Shown here piece by piece: positions 1-64,000 of a stretch of 64,000 bases of DNA. Source of the DNA: an uncultured Bacteroidales bacterium. Lineage in GTDB: Bacteria > Bacteroidota > Bacteroidia > Bacteroidales > UBA932. The stretch is taken from positions 62,001 to 126,000 of the forward strand of contig CAMZGD010000002.1 in the NCBI GenBank assembly GCA_947306365.1, in the 5' to 3' direction. The stretch's first letter is position 1, and each line of letters begins with the position of its first letter. The notes beneath the pieces were generated by a model. The model was not told the DNA's origin and searched no databases. It saw only the letters and a list, made by a program, of their open reading frames with translations. The position numbers were made by a program, and so were the translations under genes.

Positions 1-34
1 GCAGGACGAAATTCTTGGTTCCTTCCTTCGCCAT
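1..34 (-). CDS. Start of a small gene cut off by the window edge (possibly Arc-like DNA-binding protein)
   Basis: An ATG at position 34 on the minus strand opens a frame reading MAKEGTKNFVL before the window ends. It starts 7 nt after the stop of the Band-7 gene, so it is probably co-transcribed with it. In other Bacteroidales, from memory, SPFH genes are often followed by a roughly 50-residue Arc-like protein whose N-terminus also reads NFVLR-like. Only eleven codons are visible, so the identity is a guess from context; that a gene starts here is more likely than its name. Confidence 0.4.
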   Translation of the reverse strand, partial: MAKEGTKNFVL

Positions 35-41
35 CGGAGCG

Positions 42-983
42 TCAGTTGTACAGGGATCCGGTATTGACGATCGGCTGGGCGTTGTCCTCGGCGCAGAGCA
101 CGACGAGCAGGTTGCTGACCATCGCGGCCTTGCGTTCCTCGTCGAGTTCCACGACGCCTTCTTCCTTGAGATGGTCGAGGGCAAGCTTCACCATCGAGAC
201 GGCGCCTTCCACGATCTTTTCGCGGGCAGCGATGATGGCATCGGCCTGCTGGCGGCGGAGCATCACGGCAGCGATCTCAGGGGCGTAGGCCAGGTAATTG
301 ATCCGGGCCTCCACGGCCTCGATGCCGGCGATGGAAAGCCGTTCGTTGAGGGTGTTGGTCAGCACGTCGTTGATTTCCTCGGCGCCGGAACGGAGCGTAA
401 TATCGCCTTCCTTCGTCGGACCGCCGTTTTCATCGTAATTATAGTTGCCGGCCACCTGACGAAGCGCCGCGTCGGCCTGCACCTTGACGAAGCTTTCGAA
501 AGCCTTCATCGTGGAACTCAGGCTGCCCTGCGTGCTCATCGTCTGCGAGTCGATCTCGAAGAGGCTCTTGTACACGTCCTTCACGCGCCAGACCAGCACC
601 AGGCCGATGAGGATCGGGTTGCCGCTCTTGTCGTTGACCTTGATGGCTTCAGCGTCAAAGTTGCGGGCGCGCAGCGAAACCTTCTTCTTGGAATAGAAAG
701 GATTGACCCACCAGAATCCGTTTTCTCGGAACGTGCCGCTGTACCGTCCGAAGAACACCAGCGCGCGGGCTTCATTGGGTTCGAGCTTTACCATGCCGAT
801 GGCCAGCAGGATGATCAGCAGCATGGAAATGGGGAAGGTGAGCCCCAGAATGAGGTCTGCGCGGGGCGCGTCGCTGGCATTGACGGCGATGATGATGTCG
901 GCCGCGATAATGGCGAGAATGAGGAACAGCGCGATGAATCCGCTGGTTTTGAATCCTTTGAATTCGAATTCTTTGGTTTCCAT
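42..983 (-). CDS. SPFH/Band-7 domain membrane protein
   Basis: This 313-residue protein has two predicted membrane segments near the N-terminus (about residues 12-33 and 45-64). A Band-7/SPFH domain follows, starting around GMVKLEPNEARALVFFGRY and ending in an alanine/glutamate-rich helical region (RRQQADAIIAAREKIVEGA) typical of the stomatin/flotillin group. Such proteins oligomerise in membrane microdomains; substrate and partners are not evident here. It is divergent from smpB, with a -7 box 36 nt upstream of its ATG. A very small gene begins just after its stop. The family assignment is firm, the cellular role unknown. Confidence 0.88.
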   Translation of the reverse strand: METKEFEFKGFKTSGFIALFLILAIIAADIIIAVNASDAPRADLILGLTFPISMLLIILLAIGMVKLEPNEARALVFFGRYSGTFRENGFWWVNPFYSKKKVSLRARNFDAEAIKVNDKSGNPILIGLVLVWRVKDVYKSLFEIDSQTMSTQGSLSSTMKAFESFVKVQADAALRQVAGNYNYDENGGPTKEGDITLRSGAEEINDVLTNTLNERLSIAGIEAVEARINYLAYAPEIAAVMLRRQQADAIIAAREKIVEGAVSMVKLALDHLKEEGVVELDEERKAAMVSNLLVVLCAEDNAQPIVNTGSLYN

Positions 984-1019
984 AAATGTAATTATTAAAA
1001 TGATATCCTTTTGATATTA

Positions 1020-1027
1020 CAAAGATA
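1020..1027 (-). promoter_or_regulatory. -7 promoter element of the Band-7 gene
   Basis: TATCTTTG on the minus strand matches the Bacteroidota -7 consensus TAnnTTTG and ends 36 nt before the ATG at 983. Confidence 0.65.
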
Positions 1028-1053
1028 TTATAAAAAAATGAATATCCAAAAAT

Positions 1054-1120
1054 ATTGTCTGCTTCTATTTCAAAACCGTCTGCGCCCACGCAGCCGTGAG
1101 TGGAAACAGAAGCAGACAAT
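1054..1120. repeat. Inverted repeat with 18-nt arms between divergent promoters
   Basis: ATTGTCTGCTTCTATTTC (1054-1071) and its inverted copy (1103-1120) match at 17 of 18 positions around a 31-nt spacer. The spacer itself contains a small dyad, CTGCG-CCCA-CGCAG (about 1080-1093). The element lies upstream of both the smpB -7 box (1132) and the Band-7 gene box (1027), so neither transcript should include it as RNA. A protein-binding operator or a remnant palindromic repeat are both possible. Confidence 0.6.
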
Positions 1121-1131
1121 CATAAATTTTA

Positions 1132-1139
1132 TACCTTTG
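1132..1139 (+). promoter_or_regulatory. -7 promoter element of smpB, 8 nt from the start codon
   Basis: TACCTTTG matches TAnnTTTG and is followed after only 8 nt by the smpB ATG at 1148, implying a very short or absent 5' leader. Confidence 0.6.
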
Positions 1140-1147
1140 CACGACGT

Positions 1148-1606
1148 ATGGCAAAGGAAAAGAAAAAAAGCACCGTCGAGATCCGTAACAAGAAAGCCGG
1201 GTTCGAGTATGAGTTTCTCGAACGCTTCACGGCCGGTATCGTGCTCAACGGAACGGAGATCAAGTCGATCCGTGCGGGCAAGGCCTCGCTCGTGGACAGC
1301 TGGTGCTATTTCGCAGGCGGCGAGCTGTATGTCAAGAATATGAACGTGGCGGAATACTGGTGGGGGTCGGCGTTCAGCCGCCAGGATCCCCGGCGTGACC
1401 GCAAACTGCTTCTCACGAAAAAGGAGCTCCGGAAACTGGACCGCGCCGTCAAGGAGAAAGGCCTCACCATCGTGGCCACGCGGCTGTTCATCGCCGAGAA
1501 CGGCTATGCGAAACTGGATATCGCGCTGGCCCGCGGCAAGCGGGAATTCGACAAGCGGGAATCCATCAAGGAAAAAGACCTTCGCCGTGACAGCGAACGG
1601 TCTTAG
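1148..1606 (+). CDS. smpB: SsrA-binding protein SmpB
   Basis: SmpB binds tmRNA and delivers it to stalled ribosomes for trans-translation. The 152-residue product has the usual family length and recognisable family segments: [10 protein letters not shown] near the N-terminus, [16 protein letters not shown], and the conserved [20 protein letters not shown] region before the basic C-terminal tail (KEKDLRRD). I chose the ATG at 1148 because MAKEKKK is the typical start; an upstream GTG at 1100 would put the -7 box inside the coding region. The tmRNA gene itself is not in the window. Confidence 0.95.
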
Positions 1607-1617
1607 CCCCCTTTCAC

Positions 1618-2619
1618 TTATCCGCGCTTCCGCAGGTGGCGCAGCCGCTGCTTCAGCTCTTCCAGGTTGGGGAAGGTAAGGTGACGGCGCGTCTTCTCAG
1701 GATGCATCTCGTCGAACTTGATGAGGATGCCCGCCTCGATCACGTCGCCGAACTCGTCATTGATGCCGGCGCCGAACGACCGCATCGTCGGCGACAGGTT
1801 CATATAGGTATTGACCAGCGGCGGGATGTTGACGCCCATCTGCTGGATCTCGCGCTTGAGGATTTTGTAGTCTTCCCGGAAATCGTTGCCCGTGAAAACC
1901 TTGCCGAGTTCGCGCGACAGTTTGATCTTGACCGGTTTCTTGGGAATCACCATCCGGTCGATCCGGCCGCGCAGGTCGCTCTCCCACCTGCCGAAGTGCT
2001 TACGGAGGAAGAAGAGAAGCATCTGGAGCCCTTTTTCCGGGAAGGAGGGATATATGGTGGCCTTGCCGAAGAAGTACTCCATCCTTCCCTTGTAGAGCAG
2101 GATCAGCCCGCCCAGGCCGTCGAAAAGGTTGTCGAGCGCATAGAGGCTCTTCATTCCCTGTTCGGAGCTCTGGTATTCGGGACGGATGAACGACCGGCTC
2201 AGTTCGATGGTCTTCAGGAATGCGCCGCGCAGGTAGCGGCGGGTGAACCGGAACAGGTGCGAGGACGGCATGATGGGCTGGCCGTACCGGTCGTACATCA
2301 CGTTGTTGCACAACACGTAGCGGTAGCCGCCGATGATGCATTCGGCTTCCGGGTCCCAGAGCACCAGCTGCTTGTACTGGAACGCGGCGTCCAGGTCGAA
2401 GCCGTCGAGGTCGAGGGCCTTGCCGGTACCGCCGCCGCCGGCCCGGAAGGCGATTTCCCGGAGGCGTCCGATTTCGCGCAAAACGTTGGGCGCGCACTGG
2501 TTGTCCACGATGAACAGCTTGTTGCCGGCGTGGTTGGTGTCGCGCAGGAAATGTTGTTCCGTCAGTTCGGCCTTGAGCAGCTCCTTGTCAACCGGAGCGA
2601 TGATATCTTCCATTTTCAT
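1618..2619 (-). CDS. glsB: Glycine-lipid N-acyltransferase GlsB-like (GNAT, ornithine-lipid type)
   Basis: This 333-residue protein belongs to the acetyltransferase family that includes ornithine-lipid synthase OlsB and GlsB of Bacteroides thetaiotaomicron. That enzyme transfers a hydroxy-acyl chain from acyl-ACP to the amine of glycine. Visible features are the family segments LREIAFRAGGGGTGK and IIGGYRY (the acyl donor fold) and a positively charged C-terminus. It follows glsA by 4 nt, so the two are translationally coupled, as in Bacteroides where the N- and O-acyltransferases are adjacent. A second Met two codons downstream (2613) is an alternative start. The specific substrate (glycine rather than ornithine) is inferred from the phylum. 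Confidence 0.82.
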   Translation of the reverse strand: MKMEDIIAPVDKELLKAELTEQHFLRDTNHAGNKLFIVDNQCAPNVLREIGRLREIAFRAGGGGTGKALDLDGFDLDAAFQYKQLVLWDPEAECIIGGYRYVLCNNVMYDRYGQPIMPSSHLFRFTRRYLRGAFLKTIELSRSFIRPEYQSSEQGMKSLYALDNLFDGLGGLILLYKGRMEYFFGKATIYPSFPEKGLQMLLFFLRKHFGRWESDLRGRIDRMVIPKKPVKIKLSRELGKVFTGNDFREDYKILKREIQQMGVNIPPLVNTYMNLSPTMRSFGAGINDEFGDVIEAGILIKFDEMHPEKTRRHLTFPNLEELKQRLRHLRKRG

Positions 2620-2623
2620 CGAA

Positions 2624-3442
2624 TCAGTCCTCTTTCTTTAATCCATATACTTTTTCGCGCACCCAGGCGGCCCATTCGGCGTCCCGCTTCTCCGGAGTGA
2701 ACGTCTGCCAAGGGATGGGTTTCCCGAACACCAGCCGGTACGACTTGTGCTGGCTCCTGTAGAGTTCGTCGGGAAGCGTGAGCATGGCAATGTTGAGCTT
2801 CAGCTTCAGGAGGTTGCGCAATCTGTCGAGCCGGTAGAACCGCTTGGAGTTCTGTCCGCTGAACCACACGGGGACCACGTCCCGGTGCGACATCCGGCTC
2901 TTGGTGATGAAGGTCTTCTTCCAGGGGAGGTCCTGCACGACGCCGTCGATCTTGCGCGAGCAGAGACCGGCCGGGAAGATGATGACCTGCCGGTCGGAGT
3001 TGAAGGCGTCGTTGATCAGGCCCACCAGGTCGGCGCTCTGGCCGCCCATCTTGTTGACGGGGATGGTGTATTCGGCGATCGGCTTGATGGCCATCAGGAA
3101 GTCGTTGGCGGGAATCACGATGTTGCCGTCGTACTTGCGGCCCACGCTGGCGATGACGCTCAGGGCGTCGATGCCACCGAGCGGATGGTTGCCGGCGAAG
3201 GTGAAACGGCCTTCCGCCGGGATATCGTCGAGGCCTTCCACCGTGACGTGGGCGTCATAGTAGACCAGCGACTGTTCGGCGAACTCGACGCCGAGATATC
3301 CTTTGCTGAGGAAACCGTTGAGGTGGTCCTGATGGATGAATTTCTTGAGCCAGTTCAGGATGAACCGGGGTACTTTGTTTTTGCCGAAACGGCTGGTTAC
3401 GATTTGGTCAAGGTCCAGGGTTACGGTTTCGTTGACGGGCAT
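2624..3442 (-). CDS. glsA: Glycine-lipid O-acyltransferase GlsA-like (PlsC-type 1-acylglycerol-phosphate acyltransferase family)
   Basis: The 272-residue product is a PlsC/LPLAT-family acyltransferase. The sequence FAGNHPLGGIDALSVI contains the catalytic histidine and aspartate in a slightly stretched form of the usual HX4D motif (H-PLGGI-D), and IIFPAGLCSRK corresponds to the FPEGxRS block that binds the acceptor. In Bacteroides thetaiotaomicron, GlsA adds the second, ester-linked fatty acid to N-acyl-glycine. Directly upstream of glsB and 38 nt downstream of the DUF3108 gene, it is probably the middle gene of a three-gene unit. Confidence 0.82.
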   Translation of the reverse strand: MPVNETVTLDLDQIVTSRFGKNKVPRFILNWLKKFIHQDHLNGFLSKGYLGVEFAEQSLVYYDAHVTVEGLDDIPAEGRFTFAGNHPLGGIDALSVIASVGRKYDGNIVIPANDFLMAIKPIAEYTIPVNKMGGQSADLVGLINDAFNSDRQVIIFPAGLCSRKIDGVVQDLPWKKTFITKSRMSHRDVVPVWFSGQNSKRFYRLDRLRNLLKLKLNIAMLTLPDELYRSQHKSYRLVFGKPIPWQTFTPEKRDAEWAAWVREKVYGLKKED

Positions 3443-3480
3443 GGGGTGGTTCAGGTTTAGGTTCAGGTTTATGTAGAAGC

Positions 3481-4200
3481 TCAGGGTGTGCGGCTGGATG
3501 CGAGTGTCCCCTTGATGGTTCCGAAAGGCATGGTGATGGAGAACTTGAGCGGCGTCTGCCGCGCGTCGTCGGTGAGGGTCATCCGCATTGCCTCCTTGCC
3601 GTCTTGGGAAAGGACGATTTCGATGACCGGCGTCTGCCTGCCGTTGAACTTGACGGTCTTCCGGTTGCAGGCCTCGACCACCAGGGGGAGCGCATCGTGG
3701 TCGAGCAGCAGGGCGTTGCCCTTGCAGGTGACCGTCTTGCTGTAGTCACGCGTGCGGAACCACCAGATCATGCCGAGGAGGTCGCGCACCGTGCCGGGCC
3801 ATCGGAGGGTTTCATCCCGGTGGGGCCGGGTGCTTTTGGTGATGTCGAGATGAACCTGGCCCGGGGCGGTCCAGTCGTAACGGCTTTTGACCGAGTATTT
3901 CTTCTCGACGTGGTGCCGGGAAGCGGTCACCGGTGTCAACTCCTTGTCTTTCAGGAAGGTCGTCTTATAATTGCAGTCCAGGGTATAAAGGCTTCCGACA
4001 GCGGCTTTCAGGGTAGCGTCCACGCGATAGCGGTCGGCTCCGTCCGTTCCCTGGAAAGTCATGGTTCCGATGTTGCCCGGGAAGAGATTGTGGCGGATGG
4101 AATATACCAGATTCTCGTCGCTGAAGGGGAAGGATTGTGCCTGAAGGCCGCAGGAAAACCCTGTCAGCACGACGAACAGGAGGAGGAAGCGGTGTTTCAT
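3481..4200 (-). CDS. Secreted DUF3108 family protein
   Basis: The 239-residue product begins with a clear signal peptide (MKHRFLLLFVVLTGFSCGLQA, cleavage probably before QSFPF). The mature part is a beta-rich DUF3108-type domain (LVYSIRHNLFPGNIGTMTF near its start). Members are periplasmic or outer-membrane associated proteins of unknown function. The cysteine in the signal region lies before an alanine-rich cleavage site rather than in a good lipobox. It leads the glsA-glsB unit and is divergent from the acyl-ACP thioesterase, which suggests an envelope-lipid role; that is inference. Confidence 0.75.
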   Translation of the reverse strand: MKHRFLLLFVVLTGFSCGLQAQSFPFSDENLVYSIRHNLFPGNIGTMTFQGTDGADRYRVDATLKAAVGSLYTLDCNYKTTFLKDKELTPVTASRHHVEKKYSVKSRYDWTAPGQVHLDITKSTRPHRDETLRWPGTVRDLLGMIWWFRTRDYSKTVTCKGNALLLDHDALPLVVEACNRKTVKFNGRQTPVIEIVLSQDGKEAMRMTLTDDARQTPLKFSITMPFGTIKGTLASSRTP

Positions 4201-4234
4201 TCTTTAGCGGAATAATTTTTGAAAGCAACCTCTG

Positions 4235-4242
4235 CAAAAATA
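4235..4242 (-). promoter_or_regulatory. -7 promoter element of the DUF3108-glsA-glsB unit
   Basis: TATTTTTG on the minus strand, ending 34 nt before the ATG at 4200. It lies back to back with the thioesterase box, 13 nt away. Confidence 0.6.
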
Positions 4243-4255
4243 GTGAAACAATCGT

Positions 4256-4263
4256 TATTTTTG
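4256..4263 (+). promoter_or_regulatory. -7 promoter element of the thioesterase gene, 8 nt from the start codon
   Basis: TATTTTTG followed after 8 nt by ATG at 4272, again leaving almost no room for a leader. Confidence 0.6.
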
Positions 4264-4271
4264 ATAAAAAA

Positions 4272-5015
4272 ATGACATCAGCCGACAAGAAGACGATCCG
4301 CAGCCTGACCGTTCCGTGCTACGCGACCGACATCGCACACTACCTGAAACCCTCTGCTTTCATGGATCTCGCGCAGGAACTCGCGAACCTTTCAGCCGAT
4401 TCGCTGGGGTTCGGTTATGACGACATGCAGCGTTACGGAACGGCCTGGGTGCTTTCGCGTTTCGAAGCCCGTTTCCTGCAGATGCCGCGCTGGAAGGATG
4501 CAGTGGAACTGCAGACCTGGCACAAGGGTTTTTCGGGCCCGTTCTATGTGCGTGATTTCCGGATGACCGGAGCTGACGGACAACCGGCCGTCCTGGCCAC
4601 TTCGTCGTGGCTGATCCTGGACGTGGCTACGCGCCGGCTGCTGCGCAGGGAGAACCTGGAAGGACGGTTGCCGCTTGACACGGTCTGTCCCGAGGATGCC
4701 ATCGAAGAAGCGTGCGGGAAAGTCACGATGCCCGTCGCGGAACTGGAAGAGAGGGCTGAGCACCGGGTGTCGTATTCCGACGTGGACATGGTCGGGCACG
4801 CCAACAATGCGAAGTATGTGGCCTGGGCAATGGACTGCCTTGATTTCGCGGAGGTCGCGGCGCGGCGCGTACGGCGTCTCCGCATCAGTTTCAACCGGGA
4901 AACCCTTCCCGGCGAAGTGGTCACGCTCTTCCGGGCACCGGTTGCCGGGGGCTGGGCCGTGGAGGGCCGTGTCGGGGACAAGTCCTGCTTCTGCGCCGAG
5001 CTGCTGTTTGAATAA
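4272..5015 (+). CDS. Acyl-ACP thioesterase (FatA/FatB-like)
   Basis: The enzyme hydrolyses acyl-ACP to free fatty acid. The 247-residue product has the double-hotdog layout of bacterial and plant acyl-ACP thioesterases. The N-terminal half carries the DLAQELANLSADSLGFG helix. The C-terminal half carries SDVDMVGHANNAKYVAWAMD, which aligns with the Asn/His catalytic block (DMNQHVNN) of plant enzymes. ATG 4272 is chosen because it follows the -7 box and gives normal family length. lolA follows with its own box. With plsX, acp and fakA nearby, this gene could oppose fatty-acid activation. Confidence 0.88.
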   Translation: MTSADKKTIRSLTVPCYATDIAHYLKPSAFMDLAQELANLSADSLGFGYDDMQRYGTAWVLSRFEARFLQMPRWKDAVELQTWHKGFSGPFYVRDFRMTGADGQPAVLATSSWLILDVATRRLLRRENLEGRLPLDTVCPEDAIEEACGKVTMPVAELEERAEHRVSYSDVDMVGHANNAKYVAWAMDCLDFAEVAARRVRRLRISFNRETLPGEVVTLFRAPVAGGWAVEGRVGDKSCFCAELLFE

Positions 5016-5021
5016 AAGTGT

Positions 5022-5029
5022 TATCTTTG
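5022..5029 (+). promoter_or_regulatory. -7 promoter element of the lolA-like gene
   Basis: TATCTTTG immediately after the thioesterase stop codon and 19 nt before the lolA-like ATG, so this gene can be transcribed independently of the thioesterase. Confidence 0.6.
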
Positions 5030-5048
5030 CCCCGTTTATTTTGCTGAA

Positions 5049-5564
5049 ATGAAAAAGATCTTTCTGTTGGCAGCGCTGCTTTGCTGCTCCCTCACTGTTT
5101 TCGCGCAGCAGTATGACTGCTCGTTCACGCAGGCGAAGACGCTCCGGGCGTCCGGAAAGGTGATCCGGTCCGAAGGCGTGATCTCCTTCAAGAGTCCCGA
5201 CCAGCTTACGATGACCTACACCGATCCCGCCGGCGACTATCTTGTCATTTCAGGTCCGATGCTGCGGTCGAACAGCCAGGGCCAGCAGCTGTCGGTCGAC
5301 ACGGAGAAGAACGCCCGCTTCAGGCTGCTGCGCAACACGCTGCTCAACTGCATCACGGGAGAATACGAGCAGGCCGCAAAGGACAACGACGCCGAACTGT
5401 CCGTCTCGGACAAGAACGGCATCAGGACGGTCTCGATGAAAGCGCGCAAGGCGGCGGCCCGCGGCTATTCCAGGATCCTGCTGGAATACGTAAAGGGACT
5501 CCCCGTGCGGATGGTGCTCGAGGAGTTCGGCGGCATCTCTACGGAATACCTGTTCAAATATTGA
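5049..5564 (+). CDS. LolA-like outer-membrane lipoprotein carrier protein
   Basis: This 171-residue protein has a signal peptide (MKKIFLLAALLCCSLTVFA, cleavage before QQYDC). The mature domain resembles the unclosed beta-barrel of LolA/LolB proteins: FTQAKTLRASGKVIRSEGVISFKSP, with the pattern of a ferrying cavity (FKSPDQLTMTY). LolA-like proteins shuttle lipidated molecules across the periplasm. Its gene end overlaps that of the convergent acyl carrier protein by 11 nt. LolA-like genes near an RND/MMPL exporter, ACP and thioesterase also occur in aryl-polyene clusters, but no ketosynthase is present here. Confidence 0.78.
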   Translation: MKKIFLLAALLCCSLTVFAQQYDCSFTQAKTLRASGKVIRSEGVISFKSPDQLTMTYTDPAGDYLVISGPMLRSNSQGQQLSVDTEKNARFRLLRNTLLNCITGEYEQAAKDNDAELSVSDKNGIRTVSMKARKAAARGYSRILLEYVKGLPVRMVLEEFGGISTEYLFKY

Positions 5565-5793
5565 GCGACTGCTCCTGCCGTTCCAGGTAGGCGACCACGT
5601 CGCCCACCGTATCGAACGTGGCCAGGGCCTGGTCGGGGATGACGAGGCCGTACTGGTCTTCGATCTTCATCAGGAGCTGGAGGATGTCGATGGAGTCGGC
5701 GCCCAGGTCTTTCTTGATGCGTGATTCCAGGGTGATGACGGAGGGGTCTTTCCGGAGCTGCTTGGCCAGGATGGCCTGTACTTTGTCAAACAT
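5554..5793 (-). CDS. Acyl carrier protein
   Basis: The 79-residue acidic product has the phosphopantetheine attachment site in LGADSIDILQLLMKIED, with the modified serine in D-S-I (most fatty-acid ACPs have D-S-L). Its start overlaps the end of plsX by 8 nt, so the two are translationally coupled, and it is the last gene of the operon that begins at alr or at the exporter gene. A dedicated ACP for this operon is more likely than the housekeeping AcpP, which usually sits next to fabF. Confidence 0.9.
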   Translation of the reverse strand: MFDKVQAILAKQLRKDPSVITLESRIKKDLGADSIDILQLLMKIEDQYGLVIPDQALATFDTVGDVVAYLERQEQSLNI

Positions 5794-6811
5794 AGTCTTC
5801 GTAGTGTTCGTATTTTGCGATTTCCGCCTCGATCTTGGCCGACAGGCGGCTGGTTTCCATCCGGTAGGCCTGCCCGATGCACTTCTCCACCGCTACGGCC
5901 TTGCTGCTTCCGTGGCCCTTGACCACGACCTTCGACGTGCCGAGCAGCACGCTGCCCCCGTAATTCTGGTAATTCATGAACTCCTTCTCTTCCCGGAACA
6001 TCCGTTTCATAAGCAGCGCGCCGAGCTTGTAGCGGGTGCGTGAATAGATGTCCTTCCGGAGCTTCTTCAGCAGTTCGATGGCCGTTCCTTCCGTGGTCTT
6101 GACGAGGACGTTGCCGGAGAAGCCGTCGGCCACCACCAGGTCGTAGGCACCCGAGAGCAGGTCGCGGCTCTCCATATTGCCCAGGAAGTTGACCGAAGGC
6201 GTTTCCTGCAGCAGCCGGTAGGCCTCGCGTCGGAGGTCGTCGCCTTTTTCCGCCTCCTTTCCTACGTTGAGCAGGGCGGTCCGGGGCCGTTCAACGCCGT
6301 AGACGTTTTCCAGATAGAGGCTGGCCATGATGGCGAACTGCCGCAGGTGTGCCGGCGTGACTTCCACGTTGGCGCCGCTGTCGCAGATGCCGACGATGCC
6401 GCCGTCCATCGTAGGGAGCAGCGGGCAGAAGGCCGGGCGGATGACCCCCGGGATGCGGCCGAGCCGCACGAGGGCGCCGGTCACGAGGGCGCCGGTCGAA
6501 CCGGTCGAGACCAGGGCGGCGATGTCGTCTTCGTCGCGGAGCAGGATGATGGCCTTCATCATCGAGCTGTTCCGCTTGAGCCGGATCACGTCGGTCGGTT
6601 TTTCTTCGCAGCCGATGACTTCCGGTGCGTGGACGATGTCGAGCCGGGCGGCGTCGTATGCCTTCCCGGCGAGTTCGGCCTTGATCCGGGCTTCGTCGCC
6701 CGTGAGGATGAGGTGCAGGTCCGCATTGGCGGCCAGGGCGGCCAGGGCGCCGGCGACCGGAGCCTGCGGCGAATGGTCGCCGCCGAAGCAGTCGACGAGG
6801 ATCTTGATCAT
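5786..6811 (-). CDS. plsX: Phosphate acyltransferase PlsX
   Basis: PlsX interconverts acyl-ACP and acyl-phosphate on the inner face of the membrane. The 341-residue product starts MIKILVDCFGGDHSPQAP, matching the PlsX signature DAMGGDxAP, and contains VSTGSTGALVTGA and GVERPRTALLNVGKE blocks typical of the family. The ATG at 6811 overlaps the upstream stop as ATGA. In most bacteria, including many Bacteroidota, plsX lies beside rpmF and fabH; here it sits instead with fatty-acid kinase genes, so it may be a second, specialised copy. Confidence 0.93.
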   Translation of the reverse strand: MIKILVDCFGGDHSPQAPVAGALAALAANADLHLILTGDEARIKAELAGKAYDAARLDIVHAPEVIGCEEKPTDVIRLKRNSSMMKAIILLRDEDDIAALVSTGSTGALVTGALVRLGRIPGVIRPAFCPLLPTMDGGIVGICDSGANVEVTPAHLRQFAIMASLYLENVYGVERPRTALLNVGKEAEKGDDLRREAYRLLQETPSVNFLGNMESRDLLSGAYDLVVADGFSGNVLVKTTEGTAIELLKKLRKDIYSRTRYKLGALLMKRMFREEKEFMNYQNYGGSVLLGTSKVVVKGHGSSKAVAVEKCIGQAYRMETSRLSAKIEAEIAKYEHYEDYV

Positions 6812-7929
6812 GCCAGTTTCTTTACATAGGAACGGCGGCGCTTGGCCTGTACGGCGTTGAAGCGTCGCCATTGGTTCTGGATGGCGTAGTTGTCCTCGAG
6901 GTTGAGGTTGGTTTCGGCATATTCGACGTCGGTCTCGCGGAGCATATGGAGGATGGCCGAAGAGAAAGCCACGGAAACGCCGCGGTTCAGCCAGGCAGGT
7001 TCCACGCCGATCAGGCAGAGGTCGATGATCCGGGGATGGCGGATGCACCGCAGCAGCCGCAGGAGCACCCGGGGCGTGAAGTGTCCGCGCGTCCCGGCAA
7101 GGGCCGGGGCGAGCGCGGGGATGGCGAAGCCGAAGCAGACCATCCGGTCGTTCTCGTCGAGGATCACCGCCGTGTATTTCGGGTTGATGACGAGCCGGAA
7201 ATTGTCGATCATCAGCTTCTTCATCCGGTCGGTGAACGGGACGGTTCCGTAGAGACCCTCATACGACTTGTCGAGGAGCACGAAAAGGTCGTCTGCGTAG
7301 CGGCGGATGAAGTCGCGCGCATTCTTGGACGGGCCGAAATGCAGCTTGTAGCGCCGGAAGATGAAGTCCGTGAGCTTGTCGAGGTTTTCTTCGTCGTGCT
7401 CGGGCGCGTAGAGGCGCGATTCGGTCCAGTCCACTTCCTTCACGAAGCCGAGCCGTTCGATGTGGTGCTGGTAATAGGGGGCGTTGTATTGCTCCTCGAA
7501 GGTCTGGGGCTGGTCGAAGCCCTCGATCAGCAGGCCTTCGCGTTCCAGGTCGGAAAAGCTCAGCGGTCCGCAGAGCGTATCCATTCCCTTGTCGCGGGCC
7601 CAGGCCTCGACGGCGGCGAACAGGGCTTCCGAGACGGCCGGGTCGTCGACGGCGTCGAAGCGGTTGAAGCGGGCGCGCCGCTCACCGTTCTTCTCGTTGG
7701 CGGCCCGCTGGATGATGCCCTGGATGCGGCCGGCGATGCGGCCGTCGCGGTAGGCGTTGAAGCAGATCCAGTCACAGCAGTCGCTGTAGACGTAATCGGG
7801 TCGGAACATCTTCTTCTCGTCGGCGTAAAGCGGCGGGACGAAATACGGATTTCCGGCATACAGGTCGAGCGGGAAATCCAGGAATTCCCGCTGCTGCCGG
7901 CGCGTCTTGACTTCCTGTATCGTGACCAT
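6808..7929 (-). CDS. GNAT-like acyltransferase family protein of unknown substrate
   Basis: The 373-residue product starts MVTIQEVKTRRQQREFLDFP. The segment LYAGNPYFVPPLYADEKKMF is characteristic of a GNAT-like family common in Clostridia and usually annotated as N-acetyltransferase. The C-terminal half, from about residue 290 (IDLCLIGVEPAWLNRGVS), resembles the GNAT cofactor-binding region. The gene is coupled at both ends: 2 nt after the DegV gene and a 4-nt ATGA overlap with plsX. In this setting the donor could be acyl-ACP rather than acetyl-CoA, but nothing in the sequence proves it. Confidence 0.72.
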   Translation of the reverse strand: MVTIQEVKTRRQQREFLDFPLDLYAGNPYFVPPLYADEKKMFRPDYVYSDCCDWICFNAYRDGRIAGRIQGIIQRAANEKNGERRARFNRFDAVDDPAVSEALFAAVEAWARDKGMDTLCGPLSFSDLEREGLLIEGFDQPQTFEEQYNAPYYQHHIERLGFVKEVDWTESRLYAPEHDEENLDKLTDFIFRRYKLHFGPSKNARDFIRRYADDLFVLLDKSYEGLYGTVPFTDRMKKLMIDNFRLVINPKYTAVILDENDRMVCFGFAIPALAPALAGTRGHFTPRVLLRLLRCIRHPRIIDLCLIGVEPAWLNRGVSVAFSSAILHMLRETDVEYAETNLNLEDNYAIQNQWRRFNAVQAKRRRSYVKKLA

Positions 7930-7931
7930 CG

Positions 7932-8801
7932 CTACCGGTGGATTGCGTGGAAGCAGACGCCGACACCGTTGGGGCCGGCGTGGCTGCCGGCGGTCGGGTT
8001 GCAGACCACATATTCGATGTCGAGGTCCTGTCCGAACCGCTCCTTGAGCGAGCGGCCGAGTTCCTGCGCCAGTTCGGGGGCGTCGGTGTGGCCCACGTAG
8101 AAGCGGTGCCGCTTGATGTCGTCGCCCAGGTCGGCCACGCGGCCGATGAGGTGTTCCATCGCCTTGACGCGGCCCTTCTCCTTGCCGCAGGAGACCATCT
8201 TGCCCTCGGCGGACATATAGATGATCGGCCGGATGCCGATGAGCGTGCCCATCGTGGCGGCCAGGCCGCTGACGCGGCCGCTGCGGCGGAAGAACTTCAG
8301 GTCGTCGGCGAAGAAGTACATCGCATAGCGGTCCACTTCGGTCCGTGACCATTCCAGCACTTCGTCGAGCGTCTTGCCGGCCTTGAACAGGTCGCCGACG
8401 GCACGGACCACCGCATAGCTGACGGTGGTGATGCCCTTGGTGTCGATCTCTTCGAACCGGCGCTGCGGATACTTCGCGCGGAGTTCGGCCACGGCCTGGT
8501 CCATCGCGTCGAAGGTGATGGTCATCGCCCGGGAGAAGTGGACGTAGAGAATGTCGTTGCCGGCGGCGAATTCGGGTTCGAAATACGCGATGTACCGCTC
8601 TTTGGAGATGGCGCTGGTGGTAGGGAGCACGCCGCTGCGCAGCAGGTCATAGAAGGAGCGGGCGTCGAATTCCCGGAAGTCCACGTAGGGGTAGATGGTC
8701 TTGGCGTCCACGCTGTAGGGCATGCTGATCAGCTTGTAGCCGTATTCCGCCGCGACGGCGGGCGTGATGTCGGTGTCAGTGTCTGTATAAAATGTCAACA
8801 T
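7932..8801 (-). CDS. fakB: DegV family fatty-acid binding protein (FakB-like)
   Basis: FakB proteins hold a fatty acid while FakA phosphorylates it. The 289-residue product starts LTFYTDTDTDITPAVAAEYG and carries the ligand-pocket motif PTTSAISKERY (counterpart of TSQPS in Staphylococcus FakB), the GRVSGL segment, and a C-terminal SHAGPNGVGV block corresponding to the carboxylate-binding HxGPGALG region. Its start lies 7 nt inside the end of the fakA-like gene, so production of kinase and binding protein is coupled. FakB identity rests on this linkage; DegV proteins alone are hard to assign. Confidence 0.85.
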   Translation of the reverse strand: MLTFYTDTDTDITPAVAAEYGYKLISMPYSVDAKTIYPYVDFREFDARSFYDLLRSGVLPTTSAISKERYIAYFEPEFAAGNDILYVHFSRAMTITFDAMDQAVAELRAKYPQRRFEEIDTKGITTVSYAVVRAVGDLFKAGKTLDEVLEWSRTEVDRYAMYFFADDLKFFRRSGRVSGLAATMGTLIGIRPIIYMSAEGKMVSCGKEKGRVKAMEHLIGRVADLGDDIKRHRFYVGHTDAPELAQELGRSLKERFGQDLDIEYVVCNPTAGSHAGPNGVGVCFHAIHR

Positions 8802-10390
8802 AGGAGTAGGATATAGTCATAGACGGGCTGGCCGCCGTCGATCCGGGTGAATTCGGTGCGCGGCCAGGCCTGGGTGAGGGCGGTTTCGGCGGCGGCCGCT
8901 TCTTCGGGCGGCGTATCGGCCCCGGTGAAAAGGACGGCGATGTCGTGGCTGCCCGCATCCAGTTTCCGGGCCAGTTCAAGCAGGGTCGTCAGCCGGTCGG
9001 GAGAACCGCAGAGGATGTCTTTCCCGCTGATGCCCAGGAAATCGCCGTTGTGTCCTGCGGCGCTGTCGCGGATGGCGCGCGAGACCAGGCCCGTTACGGT
9101 GCCTTCCAGTGCTTCTTCCAGTTCCGGTACGATCTGGTCGAGCGTCTCGGAGACGTCGAGGCTGGCGAGGGCGTAGTAGCCCTCGCCGGGGCTCCGGGTC
9201 GGAATCACTTCCACGCGGGCCTTGTCGTACATCGATGCGGCCTGGCGGGCCGTGAGCAGGATGTTGCCGTTATTCGGGAATACCAGATAGCTCTCGGCGC
9301 CGATGCGGTCGAATGCCTCGAGGAAGGCCTGGACGGGCGGGTTCATCGTCTGGCCGCCTTCGATCACGGCGTCGGCGCCCAGTTCGCGGAAGCACTGCTG
9401 CAGTTTCGCGCCGGCGGCGACGGCCACCACGCCGAGCGCTTTGCCCTTGCGGCGGAACCGTTCGTCCATATGGTTTTCGTGGTGCTGAAGCGTCATGTTC
9501 TCGATCTTCAGGGTCAGGAACTCCCCGTACTGCTGGCAGTGGTTGAGGATGTCGCCGGGTGTGCGCGTATGGACGTGTACCTTGATGACCGTGCCGTCGC
9601 GGAAGAATACCAGCGAGTCGCCGTGGCCGGCGAGCCAGTCGGCGAGCACGCGCTCGTCGAAGGTATCCAGGTCCACCTTGCTGCGCTGCAGCCGGAGCAG
9701 GAACTCGGTGCAGTAGCCGAATTCCAGCGTGCTGTCTTCGGTAAAGGCGTCCAGGTCTACGGCCTGTGCGGGCGCCGCGGCGGATTCGGGTCGTTCCGCG
9801 GTTTCCCCGTGAAGTCCGGCGCGCATTCCTTCCGCAATGCAGAGGAGTCCGGCGCCGCCGCTGTCCACCACGCCGGCCTGCCTGAGCACGTCGAGCAGGT
9901 CGGGGGTATGCTGGAGTGAAAGGTCCATCGCCGAGATGAGCAGGTCGAAATACTCGTTGAGGTCCTTGCTGCCGGCCGCTGCCTGCACGCCTTCCCGCAA
10001 TACGGTCAGGATCGTGCCTTCGACCGGTGTGGCGACGGCCTTATAGGCGGCTTCGACGCCGAGGGACATGGCTTTCTCAAAAATCCGGACATCGGCTTCG
10101 CGGACGTCTTTCAGTCCCTGGGCCATTCCGGCGAAGATGCGGGAGAGAATGACGCCCGAATTGCCCCGGGCGCCCGTCAGCATGCCCTGTGAAACGGCAG
10201 CCGCCGTCTTGCCGAGACTGTCCGCAGCTGCGCGGCAGCCCGCCTCCAGGGTCATATACATGTTGTCTCCCGTGTCGCCGTCCGGAATCGGGAACACGTT
10301 CAGGTCGTTGATGGTCTTCCGGCTGGAATTCAGCCGGTCTGCACCGCAGCAGACCATCGAGAGGTATCGTTTTCCGTCAATCTTGTCCAT
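8795..10390 (-). CDS. fakA: Fatty-acid kinase FakA-like (DAK2 domain)
   Basis: The 531-residue length is close to Staphylococcus FakA. The N-terminal DAK2/DhaL-type kinase domain has NVFPIPDGDTGDNM (D37, D39, D42, N43 for Mg-ATP) and GARGNSGVILS. The middle domain has FGYCTEF (C227) and VHVHT (H272, H274), matching the Cys-His-His zinc site described for FakA and absent from dihydroxyacetone kinases. A C-terminal FakB-docking domain follows. It transfers phosphate from ATP to a FakB-bound fatty acid. The start overlaps the exporter stop as TGATG. Fatty-acid kinases are best known from Gram-positive bacteria. Confidence 0.9.
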   Translation of the reverse strand: MDKIDGKRYLSMVCCGADRLNSSRKTINDLNVFPIPDGDTGDNMYMTLEAGCRAAADSLGKTAAAVSQGMLTGARGNSGVILSRIFAGMAQGLKDVREADVRIFEKAMSLGVEAAYKAVATPVEGTILTVLREGVQAAAGSKDLNEYFDLLISAMDLSLQHTPDLLDVLRQAGVVDSGGAGLLCIAEGMRAGLHGETAERPESAAAPAQAVDLDAFTEDSTLEFGYCTEFLLRLQRSKVDLDTFDERVLADWLAGHGDSLVFFRDGTVIKVHVHTRTPGDILNHCQQYGEFLTLKIENMTLQHHENHMDERFRRKGKALGVVAVAAGAKLQQCFRELGADAVIEGGQTMNPPVQAFLEAFDRIGAESYLVFPNNGNILLTARQAASMYDKARVEVIPTRSPGEGYYALASLDVSETLDQIVPELEEALEGTVTGLVSRAIRDSAAGHNGDFLGISGKDILCGSPDRLTTLLELARKLDAGSHDIAVLFTGADTPPEEAAAAETALTQAWPRTEFTRIDGGQPVYDYILLLC

Positions 10391-12876
10391 CAGTTTCCGT
10401 TAAGTTTGAGCTGCCGCCGGAACCATCGGGTTTTCAGCAGCTGCCGGAACACGAAAGGTTCCAGCGAGTAGGTCATCAGGATGGTGGAGAGCATACCGAT
10501 CAGGGTGATCCGGCCGGTGGAACTGATGGCGGGATGGCTGGCAAAGACCAGCGAACCCACCACGATGACCAGGATCAGTGCGGAGAAGAAGATGGCGACT
10601 TTGTGGTATTCAAGCCGCGCGGTCTCGCCCGTGCGCGCTTCCTCCAACAGCCCTTCCATCACGAATATGCTGTAATCCACGCCGATGCCGAATACGAAGG
10701 TCGAGATGACGATGTTGATCATGTTGAATTCCAGGCCGAACAGCGTCATCAGCCCCTGCAGGACATACCAGGAGAGGAACATCGGGAGAAAGGCGATCAG
10801 GGCGACCAGGGGCTTCCGGAAGGCGACCAGCAGGACAACCAGCACGAAGAGCGAGGAAATCCACAGCGTGGTGCGGAAGTCGTCGTGGATGATTTCCACC
10901 AGGTCGCGGCAATAGTAGAACGGCTCGAGCACGAGGGTCTGCGGGCCGTCGATCAGTCCGGCGGTCACGGCATCCGTATCCTTGGGATCGAAAGACACCG
11001 AAGTGAAGACCATCTTCCGGCCGCCCGGCTGCGCTTCGATGAAATTGGAAAGCATCTCCGGCGGAATGACGCCCGCTTCGAACAGGGAACCGGGCTGGTA
11101 TTCGGCCTCCACCAGGGCGAAGAATGGGGCGAAGATGCCGGGATCCAGCTGGTGGCGGCGGGCAGCGGCTTCCAGCGTCCTGCGGGCCGCAGCTGTCCGT
11201 TGCGGCGACCAGAACTGCTTCCAGGCAGCGATGCGCAGCGCCTGGTCGCGGGTGGTCTGGAAGAGGAGCGGGGCAAGCGCGTTGTATCCCTTGACCAATC
11301 CCTGGTCGGACAACGTCTTCAACCGTTCCTGCAACAGTTTGTCGTATTCCAGCGCCTGGTCGAGGTCTTCGTCGTAAGTGGCGAAGTACAGGTCCATGTA
11401 GCCGTCCTGGTTCTTGTCGAAATAGAGTTGCTGGCTTTCCGTCAGTTCGGGGTTGTCGTAGTCGAGGTTGCGGAGGTCGCTGTCGAAACGCACGCGGGGT
11501 GCCAGGACGATGCCGGCCGCGATGACGACCGCCATGGCGCCGAGAATCCATCCGTTCCGGTCCCAGGGGAGCGCGTTGAAACGGTCGATGAACGGGAATC
11601 CGTGTGCTTTCCCGTCCCGCACGTGTTCCTGCTTGAGGAAATGCGGCAGGAATACCAGGACATACAGCGTACTGCCGGCCAGCAGGAAGGCGGCGAACAG
11701 GCCGAAGTCACGCAGCAGGTCGCTCTCCGTGAAGAGCAGCGCCAGGAAGGCGCCGATCGTGGTCAAGCAGCCCAGGAACACCGGTGTCGATTCCTCCTGT
11801 AAGGTCTGTTCGGCGTCGCCGACATAGTAGAAGTGGACCAGTACGTGCAGGCAGTAGCTGAGCGCTACGCCCAGCACGATGGCCCCGACACCCAGGGCCA
11901 TGAGCGACATAGAACCCTTGATCCAGTAGAGGCAGGCCAGCGCGAAGAAAGTTCCGTAGACAACCGGGGCGATCATGTGGAAGATGAAGGTTCCGCGGCG
12001 GAAGCACGCCAGCAGGATGGCCAGGATGACCAGCAGCGAGATGCCGATCGTCATGGCCAGGTCGCGTTTGATCGTACCGGAATTGGATACGGCGCCCAGC
12101 GGTGCTCCGTGGAACAGGATCCGGGCGTCGGGATGGGCGGTTTCGAAGGTCTTGCGCTCCTGGTTCAGGATCCGCGAGAAACGGAGGGAATTGTAGGAGT
12201 CGGTCTGGGAGAAGGCGGGGGTGATGAAGGCGAGGGCGACCGTCTGGTCGGGACAGAAGAAGTGGCCGTCCACCATCGTGAACCCGCCGATGCCGCCTCC
12301 CGTTTCGGGCAGGATGTCGGCCAGGAAGAAATCGCGGAGACCGAACGGATCGGTGCAGACCAGCTGTGTGGCGTCGCCGGTCATGTCGGCTTCGAGCAGT
12401 TCGACGTTCCGGCGCATCCGGGCTTCGACCGCATCCGGTTCAAGTGCGGCGGCGAAAGCGCCGTAGAACGACGTGTCGATGAAGGCGGGGAGGTGTTCGA
12501 ATCCGTAGTCCATCGCGCCGAGGGCCGTCTCCACGTCCAGGGCGCTCAGGATGCCGACGATGTACTGTCCGGCCGTGTCGCGTCCCCGGACCGCGTCGGT
12601 GAATTCGTCGACATAGCGCCCGAGGGTCCCGGCGTCGGCCGGCTCTTCGGGGTTGCGGGACGTGATCTGGATGAAAATCTTGTCTTTCAGTCCGATGTCG
12701 CTGAACGCCAGTTCCGTGTCGAGACTGGAGCGCGGCATCAGCTTGAGGATGTCCTCTTCGTACCGCAGCCGTGTGCCGAAGAAGATGAAAACCAGCAGGC
12801 TGGCCGCCAGCAGGCCATACAGCAGGCCCTTATGCTTCTGGAAATACCGATAGATCGGAACGAAAATCCGGTGCAT
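10390..12876 (-). CDS. RND/MMPL family exporter
   Basis: The 828-residue product has a duplicated RND layout: TM1 at about 17-34, a periplasmic domain to about 270, a membrane block at about 272-412, a second periplasmic domain at about 465-655, and a final membrane block to about 810. The second half keeps the MMPL proton-relay motif GIGVDY (730-735). The matching position of the first half reads GVALSY (336-341), with serine for the aspartate. Relatives move lipids or lipid-linked products across the inner membrane. The gene starts 9 nt after alr and overlaps fakA by 1 nt, linking it to the acyl-phosphate genes. Confidence 0.87.
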   Translation of the reverse strand: MHRIFVPIYRYFQKHKGLLYGLLAASLLVFIFFGTRLRYEEDILKLMPRSSLDTELAFSDIGLKDKIFIQITSRNPEEPADAGTLGRYVDEFTDAVRGRDTAGQYIVGILSALDVETALGAMDYGFEHLPAFIDTSFYGAFAAALEPDAVEARMRRNVELLEADMTGDATQLVCTDPFGLRDFFLADILPETGGGIGGFTMVDGHFFCPDQTVALAFITPAFSQTDSYNSLRFSRILNQERKTFETAHPDARILFHGAPLGAVSNSGTIKRDLAMTIGISLLVILAILLACFRRGTFIFHMIAPVVYGTFFALACLYWIKGSMSLMALGVGAIVLGVALSYCLHVLVHFYYVGDAEQTLQEESTPVFLGCLTTIGAFLALLFTESDLLRDFGLFAAFLLAGSTLYVLVFLPHFLKQEHVRDGKAHGFPFIDRFNALPWDRNGWILGAMAVVIAAGIVLAPRVRFDSDLRNLDYDNPELTESQQLYFDKNQDGYMDLYFATYDEDLDQALEYDKLLQERLKTLSDQGLVKGYNALAPLLFQTTRDQALRIAAWKQFWSPQRTAAARRTLEAAARRHQLDPGIFAPFFALVEAEYQPGSLFEAGVIPPEMLSNFIEAQPGGRKMVFTSVSFDPKDTDAVTAGLIDGPQTLVLEPFYYCRDLVEIIHDDFRTTLWISSLFVLVVLLVAFRKPLVALIAFLPMFLSWYVLQGLMTLFGLEFNMINIVISTFVFGIGVDYSIFVMEGLLEEARTGETARLEYHKVAIFFSALILVIVVGSLVFASHPAISSTGRITLIGMLSTILMTYSLEPFVFRQLLKTRWFRRQLKLNGN

Positions 12877-12885
12877 CCTGATACA

Positions 12886-13995
12886 TTAATCGATGATTAC
12901 GCGGGTGACGCGCCGGGGGACGGACGTGAAGATCTCATAGGGGATCGTGTCCAGGATCCTGGCCAGGTCCGTGGCGGTGGGCCGCTCGCCGAAGAGGGTC
13001 ACCGTGTCGCCTTCCTTGCAGTCGATGCCCGTGACGTCGAGCATGCACATATCCATGCAGATGTTGCCGATGGTGGGTGCGAGCTGCCCGTTTACCTCGA
13101 ACCGGGCGTTGCCGCAGCCCAGGTGGCGGTTGATGCCGTCGGCATAGCCTACGCAGAGGGTGGCGGTGCGGGTACCGCCGGGCCGGAGCTTGCCGTGGCG
13201 GCCGTAGCCCACGGTTCCGTCTTCGGGAAGGAGTTCCTTGACCTGCAGGATCGGGCAGCGGTAAAAGGCGGCCGGCCGGAGGTCCTTGGAACCTACGGCG
13301 CTGATGCCGTAGATGCCGATGCCCAGGCGCACCATATCGTACTGGTACTGGCTGAAACGTTCGATGCCGGCGGAATTGAGCACGTGGCGGAGCGGCTTGT
13401 AGTGCAGCGTCGCCATCACCTGGGAACTCAGCGTGTCGAAGAGCCGGATCTGGCCGAGCGTGAATTCGTCGTGCTGGGCTTCGTCGGAAGCGGCCAGGTG
13501 GGTGTAGAGGCCTTCCAGATGGATTTCGGGGCTTTCACGGACAAAATCGATGAGGTCGGGAATCTCCCGGGCCATGAAGCCGAGCCGGTGCATGCCGGTA
13601 TCGATGTTGATATGGACGGGAAAGTCCCTTTGTCCGATCTTCCGGAGTTCCTCGCGCAGGCGCTTCAGCGCGTAAAGGTCGGGAATACCCGGTTCCAGTC
13701 CGTACCGGATGATTTCTGGATAGTCTTCCGTGCCGGTCGTCAGGACAAGGATGGGCAGGTTGATGCCCGCTTTCCGAAGTTCGACACCCTCGCCGGGGAG
13801 GGCGACGCCGAGGTAGTCGGCGCCGGCCGCTACCAGTTCGTGAGCGAAGGGAATGGCCCCGTGGCCGTATCCGTTGGCTTTGACGAGAACCAGCATCTTG
13901 GTTTCCGGTTTCAGCAGCGACCGGAAATGGCGGAAATTGCTGTTGATGCCGCTCCGGCTGAGTTCAAGTCGCGCAAGCGGGGAGTTCTGTATCAT
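12886..13995 (-). CDS. alr: Alanine racemase
   Basis: This PLP enzyme makes D-alanine for peptidoglycan. The 369-residue product has the PLP-lysine motif MLVLVKANGYGHGA near the N-terminus, the HINIDTGMHRLGF block, and the second catalytic region GIGIYG with conserved IGNICMDMCMLDV near the C-terminus. In many Bacteroidota, alr is fused to a MurF-like domain; here it stands alone. The ATG at 13995 follows a -7 box by about 19 nt. It is only 9 nt upstream of the exporter gene and so may drive the whole fatty-acid operon. Confidence 0.95.
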   Translation of the reverse strand: MIQNSPLARLELSRSGINSNFRHFRSLLKPETKMLVLVKANGYGHGAIPFAHELVAAGADYLGVALPGEGVELRKAGINLPILVLTTGTEDYPEIIRYGLEPGIPDLYALKRLREELRKIGQRDFPVHINIDTGMHRLGFMAREIPDLIDFVRESPEIHLEGLYTHLAASDEAQHDEFTLGQIRLFDTLSSQVMATLHYKPLRHVLNSAGIERFSQYQYDMVRLGIGIYGISAVGSKDLRPAAFYRCPILQVKELLPEDGTVGYGRHGKLRPGGTRTATLCVGYADGINRHLGCGNARFEVNGQLAPTIGNICMDMCMLDVTGIDCKEGDTVTLFGERPTATDLARILDTIPYEIFTSVPRRVTRVIID

Positions 13996-14014
13996 AGAAT
14001 CGATAATTAGCGCA

Positions 14015-14022
14015 CAAAAATA
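14015..14022 (-). promoter_or_regulatory. -7 promoter element of the alr operon
   Basis: TATTTTTG on the minus strand, 19 nt before the alr ATG. With no clear box before the exporter gene, it is the likely promoter for alr and the fatty-acid genes down to acp. Confidence 0.6.
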
Positions 14023-14053
14023 CGGAAACGATGATAATGTTATTCCGGTAAGG

Positions 14054-15190
14054 TCAAAAAAAGTCCGGAAAGCAAAGGCCGGCGACGAAGCAGGCGGCCA
14101 GCAGGCAGGCGGCTGCGATGCAGGCGCCCCTGCGGATACGGGCCGGCCAGCGGCGCGTCCCGTCGTCGGCCGCCTGGAGAATCGAGAAGGCGGCATAATT
14201 GACGAAGCCGAAGGCCGGCAGGAGATAGATCTGGAGCTTCGCGCTGAAACACGACATCAGCACGAAGAAAGCCGCGGAAACGAGGAGGAAGAAGCGGACG
14301 TCCGGCGTGGTCCCCACGTTCCTGACAACGCCCCATACCGCGACGGGAATCGTGAGCAGCGCCCAAGGCCCCATCGCGTACCATACCGTGTAGAGATACC
14401 AGTACCACGGCCGCCGGTGGTGGAATGCGTTGACGGCCCGGTCCATGGTCTGGTGCACGAGCAGGTTCTCGAGATAAGGCCGGCCACCTTCCAGCCAGAC
14501 GCCGACCCACCAGATGCCGCACAGGACGGCGAGGACCAGCCAGGTGCGCCAGCCCCAGGCCTTGCCGAAATCGCGCAGCCGCCGTTCGCGCAGCAGCCAG
14601 CAGAAGGTGCCGATGAGCGGGAAAAGAATGCCGACGGGCCCTTTCGAGAAGATGGCCCCGAACACTGCCAGCGGGAAGGCCCATCGCAGGACGGTCAGGG
14701 AATCTCCCCGGTCGATTCGCCAGAAGAGCCACATCGCCAGCGTGATGAAAAAGACCATCAGCATATCCATCCGAAGCACGACGGCCCCGCCCAGGAAGTA
14801 GGCGGTGGTCATCAGCGCCGCTTCGGCCGGAATCCGCCAGCGCAGCCGCAGTCCGGCGCACCAGCGGTTGAAAAGGGCCAGGACGCCGAAGGCCGGCAAC
14901 AGGGAAAACAGCGTCAGCAGCGGGATGCAGTGGAAGCCCAGGAGCCGGCGGCAGGCCATGATGATCCAGAAATAGAGCGGCGGCTTGTCGGCATAGGCGT
15001 TTCCGTCGAGGGCCATGCACCAGAAGTGGCTGTCCCGCAGCGCCTCGTCGGCGATCCGGAGATACTTCAGCTCGTTGTCCGGCGTCACCGTCCGCTGCAG
15101 CAGGAACGGCAGCAGGAGCAGCAGGTAGCAGAGAAACCGCACCCGCTGGTCGGCCAGCAGGCGGACTATGCGTGTTGACTGTGCCGCCAT
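14054..15190 (-). CDS. GT39/ArnT-like membrane glycosyltransferase
   Basis: The 378-residue multi-pass protein has the N-terminal signature of the PMT/ArnT superfamily: a first membrane helix followed by TPDNELKYLRIADE and NAYADKPPLYFW, where the acidic and lysine residues bind the polyprenyl-phosphate sugar donor. These enzymes transfer a sugar from undecaprenyl-phosphate to lipid A or protein on the periplasmic face. It is much shorter than ArnT (about 550 residues) and seems to lack the C-terminal periplasmic domain. ATG 15190 was chosen because upstream sequence in this frame is antisense-like. It overlaps the LAB_N gene by 25 nt. Confidence 0.82.
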   Translation of the reverse strand: MAAQSTRIVRLLADQRVRFLCYLLLLLPFLLQRTVTPDNELKYLRIADEALRDSHFWCMALDGNAYADKPPLYFWIIMACRRLLGFHCIPLLTLFSLLPAFGVLALFNRWCAGLRLRWRIPAEAALMTTAYFLGGAVVLRMDMLMVFFITLAMWLFWRIDRGDSLTVLRWAFPLAVFGAIFSKGPVGILFPLIGTFCWLLRERRLRDFGKAWGWRTWLVLAVLCGIWWVGVWLEGGRPYLENLLVHQTMDRAVNAFHHRRPWYWYLYTVWYAMGPWALLTIPVAVWGVVRNVGTTPDVRFFLLVSAAFFVLMSCFSAKLQIYLLPAFGFVNYAAFSILQAADDGTRRWPARIRRGACIAAACLLAACFVAGLCFPDFF

Positions 15191-15804
15191 AGCATCAGGT
15201 TGCGGATGTAGGTGACCAGGCCGAACGACTGTGCGAGGATCACGACAGGGTCGCGGCGCAGGATGCCGTAGGTGAGGATAAGGACCGCCCCGGCAAGGCT
15301 GATGGCCCAGAAACCGGCCGGCAGGAGCGATTCGCCCCGGCGGGCGGAATAGACGGCCTGGTAGAGGAAGCGCAGCGAAAAGAGGATCTGGCCGGCGGAC
15401 CCGAAGACGACCAGCCAGCGCGGAATCGCGTCGTTGCGGAACAGGGTGTCGGTGACGGCGGCCCAGTTCGCCGCCATCCCGCTCAGCGCGACCACCGGTA
15501 CCAGGCTGAGCAGCGTCAGCACGGCCGTCCGCTGGAAACGGGTGGCGTCCTTCCACATCCCCATTTTCCCCAGGTTCCAGATATAGACATAGTAGCCGAT
15601 CACCTGGCCGAGCATCAGTGCGAAGTCGTCGTGCAGCCAGCCGTACAGGAAGAACAGCAGCGACGCAACGAGGCTCAGCACCCAGTAGAGGGTGGGGTTC
15701 ACCACCCTGTGCGCCTTTTCGGACCGGATCCATTGCACGAGCATCCGTGCGGAGAAAAGCCCTTGCGCCAGCAGGCCGAGTGCGTAGATCCAGAGCGCGT
15801 CCAT
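15166..15804 (-). CDS. Lipid-A-disaccharide synthase N-terminal-like (LAB_N) membrane protein
   Basis: The 212-residue protein has about six short hydrophobic segments and the LAB_N features LFSARMLVQWIRSEKAHRVVNPTLYW and a repeated half with LFSLRFLYQAVYS and RDPVVILAQSFGLVTYIRN. LAB_N proteins resemble small drug-resistance-type transporters and are often encoded between a polyprenyl-phosphate GT2 and a GT39 enzyme, where they are proposed to flip the lipid-linked sugar. The first codon overlaps the GT2 stop by 1 nt (TGATG). Confidence 0.87.
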   Translation of the reverse strand: MDALWIYALGLLAQGLFSARMLVQWIRSEKAHRVVNPTLYWVLSLVASLLFFLYGWLHDDFALMLGQVIGYYVYIWNLGKMGMWKDATRFQRTAVLTLLSLVPVVALSGMAANWAAVTDTLFRNDAIPRWLVVFGSAGQILFSLRFLYQAVYSARRGESLLPAGFWAISLAGAVLILTYGILRRDPVVILAQSFGLVTYIRNLMLWRHSQHA

Positions 15805-16538
15805 CAATCGAGGTCGGTTCGTTCCACCCTGTATTCCTTGTAGCGCCGCTGGTACCAGCGGTAGCCGAATGCATCGCGGAGCGGTCCCCAGAAGCGGTTG
15901 GAAAGATTGAATTTGCTGTTGCCGGCCGTGCGGGGCGAATGGCGTACCGGCACTTGTCTGTAGGTGCCGCCCATCAGGGAAATCAGGGCCGGCAGGAAGC
16001 GGTGCATGCCGTCGAGGGCGGGCAGCCGTCGGGCGTAGGCCGTCTGCAGGACTTTCAGCGGGCATCCGGTGTCGGTCGCCGTGTCGTGGACAAGGCAGCG
16101 CCGGCCGCTGTTGGCGATTTTGGAAATGAGCCGCTTGCCGAAACTGTCCTTCCGCTGTGTGCGTACCCCGGTGACCATCGCGTACGCCGCGGCATAGGGC
16201 AGCAGCCGGTCGAAATCTTCGGGATCGGTCTGCAGGTCGGCGTCGATGTAGCCGGCGTAGGGAGACTCGCAGCGGTCGAAACCGGCTTTCAGGGCGGTGC
16301 TCAGCCCGCAGTTGCGGGTCAAGCGCAGGAAATGGAAGTCCGGATGCCGGCTGCACGCCGCTTCGATCAGCGCGCTGCCGCCGTCTGTAGAACCATCGTC
16401 CACGAACAGGACGCAGGCGGGTTTCATCGGGGTTTTCGCCAGGTAGGCAGCCAGCCGTGCCTCCAGTTGCGGCAGGTTGTCCCGTTCGTTGAAGACCGGG
16501 ACGATGATGGTGAACTGGTAAGCTGCCGTGGCGTTCAT
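15804..16538 (-). CDS. GT2 family polyprenyl-phosphate glycosyltransferase (DPM1/ArnC-like)
   Basis: The 244-residue product starts with a Rossmann-like GT-A fold: IIVPVFNERDNLPQLE, FVDDGSTDGG, then the metal-binding DADLQTDPEDF (a DXD variant) and GVRTQRKDSFGKR. It lacks the C-terminal membrane helices of some family members. It likely builds an undecaprenyl-phosphate-linked sugar for the GT39 enzyme two genes downstream. The ATG at 16538 is only 5 nt after a -7 box. Confidence 0.87.
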   Translation of the reverse strand: MNATAAYQFTIIVPVFNERDNLPQLEARLAAYLAKTPMKPACVLFVDDGSTDGGSALIEAACSRHPDFHFLRLTRNCGLSTALKAGFDRCESPYAGYIDADLQTDPEDFDRLLPYAAAYAMVTGVRTQRKDSFGKRLISKIANSGRRCLVHDTATDTGCPLKVLQTAYARRLPALDGMHRFLPALISLMGGTYRQVPVRHSPRTAGNSKFNLSNRFWGPLRDAFGYRWYQRRYKEYRVERTDLD

Positions 16539-16543
16539 GGACG

Positions 16544-16551
16544 CAAAGTTA
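16544..16551 (-). promoter_or_regulatory. -7 promoter element of the GT2-LAB_N-GT39 operon, 5 nt from the start codon
   Basis: TAACTTTG on the minus strand ends 5 nt before the ATG at 16538, implying a leaderless or nearly leaderless transcript. Confidence 0.6.
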
Positions 16552-16622
16552 CAAAACTGTTTTTGGTGAATTGAATTAATTTTTGTAATTATGTAGTTTG
16601 AAACGTTTATAAACGGGTAAAA

Positions 16623-18638
16623 ATGCGCGGAAACGGCATGAAACGGTTTGTCACATCCCTGGTCGCCCTGCTGGCCTTCTCTCAGGCAATCTATGCCGTG
16701 AAGGCCTATCCGTATCCGGTGACGGTCACCCAGCCCGACGGCTCGGTGCTGACCATCCGGATCCACGGCGACGAGAACCGCTCCTGGGCCACGACGCTCG
16801 ACGGGCGTCCGGTTTCCCAGGATGCCGGGGGATACTGGCGTGTGACCGATTCGCTCCCGCCCGCCCGCACGCTCCCTTCCAAGGCGCTCAATCCGGAGGG
16901 CGGATCGCTGTCCCTCTTCTTCGCGACCAAGGCGCCCGTCCAGATGCGGACTCTCGTCATCCCCGTGCAGTTCCGCGACCGGAAATTCACGATTCCCCTG
17001 CCCAGGGCGTCGATCTATAACCTGTTCAACCAGCAGTACTATTCCGACAACGGTGCGACGGGCAGTGTCCTTGACTGGTTCCAGGACAACCTGGGAAGCC
17101 AGCCCGCTTTTTCCTTTGAAGTCTGCGACCTGGTGACCGTGCCCAACGATGTGGCCTGGTACGGTGCCAACGAAAACGGTGTGACGGACCGCAATCTCCG
17201 GCAGCTGGTTGTGCACGCCTGCGAGGCGGCCGATGCGGCCGGCGTGGACTTTACCCGGTACGATTTCGACCAGGACGGTATCGTGGACAATGTCTTCCTC
17301 CTGTTCGCCGGGCACAACGAAGCCGAAGGCGGCGGCGAAAGCACCCTCTGGCCGCAGTCCTGGAACATCGCCGACCTGGGATTCACGGTCGACGGCATGA
17401 AGATTTCCAATTTTTCGCTGTATTCCGAATATGCGGGTCCCTCCGGCTACCGCCCGGCCGGGATCGGGACGATCTGCCACGAGTATTGCCACTTCCTGGG
17501 CCTCCAGGACCTCTATGACGTCAACGGAGACAAGGAGGGAGAGGGGAACGGTCTCTTCGGCCCGCTTTCCGTGATGGACCAGGGCAATTACAACAACGAG
17601 GGGCGCACGCCGCCCTACCTGACGATTTTCGAGCGTCAGATGATCGGACTGGTGAAGACGCAGACCCTGCGGCAGGAGCAGAATCTGCTGGTCGGCCCCG
17701 TGCAGGCGGCGTCCACGGCGCTGCTGCTGCCAACCGGCGTAACGGGCGAAAACTTCTGGCTGGAATATCGCGACGGCTCGAAGTGGGATGCCTATGCCGG
17801 CGGTGCAGGCCTGGTAGTCTATCACGTCGACAAGAGTCTGGAACAGGCCGGTTCGATGACCGCGAAGATGCGCTGGTCCGTCAATGCCGTCAATGCCTGT
17901 GCGGCGCATCCGTGCGCGACGTTCGTGTCGTCCACGGGCAACGGGGCGACCGCCGTCGGAGACGCATTTTTCCCCGGCCGGAAAAACGTGAAGTCCATCC
18001 ATTCCGCCTATAATTTTCCGCTCGTCGACTGGAGCGGGAAGGGAATCGGCCTCGGCCTGGTCGACATCGTGCGCGAGGCGGAGGGCGTCAGCTGCCGCCT
18101 GGTCTTCGACCAGAGCTGGGATATGCCCGTGGTGACCGACTGGTCGATCGAACCGGCCCAGACCTCCGCCCTGCTGGAGTGGCAGTGCGACAAGACCGGT
18201 ACGGGGCAGTGGAATATCCGCTGGGGCGCGATCAACAGCGTGGACTATGCGTCGGTGACGGTCGGCGGCCGGACGAACTATCTTTTCGAGGGACTGCAGC
18301 CGGGAGAATCCTATTATTGCGAACTTTTCTATACGCGCTGGAACGTGACGGGAAAGGTGTACCGGATGGAATTCCGGGCGTTGAACCGGCTGAGCGACTA
18401 TCCGCTGATCGGCGGAGTGGACCGCACTTGGAAAACCGGCGAACGGCTCCGGCTCTTCCTGCTCAACCAGGCGGACGACATGGTTTCCGTCGTCTGGTCA
18501 GTCAACAGCGAGCGCTGTACGGACGCGCATTATATGTTTGAACAAGCGGGTTCCTACAAGATCGCGGCGACGATTACCTATTCCGACGGTACGAAGGAGA
18601 CCTTGACCAAAATCCTGGAGGTAAAAGATGCACAGTAG
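16623..18638 (+). CDS. Secreted M6 family metalloprotease
   Basis: The 671-residue product has a signal peptide (MKRFVTSLVALLAFSQAIYA; the ATG at 16638 that opens it is an alternative start). An M6/immune-inhibitor-A-type protease domain follows, with the zinc site HEYCHFLGLQD (H286, H290) and the acidic DFDQDGIVDNVFLLFAGHN segment that may bind calcium. After about residue 490 come a fibronectin-III-like region (WSIEPAQTSALLEWQ) and a PKD-like C-terminus. The following small lipoprotein gene starts inside its last 11 nt. No clear -7 box is visible upstream. Probably exported for protein degradation. Confidence 0.88.
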   Translation: MRGNGMKRFVTSLVALLAFSQAIYAVKAYPYPVTVTQPDGSVLTIRIHGDENRSWATTLDGRPVSQDAGGYWRVTDSLPPARTLPSKALNPEGGSLSLFFATKAPVQMRTLVIPVQFRDRKFTIPLPRASIYNLFNQQYYSDNGATGSVLDWFQDNLGSQPAFSFEVCDLVTVPNDVAWYGANENGVTDRNLRQLVVHACEAADAAGVDFTRYDFDQDGIVDNVFLLFAGHNEAEGGGESTLWPQSWNIADLGFTVDGMKISNFSLYSEYAGPSGYRPAGIGTICHEYCHFLGLQDLYDVNGDKEGEGNGLFGPLSVMDQGNYNNEGRTPPYLTIFERQMIGLVKTQTLRQEQNLLVGPVQAASTALLLPTGVTGENFWLEYRDGSKWDAYAGGAGLVVYHVDKSLEQAGSMTAKMRWSVNAVNACAAHPCATFVSSTGNGATAVGDAFFPGRKNVKSIHSAYNFPLVDWSGKGIGLGLVDIVREAEGVSCRLVFDQSWDMPVVTDWSIEPAQTSALLEWQCDKTGTGQWNIRWGAINSVDYASVTVGGRTNYLFEGLQPGESYYCELFYTRWNVTGKVYRMEFRALNRLSDYPLIGGVDRTWKTGERLRLFLLNQADDMVSVVWSVNSERCTDAHYMFEQAGSYKIAATITYSDGTKETLTKILEVKDAQ

Positions 18639-19104
18639 GAAAAAGACCGGTTTTGCACTGCGCTTCGCCCTGGCGCTTTTCATCGTGGCTACCACGATGG
18701 CGGTTTCCTGTCCCCAGCCCGTTACGCCTGTTCCGCCCGATCCGCCGGTTGAAACCAAGTCGGAAGAGCGCAAGCAGCTGGAGTCCGCGTATGTGGAGGG
18801 CCTCTACCTGAAAGGGGTGTGCGTCCTGTCGTACGACCTGGACTTGTTCCAGCGCGCGGCCAACCCGCTCCGGCGGAACTACCGGATCCAGACGGACGAC
18901 CAGTCCCGTTACCTGAATGTCTTTTACAGCGAGGCTATTCCGCAGCAGGCCGGCGACGAAGTCGAGTGCGAAATCCACTACAAGCTGGCTGCGGAAGAGT
19001 CGACCACGCTGATCGTCAAGCTGGTCGTGCTCAAGGCGACGGATGAATACCTGTGGCTTTGGAACGAATTCCAGAAAGTGGGAATGATCGTCCAGCGCCT
19101 ATGA
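18628..19104 (+). CDS. Small lipoprotein of unknown function
   Basis: The 158-residue product has a signal sequence ending in MAVSC, a fair lipobox, followed by a proline-rich linker (PQPVTPVPPDPPVE). A compact domain follows with no family I recognise. It overlaps the M6 protease gene by 11 nt and the nuclease-like gene by 4 nt, so all three may be one transcript. It may be a protease partner or surface anchor; there is no direct evidence. Confidence 0.7.
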   Translation: MHSRKKTGFALRFALALFIVATTMAVSCPQPVTPVPPDPPVETKSEERKQLESAYVEGLYLKGVCVLSYDLDLFQRAANPLRRNYRIQTDDQSRYLNVFYSEAIPQQAGDEVECEIHYKLAAEESTTLIVKLVVLKATDEYLWLWNEFQKVGMIVQRL

Positions 19105-19508
19105 GCGAGCTGTTCGATCCCCTGCGGCGGAAATGGGTGGCCCGTACGCCTGAAGAGGAGGTGCGTCAGGCCGTCATCGTCTGGTTGCGCGATGTGCAGG
19201 GATTTCCTGCGGGCCTGATGGAAAGCGAATACGGTTTTCTCTACAACCGGCGCCGCTACCGGGCCGACATCCTGGTGTTCGACCGCCGGCTGCAGCCGTT
19301 CCTGCTGGTGGAATGCAAGGCGCCCGGCGTGCGGCTCGATGCGAAGGTCGTCGAACAGGTCGTCCGCTATACCCGGGTGCTGGCCGTCCGGTATGTGCTC
19401 GTGACCAACGGGACCGACACCCGCCTGCTGCAGCGCCGGGCCGACGGCAGCGGCTATGACTGTCTGGAAAAAATGCCGGAGAAGCTAAGCCAGGATCTTG
19501 GCGGTTAG
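19101..19508 (+). CDS. Lone type I restriction HsdR N-terminal nuclease domain protein
   Basis: The 135-residue product consists of an HSDR_N-type PD-(D/E)XK nuclease domain: TPEEEVRQAVIVWL, then RADILVFD and FLLVECKAP, giving the D...ExK catalytic set, and VEQVVRYTRVLAVRYVLVTNG at the end. No helicase, methylase or specificity subunit is present. The ATG overlaps the upstream stop as ATGA. Its 3' end overlaps that of holA on the other strand by 24 nt. Such single-domain genes next to holA are, as I recall, widespread in Bacteroidota, pointing to a housekeeping role rather than a restriction system. Confidence 0.83.
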   Translation: MSELFDPLRRKWVARTPEEEVRQAVIVWLRDVQGFPAGLMESEYGFLYNRRRYRADILVFDRRLQPFLLVECKAPGVRLDAKVVEQVVRYTRVLAVRYVLVTNGTDTRLLQRRADGSGYDCLEKMPEKLSQDLGG

Positions 19509-20543
19509 TTCCTTGAGGAGGTCTCCGTCGGAGGCTTCCCCGCGTGCGTTCGATTTGGAACGCTGGTCGTAGTCTCTCAGGATGCCGATCACGCGCATCG
19601 TCTTCCGGGCGGGATAGTTGCGCACGGCCCTGTCATACTCGCCGGCAAAGTAGGGATTGATGCCCAGCTGGGAGAGGATCTCGCTGCGTTCTTTCCCCGC
19701 CTGCAGCAGGGCGTGGTAACGCAGCAGCCGGATGAAATGGCTCGAGAGGGCCGCGAGGGTCATCTGGATGGGGAACCGTTTCGGCGCTTCGCCGAAGAAA
19801 TGGACGATGCGGAAGGCCTTGGCCGCATCTTTCAGCGACAGGGCCTTGGACAGTTCGAAGACGGAATAGTCCCGGCTCATTCCCACGTTCTCTTCGATGT
19901 CCTGTGCCGTGATCTGCCTGCGGTCTTCCGGCAGGAGCTTGCAGAGCTTGTCGATGGCCAGCGTGATTTTCTGGAGATCGGTACCGGTCGATTCGGCCAG
20001 CAGGGCCGAGGCGTCGGGGGCGATGCGTTTGCCGCGTTCCGCGAGGTACGCGTCGATCCACCGGGAGATCCGGTAGTCGGGAATCGGTTCCGACTCGAAG
20101 ACGACGCCGGCCTTTTTGGCCTGCTTGTAGAAGGTGGAACGCTTGTCGATGTTCTTGCCGCTCTTCGCCGGGTCGTTGTTGGTCTTGTAGCAGATCACCA
20201 GCACCGTGGTCGGCATGATTCCTTCGAAATAGATGCCGATGTCCTCGACCTTCTTCATCATCTGGGCTTCCTTGACCACCACCAGCTGCCGCGATACCAT
20301 CATCGGGAACTGGCGGGCGGTGCTCACCACCTGGTTGGCCGTCACGTCGGCGCCGTAATAGACGATCTGGCCGAAATCGCGTTCTTCCGGCGGCACGACC
20401 TGTTCCATCAGCAGCCGGCACAGTTCGTCGATGTAATAGTGCTCCTTGCCGAAAAGCAGGTAGAACGGCTGGATGTCGCCGCCGAGAATCGCATCCCGCA
20501 GCGCCTTGAATTCCTGAACCGTATCGGTCGTCGTCTTTGCCAT
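19485..20543 (-). CDS. holA: DNA polymerase III delta subunit
   Basis: HolA is the wrench of the clamp loader, opening the beta clamp. The 352-residue product shows the family start QPFYLLFGKEHYYIDELCRLL, the TTVLVICYKTNN segment in the Rossmann part, and the C-terminal collar region with FPIQMTLAALSSHFIRLLRYHAL. Length is normal. ATG 20543 is 7 nt after a -7 box and divergent from cca. Confidence 0.92.
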   Translation of the reverse strand: MAKTTTDTVQEFKALRDAILGGDIQPFYLLFGKEHYYIDELCRLLMEQVVPPEERDFGQIVYYGADVTANQVVSTARQFPMMVSRQLVVVKEAQMMKKVEDIGIYFEGIMPTTVLVICYKTNNDPAKSGKNIDKRSTFYKQAKKAGVVFESEPIPDYRISRWIDAYLAERGKRIAPDASALLAESTGTDLQKITLAIDKLCKLLPEDRRQITAQDIEENVGMSRDYSVFELSKALSLKDAAKAFRIVHFFGEAPKRFPIQMTLAALSSHFIRLLRYHALLQAGKERSEILSQLGINPYFAGEYDRAVRNYPARKTMRVIGILRDYDQRSKSNARGEASDGDLLKELTAKILA

Positions 20544-20550
20544 AGCGATA

Positions 20551-20558
20551 CAAAGATA
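20551..20558 (-). promoter_or_regulatory. -7 promoter element of holA, 7 nt from the start codon
   Basis: TATCTTTG on the minus strand ends 7 nt before the holA ATG; the cca box lies 9 nt away on the other strand, so any -33 regions overlap the opposite gene's start. Confidence 0.65.
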
Positions 20559-20567
20559 GGAAATTTG

Positions 20568-20575
20568 TATCTTTG
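20568..20575 (+). promoter_or_regulatory. -7 promoter element of cca, 4 nt from the start codon
   Basis: TATCTTTG followed by CGGT and then ATG at 20580. The expected transcription start coincides with the start codon. Confidence 0.65.
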
Positions 20576-20579
20576 CGGT

Positions 20580-21974
20580 ATGTTTGCGCAGGCATTGAAC
20601 GGAAAAATTTTCGACGTCGTCTCCCAGACGGCGCAGCAGCTGGGTGTACGGGCGTTCGTCATCGGCGGTTATGTGCGTGACTTCTTCCTGCAAAGGGAGA
20701 ACAACGACATCGACATCGTGGTCGAGGGCAGCGGCATCGCGCTGGCCGAGGCGGTGGCCGCCCGGCTGCACACGAAGGTGTCTGTCTTCAAGAGCTTCGG
20801 CACGGCGATGCTCCGTTGCGGACAGGTCGAAGTGGAGTTCGTTGGGGCGCGCCGTGAATCGTACCGGGCGGACTCCCGCAAGCCGATCGTCGAAGACGGT
20901 ACGCTCGAGGAAGACCAGGAGCGGCGCGATTTCACCATCAATGCGATGGCGTTCAGCCTGCAGAAGCAGGACTACGGCAGTCTGGTCGATCCGTTCGGCG
21001 GCATCCGCGACCTCAACGCCGGCCTGATCCGTACGCCGCTCGATCCCGACACCACCTACAGCGACGATCCGCTCCGCATGCTGCGCGCCGTCCGTTTCGC
21101 CACGCAGCTGGGGTTCACCATCGTGCCGGAATCCATCGCGTCGATCCGCCGCAACAGGGAGCGCCTGGAGATCCTTTCCGCCGAGCGCATCGCCGACGAG
21201 CTGAACAAGATCATCATGGCGCCGAAACCTTCCGTCGGTTTCTATCTCCTCGACGAATGTGAACTGTTGCCCCTCATCCTGCCCGCCCTGTCGAACCTCA
21301 AGGGCGTGGAGACGGTGGACGGCCGCGGCCACAAGGACAATTTCCGGCATTCGCTCCAGGTCCTCGACAACGTGGCCGAAGTCAGCGACAACCGCTGGCT
21401 CCGCTGGGCGGCCCTGCTCCACGATGTGGGGAAGGCGTCCACCAAGCGCTGGGAACCCGGCATCGGCTGGACGTTCCACGGGCACGAATACGTCGGATCC
21501 AAGATGGTCAAGGGCATCTTCGCCCGGCTCAAGATGTCGCAGACCGATGATATGAAGTACGTCCAGAAGCTCGTGGCGCTTCACCTGCGTCCCATCGCCC
21601 TGGTCACCGACGAAGCCACCGATTCGGCCGTCCGCCGCCTGCTCTTCGACGCCGGCGACGACATCGACGACCTGATGCTCCTGTGCAAGGCCGACATCAC
21701 TTCTGCCAACGAGCAGAAGGTGGAGCGTTTCCGCCGGCAGTACGAGCACGTGAAGGAAAAACTGGTGGAGGTGGAGGCCAAGGACGCCGTCCGCAATTTC
21801 AAGAATCCGATCACCGGGGAGCTCGTGATGGAGAAATACCACATTCCGCCGTGCCGGGAGATCGGCATCATCAAGGAGGCCGTCAAGGAAGCCATCCTCG
21901 ACGGCGTCATCCCCAACGATTTCGACGCCGCCTATGCCCTGATGGAGCAGAAGGCCGCCGAACTCGGTCTTTAA
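20580..21974 (+). CDS. cca: CCA tRNA nucleotidyltransferase / poly(A) polymerase family with HD domain
   Basis: The 464-residue product has the class II nucleotidyltransferase head: FVIGGYVRDFFL, then NNDIDIVVEGSG with the catalytic DxD, followed by RRDFTINAMAFSL and the DPLRMLRAVRFATQLGF neck block. An HD phosphohydrolase domain follows (HDVGKASTKRW). It adds or repairs the 3' CCA of tRNAs. ATG 20580 gives a canonical N-terminus and sits 4 nt after a -7 box. Confidence 0.93.
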   Translation: MFAQALNGKIFDVVSQTAQQLGVRAFVIGGYVRDFFLQRENNDIDIVVEGSGIALAEAVAARLHTKVSVFKSFGTAMLRCGQVEVEFVGARRESYRADSRKPIVEDGTLEEDQERRDFTINAMAFSLQKQDYGSLVDPFGGIRDLNAGLIRTPLDPDTTYSDDPLRMLRAVRFATQLGFTIVPESIASIRRNRERLEILSAERIADELNKIIMAPKPSVGFYLLDECELLPLILPALSNLKGVETVDGRGHKDNFRHSLQVLDNVAEVSDNRWLRWAALLHDVGKASTKRWEPGIGWTFHGHEYVGSKMVKGIFARLKMSQTDDMKYVQKLVALHLRPIALVTDEATDSAVRRLLFDAGDDIDDLMLLCKADITSANEQKVERFRRQYEHVKEKLVEVEAKDAVRNFKNPITGELVMEKYHIPPCREIGIIKEAVKEAILDGVIPNDFDAAYALMEQKAAELGL

Positions 21975-22014
21975 CCCGCGCCGGGCCGTCATTGCATATT
22001 CAATATTATTTTAG

Positions 22015-22022
22015 TAGATTTG
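22015..22022 (+). promoter_or_regulatory. Promoter of the duplicated OmpA-like gene
   Basis: TAGATTTG as the -7 box, with a TTG at 21992-21994 in the -33 position 20 nt upstream. It lies 41 nt before the chosen ATG at 22064. Confidence 0.6.
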
Positions 22023-22063
22023 CATAGTTTATGTATAAGCTGGCAAATCAAAGTTTTACCGAT

Positions 22064-24448
22064 ATGAAAAGAATCGTTTTACTGATGACGCTCCTCCTGC
22101 TGGTATGCGACGGGGCATCTGCGCAGAACAATGTGCTCAACCGGCTGAAGCAGCGCGCCAAGAACGCCGCCGAGCAAAACATCGGCAACAAAGTCGAAAA
22201 GGGTGTCAACGACCTCCTGGACGGCAAGCTGGGTAAGAACAAAGACAAAGATAAAGTCCAGAATAAAAAGAATGAGGCGGAGTATGACGATGAGAACGAT
22301 TCGACGCAGGACAATGCCCGAAATACCGGCAAGCAAAACAAGCAAAGGAAAGCGTCGCCCGAGATGGCATATGCCAAGAGCGACTTCGTGCCCGGCGACG
22401 TGATCATTTTCGACGACCCGATGGACGGCGAAAAGCTCGGGGAGTTTCCGTCGAAATGGGATCTGTGGGAAGGTGAGTCTGAAGTCGTTTCCGTCAATGG
22501 AAAGAAAGCATTTATCCTCAGCAAGCGCTGGACGAAAATGTTTCCGCTGATGCAGAAGTCGAAAGACTTCCTGGGCGACGTGTTCACCGTGGAGTTCGAC
22601 TATTTCTGGCCGGAAGAGACACCTGACAATAACGTCTGGCTGGAAATGAAGTTCTGTCTCGCCAATGATAAGTTTTCCCCTTGTTTTACCATTGGAAAGT
22701 GTATTGGCGACGGGCGCCTGGACTGGCGCTGGAATGCGGCGGCATCGGATGGGGATGTATCGAATCACGGCAGTCGGGACGACCTGGTCCTTTCACCGAA
22801 TGAATGGCATCACGTGGCGCTTTCGTTCAACAAGCGGGCGCTTAAGGTCTATTTCGACGGAGTCCGCTATATCAACATCCCTAATGTAACCAAGGCTCCC
22901 GGATGGTTCTGGGTGGAAATGGGCAATGGCGATGAGCCGCTGTATCTCACCAACTTCCGCATCTGCGAAGGCGCCGTCCCCCTCTACGACCGGCTCGCGA
23001 GTGACGGCCGCATCGTGACCTATGCCATCACCTTCGACACGGGCAAAGCTACGCTGCGTCCGGAAGCCGAGGTGGAAATCAACCGTATCAAGTCGTTGAT
23101 GGACGAAGACCCCTCGCTCAACTTCGAGGTCCAGGGCCACTGCGACAATACCGGTTCCGCCGCGACGAATGACAAACTGTCGCAGCAGCGTGCCGAAGCC
23201 ATCGTCGCACGGCTCGTCCAGCTGGGTATTGACGAAAGCCGTCTGACGGCCGTCGGCAAGGGCTCGAAGGAGCCGATCGCCGACAATTCCACCGACGAGG
23301 GCCGTGCGCAGAACCGTCGTGTCGAATTCGTGAAGATCGACGCCGGCGGCCAGTCGGCTGCCCGTACCGGAGGCGGCACGGCAGGTGTCGGCAACAAGGC
23401 CCCTGCAACCCAGATTAAATGGAACGCTTACGACTTTGTCGCCGGGGATCAAATCATCTTTGAGGATACGATGGAAGGTGAACAGTTGGGTGAGTTCCCT
23501 TCAAAATGGGATATTTTCAACGGCAGTGCGGAAATCCAGGAATTAAACGGAGAAAAATGCATCTGTCTGACCCAGTGTGCGAGCATTACACCGCTGTTCA
23601 ACGACAACAAGCCTTATCTCACGGACGAGTGTACCATCGAATATGATGTGTTTATCCGTGACAGCAAGACTTGGACCGATCAGTTTAAAGGCGACGGGCC
23701 TAATGCCTGGGATGTGCACTGCCATATGGAAACCATTCTGCCGACCGCCAATAAGGTATGTGAAGACCGTTCCGGCATGAATTTCTACTATGGTGTAATC
23801 AGCCGGGGTGACGAGAAAGGACTTAACACGGATTTTAACTACAGCTGGCACACTCCTTCCGATGATTCCCGCAGCGGATCGTTTGCGTTGAAGAACGTCA
23901 AGACGGAAGCTTGGCATCACGTTGCCGTTTCTTTCAACAAACGCGCCTTCAAAGTATACTTCGACGAACAGCGGGTGGCGAACATCCCCAACGCCGCGAA
24001 GCCCAGTTTCGTGTGGTTCTCTGCCGATCAGAATGAGTATTACACCTTCTTCATCAAGAACGTCCGCATCGCCAAGGGTGCCGTACCGTTGTATGACCGG
24101 CTGGCTTCAGACGGCAAGATCGTGACCTACGCCATCACCTTCGATACCGGCAAGGCGACCATCAAGCCGGAGTCCACGGGTGAGATCAACCGTATCACGA
24201 AGATCATGCAGGAAGATCCGTCCATCAAGTTCGAGATCCAGGGCCACTGCGACAACACCGGTTCCGCCGCAACGAATGACAAGCTGTCGCAGCAGCGTGC
24301 AGAAGCCATCAAGGCCGCCCTCGTGGCAGGCGGCATCGACGCTTCGCGCCTGACGGCCGTCGGCAAGGGTGCGCACGTGCCGATTGCCGACAACGCCACC
24401 GACGAAGGCCGCGCCAGGAACCGCCGCGTCGAGTTCATCAAGAAATAA
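22064..24448 (+). CDS. Internally duplicated LamG-like/OmpA outer-membrane protein
   Basis: The 794-residue product starts with a signal peptide (MKRIVLLMTLLLLVCDGASA), then a charged, lysine-rich linker to about residue 105. Two copies of the same module follow: a LamG-like beta domain opening DFVPGDVIIFDDPMDGE or DFVAGDQIIFEDTMEGE, then an OmpA C-terminal peptidoglycan-binding domain (GHCDNTGSAATNDKLSQQRAEAI ending NRRVEF). Both OmpA copies keep the Asp and Arg residues that bind meso-DAP. Copies span about 22380-23340 and 23430-24448. An ATG at 22031 is possible but would put eleven residues before the signal peptide. Confidence 0.85.
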   Translation: MKRIVLLMTLLLLVCDGASAQNNVLNRLKQRAKNAAEQNIGNKVEKGVNDLLDGKLGKNKDKDKVQNKKNEAEYDDENDSTQDNARNTGKQNKQRKASPEMAYAKSDFVPGDVIIFDDPMDGEKLGEFPSKWDLWEGESEVVSVNGKKAFILSKRWTKMFPLMQKSKDFLGDVFTVEFDYFWPEETPDNNVWLEMKFCLANDKFSPCFTIGKCIGDGRLDWRWNAAASDGDVSNHGSRDDLVLSPNEWHHVALSFNKRALKVYFDGVRYINIPNVTKAPGWFWVEMGNGDEPLYLTNFRICEGAVPLYDRLASDGRIVTYAITFDTGKATLRPEAEVEINRIKSLMDEDPSLNFEVQGHCDNTGSAATNDKLSQQRAEAIVARLVQLGIDESRLTAVGKGSKEPIADNSTDEGRAQNRRVEFVKIDAGGQSAARTGGGTAGVGNKAPATQIKWNAYDFVAGDQIIFEDTMEGEQLGEFPSKWDIFNGSAEIQELNGEKCICLTQCASITPLFNDNKPYLTDECTIEYDVFIRDSKTWTDQFKGDGPNAWDVHCHMETILPTANKVCEDRSGMNFYYGVISRGDEKGLNTDFNYSWHTPSDDSRSGSFALKNVKTEAWHHVAVSFNKRAFKVYFDEQRVANIPNAAKPSFVWFSADQNEYYTFFIKNVRIAKGAVPLYDRLASDGKIVTYAITFDTGKATIKPESTGEINRITKIMQEDPSIKFEIQGHCDNTGSAATNDKLSQQRAEAIKAALVAGGIDASRLTAVGKGAHVPIADNATDEGRARNRRVEFIKK

Positions 24449-24458
24449 CCGATTGTTG

Positions 24459-24592
24459 AGCTTAGCCGGAAGGGCTTTGGTTAATAACCCATGGCCGCCC
24501 GTGGCCATGTGAACGGGAGGGGCCCAACGCTTGCGTTGGGAGGGATGAAGCGAAGCGGAAGGTTTTTTAGCTAAAGCCCTTTCGGCTAAGCT
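24459..24592. repeat. Long inverted repeat with two internal hairpins
   Basis: AGCTTAGCCGGAAGGGCTTT (24459-24478) and its inverted copy (24573-24592) match at 19 of 20 positions. Between them lie two perfect stem-loops, CATGGCC/GGCCATG (24490-24509) and CCCAACGC/GCGTTGGG (24523-24540). The right arm includes the last codons and the stop of manA. It fills the gap between the convergent OmpA-like and manA genes, so it could end transcription from both sides, but it is far more elaborate than a simple terminator. Confidence 0.65.
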
Positions 24593-25596
24593 TCCGGTTC
24601 GGGTCCTTCGTACACGTCGTCCTTCGGGGGTTCAGGAAGATGGACCTGAAGGACGTGTGCGCTGTCGGAAGTGGGGACGAGCAGCACCTCGTCGAGCGAT
24701 GCCGGGATGAGCATCGTTTCGCCGGCCGAGAGTGTGTAGCTGTCTCGGGCTTCCGAGGCGTCCGGGCTGTCGCTTCCGAACGTCACCTTAAGCGAACCCG
24801 CTGTGCACTGGAAAACGATGCAGCTCTTGAACGAATCCGGCCGGATGCGGGCGGGTGCCGTCAGCGGAAGGCTGGTGATGACAAACTGCGGTGCGTCCAC
24901 AAGCACGCGGACGCCGTCGCCGGCCGGGCTGCCCAGATGGCAGCAGCAGGCCGTCTCATCGTATTTCCGGTAGTCGATGCAGTCGAGCGCTTCGTCGAGG
25001 TGCATCTCCCGGCGGGTGGCGGGATTGAACTCGCGTCCCCAGTCGTAGAGCCGGAACGTGATGTCGGAAGCTTCCTGGATTTCCGCAATCTTCAGGCCGC
25101 CGCCCGCCGCGTGGACAGTTCCCGCCGGAATGAAAAAGCAATCGCCCGGCCGGGGCGTGAACGCGTTGAGCAAGGTGGGCGCCGTTCCGTCCTGGCAAGC
25201 CTTGTAGAGCGTACCGGCATCGGTATCCTCCTTGAATCCCATATAGATCCGGGCATCCGGCCCGGCCTCCAGGACATACCAGAACTCGGATTTTCCGTAG
25301 GCGTCGAAGCGTTCCCCGGCGACCGTGTCGTCGGGGTGAACCTGCACCGAAAGCCTGTCCTGAATGTCAAGCCGCTTGACCAGCAGCGGGAAGTGCAGGT
25401 TGTACCAGTCGAAGATCCCGTCGCCGACCAGGTCGCCCAGATAGGTTTCCAGAATGTCGGCCAGGTCGTTTTCGGCCAGGTAGCCTTCCGAAACGACGGA
25501 GGCGTCGTCTTCGAATCCGCACAGGTCCCAGGATTCACTGCCCCAGGCTTTTTCCTTGCGGTTCGGTACGAATTTCAGCGGATACAGTTTTTTCAT
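24586..25596 (-). CDS. manA: Mannose-6-phosphate isomerase (type I, ManA)
   Basis: The enzyme interconverts mannose-6-phosphate and fructose-6-phosphate. The 336-residue cupin protein shows PLKFVPNRKEKAWGSESW at the start, zinc ligands in LSVQVHPDD and PAGTVHAAGGG, and ASDITFRLYDWGR, all typical of the family. The ATG at 25596 lies 62 nt inside the end of the CPBP gene on the same strand, an unusually long overlap. The last codons form part of a long inverted repeat. Confidence 0.92.
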   Translation of the reverse strand: MKKLYPLKFVPNRKEKAWGSESWDLCGFEDDASVVSEGYLAENDLADILETYLGDLVGDGIFDWYNLHFPLLVKRLDIQDRLSVQVHPDDTVAGERFDAYGKSEFWYVLEAGPDARIYMGFKEDTDAGTLYKACQDGTAPTLLNAFTPRPGDCFFIPAGTVHAAGGGLKIAEIQEASDITFRLYDWGREFNPATRREMHLDEALDCIDYRKYDETACCCHLGSPAGDGVRVLVDAPQFVITSLPLTAPARIRPDSFKSCIVFQCTAGSLKVTFGSDSPDASEARDSYTLSAGETMLIPASLDEVLLVPTSDSAHVLQVHLPEPPKDDVYEGPEPEA

Positions 25597-26371
25597 GGAG
25601 AATATAGATGAGGATGACCAGCAGGACGGCTGCGGCCGAATAACAGATCCAGTAGGTGCCCGTCGGAAGGATGTCCTTCCAGCCTGCATCGACCGGGATG
25701 TCGGACCAGATGCGGGAGATGACGGTCGAGAAAGCGTTGTTGACGAAATGCAGGAAGATGGTGGTCCACAGGCTGTGGGTCCGCCAGTACACCCAGCCCA
25801 GGAACAGGCCGATCAGGAAGGCCGGAATCGACTGCCAGGGATTCAGGTGCAGCAGGGCGAAGAGGAAAGCCGACCAGAAGATGGCCTTCCAGGGCCGCAT
25901 GCGCAGCAGCATCCCGCGCAGCATCATGCCGCGGCAGAGCCATTCCTCCAGCAGGGGCGCAAGGATGCAGGTGGAAACGACCATGTCCCAGAGCGCGGAA
26001 TTCATAAAGGCTTTTTCAAAGATGGCCTTGACGGAGTCCGGCATCGGGATGTACGCGGTTGCGGGTTCGATCACCAGGGAAAGCGCAATCAGGGCGACGG
26101 CCGCCAGCACCAGGAAGACGCCGGCAGGCAGCTTGCCGAAATGGGGAGCATTGAGCTTCAGGGGTGCGACACCGAAACCGGCGGCCTGCCGGCCCATCGA
26201 GCCGCACCAGACAAGCGGCGGCAGCATCGCCAGGGCATACGTCAGCGACTGGGGGGCTCCCGGCCAGAACCAGTTGACGGCCCCGCCGACCAGGCTGCCT
26301 CCGAACAGCAGGCCGGCGAGCAGCCACGAATGGCCGAGCCCGGGCTTGTAATAGTCGAAATAATGAATCAT
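25535..26371 (-). CDS. CPBP family intramembrane metalloprotease
   Basis: The 278-residue membrane protein carries the CPBP/Abi motifs: LLEEWLCRGMM (E142, E143, R147), FALLHLNPW and FLHFVNNAFS. These proteases include the type II CAAX prenyl endopeptidase relatives; bacterial substrates are mostly unknown. The C-terminus runs 62 nt into manA. ATG 26371 lies 4 nt after a -7 box, and the gene is divergent from the DivIC-like gene. Confidence 0.87.
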   Translation of the reverse strand: MIHYFDYYKPGLGHSWLLAGLLFGGSLVGGAVNWFWPGAPQSLTYALAMLPPLVWCGSMGRQAAGFGVAPLKLNAPHFGKLPAGVFLVLAAVALIALSLVIEPATAYIPMPDSVKAIFEKAFMNSALWDMVVSTCILAPLLEEWLCRGMMLRGMLLRMRPWKAIFWSAFLFALLHLNPWQSIPAFLIGLFLGWVYWRTHSLWTTIFLHFVNNAFSTVISRIWSDIPVDAGWKDILPTGTYWICYSAAAVLLVILIYILHEKTVSAEIRTEPQGKSLGQ

Positions 26372-26375
26372 CCGT

Positions 26376-26383
26376 CAAAAATA
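26376..26383 (-). promoter_or_regulatory. -7 promoter element of the CPBP-manA unit, 4 nt from the start codon
   Basis: TATTTTTG on the minus strand, with only ACGG between it and the ATG at 26371. Confidence 0.6.
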
Positions 26384-26388
26384 ATCAT

Positions 26389-26396
26389 TATTTTTG
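26389..26396 (+). promoter_or_regulatory. -7 promoter element of the DivIC-like gene
   Basis: TATTTTTG on the plus strand, 5 nt from the divergent CPBP box and 17 nt before the ATG at 26414. Confidence 0.6.
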
Positions 26397-26413
26397 TAAA
26401 AACATACGCCGCC

Positions 26414-26740
26414 ATGTCCGTCTTTACCAGAATCAGGGACCAGTTCCGGGAATGGAAGCAGCACCCCGTGGGGAAAGTGCTGCTCAACAAGTATTTTGTG
26501 GTCGGTTTTATCTTTCTGGTATGGATCTGCTTCTTCGACACCAACAACGTGGGGCAGATGATCCGTTCGCGGGTCACGCTCCGTCGCCAGCAGCGGCAGA
26601 TCGAGTTCTACAAGCAGGAAATCCACAAGATGGACCGCAAGCTCGAACAGCTCAAGTCCGAGCGCGATTCCCTGGAGAAATTCGCCCGGGAGGAATACTA
26701 TTACCACCAGGACGGCGAGGATGTCTACGTCATAGAGTAG
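26414..26740 (+). CDS. FtsB/DivIC septum formation initiator family protein
   Basis: The 108-residue bitopic protein has a short cytoplasmic N-terminus, one membrane helix (YFVVGFIFLVWICFF, about 27-41), then a coiled coil (RRQQRQIEFYKQEIHKMDRKLEQL) and the conserved FAREEYYYHQDGEDVYVIE tail of DivIC-like division proteins. It likely joins the FtsL/FtsQ complex. Its end overlaps the convergent symporter gene by 11 nt. Confidence 0.88.
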   Translation: MSVFTRIRDQFREWKQHPVGKVLLNKYFVVGFIFLVWICFFDTNNVGQMIRSRVTLRRQQRQIEFYKQEIHKMDRKLEQLKSERDSLEKFAREEYYYHQDGEDVYVIE

Positions 26741-28118
26741 GAACGTCTTCGCCGCTTTCTTCGTCGAGCCGGCCTTCCCACAGGTATTTTCGGGTTTCGC
26801 GGACAATCACGCCGCTGAGCAGCAGCACGGCCACCAGGTTGGGCAAGGCCATCAACGCGTTGGCAATGTCCGCCAGATTCCACACCACCGAGAGGCTCAG
26901 CACCGAGCCGATGAAGACGGCCGCGATGAAGAGGACCCGGTAGATGCCGGTCAGGATCCTGCCCGTCTTCCGGTTGTGCCCGGCCAGGTATTCGACGGCG
27001 CGTTCCCCGTAGTACGACCAGCCCAGGATGGTTGAGAAGGCGAAGGTGACGATGCCGACCGAAAGGATCAGCGGGCCGACATAGGGAAGCTTGTCGAAAG
27101 CCGCCTTGGTGAGGGCGGCGCCCTGCGAACAGTCGATGTCGGGATGCGCGACGACGCTGCTCACCAGGACGAGACCGGTCAGTGCGCACACCACCACGGT
27201 GTCCCAGAACGTGCCCGTGGAGGAGACCAGGGCCTGCCGCACGGGGTTGCGGGTCTGGGCGGCAGCGGCGACGATGGGGGCGGACCCGAGGCCGGATTCG
27301 TTGGAAAACAGGCCGCGGGCGATGCCGAAGCGGCAGGCCATCAGGACGGTGGTGCCGATGAAGCCGCCGCCGGCGGCGCGGGCGGTGAAGGCGGACTTGC
27401 CGATCAGACGGAGACTCTCCCCCAGATACGGTGCATTGAGGCCGAGGATTACCAGGCAGCCCAGCACATAGAAGACGGCCATGAACGGGACAAGTGTCGA
27501 GCAGACCTTGGCGATGCCCTTCACGCCGAACACGACCACCAGCAGGACCAGCAGGGCCAGGACGGCGCCCACCCAGTATTGGGACAGCCCGTACGTCTCG
27601 TTGAGCAGCAGCGCGATGGAATTGGCCTGTACCGTGTTGCCGATGCCGAAGGCGGCCAGGGCGGTGAACAGCGCGAAGATGACGGCTAGCCATTTGGCGT
27701 GCAGGCCGCGTTCCAGGGCGAACATCGGTCCGCCGAGCATCCGCCCGTCTTTCGTCTGGACGCGGTATTTGACCGCCAGCAGTCCTTCCGAATATTTGGT
27801 GGCCATTCCGAACACGCCCGTGATCCAGCACCAGAGCACGGCGCCCGGTCCGCCGAGGGCCACGGCCGTGGCCACGCCGACGATGTTGCCCGTGCCGATG
27901 GTGGCCGCCAGGGCGGTGGCCAGCGCGCCGAACTGGCTTACGTCGCCGTGTGCGTCCTTGTCGCGGGTAACGGAAAGCCGAAAGGCTTTTCCCACCTTAA
28001 GCTGCGGAAAACGCAGCCGGACGGTCATGAAAATGTGGGTCCCGAGCAGGAGAATGATCATCGGCCAGCCCCATACGGCTGCGGATATCTTTTCGATGAG
28101 GGTCGCGATTGAATTCAT
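26730..28118 (-). CDS. AGCS family sodium:alanine (amino acid) symporter
   Basis: The 462-residue, about eleven-helix transporter has the AGCS signatures ALAATIGTGNIVGVATA and CRFGIARGLFSNESGLGSAPI. It imports alanine or a similar small amino acid with sodium. Transcription starts at the face-to-face promoter shared with the S41 protease gene; the leader is about 19 nt. The neighbours give no operon partner. Confidence 0.93.
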   Translation of the reverse strand: MNSIATLIEKISAAVWGWPMIILLLGTHIFMTVRLRFPQLKVGKAFRLSVTRDKDAHGDVSQFGALATALAATIGTGNIVGVATAVALGGPGAVLWCWITGVFGMATKYSEGLLAVKYRVQTKDGRMLGGPMFALERGLHAKWLAVIFALFTALAAFGIGNTVQANSIALLLNETYGLSQYWVGAVLALLVLLVVVFGVKGIAKVCSTLVPFMAVFYVLGCLVILGLNAPYLGESLRLIGKSAFTARAAGGGFIGTTVLMACRFGIARGLFSNESGLGSAPIVAAAAQTRNPVRQALVSSTGTFWDTVVVCALTGLVLVSSVVAHPDIDCSQGAALTKAAFDKLPYVGPLILSVGIVTFAFSTILGWSYYGERAVEYLAGHNRKTGRILTGIYRVLFIAAVFIGSVLSLSVVWNLADIANALMALPNLVAVLLLSGVIVRETRKYLWEGRLDEESGEDVPTL

Positions 28119-28129
28119 TAAAAAAACGT

Positions 28130-28145
28130 TATCTTTGCAAAGATA
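28130..28145. promoter_or_regulatory. Palindromic, face-to-face promoter pair
   Basis: TATCTTTGCAAAGATA is a perfect 16-bp palindrome made of two touching -7 boxes: 28130-28137 for the S41 gene (ATG 28163) and 28145-28138 for the symporter (ATG 28118). Each box points into the other, so two polymerases could not occupy the site together. Confidence 0.65.
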
Positions 28146-28162
28146 CGAAAAGGACTGCGAAA

Positions 28163-29650
28163 ATGAAAGTCAATTGCAAAGCCCGGATGGCCCTGTTGCT
28201 GTTGTCGCTTCCCCTGCTGCTGATGCTGCAGGGATGTCCGGATGATGAGGAAAAGAAAGAGAAGGAACTTGAGCAGGAAAAGATCAAGGCGGATGCCGAT
28301 TATGACGCGAAAGCTTTCCTGCGCACCCAGTATATGGACGTCTATTATTGGTGGCGCGACGACGTCATCGACCGGAACGCGGCGTTGAAACCCTATGACT
28401 ACGACATCTACGGCTTCTTCGACGCGATGCTCTACAAGGACGACCGCTGGAGCTGGATGTGCGACAAGGAGTATTACATTTCCGACGAGACGGGCGTCTA
28501 CACCGGGACGTGGGGCGTCAGCCTCGGCCAGGCCGTCGAGTATTATGGCGATTATGGCATCCGGGTCCGCTTCATCTATCCCGGGTCGCCGTTCGAACGC
28601 TTCGGCGTCACGCGCGGCGCCGTGATGACAGGGATTGCCGGGAAGAACATCGCCGACGACGAGACCGGATTTTCCAGCGACAAGCTGAAGATTTTCCAGG
28701 ACAATTACGACAAGTCGCCCCAGACCTTCACCTTCCGGCTGGCCGACGGCCGCGACACGACCTTTACGGCATCGAAGGCAACGACGCTGTCGACCCATAC
28801 GAACCTGATAACCCGGATCATCCGCCCGGAGGATTTCCCGGGGCTCACGGCGCCGGTGGGATATTTCAACTACCTGGCGTTCAAGGCCAATTTTCTGGGC
28901 GACATCGACGAATCGATGAGCATGTTCCGCAGCAACGGGGTCCGCAGCCTGATCGTGGACCTGCGTTACAACGGCGGCGGCGACTCGCGGGCCAGCGATA
29001 CGCTGATGACCTATCTGGCGCCCCGGTCGGCGGTGGGGAAACCGTATGTCGTCCGCAAGCACAACAGCTATCTCGCCTCGCTCGACAAGTCGTTCCAGGA
29101 TGAGAACAACACGGAGCTGGTCGGCAGCAATGCCGCCGCCCTGGACCTCGACCGGATCTACTTCATCACCGGCGCGGGTACCGCATCCGCCAGCGAGATG
29201 GTGATGAACGGCCTCAAGCCCTATGTGGGCGACAAGCTGCAGATGGTGGGCGACACCACGTACGGAAAACCCAACGGGATGTACGTGCTGATGTACCCCG
29301 GCTCGAACAGCGACTATGAAGCCTATCTCAAGGAGGATTTCAGCAAGCTGAAATGGGTGTTCCTTCCCATCGCCTTCTTCAACCAGAATTCGCGGGGCGA
29401 ATCGATTCCGGTGGACGGTTTCATCCCCGACTGCTACCGGCCCGACGACCTGTTCCACGACTTCGGCGTGGAAGAAGAAAGCATCAAGGCCTGCCTCACG
29501 CATCTGGTTACCGGAGCTTATCCGGCCTTCACGGCTACGCCGCGCCGGGGCAATGGGACAAAAGTCGCGGTAAGGCCCGGATTACGGATGGAAGTGGCTG
29601 AGGACGACCCGCATTACGGACGCTATACCGTAAAAAAAAGGGATTTTTGA
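28163..29650 (+). CDS. S41 family peptidase lipoprotein (C-terminal processing protease-like)
   Basis: The 495-residue product has a lipoprotein signal ending in LMLQGC, followed by an acidic/basic helical stretch (DDEEKKEKELEQEK). A helical cap, a PDZ-like domain around IRVRFIYPGSPFERFGVTRGAVMTGI, and the S41 catalytic domain follow. The nucleophile is in GTASASEMV (S344), and SLIVDLRYNGGG is the conserved strand of tail-specific proteases. It is probably anchored to the outer membrane. An upstream in-frame ATG at 28109 would place the promoter inside the gene, so 28163 is preferred. Confidence 0.9.
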   Translation: MKVNCKARMALLLLSLPLLLMLQGCPDDEEKKEKELEQEKIKADADYDAKAFLRTQYMDVYYWWRDDVIDRNAALKPYDYDIYGFFDAMLYKDDRWSWMCDKEYYISDETGVYTGTWGVSLGQAVEYYGDYGIRVRFIYPGSPFERFGVTRGAVMTGIAGKNIADDETGFSSDKLKIFQDNYDKSPQTFTFRLADGRDTTFTASKATTLSTHTNLITRIIRPEDFPGLTAPVGYFNYLAFKANFLGDIDESMSMFRSNGVRSLIVDLRYNGGGDSRASDTLMTYLAPRSAVGKPYVVRKHNSYLASLDKSFQDENNTELVGSNAAALDLDRIYFITGAGTASASEMVMNGLKPYVGDKLQMVGDTTYGKPNGMYVLMYPGSNSDYEAYLKEDFSKLKWVFLPIAFFNQNSRGESIPVDGFIPDCYRPDDLFHDFGVEEESIKACLTHLVTGAYPAFTATPRRGNGTKVAVRPGLRMEVAEDDPHYGRYTVKKRDF

Positions 29651-29785
29651 GGAAAAATTCAACTTTTTTCCATTTTTTCCGATGGAGAATTTGGAGAATT
29701 AGCTGAAACTGCCTAACTTCGTAATCAGATTGTAAGACAATTTTTTACATACAACAATAACAATAATTACAAAACCAAAACTACC

Positions 29786-29959
29786 ATGAAAGAACTCGTA
29801 GAGAAAATCAATGCTGAGATCGCTCAGTTCCAGCTGAACGCCAATCTGCAGGCCCTCAAAGGCAACAAGGCTGCTGGTACCCGTGCCCGCAAGCATGCGC
29901 TCAACATCAGCAAGCTGATGAAGGATTTCAGAAAAGCTTCGGTCGAGGCTGCCAAATAA
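29786..29959 (+). CDS. Histone H1-like (Hc1 family) small protein
   Basis: A 57-residue basic protein: MKELVEKINAEIAQFQLNAN, then GNKAAGTRARKHALNISKLM and KDFRKASVEAAK. This matches the short Hc1/histone-H1-like proteins of Bacteroidota, where AGTRARK and FRKxSVEA are nearly invariant. These are presumed nucleoid-associated DNA-binding proteins. A strong hairpin terminator follows the stop, so it is monocistronic. The AT-rich 135-nt leader region contains only an imperfect -7 box (TAACTTCG near 29715). Confidence 0.92.
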   Translation: MKELVEKINAEIAQFQLNANLQALKGNKAAGTRARKHALNISKLMKDFRKASVEAAK

Positions 29960-29976
29960 GCTTCCCGGTTTCTGAG

Positions 29977-30012
29977 AAAAAAACGGGATCACCGAAAGGC
30001 GGTCCCGTTTTT
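29977..30012 (+). terminator. Intrinsic terminator of the H1-like gene
   Basis: AAAAACGGGA-(TC)-ACC, a GAAA-type loop, and GGCGG-TCCCGTTTTT form a GC-rich stem flanked by A and T runs, directly after the H1-like stop codon. Confidence 0.8.
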
Positions 30013-30041
30013 GCATCCCAGGGGGCATACCCCTTACGATC

Positions 30042-30452
30042 ATGGATTCTGTCAGAATAGACAAATTTCTCTGGGCCATCCGCGTCTACAAGACCCGGAC
30101 GGACGCCACCGACGCCTGCAAAGGCAACAAGGTGACTGTCGGCGGGGCCGACGTCAAGCCGGCCCGCGAAGTGAAAGCCGGCGATATGATCAACGTCCGC
30201 AAGGGACCGGTCCTCTATACGTTCAAAGTATTGGCGCCCCTCGAGAAGCGGGTCGGCGCCAAAGACGTGCCGTCCTACGCCGAAAACCTGACGCCGCAAA
30301 GCGAACTCGACAAACTGCACGCACCGGTGGAGACCTTTTTCATCCGGCGCGACCGGGGGACGGGACGCCCCACGAAGAAGGAGCGCCGCGAGATGGATTC
30401 GCTCTACGGCTCTTTCTTTGTCGACAATGCGGAAGAAGACGGTGCGGACTGA
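30042..30452 (+). CDS. S4-domain RNA-binding protein (HslR/Hsp15-like)
   Basis: The 136-residue product begins with an S4 domain (RIDKFLWAIRVYKTRTDATDA, KVTVGGADVKPAREVKAGDMI) and has a basic tail (RRDRGTGRPTKKERREMD) like E. coli Hsp15, which binds free 50S subunits carrying a nascent chain. Its last 49 nt overlap the convergent end of pth, an unusual link between two genes that both act on stalled peptidyl-tRNA. Confidence 0.88.
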   Translation: MDSVRIDKFLWAIRVYKTRTDATDACKGNKVTVGGADVKPAREVKAGDMINVRKGPVLYTFKVLAPLEKRVGAKDVPSYAENLTPQSELDKLHAPVETFFIRRDRGTGRPTKKERREMDSLYGSFFVDNAEEDGAD

Positions 30453-31033
30453 CCGTCCCGGGCCGGCGCCTGCCGGTTGAACTGCGTCATGGCGCGGTCG
30501 ATGCCTTCGGTGCCATAGCACTGGATGCACGCGACGGCGCGTTCCAGCAGTTCCGGCAGCATCCTTTTTTCTTCAAGCAGCAGGTCTCCCAGCACGAAAT
30601 CCACTTGATGGCCCTGGGCGAAACCGCCGTTGCCCGTACCGACGCGCAGGCGCGCGTAGCCGTCGCTGGCGAGGGCGCAGTCGATGCTCTTGAGGCCGTT
30701 GTGCCCGCCGTCCGAACCCCGCTTGCGCAGGCGCAGTGTTCCGAAGGGGATGGCGAAATCGTCGACCACCACCAGCAGGTTCTCCTGCGGGATCCGCGTC
30801 TTCTGCAGCCAGTAGCGCACGGCCCGGCCGCTCAGGTTCATATAGGTGGAGGGCTTCAGCAGGATGAATTTCCGGCCCCTGTACGGGATTTCCGCCGTGG
30901 CGCCGTAGCGGCCGACGGTAAAAACAGCATTGGATGCCTGAGCCCAGGCATCCAATACCATAAATCCCATATTGTGTCGGGTGGAAGCGTATTCTTCACC
31001 GATGTTTCCCAGGCCGACGACAAGATAGTTCAT
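30404..31033 (-). CDS. pth: Peptidyl-tRNA hydrolase
   Basis: Pth frees tRNA from peptidyl-tRNA that dropped off ribosomes. The 209-residue product has VGLGNIGEEYASTRHNMGF with the catalytic histidine at position 20, KPSTYMNLSG, and the DDFAIPFGTLRLRKRGSDGGHNGLKSI signature. The C-terminal 20 or so residues are a non-conserved serine-rich tail that overlaps the S4 gene. It lies 9 nt after rplY, the usual rplY-pth pair. Confidence 0.95.
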   Translation of the reverse strand: MNYLVVGLGNIGEEYASTRHNMGFMVLDAWAQASNAVFTVGRYGATAEIPYRGRKFILLKPSTYMNLSGRAVRYWLQKTRIPQENLLVVVDDFAIPFGTLRLRKRGSDGGHNGLKSIDCALASDGYARLRVGTGNGGFAQGHQVDFVLGDLLLEEKRMLPELLERAVACIQCYGTEGIDRAMTQFNRQAPARDGQSAPSSSALSTKKEP

Positions 31034-31042
31034 AAGAAGGAA

Positions 31043-31621
31043 TTATTCGGCCGTCTCGGTCGCAGCTGCGGCGGAGTTGCGGGTGGCGCGGACGGCGCAC
31101 ACCAGCGTACCCTTCGGCGAGACGATCTGGAAACCGTCAAACTTGAGGTCGCCTGCATTGATCTGCCGGCCAAGGCCCAGTTCGGTGATGTCGATCGGAA
31201 GTTCGTCGGGGAGGTTCTCAATCGTACCGCAGACCTTGAGCTTGCGGGTGGGAACGTTCAGCTTGCCGCCCTGGCGGACACCGATGGAGTTGCCGGTGAT
31301 CTTGATCGGAACGTCTATGGTCACGGGCTTGGCAGGATCGAGGGCGAGGAAGTCCACGTGCATGGCGCGGTCGGTGACCGGGTGGTACTGGATCGCCTTG
31401 AGGATGGCCTGATGCTTCTCCCCTTCGATGTCGAGGTCCACGATGTGGGAATACGGGGTGTGGGTGAGACCCTTCAGCTCCTTCTCGTCGACGGAGAAAG
31501 AAACGTTCTCAACGCCTGCGCCGTAGATGACGCAAGGGACTCTGTCTTCTCTGCGGACGCTCTTGACGTCTGCCTTCTTGCCGGTAATTCTCTTCTTACC
31601 TTGCAGTTCGAAATGCTTCAT
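31043..31621 (-). CDS. rplY: 50S ribosomal protein L25 (CTC form)
   Basis: The 192-residue product is the long L25/CTC/TL5 type: an N-terminal 5S rRNA-binding domain (VKSVRREDRVPCVIYGAGVENVSF) and a C-terminal TL5 beta domain (VPIKITGNSIGVRQGGKLN), ending in an alanine-rich tail. ATG 31621 gives the standard MKHFELQGKKR start; upstream in-frame codons are in the leader. The leader is about 85 nt long. Confidence 0.94.
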   Translation of the reverse strand: MKHFELQGKKRITGKKADVKSVRREDRVPCVIYGAGVENVSFSVDEKELKGLTHTPYSHIVDLDIEGEKHQAILKAIQYHPVTDRAMHVDFLALDPAKPVTIDVPIKITGNSIGVRQGGKLNVPTRKLKVCGTIENLPDELPIDITELGLGRQINAGDLKFDGFQIVSPKGTLVCAVRATRNSAAAATETAE

Positions 31622-31705
31622 TGCTTCTGTTTTAAATGTGTTACTCAAGCCGGAAAACGGGTCCGGCTCCCATTGCACCAAAAGGTTACCCTTTTCAGCA
31701 GGCCG

Positions 31706-31713
31706 CAAAGATA
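31706..31713 (-). promoter_or_regulatory. -7 promoter element of rplY-pth
   Basis: TATCTTTG on the minus strand, about 85 nt upstream of the rplY ATG; the long leader could hold translational control. Confidence 0.6.
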
Positions 31714-31743
31714 AGAAAATTTTGTGAAAGCGCAATTATTATT

Positions 31744-31751
31744 TATCTTTG
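31744..31751 (+). promoter_or_regulatory. -7 promoter element of the rubrerythrin gene
   Basis: TATCTTTG on the plus strand, 47 nt before the ATG at 31799, divergent from rplY. Confidence 0.65.
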
Positions 31752-31798
31752 TAAGACACATAACTAATTAAATCAACAACACTTAAATCATAGAAATC

Positions 31799-32359
31799 AT
31801 GGCGAAAAAATGGATCTGCACCGTGTGCGGTTATGTACACGAAGGACCCGAGGCGCCTGAGCGTTGCCCGCAGTGCAAGGCGCCCAAGGCGAAATTCAAT
31901 GAACTGGTTCAGAGCGAAGGCGGACTGACGTTCGTCGACGAACACAAGCTCGGCGTGGCCAAGGGATGTGATCCCGAGGTTTGGCAGGGGCTGCAGGATC
32001 ATTTCCGCGGCGAATGCTCGGAAGTGGGCATGTATCTGGCGATGAGCCGCCAGGCCGACCGAGAGGGTTATCCCGAGGTGGCCGACGCCTTCAAGCGCTA
32101 CGCGTGGGAAGAGGCGGAACACGCCGCGAAGATCTGCGAACTGATCGGCGAGATGGTCTGGGACACCGAGACCAACCTCAAGAAACGGATGGAGGCGGAA
32201 GCCGGCGCCTGCGAAGGCAAGAAGGCCATCGCCACCCGTGCCAAGCAGCTGAACTACGACGCCATCCACGATTCCATCCACGAGATGGCCAAGGACGAGG
32301 CGCGTCACGGCAAAGGCTTCGAAGGCCTGTACAACCGCTATTTCAAGAATAAGAAATAG
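31799..32359 (+). CDS. rbr: Reverse rubrerythrin (rubredoxin-ferritin-like peroxidase)
   Basis: The 186-residue product has an N-terminal rubredoxin domain with two CxxC pairs (C7/C10 and C23/C26), then a ferritin-like diiron domain with [29 protein letters not shown] and [11 protein letters not shown] glutamate/histidine ligands. This order (rubredoxin first) defines reverse rubrerythrins, which reduce hydrogen peroxide in anaerobes. It supports an anaerobic lifestyle. Single gene with its own promoter. Confidence 0.92.
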
Positions 32360-32378
32360 ACGCGGGGGCCTGGTGGAG

Positions 32379-32577
32379 CGGCAGGTTCTTTCGGGCCGAA
32401 GCGCCCTCGCCTGGCCCGAAAATGTTCTGCCGCGCGTGGGGCTTTGAAATAGTCAATTGAATCGAAGTGCCCAGTCCGCATCAGCGGACCGCCGGAGGCC
32501 GGTACTTTTGCAGCTGCCGCTCTAACCCGCAGTCTGCTTGCATAGCAAAAGTACTAAGGCCGGGAGGCGCGGGGTTA
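32379..32577. repeat. Cluster of inverted repeats in a 233-nt convergent intergenic region
   Basis: Three dyads fill the gap between rubrerythrin and the clostripain-like gene. The first pairs 32379-32397 with 32413-32432 (CGGCAG...TTTCGGGCC arms, few mismatches) and may terminate rubrerythrin transcription. The second is TCCGC-ATCA-GCGGA (32475-32488). The third pairs GTACTTTTGC (32502-32511) with GCAAAAGTAC (32545-32554), with further alternative pairing TAACCC/GGGTTA. No open frame or tRNA is visible. Confidence 0.5.
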
Positions 32578-32592
32578 GGGGCAGAGCCCCGG

Positions 32593-33795
32593 TTAATTGA
32601 CCAGCCCCGTCGCCCGGTTCCACTCCAGGGTCTTGTAGTAATTGTTCAACACCGTATATTCGGGTCTCGGTATGTAACTGCTGAGGCCCGAATAATGTGT
32701 TATGTCGATTGACAGGAAGGCGTCGGTGGCGTCTTTGAAGATTACGGTCCGCTCCAGTGCGTTGTGGAAAGCCTGATACTCGCTGTCGGTCGCCACCCGG
32801 CCCACGAAGTCGTCCAGGTCGTAGAACCAGTGCTTGTTGTAGCGGAAATAGGGCTGGATGCCGGAACGGTCGATCGTCAGGATCTGTTCCTGATGGTTCT
32901 GGAAGACCGGCTTGCACGCGGCCGCCAGCGCCGGCAGGTCGGCGGTCCGGACCAGCGAGATGGTGGCGGAACAATAGACGCCCGTCTGGGCCCGGTAGAG
33001 GGCCATATAACTGCGGCAGACATTTTTCATCGCCTCCTCGGGCTGAAGCGAGAACAGCGGCTGGATCATCGATTCATAGGGGAAACCGTCCGAGAGGATC
33101 TCGGTGGGGGAAAAGACCAGGTAGTCGCCGCAGTTGCGGAGTTCGTAGGCCACTTCCACGTTGGCCATCAGGCAGCAGTCGAATACGATGTAGTCGAAAT
33201 GGGTTCCCGACAGGGCCTTCCGGAGATCGCCCAGTTCCATTTCGTCGCCGTGGTCTTCCCCGAAACTCTTGACGTCCCCGGACTTGACCATATGGGCATA
33301 GGGATCCGTTTCAGGCAGGCCGGCGCTTTCCTCCGTGCGTACCTTTGCCTGCTCCTTCGGGTTGATGTAGTAGCCGGGCGGGAGGAAGCCGCTGGCGTGC
33401 GACCACAGGATCAGTCCGTTGTGGGCGGCGGGCCAGGCCTCCTTGGCATCGGCCAGCACGGTCGACAGCGTTTCAGCCGAAGCGGAATTGGTGGAATACG
33501 GATATTCCATGATGATTTCTTCCACGATGTTTCCCTTGCGGTCCTGGCAGAGCCGCAGCAGGACGGGCGTCTGGTCCAGGAAGTGATGGTAGACCAGGAT
33601 GATCTTTTCCTTTTCCTTCGCGCGCGGAAGCCAGGCGTTTTTCAGCAGCTCGTAATCGTCTTCCCCCTCCGGGGCAAGCGAATTGTTTCCGGCAAAATAG
33701 ACCAGCACGACCTGCCGCTCCCGGATCTCGCGTTCGAGACAGTGGCAGCCGGTCAGGCAGAGGGCGGAAAGCACGAGCAGAAGGAGTCGTTTCAT
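32593..33795 (-). CDS. Clostripain-related cysteine peptidase (C11) lipoprotein
   Basis: The 400-residue product has a lipoprotein signal ending in CLTGC. The C11 fold follows: VVLVYFAGNNSL, the catalytic histidine in LILWSHASGF, and the catalytic cysteine in YIVFDCCLMANVEVAYEL. Clostripain-type enzymes cleave after arginine or lysine. ATG 33795 opens a proper signal peptide; eight upstream codons in frame are less likely. It is divergent from the DPP-III-like gene. Confidence 0.9.
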   Translation of the reverse strand: MKRLLLLVLSALCLTGCHCLEREIRERQVVLVYFAGNNSLAPEGEDDYELLKNAWLPRAKEKEKIILVYHHFLDQTPVLLRLCQDRKGNIVEEIIMEYPYSTNSASAETLSTVLADAKEAWPAAHNGLILWSHASGFLPPGYYINPKEQAKVRTEESAGLPETDPYAHMVKSGDVKSFGEDHGDEMELGDLRKALSGTHFDYIVFDCCLMANVEVAYELRNCGDYLVFSPTEILSDGFPYESMIQPLFSLQPEEAMKNVCRSYMALYRAQTGVYCSATISLVRTADLPALAAACKPVFQNHQEQILTIDRSGIQPYFRYNKHWFYDLDDFVGRVATDSEYQAFHNALERTVIFKDATDAFLSIDITHYSGLSSYIPRPEYTVLNNYYKTLEWNRATGLVN

Positions 33796-33835
33796 GGGCG
33801 GTTCCGGATTGAACGGCAATAATATAAAAAATACT

Positions 33836-33843
33836 TATCTTTG
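33836..33843 (+). promoter_or_regulatory. -7 promoter element of the DPP-III-like gene
   Basis: TATCTTTG, 34 nt before the ATG at 33878. Confidence 0.6.
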
Positions 33844-33877
33844 CCAAGTAAAAAACGTGCCAATCAACATTATCGAT

Positions 33878-35878
33878 ATGCGTTCAATCAAAGCTATGAT
33901 CATCATTACTGGACTGGGTTTGGTATTGACATCCTGCGGATCCAAGACGGGAGATCCGGTATTCAAATACTCCGTGGACGAATTCGCCGACATCGAGGTG
34001 CTCCGCTACCAGGTGCCGGGCTGGGAAGACCTTTCCCTGCAGCAGAAAGCGTACATCTATCACCTGTGCGAGGCCGCGAAGTCGGGCCGCGACATCACGT
34101 GGGACCAGAATTTCAAGTATAATCTGGATATCCGCCATGCGCTTGAGGCGATTTTCGAGAATCCGTCGGTCAGCCGCAGCGGCCAGGAATGGAACGACTT
34201 CCTGGTCTATGCCAAGCGGGTGTTCTTCAGCAACGGCATCCATCACCACTATGCCAACGACAAGTTCCTGCCGGCGTGCAGCCGGACCTATTTCGCGTCG
34301 CTGATGGACGCCGCCGGCATCGAGCCGGCGCGCGCCGAGTTCCTGCTCCAGGTGATCTTCGATCCGGAACTCTATCCGACCTTGCAGTACCAGGGCACGG
34401 AAAAGGACCTGGTCGAGGCCTCGGCCGTGAACTTCTATGACGGCGTGACGGCGCAGGAGGTCAACGACTTCTATGCCCGGATGGAAGATCCTTCCGACCC
34501 GCACCCCATCAGCTACGGCCTCAACAGCAAGGTGGTCAAGGAAGACGGGAAGGTCGTGGAAAAGCCCTGGAAAGTGGGCGGCATCTACGGGCCGGCGCTC
34601 GAAGTCATCATCGGCCATCTCGAGGCGGCCCGCGAAGTGGCGGAGAACGATGTCCAGAAGCAGTACATCGATGAACTGGTGGAATACTACCGTACCGGCG
34701 ACCTTCGGATGTGGGACCGCTACAACATCACCTGGGTTGGCGACACGCAGAGCGACGTCGATTTCGTGAACGGGTTCGTGGAGGACTATGACGATCCGCT
34801 CGGCCGCAAGGCGTCCTGGGAAGGCATCGTCAATTTCCGCGACCGTGAGGCCTCGCGCCGCACCGAGATCATCAGCGGCAACGCCCAGTGGTTCGAAGAC
34901 CACTCGCCGATCGATCCCCGCTTCCGCAAGGAGGAGGTGAAGGGCGTCTCGGCCAAGGTCATCAACGTGGCAGTGATCGCCGGCGACAACTATCCGGCTA
35001 CGGCCATCGGCATCAACCTGCCCAACGCCGACTGGATCCGCAAGGAGCACGGTTCGAAGTCGGTCACCATCGCCAACATTACCGACGCCTATGAAAAGGC
35101 TTCGGAACAGCGCCCCAAGAGCGTCCTGACGGAATTCGCCTGGGACCAGGCGGAGATCGACCTGTGCAGGAAATACGGCAGCGTCACCGACAACCTCCAT
35201 ACCGACCTGCACGAATGCCTCGGCCACGGCAGCGGCCAGCTGCTGCCCGGAACGCCGGCCAACGCCCTCAAGGAGTTCACCTCCACGCTCGAGGAAGCGC
35301 GCGCCGACCTGTTCGCGCTCTATTACCTGGCCGATCCGAAGCTGGTCGAACTGGGCCTGCTCGACGATCCCGACGCCTACAAGGCGGAGTATATGAGCTA
35401 CATCCGCAACGGCATCTTCACGCAGTTCAGCCGCGTGGAACTCGGCAAGCCCAACACCGAGGCCCATATGCAGAACCGCAAGCTGATCGCCGACTGGTGC
35501 TACGAGAAGGGCCGCGCCGACAACGTCATCGAAAAGAAGGTGCGCGCCGGCAAGACCTATTTCGTGATCAACGACTTCGGGAAACTCCGCGGCCTGTTCG
35601 GCGACCTGCTCGCCGAAATCCAGCGGATCAAGTCGGAAGGCGACTACGAGGCCGGCAAGGCGCTCGTACAGGCCTATGCGGTGGACATCGACCCGGCGCT
35701 GCACAAGGAAGTGCTCGAACGCTACGCCAGCCTGGAACTCAAGCCCTACCGCGGCTTCATCAATCCCGAGATCGTCCCGGTGGTCAAGGACGGCGACGTG
35801 GTGGACTACCAGGTCGTCTACGGCGACGACTTCCTCGAGCAGCAGCTCTACTACGGCAAGAAATACCGCACGCTGTAA
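33878..35878 (+). CDS. Dipeptidyl-peptidase III family (M49) lipoprotein
   Basis: The 666-residue product has a lipoprotein signal ending in VLTSC. The M49 zinc site is HECLGHGSG (the HEXXGH motif, first histidine near residue 445), with the third ligand region TLEEARADLFALYYL about 25 residues later. M49 enzymes remove dipeptides from peptide N-termini. The bacterial HEXXGH form with one fewer residue than animal DPP III is what is seen here. A palindromic repeat element lies just after the stop. Confidence 0.92.
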   Translation: MRSIKAMIIITGLGLVLTSCGSKTGDPVFKYSVDEFADIEVLRYQVPGWEDLSLQQKAYIYHLCEAAKSGRDITWDQNFKYNLDIRHALEAIFENPSVSRSGQEWNDFLVYAKRVFFSNGIHHHYANDKFLPACSRTYFASLMDAAGIEPARAEFLLQVIFDPELYPTLQYQGTEKDLVEASAVNFYDGVTAQEVNDFYARMEDPSDPHPISYGLNSKVVKEDGKVVEKPWKVGGIYGPALEVIIGHLEAAREVAENDVQKQYIDELVEYYRTGDLRMWDRYNITWVGDTQSDVDFVNGFVEDYDDPLGRKASWEGIVNFRDREASRRTEIISGNAQWFEDHSPIDPRFRKEEVKGVSAKVINVAVIAGDNYPATAIGINLPNADWIRKEHGSKSVTIANITDAYEKASEQRPKSVLTEFAWDQAEIDLCRKYGSVTDNLHTDLHECLGHGSGQLLPGTPANALKEFTSTLEEARADLFALYYLADPKLVELGLLDDPDAYKAEYMSYIRNGIFTQFSRVELGKPNTEAHMQNRKLIADWCYEKGRADNVIEKKVRAGKTYFVINDFGKLRGLFGDLLAEIQRIKSEGDYEAGKALVQAYAVDIDPALHKEVLERYASLELKPYRGFINPEIVPVVKDGDVVDYQVVYGDDFLEQQLYYGKKYRTL

Positions 35879-35884
35879 CTGATT

Positions 35885-35994
35885 GCTGGAGGATACTCCG
35901 CTGATTATCAGTGCTTTCTGAAAAATCACCCTCCCCTGTCAGGGGGAGGGTGATTTTGTGTTATCGACAGACAATCTGGCGTTTGGCCTCCAGC
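35885..35994. repeat. RAYT-associated palindromic element, copy A
   Basis: Left arm at 35885-35911 begins GCTGGAGGATA, a central hairpin at 35922-35956 pairs ATCACCCTCCCC with GGGGAGGGTGAT around a TGTCA loop, and an inverted right arm lies at 35968-35994. Read on the minus strand, the right arm is 25 of 27 identical to the left arm of copy C. It sits between convergent genes and could terminate both. Confidence 0.8.
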
Positions 35995-36014
35995 GGGATT
36001 GGTCAGAATAATAT

Positions 36015-37028
36015 CTATAATTCCTGCTCGATGTCGCTCCAGACCAGTTTCTTCCGAGACAGGAAGAAGCGGAGGACGATGCTCCGGGGATAATAGCCGA
36101 TGTTGTTCCGTTCCTCCGCGAAGGGCGAAGGATCTTCGTCGCGCCGCATACGGCGATAGTCGCGGTGCGCCTTCCAGACGGCCTTGCAATACGACCAGCG
36201 GCCCGTGAGCAGATAGACGGCGGCCGAAGCGCCGTCCAGGCACATCCGCACGAAGATGCGCTGCCAGCGGATGCTGTCGGGCAGGTTCTTGTAGAGCATC
36301 AGCAGATTGTTGCGGTAATTGAAATACAGCTTGCGCGGCGAGTTGTTCGGGAGCGTGCCGCCGCCCACGTGAAAGACGGTCGAAGCCGGCACGCACCAAA
36401 CCTGATAGCCGAGCAGCTTGGCCCGCCAGCAGAAGTCGATCTCCTCCATATGGGCGAAGAAATCCTCGTCCAGACCGCCGAGATGATGGTAGAGCGCACT
36501 GCGGACCACCATGCACGCGCCGGTCGCCCAGAAACACTCCTCCGCACTGTCGTACTGGCCCGTATCCTTTTCCAGGTTCGAGAGGATGCGGCCGCGGCAG
36601 AACGGATAGCCGTACCGGTCGATGAAGCCGCCGGCCGCCCCGGCATATTCAAAAGCGTCGCGATCGGCTACGGAACGGACCTTGGGCTGGCACACGCCGA
36701 CTTCGGGATGGTCTTCCATAAAGCCGATGAGCGGCGTCAGCCATCCGTCCGTCACCTCCACGTCGGAGTTGATCAGCACATAATAGTCGGCGTCGATCTC
36801 GCGGAGGGCGCGGTTGTAGCCGCCGGTGAACCCGTAGTTCCGGTCGAAGCGGAGGGTCCGTACAGATGGCCAGTTCTCCTGCAGCCACGCGACCGAGCCG
36901 TCGGTCGACCCGTTGTCGGCCACCACGATGAACGCACCGAAGCCGGTGGTCCGTTCGACCAGCGGCGGCAGGTAGGTCCGAAGCATCTCCAGTCCGTTCC
37001 AATTCAGTATGACGACGGCTGTATCCAT
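36015..37028 (-). CDS. GT2 family glycosyltransferase (rhamnosyltransferase-like)
   Basis: The 337-residue product has VVILNWNGLEMLRTYLPPL, VADNGSTDGS, NYGFTGGYNRAL, and LINSDVEV as the DXD-like motif, and ends with a hydrophobic amphipathic region and basic tail. This is the subgroup annotated as dTDP-rhamnosyl transferases for cell-surface polysaccharide. It follows the DoxX-like gene by 2 nt and belongs to the tmk-doxX-GT2 operon. Confidence 0.88.
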   Translation of the reverse strand: MDTAVVILNWNGLEMLRTYLPPLVERTTGFGAFIVVADNGSTDGSVAWLQENWPSVRTLRFDRNYGFTGGYNRALREIDADYYVLINSDVEVTDGWLTPLIGFMEDHPEVGVCQPKVRSVADRDAFEYAGAAGGFIDRYGYPFCRGRILSNLEKDTGQYDSAEECFWATGACMVVRSALYHHLGGLDEDFFAHMEEIDFCWRAKLLGYQVWCVPASTVFHVGGGTLPNNSPRKLYFNYRNNLLMLYKNLPDSIRWQRIFVRMCLDGASAAVYLLTGRWSYCKAVWKAHRDYRRMRRDEDPSPFAEERNNIGYYPRSIVLRFFLSRKKLVWSDIEQEL

Positions 37029-37030
37029 GG

Positions 37031-38173
37031 TCAACGTTTCTTTATCAAGAGTTTGCAAAGGATGCGCAGCAGCACCAGCAGCACCAGCGTCCCGAATACC
37101 AGGATGCTGACATACAACTGCTCACGGATCCGGTGACGCAGGACCAGCACGTCGGGATCTTCGTCCAGCACCGTTCCCGGGTCCACTTCGTCCAGTTCCA
37201 GGTTCGACCATTTGGCCACGACCATCCCGTCGTGGAAATATACAGCGCCGCCATTGCTGCGGTTGAGCGTCAGGAGCGACTTCCAGTCGGCCGTCTCGTA
37301 GTCTTCCGTCGGCCCGTAGACCACGGGCTCCTGGCCCTGCTGCCGGACGGCCTCGCAGAAACGGTCGATCCGGGCACGGTTCTCCGGCCGCAGTCCGTCG
37401 GGATTATAGATGGACACGGCCACGACGGGCCCTTCCATCCGGTCGAGGCTGAAATCGATCTGGGCCATCCGTGTCGAACCGCCCACCTGCACGGTCCGGC
37501 TGTCCAGGTACGTCCAGCTTTCATCGGGCAGGTTGTCGAGGGTGAACGACTCGGTATGGCCGTCTTTCGTATAGAGGAAGGTCGTTTCGTAGCGCGCCTG
37601 GTTCTCCTGCTGCAGCTCGTCGAGGCGGGTTCCCACGCGGTAGGCCGTGAAATCGACTTGCGGGATCGTCGCCAGCGCCCGGACGGCCACCGAGAGCCCG
37701 ACAAGGGCGAACACGGCGACGAACGTCCATTCGAGCCAGGCGGGCGCCACCCGCGTCGCCCGTTTCCGCCAGAGGAAAACCAGGATGGCCAGTACCAGCA
37801 GCACCACGTTCTTGACGAATGTCTGGGTATTGGTCAAGTGGATCGCTTCCCCGAAGCAGCCGCAGTCGCTGATCGGGTTGTACAGCAGCAGGTATAAAGT
37901 CAGCAGCGTGAAAACGGCGGTCAGGACCAGGGCGGCCCAGGCCATGATCCGGATGCGCAGGCCGCTGAGCACGCAGATGCCGACGGTGAATTCCAGCGTG
38001 GACAGGCCGATGCCCAGCGCAACGGCGGCGGGCTCCAGGAAGCCGAGGTGCATGAAATCCAGGTACTCCTTGACGATCAGGCCGGTTCCGACCGGATCGA
38101 TCAGTTTGAGCACGCCCGAGAGGATGAACGTCAGGGCAAGCAGCACCCGGCAGAGTCCGCGCAGGAATCTCAT
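37031..38173 (-). CDS. BT_3928-like DoxX family membrane protein with C-terminal periplasmic domain
   Basis: The 380-residue product has a DoxX-type four-helix domain at the N-terminus (LALTFILSGVLKLIDPVGTG, then SDCGCFGEAIHL with paired cysteines), another helix near 150, a soluble domain, and a final helix before a KKR end. The family is common in Bacteroidota and often located next to tmk, as here (4-nt ATGA overlap). DoxX/MauE relatives link to thiol-disulfide or quinone chemistry; the exact function is unknown. Confidence 0.8.
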   Translation of the reverse strand: MRFLRGLCRVLLALTFILSGVLKLIDPVGTGLIVKEYLDFMHLGFLEPAAVALGIGLSTLEFTVGICVLSGLRIRIMAWAALVLTAVFTLLTLYLLLYNPISDCGCFGEAIHLTNTQTFVKNVVLLVLAILVFLWRKRATRVAPAWLEWTFVAVFALVGLSVAVRALATIPQVDFTAYRVGTRLDELQQENQARYETTFLYTKDGHTESFTLDNLPDESWTYLDSRTVQVGGSTRMAQIDFSLDRMEGPVVAVSIYNPDGLRPENRARIDRFCEAVRQQGQEPVVYGPTEDYETADWKSLLTLNRSNGGAVYFHDGMVVAKWSNLELDEVDPGTVLDEDPDVLVLRHRIREQLYVSILVFGTLVLLVLLRILCKLLIKKR

Positions 38174-38847
38174 AGAAGCTTGTCGATTTCGCTCCGGATG
38201 CGCCGGAAGATGTCGGCGGCCGGAAGCATGTTGCCTGCGGAATCGCCGCAGTCGATGCGGAGGAAGCTGTCGTCCAGCCCGCACTGTTCACGATAGAGGT
38301 CGCGCACGCGGACCTGGAAGGCGATGTCTGCCTCGTGGATGTCGGCCTTGCCGGCCAGGTAGCTGCGGTCGCCGCCCTTGCGGCTGTTCTTCAGCTTGGC
38401 GTCGACGAACGTGATCGGGACGTCGAGGAACAGGTTGAGCGTAGGGCGCGGAATGCCATAGCGGCCGAACTCGAGGTCGAGGATCCAGTCGCGCAGCGCC
38501 GCGGCTTCCTCCGGTGCGGCGAGCTTGGCGCACTGGAAGGCGATGTTGGAATAGACGTAGCGGTCGAGCACGACCACGTGGCCCTGGTTGGTCCAGCTGC
38601 GGATCAGGCTGGCGGCGTCCCGGCGGTCTTCAGCGAACAGCAGGGCCACCAGTTGCGGATGGACCTGGTCGATGGCGCCGAAGTCACCCCGCAGGAACTT
38701 GGCGATGAGTTCACCGTAGATCGGGGCGGTGTAGCGGGGAAAGTGGAGATAGTCCACCTTCCGGCCCAACGAGGAGAAATACGAAGTCACCATCTTGAGC
38801 TGCGTCGACTTGCCGGCGCCGTCCAAACCTTCGAGAACGATCAGCAT
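38170..38847 (-). CDS. tmk: Thymidylate kinase
   Basis: The 225-residue product starts MLIVLEGLDGAGKSTQLKMV with the P-loop, has the DRYVYSN motif for dTMP binding, and a LID with GGDRS. It phosphorylates dTMP to dTDP. Length is slightly above the usual 205-215. It begins the tmk-doxX-GT2 operon and is divergent from folP; only a near-match -7 box (TAACTTTA) is seen upstream. Confidence 0.93.
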   Translation of the reverse strand: MLIVLEGLDGAGKSTQLKMVTSYFSSLGRKVDYLHFPRYTAPIYGELIAKFLRGDFGAIDQVHPQLVALLFAEDRRDAASLIRSWTNQGHVVVLDRYVYSNIAFQCAKLAAPEEAAALRDWILDLEFGRYGIPRPTLNLFLDVPITFVDAKLKNSRKGGDRSYLAGKADIHEADIAFQVRVRDLYREQCGLDDSFLRIDCGDSAGNMLPAADIFRRIRSEIDKLL

Positions 38848-38854
38848 AAAGTGT

Positions 38855-38862
38855 TATCTTTG
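38855..38862 (+). promoter_or_regulatory. -7 promoter element of folP
   Basis: TATCTTTG, 26 nt before the ATG at 38889, directly next to the divergent tmk start. Confidence 0.6.
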
Positions 38863-38888
38863 CATTCAACTTGTAAAGTTACGAAAAT

Positions 38889-39641
38889 ATGGAAACCGGC
38901 GCAACCAAATTGATGGGAATCATCAACCTCAACGAAGACTCTTTCTACGCACCTTCACGTGCCGCCTCGGTCGACGCTTTCCGGCGGCGGGCCGACGACC
39001 TGCTCGGCCGCGGCGCCGACATCCTCGACATCGGCGCCTGCTCTTCCCGGCCGGGTGCGAAGGAGATCGACGCGGAGGAAGAGTGGGCCCGGCTTTCGCC
39101 CGTCGTCGAGACAATCGCCCGCGACTTTGCCGGCGTCCCGTTCTCCATCGACACCTACCGGGCGTCGGTCGTCCTGCTGGCCTACCAGGCGATGGGGCCG
39201 TTCATCGTCAACGACATCTCGGCCGGTGAATGGGACGAGGCCCTGCTGCCCGTCACCGGCCGCCTTGGCCTGCGTTACGTCGCGATGCACCACCAGGGGA
39301 CGTTCGCCACGATGCACGCGCCGTATGCCTACGACGACGTGGTGGCGTCGGTGAAGGCCTGGTTCCGGGACTTCGCGGTCCGGGCCCGGGACGCCGGGGT
39401 GGCCGACTGGATCCTGGATCCCGGCTTCGGTTTCTCGAAGAGCAACGAAGACAACCAGCTGCTCTTCGACCGGCTCGACGAATTGAAATCCTTCCGCCGG
39501 CCCATCCTCGTGGGCGTATCCCGGAAACGGTTCATCTGGCAGCCGCGCGGCCTGACGCCCGACACCTGCGGCGACGCCGTGCGGGAATACGAAGAACGCG
39601 CCCGTTCCCTGGGCGCGTCCATCATCCGTACACATCTCTAG
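38889..39641 (+). CDS. folP: Dihydropteroate synthase
   Basis: The enzyme joins p-aminobenzoate to the pterin in folate synthesis. The 250-residue TIM barrel has LMGIINLNEDSFYAPSRA (variant of the NVTPDSFSDGG loop), DILDIGACSSRPGA, PFSIDTYRASV, and ILVGVSRKRFIW with the phosphate-binding lysine and serine. The length is a little below the E. coli enzyme (282). An ATG at 38913 is an alternative start. A palindromic element follows about 50 nt after the stop. Confidence 0.93.
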   Translation: METGATKLMGIINLNEDSFYAPSRAASVDAFRRRADDLLGRGADILDIGACSSRPGAKEIDAEEEWARLSPVVETIARDFAGVPFSIDTYRASVVLLAYQAMGPFIVNDISAGEWDEALLPVTGRLGLRYVAMHHQGTFATMHAPYAYDDVVASVKAWFRDFAVRARDAGVADWILDPGFGFSKSNEDNQLLFDRLDELKSFRRPILVGVSRKRFIWQPRGLTPDTCGDAVREYEERARSLGASIIRTHL

Positions 39642-39690
39642 CGGGCTTTCGCTCCCGCCAGGCCCGTCCGGCGGCCGCTCCTGATTAATC

Positions 39691-39808
39691 GATGGAGGAT
39701 AACCGTCTGATCAATAGTGTTTTACGAAGAATCGCCCTCCCTTGTCAGGGAGGGGCGATTCTTCGTTAACGACTGTGAATCAATGATTTAAGATCCATCT
39801 GCCTGGCG
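39691..39808. repeat. RAYT-associated palindromic element, copy B
   Basis: Left arm begins GATGGAGGATA (39691). The central hairpin spans 39724-39766, pairing ACGAAGAATCGCCCTCCCT with its inverse, with one bulged C and a TGTC loop. A degenerate inverted right arm near 39774-39800 contains the inverse of GATGGA. It lies upstream of the RAYT promoter and downstream of folP. Confidence 0.75.
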
Positions 39809-39882
39809 GGGGGGGCGACAAAGGTGCCCATAGAGATCCGTCGGCATGCATATTAAATTTGGAAAACGGCGGTTTCCGATAG

Positions 39883-39890
39883 TATCTTTG
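39883..39890 (+). promoter_or_regulatory. Promoter of the RAYT gene
   Basis: TATCTTTG as -7 box, with TTTG at 39858-39861 in the -33 position (21-nt spacing), 22 nt before the ATG. Confidence 0.65.
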
Positions 39891-39912
39891 TAAGAAACAA
39901 ATGTAGTGAGGT

Positions 39913-40836
39913 ATGAAGGGACGATTGTTTTTTTTCGACGGTGCCATTCAGCACATCTATCAAAAAAACGTAAATGGTTCCCTGATCTTTTACTCAGCCC
40001 GGGACTGCGTGGTCTTCTTTACTTTCATTGCTACGGCCGCCCGGCGTTACAACATCCGGATTCTTGGCATCTGCCTGATGGTCGACCATATTCACGTACT
40101 GATCGAGGTCGGGAGTAAACAGGAAATGGATCAGTTCGTAAGTCTCTATAGTAGTTGGTTTTCAAATACTTACAACAAATGGTATGGCTTGCGCGGACCC
40201 CTATTTAAAGCGAAATACGGCGTGGCGTCGAAAGTCGACGCCAAAAAGCAGCGCAGTGCCATCGCCTATCTCTACAACAATCCAGTCGAACGTTTCATCT
40301 GCAAGCGGGCAGAACTGTATCCCTGGAATTTCCTGGCGTATGCCGACAGCCGTTTCCCTTACTCATCGCCGGTCAGGCTTGATAAGGCCCGGGCGTCGAT
40401 GCGCCGGGCTGTCGAAGATGTCAAGAGTTCCAGGAAGGAGGATCTTCCGCTCAACTATGCGCAACTTAAACGGATAACCGCTCCATTGACCCCGCAGGAA
40501 AGAAAGCAGCTGTATGATTTGATCATCAGCATCTACAACTGCGTAGACTATCAGGACTTGTTCTACCGTTTCGGGAATTATGCCGATCTGGTGACTGCCA
40601 TCAATACCACGACGGGAAGCGAATATGCGATTCGGGAAGAGTTCGTCGGCCGTTCCGACCTCATCTATAGCCAGATGACGATGTTCCTGCTGCAATCCCA
40701 TCGGATTCTAAGCACCGACGACCTTATCCGTATGTCGGAAGCCGATCGTCGGGCCTTGCTGGAGCCCCTGGGCCTCCGCACCGGCGCCAGCCTCCGCCCG
40801 CTGGAGAAATATCTCCGTCTCCAGCCTTCCCGCTAA
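39913..40836 (+). CDS. REP-associated Y1 (HUH) transposase, RAYT-like
   Basis: The 307-residue product has a Y1_Tnp/IS200-like domain: LGICLMVDHIHVLIEV with the HUH pair (H59, H61), YNKWYGLRGPLFKAKYG, and the helix AIAYLYNNPVERFI that should hold the nucleophilic tyrosine. The C-terminal half (about 130-307) is an added helical region without a fold I recognise. It is flanked by two copies of a GGAG-containing palindrome, the layout expected for a domesticated single-copy RAYT rather than a full IS. Codon use is less GC-biased than its neighbours, with a run of eight T near the start. Confidence 0.85.
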   Translation: MKGRLFFFDGAIQHIYQKNVNGSLIFYSARDCVVFFTFIATAARRYNIRILGICLMVDHIHVLIEVGSKQEMDQFVSLYSSWFSNTYNKWYGLRGPLFKAKYGVASKVDAKKQRSAIAYLYNNPVERFICKRAELYPWNFLAYADSRFPYSSPVRLDKARASMRRAVEDVKSSRKEDLPLNYAQLKRITAPLTPQERKQLYDLIISIYNCVDYQDLFYRFGNYADLVTAINTTTGSEYAIREEFVGRSDLIYSQMTMFLLQSHRILSTDDLIRMSEADRRALLEPLGLRTGASLRPLEKYLRLQPSR

Positions 40837-40864
40837 TCCTTCCCGCCACATTTCATTCCGGACC

Positions 40865-40958
40865 GCTGGAGGCTAAACGCCAGATTGTCAGTCGATAATG
40901 TAAAATCACCCTCCCCTGTCAGGGGAGGGTGATTTTACGGAAAGCGTGTCTAATCAGT
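40865..40958. repeat. RAYT-associated palindromic element, copy C
   Basis: Left arm GCTGGAGGCTAAACGCCAGA (from 40865). A perfect 16-bp hairpin pairs 40901-40916 with 40922-40937 around a TGTCA loop. A partial inverted right arm lies near 40948-40966 and runs into the rplI stop codon. It lies between the convergent RAYT and rplI genes and may serve as the terminator of the rpsF-rpsR-rplI operon. Confidence 0.8.
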
Positions 40959-40961
40959 GGT

Positions 40962-41417
40962 TTACGCTTCTTCGCCGACCACCTGGAACTTGACGGTGGC
41001 CTTGATGTCCTTGTAGCACTTGACCACGGCTTCGTAGTCGCCCACCTGCTTGATGAGCGGTTCGCCTACGAGCGTGATGTTCTTGCGGTCCACGTCGTAA
41101 CCGGCGGCCACGAGGGCGTCGGCGACCTGGATGTTGTTCACGGAACCGAACACCTTGCCGGTTTCGCTGACTTTGGCGGGCACCTTGACGGTCACTTCCG
41201 CGAGCCGTGCCGCGAGTTTCTCGGCAGCGTCGCGGAGCGCCTGCTCCTTGTGGGCGCGCTGGCGCATGTTCTCGGCGTGAATCTTCTTGGCCGTCGGGGT
41301 AGCCATGATGGCCAGCCCCTGCGGAATCAGCCAGTTTGCACCGTAGCCGTTGCGCACGGTCACGATGTCGTCCTTGTTGCCAAGGTTCTGAATGTCTTGT
41401 TTGAGAATGACTTCCAT
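40962..41417 (-). CDS. rplI: 50S ribosomal protein L9
   Basis: The 151-residue product has the N-terminal domain MEVILKQDIQNLGNKDDIVTVRNGYGANWLIP, the long connecting helix and the C-terminal rRNA-binding domain (GKVFGSVNNIQVADAL). Third gene of the rpsF-rpsR-rplI operon, 12 nt after rpsR. Confidence 0.97.
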   Translation of the reverse strand: MEVILKQDIQNLGNKDDIVTVRNGYGANWLIPQGLAIMATPTAKKIHAENMRQRAHKEQALRDAAEKLAARLAEVTVKVPAKVSETGKVFGSVNNIQVADALVAAGYDVDRKNITLVGEPLIKQVGDYEAVVKCYKDIKATVKFQVVGEEA

Positions 41418-41429
41418 GGTGTTTCCTCC

Positions 41430-41696
41430 TTATTTCATCAGGTCGGTTACATACGGGAGAAGCGCCAGGTGGCGTGCCCGCTTGATGGCTTGCGATACCT
41501 TCTTCTGGAATTTCAGGGAAGTGCCGGTGATGCGGCGGGGAAGGATCTTGCCTTGTTCGTTGAGGAATTTCTTCAGGAATTCGGCGTCCTTGTAGTCGAC
41601 ATATTTGATGCCTGCCTTCTTGAAGCGGCAGTACTTCTTCTTCTTGACCTCGACGTTGACGGGGTTCAGATAGCGGATGTCTTCGTTCTGTGCCAT
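41430..41696 (-). CDS. rpsR: 30S ribosomal protein S18
   Basis: The 88-residue basic protein has the family core [20 protein letters not shown] and [31 protein letters not shown]. It partners S6 on the 30S platform. Middle gene of the operon. Confidence 0.97.
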
Positions 41697-41708
41697 AGTC
41701 GTCTCTCC

Positions 41709-42089
41709 TTATTCGTTAACGGGAGCCTCGGCCGGCGCCTCGGCGGCAGGTGCTTCGCCATTACGCTTTGCACGGCGGCGTTCGGCGTAGGCGATGGCGT
41801 GTTTGTCCATCGATACAGTCTGGAAGCGGAGAATGCGCTCGTCACGCTTGAACTGCGTTTCAAATCTGGCAATGAACTCCGGTTCAGCCTGAAATTCGAT
41901 CAGGGTGTAGAAGCCGGTAGTTTTCTTCTGGATGGGGTAGGCCAGTTTCTTCAGACCCCAGTCCTCCTGGCACACGATCCTGCCACCACCGTCGGTGATC
42001 AGGCCGGTGTACTTGGCAACCGCTTCCTTCATCTGGACATCAGACAAAACGGGAGTTGCAATGAAAACGGTTTCGTACTGTTTTAACAT
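41709..42089 (-). CDS. rpsF: 30S ribosomal protein S6
   Basis: The 126-residue product starts [24 protein letters not shown] and has [23 protein letters not shown], the S6 core, plus an acidic/alanine-rich tail ([16 protein letters not shown]). ATG 42089 is preferred because upstream in-frame codons fall in the hairpin leader. First gene of the operon. Confidence 0.96.
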
Positions 42090-42113
42090 TTCAGTGGATA
42101 AATGAATTAATAA

Positions 42114-42140
42114 AGCCCTTCGGGATTTTCCCAAAGGGCT
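42114..42140 (-). promoter_or_regulatory. Hairpin at the 5' end of the rpsF leader
   Basis: On the minus strand AGCCCTT-T-GGGA, AAA, TCCC-G-AAGGGCT forms a strong stem just after the -7 box, with an opposed mismatch in the middle. It lies in the 5' leader of the S6/S18 operon, where other phyla have an S6:S18-binding autoregulatory RNA. Confidence 0.45.
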
Positions 42141-42141
42141 G

Positions 42142-42149
42142 CAAATGTA
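42142..42149 (-). promoter_or_regulatory. -7 promoter element of the rpsF operon
   Basis: TACATTTG on the minus strand, about 52 nt upstream of the rpsF ATG, directly before the leader hairpin. Confidence 0.6.
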
Positions 42150-42182
42150 TGGATAATTTTTTAATCCACAAAATTTTCCGAA

Positions 42183-43646
42183 TTACTTCTTCGGTGCGTC
42201 TTCAATGACGGCCTGGATGAATGTCCACCACTTGGCAACCGACGGAATGAAGGCCCGCTCGTCCGGGGAATGGGGCGACTTGAGGGTCGGGCCGCAGGAA
42301 ATCATGTCCCACTGCGGATAGGCGCCGGCCAGGATGCCGCATTCAAGTCCGGCGTGGATGGCCATCACGGCGGGTTCCTTGCCGAAGAGTTTCTTGTACT
42401 GCTGCTTCATGGTCTTGAGGATGGGCGACTTCATGTTCGGGCTCCAGCCGGAGTAGTTGCCGTCGAAGAAGACCTTGGCGCCGGCCAGTTCGAACGTGCA
42501 GCGGACGGCCTCGGCGAGGTCTTCCTTGAGGGAGTCGGTGGAGCCGCGCAGCAGCGTGTTGACGGTGATCGTGCCTTTCTCGGTCTTGACGATGGCCAGG
42601 TTGTTGGAAGTCTCCACGAGGTCCTTGATCTCAAGGCTCATGCGGTCGACGCCGTTGGGGCAGGCGTACAGGGCGCGCAGGAGTTTCAGGCCGGTGGTGC
42701 CGGCGATGACTTTGGTCGCCTTCGTCGGGGCGATGGTAATCGAGACGTTCGGGTCGATGGCGGCGAGTTCAGCCTTGACGGTGGCCAGGGTGGCGCCGAC
42801 GAGTTTGGTGGCGGAGTTTTCGTATTCGGCCGGAAGGGCGATGACGGCTTCGGCTTCGCGCGGGATGGCGTTGCGCATGTTACCGCCGTTGAAGCTCACG
42901 AGCTTGCCCTTGAAATGGCGGACCATCGGGATCAGCACGCGGGCCATCACCTTGTTGGCGTTGCCGCGGCCCTCGTTGATCTCCATGCCGGAGTGGCCGC
43001 CGCGAAGGCCGGTGACGATGACCTGGAAGGCCTTGTACCCCTTCGGCATCGGCGCTTCCTTGTATTTGAAGGTGACGTTGGCGTCGAGGCCGCCGGCGCA
43101 GCCCACGTAGAGCTCGCCTTCCGTCTCGGAGTCGAGGTTGAGCAGGATATCGCCCTTGAGCACGCCCGGCTTGAGGGCTTTCGCACCCACCATCCGGGTC
43201 TCTTCGTCCACGGTGAAGAGCGCCTCGATGGGGCCGTGCTTCAGCGTCTTCGATTCGAGGACCGACATGGCGGCGGCTACGCCAAGGCCGTCGTCGGCAC
43301 CGAGGGTGGTGCCGCTGGCATACACCCAGTCCCCGTCTTCCTGATGGACGATGCGGGTCTCGATCGGATCTTTGGTGAAGTCGTGCTTCTTGTCGTTGTT
43401 CTTCTGCGGGACCATGTCCATATGGGCCTGGAGCACGATGCCCTTGCGGTCTTCCATGCCCGGCGTGGCGGGTTTGCGGATAATGACGTTCCCGCATTCA
43501 TCCTGGAAGGACTCGAGGCCGAGGTTCTTGCCGAACTGGACCAGGAACTTGGCGACTTTCTGGGTATGTCCGGAGGGACGCGGAATCTGGGTGAGCGAAT
43601 AGAAGTTGTTCCACACGCTCTTGGGTTCTAATTTACGGATAGGCAT
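42183..43646 (-). CDS. pepD: Aminoacyl-histidine dipeptidase PepD (M20)
   Basis: The 487-residue metallopeptidase has the M20C features IVLQAHMDMVPQ, TTLGADDGLGVAAAM, and LFTVDEETRMVGA with zinc ligands and the general-base glutamate, and ends with HAGLECGILAG. It cleaves Xaa-His and other dipeptides in the cytoplasm. No signal peptide. It lies 25 nt downstream of the DUF4831 gene, and the rpsF promoter is in the gap after it. Confidence 0.94.
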   Translation of the reverse strand: MPIRKLEPKSVWNNFYSLTQIPRPSGHTQKVAKFLVQFGKNLGLESFQDECGNVIIRKPATPGMEDRKGIVLQAHMDMVPQKNNDKKHDFTKDPIETRIVHQEDGDWVYASGTTLGADDGLGVAAAMSVLESKTLKHGPIEALFTVDEETRMVGAKALKPGVLKGDILLNLDSETEGELYVGCAGGLDANVTFKYKEAPMPKGYKAFQVIVTGLRGGHSGMEINEGRGNANKVMARVLIPMVRHFKGKLVSFNGGNMRNAIPREAEAVIALPAEYENSATKLVGATLATVKAELAAIDPNVSITIAPTKATKVIAGTTGLKLLRALYACPNGVDRMSLEIKDLVETSNNLAIVKTEKGTITVNTLLRGSTDSLKEDLAEAVRCTFELAGAKVFFDGNYSGWSPNMKSPILKTMKQQYKKLFGKEPAVMAIHAGLECGILAGAYPQWDMISCGPTLKSPHSPDERAFIPSVAKWWTFIQAVIEDAPKK

Positions 43647-43671
43647 GATAGGTTGGATTATGTATTTGAGA

Positions 43672-44706
43672 TTATTTCGTAAGGAGTACGTTGACGGGAA
43701 CCGTGCTTTCCTCGCCCAGCTGGTAGACCGGCAGGCGGGATTCGAGCAGCAGGCGGCCGTCCAGCGACAGGCGGCAGCGGGCGATGGCGGGAATGCGGTA
43801 GTGGACCACGGCGGTTTCCTTGCCGCGTTCGTTGACGGTCTCGGGTGCGGAGAGCGGCTCGGTCCGCAGTTCCAGGGTCACGGCCTTCCCCTCGCCGGCG
43901 GAAGCGGGCAGCAGGCCGTCCTTGTCGGAAATCCGGAAGGCGGTGTACGACTGGTTCTTGTTGTCGGCGGTCGGCGTGACGTCGAACGTCTTTTCTTCGA
44001 CCGATATCTCGCTGATGCCGTAGAAGAGGCTCAGGTAGCTGGTTTCCAGCCGGGTGATCTCGTCGATGGCGGCCTGGAGCGCTTCGCCGCCGAAGGTGGC
44101 GTCAGTGTCGCCGGTGGCGATCTGCTGCCGTTGCTCGCGGAGACGGAAGATGAGTCCGGCCAGGTCGGCGGCCTTGCGGTCGGGCGATTTTTCAACGACG
44201 TTTTCCTGCGTCACGGGGACGCGCTCATAGCCTTCGTCGGTCCGGACGGCCTTGTAGAGCGTCGTGGTCTCCCGGCCGAGGTTCCCCAGCGGATCGGCGC
44301 CCTCGAACCGGGCGGCGCCCGCCTGGCTGGCGAAACGCCAGGAAGCCGGCGTCCCGGTGTAGTTGTCGGCCATCACGACCAGGCCCTGTGCACAGAACTG
44401 CAGGAAATTGGCCGAGGACTTGTCGGGGATGGTGACGGTGAAGCGGACCTTCGGGTCGGCCTCCACGTAGGGGATGAGGGTGATCTGCTGAAGCGTATAG
44501 GTCGTGCCGCTTTCCGTGCGGGCGGCTACGCCGAGGTATTTCTGGGCATATTGTGCGTATGGGCCTGCAGTGAAGGCTTCACGCCGGGCTTCGACCCGGA
44601 TGCCGACGGTCGTCCGGGGAAGACTGTACACCACGGCGCCGCTCTGGGCCGCGGCGTCGGTGAGGAGAAGCGGAAGCAGGAGCAGGACAATCAGGGCTCT
44701 TTTCAT
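43672..44706 (-). CDS. Secreted DUF4831 family protein
   Basis: The 344-residue product has a signal peptide (MKRALIVLLLLPLLLTDAAA) and a Bacteroidota-specific DUF4831 region (VVYSLPRTTVGIRVEARREAF, GPYAQYAQKYLGV). Function is unknown; it probably resides in the periplasm or outer membrane. Divergent from the GH92 gene and 25 nt upstream of pepD. Confidence 0.85.
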   Translation of the reverse strand: MKRALIVLLLLPLLLTDAAAQSGAVVYSLPRTTVGIRVEARREAFTAGPYAQYAQKYLGVAARTESGTTYTLQQITLIPYVEADPKVRFTVTIPDKSSANFLQFCAQGLVVMADNYTGTPASWRFASQAGAARFEGADPLGNLGRETTTLYKAVRTDEGYERVPVTQENVVEKSPDRKAADLAGLIFRLREQRQQIATGDTDATFGGEALQAAIDEITRLETSYLSLFYGISEISVEEKTFDVTPTADNKNQSYTAFRISDKDGLLPASAGEGKAVTLELRTEPLSAPETVNERGKETAVVHYRIPAIARCRLSLDGRLLLESRLPVYQLGEESTVPVNVLLTK

Positions 44707-44749
44707 AAATTTGTCTGCAATTATTCGGTAAAATTAAGAAAAAAATAGC

Positions 44750-44757
44750 TATTTTTG
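44750..44757 (+). promoter_or_regulatory. -7 promoter element of the GH92 operon, 6 nt from the start codon
   Basis: TATTTTTG followed by CAAATT and ATG at 44764. Confidence 0.6.
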
Positions 44758-44763
44758 CAAATT

Positions 44764-47691
44764 ATGAAAAAGCTTCTGATTCTCTTCGTCCTGGTGACAG
44801 GCCTGCCCGGCCTGCTTTCTGCGGGGATTCTCCGCACAAAATATGCCGATATGGTCAATCCGTTCATCGGAACCGACTTTCACGGGCATACGTTCCCGGG
44901 CGCAGCCTATCCCTTCGGCATGATCCAGCTCAGTCCCGACACTCGCGAGGACAATTGGGACGGGTGTTCCGGCTACCATTACAGCGATTCACTGATCAAG
45001 GGCTTCAGCCATACGCACCTGAGCGGCACCGGCTGCGCCGACCTGTGCGACATCCGCCTGATGCCGGTCACGGGCTATGAGGGCCGCGTGGAGGAGACGC
45101 GCTACGAATCGCCGTTCTCGCATCGCAGCGAGCAGGCGTCGCCCGGCTACTACCGCGTGCACCTCGACCGCTGGGACATCACGGCTGAACTGGCGGTGGG
45201 GCGCCGCATCGGCCTTCACCGTTACACCTATCCGCGCGGGGCGCAGCAGCAGCTGATCATCGACCTGGGGCCGCGCGACCGTGTGCTCGATTCGAAGATC
45301 GAACTGGACGGGACGTTCGCCGTGAAGGGATTCCGCCGTTCCCGCTCGTGGGCGGAGGACCAGATCGTCTATTTCTACCTGGAGTTTTCGCGGCCCGTCA
45401 CGGAGATCCGCATCCAGAATTCACCGACCGGCGCCACGGCCCTGCTGACGTTCGACCGGACTACCGGGCGGTCGCGCGCCTGTGAACTGGTCGTCCGGGC
45501 CGGCATCTCGTCGGTGTCCGAGGACAACGCCCGCGCCAATCTCGAATCGGAAGACAACTTCAAGAAGAACGGCATCTATTCGTTCGACCTGCTCCGCGAG
45601 ACGACCCGGAAGGCCTGGAACGACTTCCTCTCGAAGATCGAGGTGGAGGGGGATGCCGAAACCCAGCGGATTTTCTATACGGCCCTGTACCATACCGCCA
45701 TCGCGCCCTGCCTCTATTCCGACGCCAACGGCGAGTACCGGGGCATGGACCGGAAGGTCCACCGCGCCGAAGGTTTCGAGCGCTACCATATTTTCTCGCT
45801 CTGGGATACGTACCGGACCCTGCATCCGCTGTTCAACATCATCGAACGCGAACGGACGGTCGATTTCGTCAAGTCGATGCTCTCCATCTTCGACGAGGCG
45901 GGCAAGCTGCCCATCTGGGAGCTCAGCGGCAACGAGACTGACTGCATGATCGGCTACAGCTCGGCGCCGATGATCGCCGACGTGGTGGCCAAGGGCATCA
46001 CCGGCTTCGACGTGAAGAAGGCGCTCCGCGCCCTCGTGGCAAGTTCCAACCGTCCCGAATACGGGCTCGACGTTTATCGGGAGAACGGGCTCGTCCTGGG
46101 CGACAAGGAGCACGAGTCCGTGTCGAAGACGCTGGAATACGCCCTCGACGACTGGTGCGTCGCCCAGGTGGCCCGGGCGGCGGGCGACCGGAAGACGGAG
46201 GCCGAATATCTCCGCCGTTCGCAGTACTGGCGCAACGTGTACGACCCGGCCACCGGCTTCATGCGGCCCCGCCTGAACGGCATGTGGCTCGATCCGTTCG
46301 ATCCCACCGAAGTCAACGTCCATTATACGGAAGCCAATTCCTGGCAGTATTCGTTCCACGTGCAGCACGACGTGAACGGCCTGATCGATGTCAGCGGCGG
46401 AGACGGCTCGATGGAAGACTGGCTCGACGAACTGTTCACCTCGTCCAGCCAGACCGGCGGCTGGAAGTCGCTGGACATGTCCGGCATGATCGGGCAATAT
46501 GCCCAGGGCAACGAGCCGAGCCACCATATCGCCTACCTGTACGCCTATGCGGGCGTTCCCTGGAAGACGCAGCGGCAGGTGCGCCAGATCATGGAAGAAC
46601 TGTTCACCACGCAGCCCGACGGCCTCTGCGGCAACGAGGACTGCGGCCAGATGTCGGCCTGGTATGTGATGAGCGCCCTCGGATTCTATCCCGTGACGCC
46701 CGGCAGCGACATCTATGTCTTCGGCTCCCCGATGTTCCGCAATGCGGTGATCCACCTTGAAAACGGGAAGGATTTCACCCTCTGCGCCCCGCGGGCCAGC
46801 CGGACGAACGGCTACATCAACCACGTGATGCGCGACGGCGTTCCCTACACGAAGTCGTATTTCCGGTTTATGGACCTGGAAAAAGGCCGTACGTTCATCT
46901 TCGGGATGGACGACAAGCCCAATCCCCGGTTCGGGGCACGGCCGGAAGACCGTCCGACCGCTTCCGTTTCCCGGACGATCGTGGAGAATCCCTGGTTCAA
47001 GGTGCCTTCATCCGTCTTCAACGGCTTCACGAAGGTGGAGATCGGCGCGGCCGACCGGGACTACCGCATCTGGTATCAGGTCGTGCCGGAGGGAAGTACG
47101 CCCGGCGGCGATTTCACGCCGTATGAACGGCCGTTCACGGTCAGCCGGAGCTGTACGGTGTATGCCTATTGCGCCGACAAGGAAGGGACCCGGAGCTTTA
47201 CGACGCAGACGGCGCTCCACCGTATCGAGAACAATTACAAGGTGACCCTCACGTATCCGTACAGTGGCCTCTACAACGGCGGCGGCGACCAGGCCCTCGT
47301 GGACGGTATCCGCGGAAGCAGCAATTTCCGGCTCGGGCATTGGCAGGGCTTCCCGAGTGATTTCGAGGCCGTGATCGACCTGGGGAAGGTGAAACGGCTT
47401 TCCCGCATCAGCGCGGGCTTCCTGCAGGACAGCCGTGCGTGGATCCTGATGCCGCAGTGGGTGGAATACTATACTTCCATGGACGGGAAGAACTACGTGC
47501 TGCAGGGACATCTGACCCATTCGCTCGACCCGAAAGACGAGACGCGCCGGATCCTCGAGTTTTCCCAGCCGATGAATGTGGATGCCCGTTACGTGAGGGT
47601 GGCCGCCCGGAATTTCGGCCTGCTGCCGGAGTGGCACCTCGGTGCCGGCGGCCAGTCGTATGTCTTCATCGACGAAGTGACGTTCAACTGA
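44764..47691 (+). CDS. GH92 family alpha-mannosidase
   Basis: The 975-residue product has a signal peptide (MKKLLILFVLVTGLPGLLSA) and the GH92 start MVNPFIGTDFHGHTFPGAAY with DNWDGCSGYHYSD and SHTHLSGTGC. In the helical catalytic domain, WELSGNETDCMIG and GNEPSHHIAYLYAY hold the acidic and calcium-binding residues. After about residue 750 comes a linker, then a discoidin-like (F5/8 type C) domain (LGHWQGFPSDFEAVIDLGKVKRL). It trims alpha-linked mannose from glycans such as host N-glycans. It starts a three-gene operon. Confidence 0.95.
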   Translation: MKKLLILFVLVTGLPGLLSAGILRTKYADMVNPFIGTDFHGHTFPGAAYPFGMIQLSPDTREDNWDGCSGYHYSDSLIKGFSHTHLSGTGCADLCDIRLMPVTGYEGRVEETRYESPFSHRSEQASPGYYRVHLDRWDITAELAVGRRIGLHRYTYPRGAQQQLIIDLGPRDRVLDSKIELDGTFAVKGFRRSRSWAEDQIVYFYLEFSRPVTEIRIQNSPTGATALLTFDRTTGRSRACELVVRAGISSVSEDNARANLESEDNFKKNGIYSFDLLRETTRKAWNDFLSKIEVEGDAETQRIFYTALYHTAIAPCLYSDANGEYRGMDRKVHRAEGFERYHIFSLWDTYRTLHPLFNIIERERTVDFVKSMLSIFDEAGKLPIWELSGNETDCMIGYSSAPMIADVVAKGITGFDVKKALRALVASSNRPEYGLDVYRENGLVLGDKEHESVSKTLEYALDDWCVAQVARAAGDRKTEAEYLRRSQYWRNVYDPATGFMRPRLNGMWLDPFDPTEVNVHYTEANSWQYSFHVQHDVNGLIDVSGGDGSMEDWLDELFTSSSQTGGWKSLDMSGMIGQYAQGNEPSHHIAYLYAYAGVPWKTQRQVRQIMEELFTTQPDGLCGNEDCGQMSAWYVMSALGFYPVTPGSDIYVFGSPMFRNAVIHLENGKDFTLCAPRASRTNGYINHVMRDGVPYTKSYFRFMDLEKGRTFIFGMDDKPNPRFGARPEDRPTASVSRTIVENPWFKVPSSVFNGFTKVEIGAADRDYRIWYQVVPEGSTPGGDFTPYERPFTVSRSCTVYAYCADKEGTRSFTTQTALHRIENNYKVTLTYPYSGLYNGGGDQALVDGIRGSSNFRLGHWQGFPSDFEAVIDLGKVKRLSRISAGFLQDSRAWILMPQWVEYYTSMDGKNYVLQGHLTHSLDPKDETRRILEFSQPMNVDARYVRVAARNFGLLPEWHLGAGGQSYVFIDEVTFN

Positions 47692-47704
47692 CGCGGATCC
47701 GCAG

Positions 47705-50700
47705 ATGGAAGCACGCAAGCCTATACGGGGAATGCTTCGGACGCTGGCTGTCGCGGCCGCGGTCCTGCTTGCGCTCCCTGCCTGCCGCTGCAAGGCGGAC
47801 AGGTACGTGGATTATCTCTACGGCTGCCTGACCTTGCCCGATCAGGCAGCGCAGCCGCGTGAATACTGGGAGGCGAATGTCGCCAAGACGCTCGAGGTCC
47901 GGGAACGGATGGACTGGCGCATTCCGGAAAAGCTCTTCCGGTATTTCGTGCTTCCGGTCCGGGTCGGCAGCGAACCGCTCGACGATTTCCGGACGATGTA
48001 CGCCGATTCGCTCTGTGCGCGGGTGCAGGGGCTTTCACTCGCCGAGGCGGCTCTGGAAATCAATCACTGGTGCCTTTCGTGGGCCACGTTCGATTATACG
48101 GACGGTCAGACGACTTCGCCGTTGCAGACGATGCGGCACGGCTCGGGCCAGTGCAGCGAGGAATCGGTGCTGGTTGTCGCGGCCTTGCGGGCGGCAGGCA
48201 TTCCCGCCAGGCTGGCCAATGCGATGCGCTGGGGGCACGCCGACGGAAACCACGCCTGGGTGGAAGTCTGGACAGGCGACGGCTGGCATTTCATGGGTGC
48301 CTGTGAGCCTGATCCCCGGCTCGACCAGGCCTGGATCAACGAAGTGGTCGGCCAGTCGCATCAGATCGTATCGAATGTGATCGGCAGCTATCACGGGCGG
48401 GAACGCGTGGTCGCCCGGACGTCCGACAATACCAAAATCGACATTCTTGCCAACTATGCGCCGGTGCGCCGCAGTGTCGTGAAAGTCGTCGGACCCGACG
48501 GCCGTCGCGTGCGCGGGGCCAACGTGGAATGCAAGGTTTTCAATTTCGGCGAGTTCGGCACGAGCTTCCGGAAACGGAGCGACTTCCTGGGACGGGCCGT
48601 TTTCCATACAGGGTACGGTGACGTGCTCGCCTGGGCTTCGAAAGGCGACCGGTTCGGCCTTGCGCTGGTGGACGGGGAAACCGTCACCGTTACGCTGGAC
48701 CATGTCGTCGGGGAAGCCTTTACGCTGGACCTGGACATCGTTCCGCCGCCATACCATCCGCTTCCGCGGCCGTATTCCAATGAGGAGAGGGATCGGAATC
48801 AGGCCAGGATGCGGGCAGACGACCGGATCCGCCTGCAGCACGAAAAGGGAAACGAGGCAGTCCTGTCCGGTTTTCTCGCCGCCCACGACGATGACAATGC
48901 ACGGGCCTTGCTGGCCTCGCTCTCGACGAAGGACCGGGGCGAAGTGTCACGGGAGGTTCTGGAAGACGCATATGCCCATATCGACGGCTCGTTCAATCCC
49001 CTGCGCGACAGTCCGCGGGTGGAACAGGAATCCCTGCGCCCGTTCTTCGCCGAACTCGGCGGGGAGCTTTCACTCGACAGCCGCGAAGCCGTGAAAGCCT
49101 GGGTGAAGGAGAACATCCGGCTGGAACAATGGTACAATCCCCAGTCGCTCCGGATGCCGCCGGCCGATGTCTGGCGGATGCGGCGCGCCGACGCCCGGAG
49201 CCGGGACATTTTCGAAGTGGCCCTTTGCCGGGCGATGGGTCTTGAAGCGGCGTACGGGGCCCCGGACCCGGCGGAAGGCATCGTTCCCCGGGGAACCGTC
49301 ACGGCGGAGGCCGAGGGGCCGATGACGCCGCAGTACTACCACGATTTTACCCTTTCCCGGATCGAAGGGGGAACGGCAAACCTGGTTTCCGTCGGAAAAA
49401 AGTCCGATCATACCCGGTGGACGGAAATCTTCCCCGCCGAGCTTGAAGAAGGCTATTACCTGCTGACGACGGGCCTGCGCCTGGCCGACCGCAGCGTCCT
49501 TTCGCGTCTCACATTCTTTCCGGTCGTCGCCGGAGCTGCGGCAAGCGTGCCGATCGTGCTTCGCGATCCCGGTGAACGTCCCTATCTTATCGGCGGGATG
49601 GATGCCGGACCTTTCATGGGCGCCGCGGGCCGCGGCTACTACCTCGCCGGCGTGCTGGGAGACCGCGATGAAGCGACGCGCAAGTGCCTTGCCCAGCTGG
49701 ACTCGGTGGCTTCGGTCCTGGATGCCTGGGACCGTCCGGTGATGCTGGGCGGACCTGCCGCGTTCCGGCTGGCGGGCGATACCGCGTCGGCGCTGGGCCG
49801 CCTTCCGCGGTTCGAGGTGTTCGACGATGCGGAAGACGCCATCTTCGGGAATCTTGCCGCCAACAGCCGGTCCCAGTCCCTGGAACGCCCCTTGATCACG
49901 CTGTGTGACGGCTGGGGGCGCATGCTCTATGCTTCCCAGGGGTATAATCCCTCGCTCGCCGGGGACCTTGCGCGGATCGTTCCGCAGCTTATGCCGCCGC
50001 CCCGCGCAAAGGGGATGTGGCGTGACTCGGAGGAGTATCTCAACTTCCTCTATGCCTATATGCCGCAGCCGGACCTGGCGGCGCATCCGCTGGACTTCTG
50101 GCTGGACAATGTGGATAAGACACTGGAGGTCCGCGAACGGATGGAATGGAATATTCCGGAGCGGGAGTTCCGGCATTTCGTACTGCCGCTGCGCGTGAAC
50201 AACGAACCGCTCGATGATTTCCGGACGCGGTATGCCGACGAGCTGTGTTCCCGCGTACAAGGCCTTTCGCTGGCGGAAGCGGCGCTGGAGATCAACCACT
50301 GGTGTCACGAGATGGCGACCTACCAGCCTTCCGACGGCCGTACGTCGTCGCCCCGGCAGACTATCCGCCGCGGCGTCGGACGCTGCGGCGAGGAGTCGGT
50401 GCTGGCGGTCGCTGCGCTGCGTGCCGCGGGCATTCCCGCACGGCAGGTCTATACGCCCCGCTGGGCACACACCGACGACAACCACGCCTGGGTGGAGGTC
50501 TGGACAGGCGACGGCTGGCATTTCATGGGCGCCTGTGAGCCGGAGCCGAAACTCGACATGGCCTGGTTCACCGGCCCGGTATCGCGGGCGATGATCCTGC
50601 ATACGAAGGTGTTCGGCGACTATCACGGCGATGAGGACGTAATCCGGCGGACGCCCTGCTATACGGAGATCAACGTGATCCGCGGCTATGTGCCGGCCCG

Positions 50701-52159
50701 GCGCAGCGTGGTGACGGTGGTCGACGAATCCGGCAGGCCGGTGAAGGGCGCCCGCGTGGAATTCAAGATTTACAATTACGGGGAATACTATACGGTGGCC
50801 GCCTACGAGACGGACCGGAAGGGACGGGCCTCCCTCGATATGGGTTGCGGTGACATGGTGGCCTGGGCTGCGAAGGACGGCCGCTTCGGCCTGGCCGTCA
50901 TCGACGGGGAAGCCGTGACGGTGCAGCTTGGACACTCGTTCGGTGAACGGTTCGGTGTCAGCCTGGACATCGTTCCGCCGCCGGAGAATCCGCTGCCGTC
51001 GGGTGCCTCCGAGGCGGAAGTGGCGTTGAATGCGGAACGCTGCCGCCGGGAGGATGCACTGCGCGAGGCGCGTCCGAAAGGCAATTCGGCCGTGATTGAC
51101 GCGTTTTTTGCCGCGCACGACGACGCCAATGCCCGTGCACTGCTTGCTTCTCTCTCCGAGAAGGACCGGGGCGACGTGACGCTTGACGTGCTGGAAGACG
51201 CCTATGCTCATATCGACGGTTCGTTCAACCCGCTGCGCGACTGCCCGCGTGTGGACCTGGAACCCCTCAGGCCGTATTTTGCGGCACTGGCGGCGGAAGC
51301 CGGTCCGCTGGACACGAAGGAAGCGGTGGCGCAATGGATCGATGCGCACATCGGACTGGATACGGAACGCAACCCGCAGGGCCTGCAGATGTCGCCGGCC
51401 GACGTGCTGCGCGGCCGGAAGGCCGATGCCCATAACCGCGACATTTTCTTCGTGGCCCTCTGCCGGGCGTTGGGCCTGGAAGCGGAACTCGACCCGCTGA
51501 CCGGCTCGGCTTCGGTGGCGCAGACCGGGACCCTGGCTGTCCGGTATGATGGCCCGGATGTACCGGAATACTATTATCACTTCACGTTGTCCAGGATTCT
51601 GTCGGACGGAAAGACAGAACTCTGTACCGTCGGGGAGGATTCCGACCACAATCCGTGGGACAAGGTATTCCCGCTTACCCTGGAGGCGGGCTATTACATG
51701 CTGACTTCCGGCAGGCGGATGGCCGACGGCAGTGTGCTTTCACATTGTGAATTCTTTACGGTGTCGCCGGACCGGGAGACGGCGGTCCCGCTGGTGATGC
51801 GCCAGGCCGGCGGCAGCGTCTCGGTAGTCGGGACGATGGATGCCGGCCGTTTCCTGCCACGGACGGGCCGCGGTTATTTCCTGCTGGCCGTGCTGGGAGA
51901 CCGCGACGAGCCGACGATTCACTGCAGGCGGCAACTGGAAGCGCTCTCGCCGGTACTGGAAGAATGGGGGAGACCGGTACTTCTGGAGAAGGATGCCGAC
52001 GGTTCCATCCTGGAGATGCTTTGCGAAGGGTGCAAGCGCTCATCGCGCCAGCGTCCGGTCGTGACGATCTGCGACAGTTTCGGCCACATCGTCTATTTCT
52101 CGCAGGGTTACAACACCTCGCTTGCCGAAGACCTCAAACGCGTCATCGCCCAGCTATGA
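47705..52159 (+). CDS. Tandem-duplicated transglutaminase-like lipoprotein
   Basis: The 1484-residue product has a lipoprotein signal ending in LALPAC and two copies of a roughly 740-residue unit, about 2233 nt apart. Each has a helical entry region (EVRERMxWxIPExxFRxFVLP), then a transglutaminase-like catalytic core with the nucleophile in GQCSEES or GRCGEES, the histidine in NHAWVEVWTGDGWHFMG, and GACEPxP where the third residue is expected. Ig-like strands, a helical linker and a thioredoxin-like C-terminal part (LGDRDEATRKCLAQL, FGHIVYFSQGYN) follow. Bacterial relatives act as proteases or on glycopeptides. It lies between GH92 and cutC, suggesting glycoprotein breakdown. Confidence 0.82.
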   Translation: MEARKPIRGMLRTLAVAAAVLLALPACRCKADRYVDYLYGCLTLPDQAAQPREYWEANVAKTLEVRERMDWRIPEKLFRYFVLPVRVGSEPLDDFRTMYADSLCARVQGLSLAEAALEINHWCLSWATFDYTDGQTTSPLQTMRHGSGQCSEESVLVVAALRAAGIPARLANAMRWGHADGNHAWVEVWTGDGWHFMGACEPDPRLDQAWINEVVGQSHQIVSNVIGSYHGRERVVARTSDNTKIDILANYAPVRRSVVKVVGPDGRRVRGANVECKVFNFGEFGTSFRKRSDFLGRAVFHTGYGDVLAWASKGDRFGLALVDGETVTVTLDHVVGEAFTLDLDIVPPPYHPLPRPYSNEERDRNQARMRADDRIRLQHEKGNEAVLSGFLAAHDDDNARALLASLSTKDRGEVSREVLEDAYAHIDGSFNPLRDSPRVEQESLRPFFAELGGELSLDSREAVKAWVKENIRLEQWYNPQSLRMPPADVWRMRRADARSRDIFEVALCRAMGLEAAYGAPDPAEGIVPRGTVTAEAEGPMTPQYYHDFTLSRIEGGTANLVSVGKKSDHTRWTEIFPAELEEGYYLLTTGLRLADRSVLSRLTFFPVVAGAAASVPIVLRDPGERPYLIGGMDAGPFMGAAGRGYYLAGVLGDRDEATRKCLAQLDSVASVLDAWDRPVMLGGPAAFRLAGDTASALGRLPRFEVFDDAEDAIFGNLAANSRSQSLERPLITLCDGWGRMLYASQGYNPSLAGDLARIVPQLMPPPRAKGMWRDSEEYLNFLYAYMPQPDLAAHPLDFWLDNVDKTLEVRERMEWNIPEREFRHFVLPLRVNNEPLDDFRTRYADELCSRVQGLSLAEAALEINHWCHEMATYQPSDGRTSSPRQTIRRGVGRCGEESVLAVAALRAAGIPARQVYTPRWAHTDDNHAWVEVWTGDGWHFMGACEPEPKLDMAWFTGPVSRAMILHTKVFGDYHGDEDVIRRTPCYTEINVIRGYVPARRSVVTVVDESGRPVKGARVEFKIYNYGEYYTVAAYETDRKGRASLDMGCGDMVAWAAKDGRFGLAVIDGEAVTVQLGHSFGERFGVSLDIVPPPENPLPSGASEAEVALNAERCRREDALREARPKGNSAVIDAFFAAHDDANARALLASLSEKDRGDVTLDVLEDAYAHIDGSFNPLRDCPRVDLEPLRPYFAALAAEAGPLDTKEAVAQWIDAHIGLDTERNPQGLQMSPADVLRGRKADAHNRDIFFVALCRALGLEAELDPLTGSASVAQTGTLAVRYDGPDVPEYYYHFTLSRILSDGKTELCTVGEDSDHNPWDKVFPLTLEAGYYMLTSGRRMADGSVLSHCEFFTVSPDRETAVPLVMRQAGGSVSVVGTMDAGRFLPRTGRGYFLLAVLGDRDEPTIHCRRQLEALSPVLEEWGRPVLLEKDADGSILEMLCEGCKRSSRQRPVVTICDSFGHIVYFSQGYNTSLAEDLKRVIAQL

Positions 52160-52902
52160 GTTTCTCCCTCGTTCCCGGCTTCAGCCAGCGTTATCCCCGA
52201 GATCCTGACGAGGCGCCCGTTGCTGACGAGGCGCCCTTCGCGCAGTCAGAAGTGGAAAGAACCATGACTGCTCCACAAGGCCCGCGCACTTTCCTGATCG
52301 AATCCTGTTGCACCAGTCTCGAAGAATCCGTTGCGGCGCAGGCGCGCGGTGCCGGACGCATCGAACTGTGCGCCGACTTGTCGGTCGGCGGGCTTACGCC
52401 TCCCCGCGACCTTGTCCGCGACGTCATCGCCGCCCTGACCATTCCCGTCAACATCTTGATCCGTCCTTCCGCGCCGGATTTCGTCTATGGCGAAGATGCG
52501 TTGCAGCAGATGACTGAGGATATCGCGTATTGCAAATCGGTTGGTGCAGCCGGTATCGTCGTGGGCGCGCTGACGCCGGAAGGCGCCGTCGACCTGCCGG
52601 CGATGCGGCGGCTGGTCGTCGCCGCGCGCCCGCTGCCCGTCACCTTCCATCGCGCCTTCGACGTCTGCGTCGAAGACCCGTTCACGGCACTCGACAAGAT
52701 CATTGCGCTGGGCTGTGTGCGCCTGCTCAGTTCTGGCCAAGCTGTAACAGCCTGGGACGGCCGCTGCCTGCTCGCGCTGCTTGTCCGCCGCGCCGGCAGC
52801 CGCCTGGTCGTGATGCCCGGCTGCGGCATCACGCCGGAGATTCTTCCCGGCCTGGCCGCCGTCACCCGTGCTTCCGAATACCACGGCACCCGCCTCCCAT
52901 AG
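52156..52902 (+). CDS. cutC: CutC family protein
   Basis: The 248-residue product contains the CutC TIM-barrel: FLIESCCTSLEESVAAQARGAGRIELCADL, GGLTPPRDLVRDV, VNILIRPSAPDFVY, GALTPEGAVD and FHRAFDVCVEDP. The first 36 residues are an extra acidic stretch. A start at 52264 (MTAPQGPRTF) would fit the family better, but ATG 52156 overlaps the upstream stop as ATGA, arguing for coupling. The C-terminus stops right after ASEYHGTRLP, earlier than E. coli CutC. The copper link is uncertain for the family. Confidence 0.85.
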   Translation: MSFSLVPGFSQRYPRDPDEAPVADEAPFAQSEVERTMTAPQGPRTFLIESCCTSLEESVAAQARGAGRIELCADLSVGGLTPPRDLVRDVIAALTIPVNILIRPSAPDFVYGEDALQQMTEDIAYCKSVGAAGIVVGALTPEGAVDLPAMRRLVVAARPLPVTFHRAFDVCVEDPFTALDKIIALGCVRLLSSGQAVTAWDGRCLLALLVRRAGSRLVVMPGCGITPEILPGLAAVTRASEYHGTRLP

Positions 52903-52935
52903 GAAGACGGGTGCGCGGAAGGGAGCGGATCGTCG

Positions 52936-53511
52936 TCAGAATTTCGGTACATCGAAAGTCTGCGGCAGAACCATCGCGTTTTCGATGAACTCGACGGCCT
53001 CGGCGGTAATCGTCATGCCGGAGACGGAAGTTTCGCTCTTGAGCGGAATGCCCTTGTATACCCAGGCGGTTATCTTGGCCGTCTGGCCCATGGCCGAAGC
53101 CTCGTAACGGTATTTCGTGCATTCCTTGCCGAGAATCGTTTCCGTTCCGATTTCCTCGATATGGTAGGTTTTGATTTCCTCATCGGTCGGGTTGGCAAGA
53201 TTCACATCTCCCAGGGCGCTTGCGGGCAGCTCCTGCACCTGTTCCATGGCGTAGTTGACGACCCAGCCTTTGCCGTCCTTGAGGATCGTGGCCGTCTCGA
53301 TTTCCCCATAGCCGGGTACCTTTACCTTGGCCTTGGTGACCTGCTGTTCGCCGTAGTTGTCGAAATACAGCGTGGTTTCGGTCGACTGCCCCATCACATC
53401 CATGACGGACTTGACCATACCGGACTTTATTTCATACCTTTTCGTGCCCTCCTGGGCCAGTGCACTGCACACCACCGAAAGCATCAGTGCCAGCGTGAGA
53501 ATCTTTTTCAT
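52936..53511 (-). CDS. Secreted DUF4412-like protein
   Basis: The 191-residue product has a signal peptide (MKKILTLALMLSVVCSALA, before QEGTKR) and a beta-rich domain with TTLYFDNYGEQ, ILDKG-like TILKDGKGWVVN and ILGKECTKYRYEA, resembling DUF4412-type periplasmic proteins. Function unknown. It has its own promoter. Confidence 0.7.
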   Translation of the reverse strand: MKKILTLALMLSVVCSALAQEGTKRYEIKSGMVKSVMDVMGQSTETTLYFDNYGEQQVTKAKVKVPGYGEIETATILKDGKGWVVNYAMEQVQELPASALGDVNLANPTDEEIKTYHIEEIGTETILGKECTKYRYEASAMGQTAKITAWVYKGIPLKSETSVSGMTITAEAVEFIENAMVLPQTFDVPKF

Positions 53512-53537
53512 GATTGATTGGTTTGTATTTGTTGCTG

Positions 53538-53545
53538 CAAATATA
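53538..53545 (-). promoter_or_regulatory. -7 promoter element of the DUF4412-like gene
   Basis: TATATTTG on the minus strand, 26 nt before the ATG at 53511, in a very AT-rich 87-nt gap. Confidence 0.6.
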
Positions 53546-53598
53546 TAAATAATTATTGAAAAACAATAAAAATTTAAATATTTGTAAAAAAAGTCACG

Positions 53599-54990
53599 CT
53601 ATTTACCGGTCTGTTCGACGAAGCGGACCAGCAGGCTGAAAAGCCGGTCGAAGTTGGTGTCGCGTGTGTTGGCAAAGGTATCGCGCGGGGTGTGGTAGTG
53701 GGTGAGCATCGCGCCTTCCGTGGAGAAATAGACGCAGGGTACGCCCTTTTCCCCGAAAGCGAAGTGGTCGCTGTTGTCGGAGAATTCCTGGACGGCGATG
53801 TCCAGCGGCGGATACTTTCCGTCGGCGTTGATGGCCCGGAAGCGTTCGAGACCGGCCCTGCCGTTTTCGGAAACTTCCGTCGCCAGATGGTCGCCGTCGT
53901 CGGCCACCATGTCCAGGTTGATCAGGTATTCAATCTTGTCGAGGGGCTTGCGTGGATTCTCGCAGTAGAAGAAGGCGCCCAGCAGGTTCTCCTCCTCGGC
54001 GTCGAGCAGGATGAACTGGATGCCGTGTCTCGGGCGGTGTTTGCTGAAGTACTTGGCCAGCGCAACCAGCATCGCGGCGCCGGAAGCGTTGTCGTTCGCA
54101 CCCGGGAACACGAAGTCGGCGCCCATGCAGCCCAGATGGTCGTAATGGGCGATGAACGTGAAATAGGTATCCGCTTTCGGGTCGGAGCCGGGGAGCCAGG
54201 CCACGATGTTGTGCGCATCGCGGACCGGGATCATTTCGGCATCGAGGTGAAACTCGATCTCGCGGGCATCGTCGGGAAAGTCGCCGTTCACGAAGAGGAC
54301 GGGCCGGGGCGTCTGGTACCATGAGCGGGCCTTGAAATAGGGGAACTGCTCCTCCTGCTGCAGGAGGATGCCCCCGACGCCGGTCAACTGCGTCAGGTAC
54401 GGTGCATACTTGTCGAAGGGGTCGGGTTGGAGCGCTTCCAGGTAGCGGTTCCAGTCGATGACCACGAACTGGTCGCGGTACAGGCCGCTGTTGAGGTGTT
54501 CCACGAAACCTTCGGGACGGTAGGCCTCCTCGTCGAGGCGGGTCACCCGGAAGAAGCCGTGGCAGGCGGGCGAGAACTCCTTGACGGTGAAGTCGAGGGT
54601 CGGAGCGTAGGACACGCCGTCGACGGCCAGGGACATCGCGCCGCGCATCACGTTCATCGGGAACTGGAAGTGCTGGAGCCAGGGAAGGTACTTTTCCCTG
54701 GCTTCCACACGGTTCCAACGGCCCGCGTCGGCGGGTTCCACCACGCTCTTGAGATACGGGCGAGCCACGGCCTCTTCCGCACCGGCCGCTTCGCAGGGCA
54801 CGACGCCGTCGATGGCGGAAAGCTGGTCGATGAGATACCGGGCGGCACGCAGGTCGCCGTCGGCAAGGACACTGCGGCCTTTGTAGCCTTCCTCGGAGAG
54901 TTCCTTCACGACGCTGTTGTACAGGGCTTTGTAATCCGTACAGCCGGCGAGTGCGAGGGCGGCGGCCAGGAGCATGGCGATTCGTTTCAT
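53599..54990 (-). CDS. M28 family metallopeptidase lipoprotein
   Basis: The 463-residue product has a lipoprotein signal ending in LALAGC and an M28 aminopeptidase-type domain with zinc ligands in FIAHYDHLGCMG, FPGANDNASGAAML and LLDAEEENLLGAFF. The PA-like insert lies before it. It likely releases N-terminal residues in the periplasm or at the surface. It starts 4 nt after the TlpA-like gene. Confidence 0.92.
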   Translation of the reverse strand: MKRIAMLLAAALALAGCTDYKALYNSVVKELSEEGYKGRSVLADGDLRAARYLIDQLSAIDGVVPCEAAGAEEAVARPYLKSVVEPADAGRWNRVEAREKYLPWLQHFQFPMNVMRGAMSLAVDGVSYAPTLDFTVKEFSPACHGFFRVTRLDEEAYRPEGFVEHLNSGLYRDQFVVIDWNRYLEALQPDPFDKYAPYLTQLTGVGGILLQQEEQFPYFKARSWYQTPRPVLFVNGDFPDDAREIEFHLDAEMIPVRDAHNIVAWLPGSDPKADTYFTFIAHYDHLGCMGADFVFPGANDNASGAAMLVALAKYFSKHRPRHGIQFILLDAEEENLLGAFFYCENPRKPLDKIEYLINLDMVADDGDHLATEVSENGRAGLERFRAINADGKYPPLDIAVQEFSDNSDHFAFGEKGVPCVYFSTEGAMLTHYHTPRDTFANTRDTNFDRLFSLLVRFVEQTGK

Positions 54991-54994
54991 GCGA

Positions 54995-56095
54995 TTACGG
55001 GTTGATGAGTTCGCGGATGGTCTCCAGCATGTTCTCGCCGCGGAGTTCTTTGCCGCGCTTGCAGACCGTCCCGTCGGGGGCGAAGAGAATCAGGGTCGGA
55101 ATGCCCATGATGCCGAAGGAGTCGGTCGGGGTCTTGTCGTCGCCGACGAAGATTTGCGGCCAGGTCATTCCCATCTTTTCCATCGTCTGTGCGGAGGCGG
55201 TGTTGTCGCCGTTCCGCTCCCAGACCGCCACGCCCAGCACGGTGAAGTTGTCGCCGGAAAGGGTTTCGTGTGTCTTCTTGATGTTGGGGATTTCGCGCAT
55301 GCACGGGCCGCACCACGATGCCCAGAAGTCGGTGAGCACCCATTTCCCCTTGCCCACGAAGTCGGACAGCTTCACGTCGGCGCCCTCGGGGGTCTTGCCG
55401 GTGAAGTCCACGAACGGCTTGCCCTCGGCGGTTTCCAGTTCGGCTTCCTTGCATTGGATGATGCGCCTGGTCGTCTCGTCGTTCTTCACGAAGTCTCCGC
55501 ATTTGGCGACGATGGATTTGAGTTCATCCAGGTCCAGGTCGTAAATGATGTTCTGGAGGGCGGCAAGGGCGATGTAGTTCTTGGCGTTCTTGCCGATGGC
55601 GTCCTTGCTGAGCGAAGCGACCTTGTCGTTGAAATCCTTATAGAGCGCTTCCACCTTTTCCTGTCCTTCCGCCTCCATCGCGGTGGCTTTCTCCTGGAAA
55701 TCGGTGAAGAGGTCGCGGACCTGCTGCTGGAAATCCCGGTATGCCTTGTTGATGGAGCCGCCTTCTACGGTGCTCTCCTCAGGGGCGAGCGTCACGTTGA
55801 TGGTCCCTTTCTCCGGAATGAACGCTGCGGCCCAGGAACGGTCACGGGGTGTCCTTTCGGGCCACGAGACCTTCACGTTATACATCTTCTCCGGGTTGGC
55901 GTCGCCTTTGAGGGTAAAGGTTCCGTCGGTGATGGGAGCGGTTGCGATTTCTGCGCCGGTGGCATCGGTAAGCGCGATGACGGCACCTTCGGGAAGCCGG
56001 TCGGCGTCGGTGACGGTGCCTTTGACGGTGAACGTGTCCTGTCCGCAGGCAGCTGCGAGCAGCAGGACGGCAAATGAGTAGAGTAGCTTTTTCAT
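54995..56095 (-). CDS. TlpA-like thiol-disulfide oxidoreductase lipoprotein
   Basis: The 366-residue product has a lipoprotein signal ending in LLAAAC, a DUF4369-type beta domain (FTVKGTVTDADRLPEGAVIAL), a helical middle region, and a C-terminal thioredoxin domain with WASWCGPCMREIP and GIPTLILF (cis-proline). It probably reduces disulfides on envelope proteins. It lies 37 nt after atpG and could receive read-through from the ATP synthase operon; no strict -7 box is seen in that gap. Confidence 0.92.
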   Translation of the reverse strand: MKKLLYSFAVLLLAAACGQDTFTVKGTVTDADRLPEGAVIALTDATGAEIATAPITDGTFTLKGDANPEKMYNVKVSWPERTPRDRSWAAAFIPEKGTINVTLAPEESTVEGGSINKAYRDFQQQVRDLFTDFQEKATAMEAEGQEKVEALYKDFNDKVASLSKDAIGKNAKNYIALAALQNIIYDLDLDELKSIVAKCGDFVKNDETTRRIIQCKEAELETAEGKPFVDFTGKTPEGADVKLSDFVGKGKWVLTDFWASWCGPCMREIPNIKKTHETLSGDNFTVLGVAVWERNGDNTASAQTMEKMGMTWPQIFVGDDKTPTDSFGIMGIPTLILFAPDGTVCKRGKELRGENMLETIRELINP

Positions 56096-56132
56096 TTGGA
56101 TGTGATTTGATATGATTTTCAAGGAATGGGAT

Positions 56133-57008
56133 TTATGCCATCGAGCCGCCCACGATGTCGAGCAGCTCGCTGGTGATGGCCTGCTGACGGCGCTTGTTGT
56201 ATTCGAGCGTGAGCTGGCCGAGCAGCTCGTCGGCATTGTCGCTGGCCAGTTGCATGGCGACGGTGCGGGCGGCGTGCTCGGCGGCGCAGCTGTCCATCAG
56301 CACGGTGTAGATCTTGAGCAGCAGCACTTTCGGAAGGAGTGCCTCGAGCACTTCCTTTTTGCCGGGTTCGACGATGAGGTCGTCTTCGGCCATGTCGGCC
56401 GCGGCTTCCGGCAGGGCAAGGGGCAGGTACGTCTCCCGGACCGGCGGCTGGGAAGCGTTGGACTTGTAGTGGTTGTAGAGGAGAATGATGCGGCCCACTT
56501 CGCCCTGTTCGAAACTGCCGGTCAGGGTACGGGCCAGTTCGGCGGCCGGTTCGTAGGACGGCCGGTCGAGCAGGTGCGATGCGTCCTGCCGGGCGGTCAG
56601 CCCGGCTTTCCGGCCGGCGTCGGCCACTTTCCGGCCGACCGGATAGAAATCGATGTCGCTCGTGGAGATTCCTTCCTGCCGCAGCGCATCCAGCTCACCA
56701 AGGAGCGATTTGACGGCGGTGGCGTTGAAGCCGCCACACAGCGAACTGTTGGAAGAAAAGGCGACAAGGGCTACGCGCCGGCTGCCGCCGGCGGTGAGCA
56801 GCGGGCTGTCGAGCGACGCCCGGACGCCCTGGCCGGCGAGCAGGTCCAGCAGGATGGCCTGCAGCTTGTCCTGGTAGGGCGCCATTCCGGCGATGGCCTG
56901 TTGGGCCCGGTGGAGTTTGGCGGCAGCGACCATCTTCATCGCAGAGGTAATCTGCAACGTGCTCCTCACCGAGGCGATCCGTGTCTTTGTCTCCTTGAGC
57001 GAAGCCAT
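56133..57008 (-). CDS. atpG: ATP synthase F1 gamma subunit
   Basis: The 291-residue product has the N-terminal helix LKETKTRIASVRSTLQITSAMKMVAAAKLHRAQQ and the C-terminal helix LTLEYNKRRQQAITSELLDIVGG that form the rotor shaft. Last gene of the operon, 1 nt after atpA. Confidence 0.96.
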   Translation of the reverse strand: MASLKETKTRIASVRSTLQITSAMKMVAAAKLHRAQQAIAGMAPYQDKLQAILLDLLAGQGVRASLDSPLLTAGGSRRVALVAFSSNSSLCGGFNATAVKSLLGELDALRQEGISTSDIDFYPVGRKVADAGRKAGLTARQDASHLLDRPSYEPAAELARTLTGSFEQGEVGRIILLYNHYKSNASQPPVRETYLPLALPEAAADMAEDDLIVEPGKKEVLEALLPKVLLLKIYTVLMDSCAAEHAARTVAMQLASDNADELLGQLTLEYNKRRQQAITSELLDIVGGSMA

Positions 57009-57009
57009 G

Positions 57010-58599
<1,590 letters not shown>

Positions 58600-58601
58600 G
58601 C

Positions 58602-59096
58602 TTACGTTTTTTTTCTGATTTTCGCTTCCAGTTCTTTCTGGAGATACTTCAGCTGCGAGGCGGTCGAAGCGTCGAGCCGCTTGTCTTCGACCTGCACGAT
58701 GAATCCTCCGATGAGGTCCGGATTGACTTCCGTCTTGAAATCGACTTTCGAGAAGCCCTGCTGCTTCATCAGCAGGACCAGTTTTTCGGCCAGTTCCGGA
58801 TTATCGGTGGCCGTGGTCAGCCAGGCGCGGGTGATGCCGTTCTCGCTGCGGTAGTGCGCCCGGTAGGCGCTGAGGATGGCCGGCAGGAATTCCACGCGCT
58901 TGTTGCGGATGACCAGCGTGATGAATTTCCGCATCGTGGGCGAAAGGCTTTCGATGCAGGAAGCCAGGCTGTCCGTCTGCGGGAGCGCGTCCAGCAGGGA
59001 CCGCGCGTCGTCATAGACGCGTTTCGCCGTCCGCTCTTCCTTGGCGAAGAGCAGGAGAGCATTGGCGTAGCGCGATGCGATCAGTCCGGCATTCAT
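58602..59096 (-). CDS. atpH: ATP synthase F1 delta subunit
   Basis: The 164-residue product has the OSCP/delta features [16 protein letters not shown] and the C-terminal [19 protein letters not shown] block. It joins F1 to the peripheral stalk. Confidence 0.95.
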
Positions 59097-59106
59097 GGCG
59101 TTGGGC

Positions 59107-59619
59107 TTAACTGACTTCCTGGCCGCGGCTGGCGCGGACTTCCTCGATCAATTTGTCGATCAGGGCGTTCTGCCGTTCCTTCGTGCTGAGGTGGCTTCGG
59201 ACCAGCTTTTCCGCCACTTCGACGGAGAGGCTGGCGATCTCGTTGCTGAGTTCGCGCCGCGCGGTATCCTGTTCGATGCGGATTTCCTCGCGGGCCTGCT
59301 CGATCATGGCGGTGGTCTGCGCCCTGGCCTGGTCTTTGGCTTCCTGGACGATCTTGTCGCCGTTCGCGGCGGCCTCGTTCAGGATGCGGGCCTGTTCCCT
59401 GCGGGCTTCCTCAATCAGCTGCCGCTGTTCTTCTGCCATCCGTTTCAGCTGCTTTTCGGCCTGCTCGGCATCCCGGAGCGCCTGGTCGATACGGTCGGAC
59501 CGTTTCTTGACCATCCCCGTGATGAGCGGGAAACCGAACTTCGCCAGGATGAAGAACACGATGGCGAAGATGACCGTCATCCAGAAAAGGAGCCCGAAGT
59601 CGGGAGTGATCAGCGACAT
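59107..59619 (-). CDS. atpF: ATP synthase Fo b subunit
   Basis: The 170-residue product has one N-terminal membrane helix (LLFWMTVIFAIVFFILAKFGFP) and a long charged coiled coil typical of subunit b. Confidence 0.95.
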   Translation of the reverse strand: MSLITPDFGLLFWMTVIFAIVFFILAKFGFPLITGMVKKRSDRIDQALRDAEQAEKQLKRMAEEQRQLIEEARREQARILNEAAANGDKIVQEAKDQARAQTTAMIEQAREEIRIEQDTARRELSNEIASLSVEVAEKLVRSHLSTKERQNALIDKLIEEVRASRGQEVS

Positions 59620-59622
59620 GGA

Positions 59623-62708
<3,086 letters not shown>

Positions 62709-62711
62709 CTA

Positions 62712-62719
62712 CAAATATA
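62712..62719 (-). promoter_or_regulatory. -7 promoter element of the ATP synthase operon
   Basis: TATATTTG on the minus strand, with TTTG at 62743-62740 as the -33 element, 20 nt upstream, and a 33-nt leader to the atpD ATG. Confidence 0.7.
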
Positions 62720-62826
62720 TGTATTTTCCGGCAGTGGCGCAAATTTGAATACGTAGCACAGAATTGGATATTTTTTGCTAACTTAGTAGCCTGAATCGGC
62801 AATAATCAACCAAATAATCATAGCTT

Positions 62827-63300
62827 ATGGCAACATCCATCCTTGACCTCATCAAATCGCAGGTCGCAGCCCAGGCGGGCAACGTGGAAATTCCCGCAAA
62901 CGCAAAAGACAAAGTCCTTGACGGCCTTACCGATTCGATTTTCGGCAGCCTCACCCAGACGGTGACCAAGCCCGGCGGCATCGACGCCATCAAGTCGCTG
63001 CTCACCGGCAAGACCGCCGCGGCCTCCAGCCCGATTACGGCCCTGGCCGGCAATCTCTTCAGTGCCAACATCCTGAAGAACCTCAATCTGGGCAGCGTGC
63101 TCAACGGCAAGCTCACCGGCCTGATCCCGACCATCATGGGCAAGCTCTCCGGCATCCTGAAAGACCAGGACGGCGACGGCGACGTCGATTTCCAGGACAT
63201 CCTCATCACCCTCAAGGGCGGCAACAAGACCCAGGCCCAGAAGACGGGCGGCGGCCTGCTCGGCGGAATCCTCGGCAAGATTCTGGGTGGAACCCGTTAA
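62827..63300 (+). CDS. DUF937-like small protein with an EF-hand-like loop
   Basis: The 157-residue product is rich in Gly, Leu, Lys and Ala. It has repeated hydrophobic helices (IDAIKSLLTGKTAAA, LSGILKD) and then DQDGDGDVDFQDI, a D-x-D-x-D-x-D calcium-binding loop as seen near the end of DUF937 proteins. The C-terminus is glycine-rich (TGGGLLGGILGKILGGTR). No signal peptide. Function unknown. It lies 13 nt upstream of the MFS gene; the upstream sequence has an off-consensus TATTTTTTG. Confidence 0.65.
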   Translation: MATSILDLIKSQVAAQAGNVEIPANAKDKVLDGLTDSIFGSLTQTVTKPGGIDAIKSLLTGKTAAASSPITALAGNLFSANILKNLNLGSVLNGKLTGLIPTIMGKLSGILKDQDGDGDVDFQDILITLKGGNKTQAQKTGGGLLGGILGKILGGTR

Positions 63301-63313
63301 TCCCGGCAGTCTT

Positions 63314-64000
63314 ATGGCAAATACGACCGCAAAACAGCAGAACTTCACGGCGCCGATCATCGTGATGTTCGCGCTCTTCTTCATGATCGCCTTCGTCACC
63401 AACCTCGCAGGTTCGATGGGCGTGGTGGTGACCAACCAGTTCGGTGCCAGCAAGGCGCTCAGCCAGCTCGGCACCCTGGCCAACTTCATCGCCTATGCCT
63501 GCATGGGCATTCCCGCCGGCATCATCCTGCGCCGCAAGGGCTATAAGTTCACCGCGCTGCTCGCCGTCGTCATCGGCTTCATCGGGGTGGGCATCCAGTT
63601 CCTTTCCGGCTATGCCGAGAGCTTCTTCGTCTATGTGCTCGGCGCTTTCGTCGCCGGCTTCTCGATGTGTATGCTCAACATCGTCGTCAACCCGATGCTC
63701 AACACGCTGGGCGGCGGCGGCAACAAAGGCAACCAGCTCATCCAGTGGGGTGGTTCCTGCAACTCCATCGGCGGCACCATCGCCCCGATCCTCGTCGGCT
63801 GGCTCGTCGGCGGTTCCATCCAGGACGCCACGGTCGCCAAGGCGGCGCCGGTGATGGTCATCGCCATGGTGATCTTCGCCATCGCCTTCCTGGTGATCCT
63901 GTTCACGAAGATTCCCGAGCCGCATATGGAAACGGCCGAGGAGAAGGCGGCCCGTCTGGCCGGCGGTGCGCAGAAAGACAAGCACAGCCCGCTCAGCTTC
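63314..64000 (+). CDS. MFS transporter (sugar type, FucP-like), cut off by the window edge
   Basis: The frame is open for 229 codons to the end of the window. Visible features are six or so hydrophobic segments, ILRRKGYKFTALLAVVIG at the first cytoplasmic loop, and NPMLNTLGGGGNKGNQLIQWGGSCNSIGGTIAPILVG, which resembles the Asn/Gln block of FucP-family proton:sugar symporters. Substrate cannot be read. The start at 63314 follows the DUF937-like gene closely, so the two may be co-transcribed. Confidence 0.85.
   Translation, partial: MANTTAKQQNFTAPIIVMFALFFMIAFVTNLAGSMGVVVTNQFGASKALSQLGTLANFIAYACMGIPAGIILRRKGYKFTALLAVVIGFIGVGIQFLSGYAESFFVYVLGAFVAGFSMCMLNIVVNPMLNTLGGGGNKGNQLIQWGGSCNSIGGTIAPILVGWLVGGSIQDATVAKAAPVMVIAMVIFAIAFLVILFTKIPEPHMETAEEKAARLAGGAQKDKHSPLSF

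Follow-up and report, generated by a model that had tools for sequence, protein, structure and literature searches.

A FakAB–PlsX–ACP operon that may supply a ceramide-synthase-like N-acyltransferase in a Bacteroidales genome

What does a Bacteroidales genome do with a fatty acid kinase, PlsX, and an ACP that share one operon with a GNAT protein and an exporter? On balance, we lean towards a loading role: a dedicated ACP would be charged by FakAB and PlsX and serve an N-acyltransferase of the ceramide-synthase-like kind. The window, meaning the whole 64,000-nt stretch analyzed here, comes from an uncultured Bacteroidales bacterium (UBA932; GCA_947306365.1, contig CAMZGD010000002.1, positions 62,001 to 126,000 of the forward strand). 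It contains the following genes.

10390..12876, minus strand: MMPL/RND-superfamily exporter, 828 aa (PF03176, 58 bits; cut-off, 20.5)
8795..10390, minus strand: fakA, fatty acid kinase catalytic subunit in the full three-domain form, 531 aa (TIGR03599, 485 bits; cut-off, 396)
7932..8801, minus strand: FakB-type DegV protein, 289 aa, presumed fatty-acid binding subunit (PF02645 and TIGR00762, over cut-offs)
6808..7929, minus strand: tandem-GNAT protein of the YghO/Aca (ceramide-synthase-like) kind, 373 aa, presumed N-acyltransferase
5786..6811, minus strand: plsX, acyl-ACP:phosphate acyltransferase, 341 aa, module-specific clade (TIGR00182, 334 bits; cut-off, 243)
5554..5793, minus strand: dedicated ACP, 79 aa, presumed phosphopantetheine serine S34 in GADS (PF00550 and NCBIfam ACP models, over cut-off)
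5049..5564, plus strand: LolA-like protein, convergent, overlapping the end of the ACP gene by 11 nt (PF03548, over cut-off)

The operon and its relatives

The six-gene operon is real and intact. Its genes all lie on the minus strand, and each reads from ATG to stop with no internal stop codons. The spacing recomputed from the gene coordinates (overlaps of 1, 7, 4, and 8 nt and one 2-nt gap) agrees with the first-pass annotation. That annotation called the exporter fused; it is a neighboring gene encoding a separate protein. The order from exporter to PlsX was the same in all nine mapped congener loci, and the ACP was also there in eight of them. This conserved order, together with the recurrence of a five-gene core across phyla, makes the operon more than a chance arrangement. 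A promoter scan found none against 1.9 expected in shuffles and was uninformative. Elsewhere in the window, near the module, the Pfam scan detected an acyl-ACP thioesterase gene, and the NCBIfam scan detected the glycine-lipid genes glsB and glsA.

The relatives compared were the best 80 of 421 (40 Bacteroidales titled and 40 other titled) and are not a census. Among these 80, the core of FakA, DegV/FakB, GNAT, PlsX, and ACP was found in Bacteroidales, Clostridia, and one Treponema. The GNAT gene sits between DegV and PlsX across phyla. Of the loci with enough sequence, 33 of 34 Bacteroidales-titled ones have the exporter upstream of the core, versus 0 of 19 others. Because none of those 19 carries it, the exporter lies outside the core, and its proposed membership in the acyl module is ruled out. 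It is a lineage-specific addition in Bacteroidales. Its best NCBIfam models are HAE3/HpnN, far under the cut-off. The LolA-like gene is close to the ACP end in many close relatives. The best NCBIfam model for its product is LolA2_flexi (59.9 bits; cut-off, 125). It is a possible export partner in close relatives only.

Orthologues of the GNAT were present in 19 of 36 congeners and in the genome of the window. Five clostridial loci among the best 80 of 421 relatives encode the GNAT and ACP without FakA, DegV, or PlsX matches. At one of them (L115), just 0.8 kb of contig lies upstream of the GNAT gene, and the contig end may account for the missing FakA and DegV. In another (L150), a reading frame of 183 aa separates GNAT from ACP. 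Four of the five were placed in the GNAT tree and formed one nested clade; thus, GNAT and ACP look like a working pair. Other-titled loci also departed from the core by lacking PlsX and ACP (L119) or FakA and DegV matches (L137, L154, and L158). In most relatives, the genes are not scattered; the exceptions are G001, G010, and G016. G016 encodes FakA–DegV–ACP without the GNAT, and its PlsX is on a separate contig. No described housekeeping locus with this gene order turned up. Incompleteness and binning of the MAGs limit every absence reported here.

The first-pass annotation had suggested acquisition from a clostridial-type source. The PlsX tree supports this, as do the GNAT, FakA, and DegV trees, which use chosen subsets of 47, 36, and 42 rows and a quick method with SH-aLRT only. 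The PlsX, GNAT, and SPT trees carry long-branch warnings. Carriage by a mobile element was rejected: no relative of the query was confirmed in viral contigs among 30 pattern matches, and all 44 matches in a plasmid collection were below 60% identity. The two best plasmid matches are in other contexts, and one adjoins a DegV gene on the opposite strand.

Fatty acid activation and the dedicated ACP

FakA contains the Dak2, FakA-like_M, and FakA-like_C domains, all three over curated cut-offs, and aligns over its full length with the solved FakA 7w7h. It scored 393 bits against the narrower model NF038248, under the cut-off of 975. The kinase residues are aligned and present. They include the Mg-site residues N31, D37, D39, and T40. 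They also include C227, H272, and H274, as the first-pass annotation had claimed for a zinc site. These three correspond by motif to Cys240, His282, and His284 of Staphylococcus aureus FakA, described as catalytic in excerpts of PMC9136124 in which the word zinc does not occur. By domains and residues, FakA is predicted to be a fatty acid kinase of the YloV form. The DegV protein is related by sequence to solved FakB1 chains. Its DegV domain is over the cut-off and its gene adjoins fakA; it scored 83 bits against the narrow FakB1 model, under the cut-off of 350.

The first-pass annotation had raised the matter of a second plsX. None was found in the genome of the window (87% complete), where TIGR00182 has a single match. 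A single plsX could suggest a housekeeping enzyme, and this reading was ruled out. FakA was present in 21 of 22 PlsX-positive congeners versus 0 of 14 PlsX-negative ones. PlsY was not found in the same 87%-complete genome, nor above the cut-off in 36 congeners, so acyl-phosphate would have no known PlsY outlet there. Module-PlsX genomes compared for a second copy included 12 Clostridia titled and one Syntrophobacterales titled. A second plsX was present elsewhere in 10 of these 12 Clostridia, and PlsY in all 12. The module PlsX forms its own clade (38 module-type rows, SH-aLRT of 96) in a quick-method tree of 59 chosen rows.

Two other ACPs were found in the genome, and the module ACP shares 33% identity with each. 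Its identity to module ACPs from 12 Clostridia/Treponema loci is 53 to 68%. The distance within the genome supports the private route of acyl activation, with an ACP to itself, that was first proposed. It is likely that FakAB and PlsX load the module ACP for the GNAT.

The tandem-GNAT protein and its acceptor

Neither Pfam nor NCBIfam gave a match to the GNAT at an E value of 0.01. Its AlphaFold2 model (mean pLDDT, 87) has a tandem GNAT fold with two GNAT domains. Glucosamine N-acetyltransferase and mycothiol synthase are among the closest solved folds in the structure search. None of the 50 structure matches listed was of FeeM or LuxI type, which leaves room for kinship with these. The protein is a full-length homologue of Escherichia coli YghO (27% identity, residues 1 to 372, E value of 6e-41). 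YghO is named aca, the N-acyltransferase of dihydroceramide synthesis, in excerpts of PMC9386255. Use of the loaded acyl group by the GNAT was part of the first-pass annotation and is supported. The tie by homology to N-acyltransferases of ceramide synthesis is new.

In the proposed mechanism, FakB (DegV) would present a free fatty acid and FakA would phosphorylate it. From the resulting acyl-phosphate, PlsX would pass the acyl group on to the ACP of the module. The tandem GNAT would move it from acyl-ACP to an amine. Judged by the GNAT's family, the likeliest acceptor would be a sphingoid base, either sphinganine, 3-oxosphinganine, or a closely similar base, and the product a lipid of the dihydroceramide type. 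FakAB and PlsX would take the role that the acyl-ACP synthetase AasR plays for AcpR in Rhodobacteria. One Bacteroidales lineage would have gained the RND exporter, and close relatives the LolA-like protein, possibly for transport of the product in the direction of the outer membrane. Loading of the ACP is well supported; the sphingoid acceptor is what we infer from family, and we see the chances of it as even.

The genome of the window encodes an SPT over the cut-off (G000:C3:109158-110324). SPT was not chromosomally linked to the module in any locus seen. One candidate adjoining acpP-fabF (L189) was ruled out, as it is a glycine C-acetyltransferase over the cut-off. SPT-like genes were present in 9 of 13 GNAT-bearing genomes (12 Clostridia and one Treponema pooled, not independent, completeness not given) versus 8 of 149 in the family sample, those 8 not sorted by module carriage. 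In this count, fragments in G467 and G521 were scored present, and G576 (360 bits, a KBL-like score) was scored absent. Of the SPT-like loci in this count, eight were fetched, and a KdsR-like gene adjoins SPT in each. SPT was not found in 3 of the 12 GNAT-bearing Clostridia, in the one Treponema, or in the module-carrying congener G007. The clostridial SPT-like proteins scored 469 to 551 bits (362 for one fragment) against NF047600 SerpalmtaseCFB, none over the cut-off of 640. For three of them compared with all models, NF047600 was the best, at 527 to 544 bits and under that cut-off. They group with SPT and apart from KBL in a quick-method tree of 40 chosen rows. Of 12 module-bearing Bacteroidales, 11 have an SPT-range match away from the module, 2 of these over the cut-off.

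Two congeners, G021 and G030, contain SPT–KdsR–GNAT runs with paralogues of the module GNAT, and G030 carries both GNAT kinds. The genome of the window also has a paralogue (L032) that is 60% identical to the SPT-linked GNAT of G021 and 34% identical to the module GNAT. The neighborhoods of the paralogues L032, L033, L058, and L061 gave no functional clue. A GNAT of the SPT-linked type thus exists apart from the module in the same genome and in G030, and the acceptor of the module GNAT may be a different one. The loading would be the same, and the GNAT would acylate an amino acid or glycine lipid, a capnine-type sulfonolipid base, or an amino sugar, with the RND exporter carrying that lipid. 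Some module-bearing genomes have no SPT-range match, the closest folds are those noted above, and glsB and glsA are near the module in the window. Most SPT-range matches in module-bearing Bacteroidales are under the SPT cut-off, which would presumably fit a related cysteate-type enzyme. We consider such an acceptor somewhat unlikely, given the enrichment of SPT-like genes in GNAT-bearing Clostridia and the place of YghO in dihydroceramide synthesis (excerpts of PMC9386255). Among the best 80 of 421 relatives, there was also no glsA or glsB match in any of the 40 other-titled loci, nor in the more distant Bacteroidales ones.

It is unlikely that FakAB, PlsX, and the ACP feed a common acyl-ACP pool (for elongation or membrane lipids) or signal fatty-acid supply, with the GNAT just traveling along. 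Enterococcus faecalis does use FakAB, PlsX, and AcpB in this way (excerpts of PMC6509188 and PMC11586512). The thioesterase gene in the window and the GNAT-less G016 would also fit. However, the GNAT is conserved in its place across phyla among the best 80 of 421 relatives and accompanies the ACP even at loci that lack the loader. The separate second PlsX of the module is also retained in Clostridia that have PlsX and PlsY of their own.

The motif Q/RxxGxG/A is the CoA pyrophosphate motif of GNATs and is not universal in the superfamily. With the exact pattern scored and variants left out, it occurs once among 20 orthologues, at residue 172, and twice among the 23 rows of a wider alignment. 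Scored in this way, none of the 20 orthologues has a canonical CoA-binding pattern at a homologous position. This, the pairing with a dedicated ACP, and the link of YghO/Aca to ceramide (excerpts of PMC9386255) make it quite improbable that the GNAT is an ordinary acetyl-CoA-dependent acetyltransferase modifying a small molecule or regulating the operon enzymes. Tandem GNATs of the closest fold are mostly acetyltransferases, and YghO is mentioned in a lysine acetyltransferase paper (PMC6199490).

Reverse flow is barely credible. In that scheme, PlsX and FakA would convert acyl-ACP to free fatty acid and gain ATP, much as a phosphotransacylase and kinase pair for long chains would, and the fatty acid would leave through the RND pump. 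Acyl-phosphate is energy-rich, RND pumps for fatty acids are known, and the exporter is within the operon. PlsX is also reversible (excerpts of PMC11586512), but the exporter is absent outside Bacteroidales (0 of 19 loci with enough sequence, best 80 of 421 relatives), the scheme leaves the GNAT without a role, and AcpB-type ACPs favor the loading direction (excerpts of PMC6509188).

The preferred reading is still that the FakAB- and PlsX-charged ACP supplies a ceramide-synthase-like GNAT. Of the first-pass interpretation, the private loading route, the kinase residues, the clostridial-type acquisition, and the use by the GNAT stand, a host origin of the fatty acid is conjectural, and the exporter as part of the core does not hold. 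Tentatively, some gut or rumen Clostridia and a Treponema may carry out sphingolipid-type N-acylation on scavenged fatty acids. The charged ACP would supply the GNAT and perhaps SPT too, working in Clostridia with an SPT–KdsR pair from another part of the genome. The module may have moved as a unit to Bacteroidales and recruited the RND exporter, where it would run beside an older SPT-linked ceramide synthase. If true, this would bring together two fields separate so far, that of the Gram-positive fatty acid kinase and that of sphingolipid synthesis in bacteria. Some Clostridia may then make ceramide-like lipids from free fatty acids, and the kinase–PlsX pair would have a role beyond phospholipid synthesis in genomes where PlsY was not found. 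The gene set is common to unrelated gut bacteria and may link scavenged fat to sphingolipid-like lipids. Its five defined genes are testable in vitro.

Comparison with known systems

The module resembles GlsB/GlsA glycine-lipid synthesis of Bacteroides in its predicted GNAT-domain N-acyltransferase chemistry, and gls genes are near it in the window. GlsB matches PF13444 and its own NCBIfam equivalog, and the module GNAT matches neither.

FakAB–PlsX–AcpB of E. faecalis also has a second, divergent ACP adjoining plsX, which there accepts acyl groups from acyl-phosphate (excerpts of PMC6509188 and PMC11586512). The plsX-linked AcpB does this better than the housekeeping ACP (excerpts of PMC6509188). 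In E. faecalis, which has PlsY, the acyl chains are used for phospholipid synthesis and for FabT repression (excerpts of PMC6509188 and PMC11586512). In contrast, the module has a built-in GNAT, PlsY was not found in the genome of the window, and 10 of 12 Clostridia carry the module PlsX as an additional copy.

AasR–AcpR–SPT–Epi–Aca(YghO) is the sphingolipid gene set of Rhodobacteria, described for Caulobacter and E. coli BL21 (excerpts of PMC9386255). The N-acyltransferases of the two systems share just 27% identity, and SPT and the reductase are here elsewhere in the genome. Loading in the Rhodobacteria set uses an AMP-forming acyl-ACP synthetase, whereas here it would use FakA, FakB, and PlsX via acyl-phosphate. 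Both systems encode a dedicated ACP and a dedicated loader, the loader here also predicted to start from free fatty acid, and their YghO-type N-acyltransferases are homologous (excerpts of PMC9386255).

Conservation and spread of the operon

The operon is genuine and intact, is conserved in more than one phylum and does not represent a housekeeping locus. Nine congener loci were mapped. The order exporter–FakA–DegV–GNAT–PlsX was the same in 9/9, with 55-93% protein identity across these genes. The ACP was present in 8/9 and was not seen in L051. A GNAT orthologue (at least 67% identity) was found in 19/36 congeners. The GNAT and nearby genes lie in the window as follows.

6808..7929, minus strand: tandem-GNAT protein, 373 aa
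1618-3442: glsB and glsA for glycine lipids, each scoring above its NCBIfam equivalog cut-off
5049-5564: LolA-like protein, convergent with the ACP gene; closest model flexirubin-type LolA2, below cut-off

A GNAT-alignment scan of named genomes gave 421 relatives, and the best 80 (59-86% identity) were used for locus counts. Forty had Bacteroidales or Bacteroidia titles. The other 40 were mostly Clostridia, Oscillospiraceae or Ruminococcus, with one Treponema and one Syntrophobacterales. By title, many of the 80 came from ruminant, deer or horse gut. Gene presence was counted at loci with enough contig. The Bacteroidales-titled loci encode DegV (38/38), FakA (37/37), the exporter (33/34), PlsX (39/40) and ACP (38/40). 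The other-titled loci encode DegV (29/36), FakA (23/30), PlsX (31/36) and ACP (25/34), and the exporter was found in 0/19. The core is therefore five genes. The exporter, previously read as part of the operon, keeps that place in Bacteroidales-titled loci but is a Bacteroidales addition. It had no match in L121, L155 and L159, the three Bacteroidales rows that branch deepest in the GNAT tree. In all 14 loci compared, operon and flank G+C lay within 5 points of each other (39.6 and 39.5% in Treponema), which argues against mis-binned contigs without excluding them.

Several genomes depart from this arrangement. G016 has FakA–DegV–ACP together and PlsX on a separate contig. The 12.9-kb PlsX stretch of G010 holds no other core gene. 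In G001 (L077 and L074, with L098), PlsX and ACP are missing from the operon, and a divergent plsX sits on a different contig. Of the other-titled loci, L119 has neither PlsX nor ACP, and no FakA or DegV was seen in L137, L154 and L158. G039, from another Bacteroidales family, has a protein of 458 aa carrying a PlsC-type acyltransferase domain (L070:744-3343) in place of the GNAT between DegV and PlsX-ACP; this arrangement was read from two contigs whose ends share 99/101 bases. The replacement suggests that the GNAT slot belongs to an acyl-group user.

PlsX, the dedicated ACP and the origin of the module

The first-pass annotation had asked whether this genome holds a second plsX; a search found a single PlsX. 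PlsX was above cut-off in 22/36 congeners, and FakA was present in 21 of these 22 and in 0/14 of the remainder. PlsY was not found in the window's genome or above cut-off in congeners (one sub-cut-off match, G035). It was present in 14/24 other-family genomes of the order. Clostridia-titled genomes with the module PlsX encode a second plsX (10/12; copies assigned from contig positions) and PlsY (12/12). The Treponema and three further Bacteroidales contained the module PlsX alone, and PlsY was not found. Neither PlsX nor PlsY was above cut-off in the 14 module-less congeners or in several genomes from other families of the order, so these two families do not account for the start of phospholipid synthesis there.

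Among 395 sampled Bacteroidota genomes, full-length FakA above cut-off was found in the window's genome only. Proteins of about 600 aa, among them L080:6342-8123 and L084:2201-3967, align with FakA over residues 1 to about 302 only; 21/395 sampled genomes have such a match. In the two that were scanned, a single chain carries Dak2, the FakA middle domain and DegV. This is a naturally occurring fusion of FakA and FakB that lacks the FakA C-terminal domain.

Module-type PlsX copies formed a single clade (38 rows, SH-aLRT 96), separate from second clostridial copies and nine other Bacteroidota PlsX (100). Within this clade, the copies from Bacteroidales (18 rows, 98) fell among clostridial ones. 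In the GNAT tree, rooted by paralogues, 15 Bacteroidales rows (98) were nested inside clostridial diversity. Both trees support the suggested acquisition, and transfer from a clostridial-type donor is the simplest reading.

Of three ACP matches in the genome, the two outside the module share 60% identity with each other; the module ACP shares 33% with either one, which supports the private ACP proposed earlier. It is 53-68% identical to the 12 clostridial and Treponema module ACPs examined. One other ACP adjoins a fabF-like gene, and a KAS III-like gene, identified by eye in the DNA, lies downstream of the remaining one. The genome thus has genes for fatty-acid synthesis, and the module ACP is an additional one. 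Five clostridial loci of the best 80/421 relatives contain GNAT and ACP with no FakA, DegV or PlsX matches, although the contig of one (L115) reaches only 0.8 kb upstream. Four of the five form one nested clade in the GNAT tree (100), which points to loss of the loader (FakA, DegV and PlsX). GNAT and ACP therefore look like the working pair.

The GNAT and sphingolipid genes

A protein search of plasmid records retrieved E. coli YghO as a GNAT relative (27% identity over full length, E 6e-41, by direct comparison). In the plasmid record, yghO adjoins genes for serine palmitoyltransferase (SPT), ACP, an epimerase and a fatty acyl-AMP ligase. It has been named aca, an acyl-CoA N-acyltransferase that takes part in dihydroceramide synthesis (PMC9386255).

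In G021 and G030, a GNAT paralogue is downstream of SPT and a 3-ketodihydrosphingosine-reductase-like gene, in that order on one strand. The best model for the G021 reductase is KdsR, below cut-off. The window's genome encodes an SPT (646.6 bits; NCBI cut-off 640) with a KdsR-like gene next. That gene (L204:5099-7144, 681 aa) extends into a domain of glycosyl hydrolase family 43, which is either an unusual fusion or the result of assembly. The genome also has a separate GNAT (L032), 60% identical to the SPT-linked GNAT of G021. G014 and G017, two of six congeners without a GNAT-family match, had no SPT-range match either.

SPT-like proteins were found in 9/12 GNAT-bearing Clostridia and 0/1 Treponema (469-551 bits, with a single fragment scoring 362). 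They are below the SPT cut-off, so SPT-like is the correct term. The family sample around one GNAT-bearing genome had them in 8/149 other genomes (Fisher p 8e-8, uncorrected for kinship). A KdsR-like gene followed in 8/8 fetched loci of the GNAT-bearing set and 5/7 of the family sample. The clostridial proteins grouped with the SPTs of Bacteroidales and E. coli (90; the E. coli sequence is incomplete and sits on a long branch), apart from the KBL proteins encoded in these clostridial genomes. According to a 2023 review on the membrane lipids of gut bacteria, Bacteroidota produce sphingolipids; the review does not contain the word Firmicutes and mentions Clostridia in a passage on plasmalogens (PMC10191378). 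By title or abstract start, no paper describing this gene set was among the matches listed from open-licence PMC papers.

Proposed mechanism

The best account is that a dedicated ACP is loaded to supply a ceramide-synthase-like GNAT. The link to sphingolipids is a strong lead, short of proof. The GNAT would N-acylate an acceptor with the acyl group from the module ACP, and the acceptor is the weakest step. Because the genome has a second GNAT of the SPT-linked type, the module GNAT could use scavenged chains to form a second ceramide species, or could have a different amine as its acceptor.

FakAB and PlsX would place free fatty acid as an acyl group on the module ACP, as in E. faecalis, where they are reported to make acyl-ACP from free fatty acid (PMC11586512) and the plsX-linked AcpB to favour acyl-ACP formation (PMC6509188). 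In the YghO system, AasR is reported to load a dedicated ACP (AcpR) for SPT (PMC9386255). The N-acyltransferase is termed acyl-CoA-dependent there (PMC9386255), so the ACP donor is one that we infer for the module GNAT. No canonical CoA pattern was found at an equivalent position across 20 GNAT orthologues, which fits an ACP donor without proving it.
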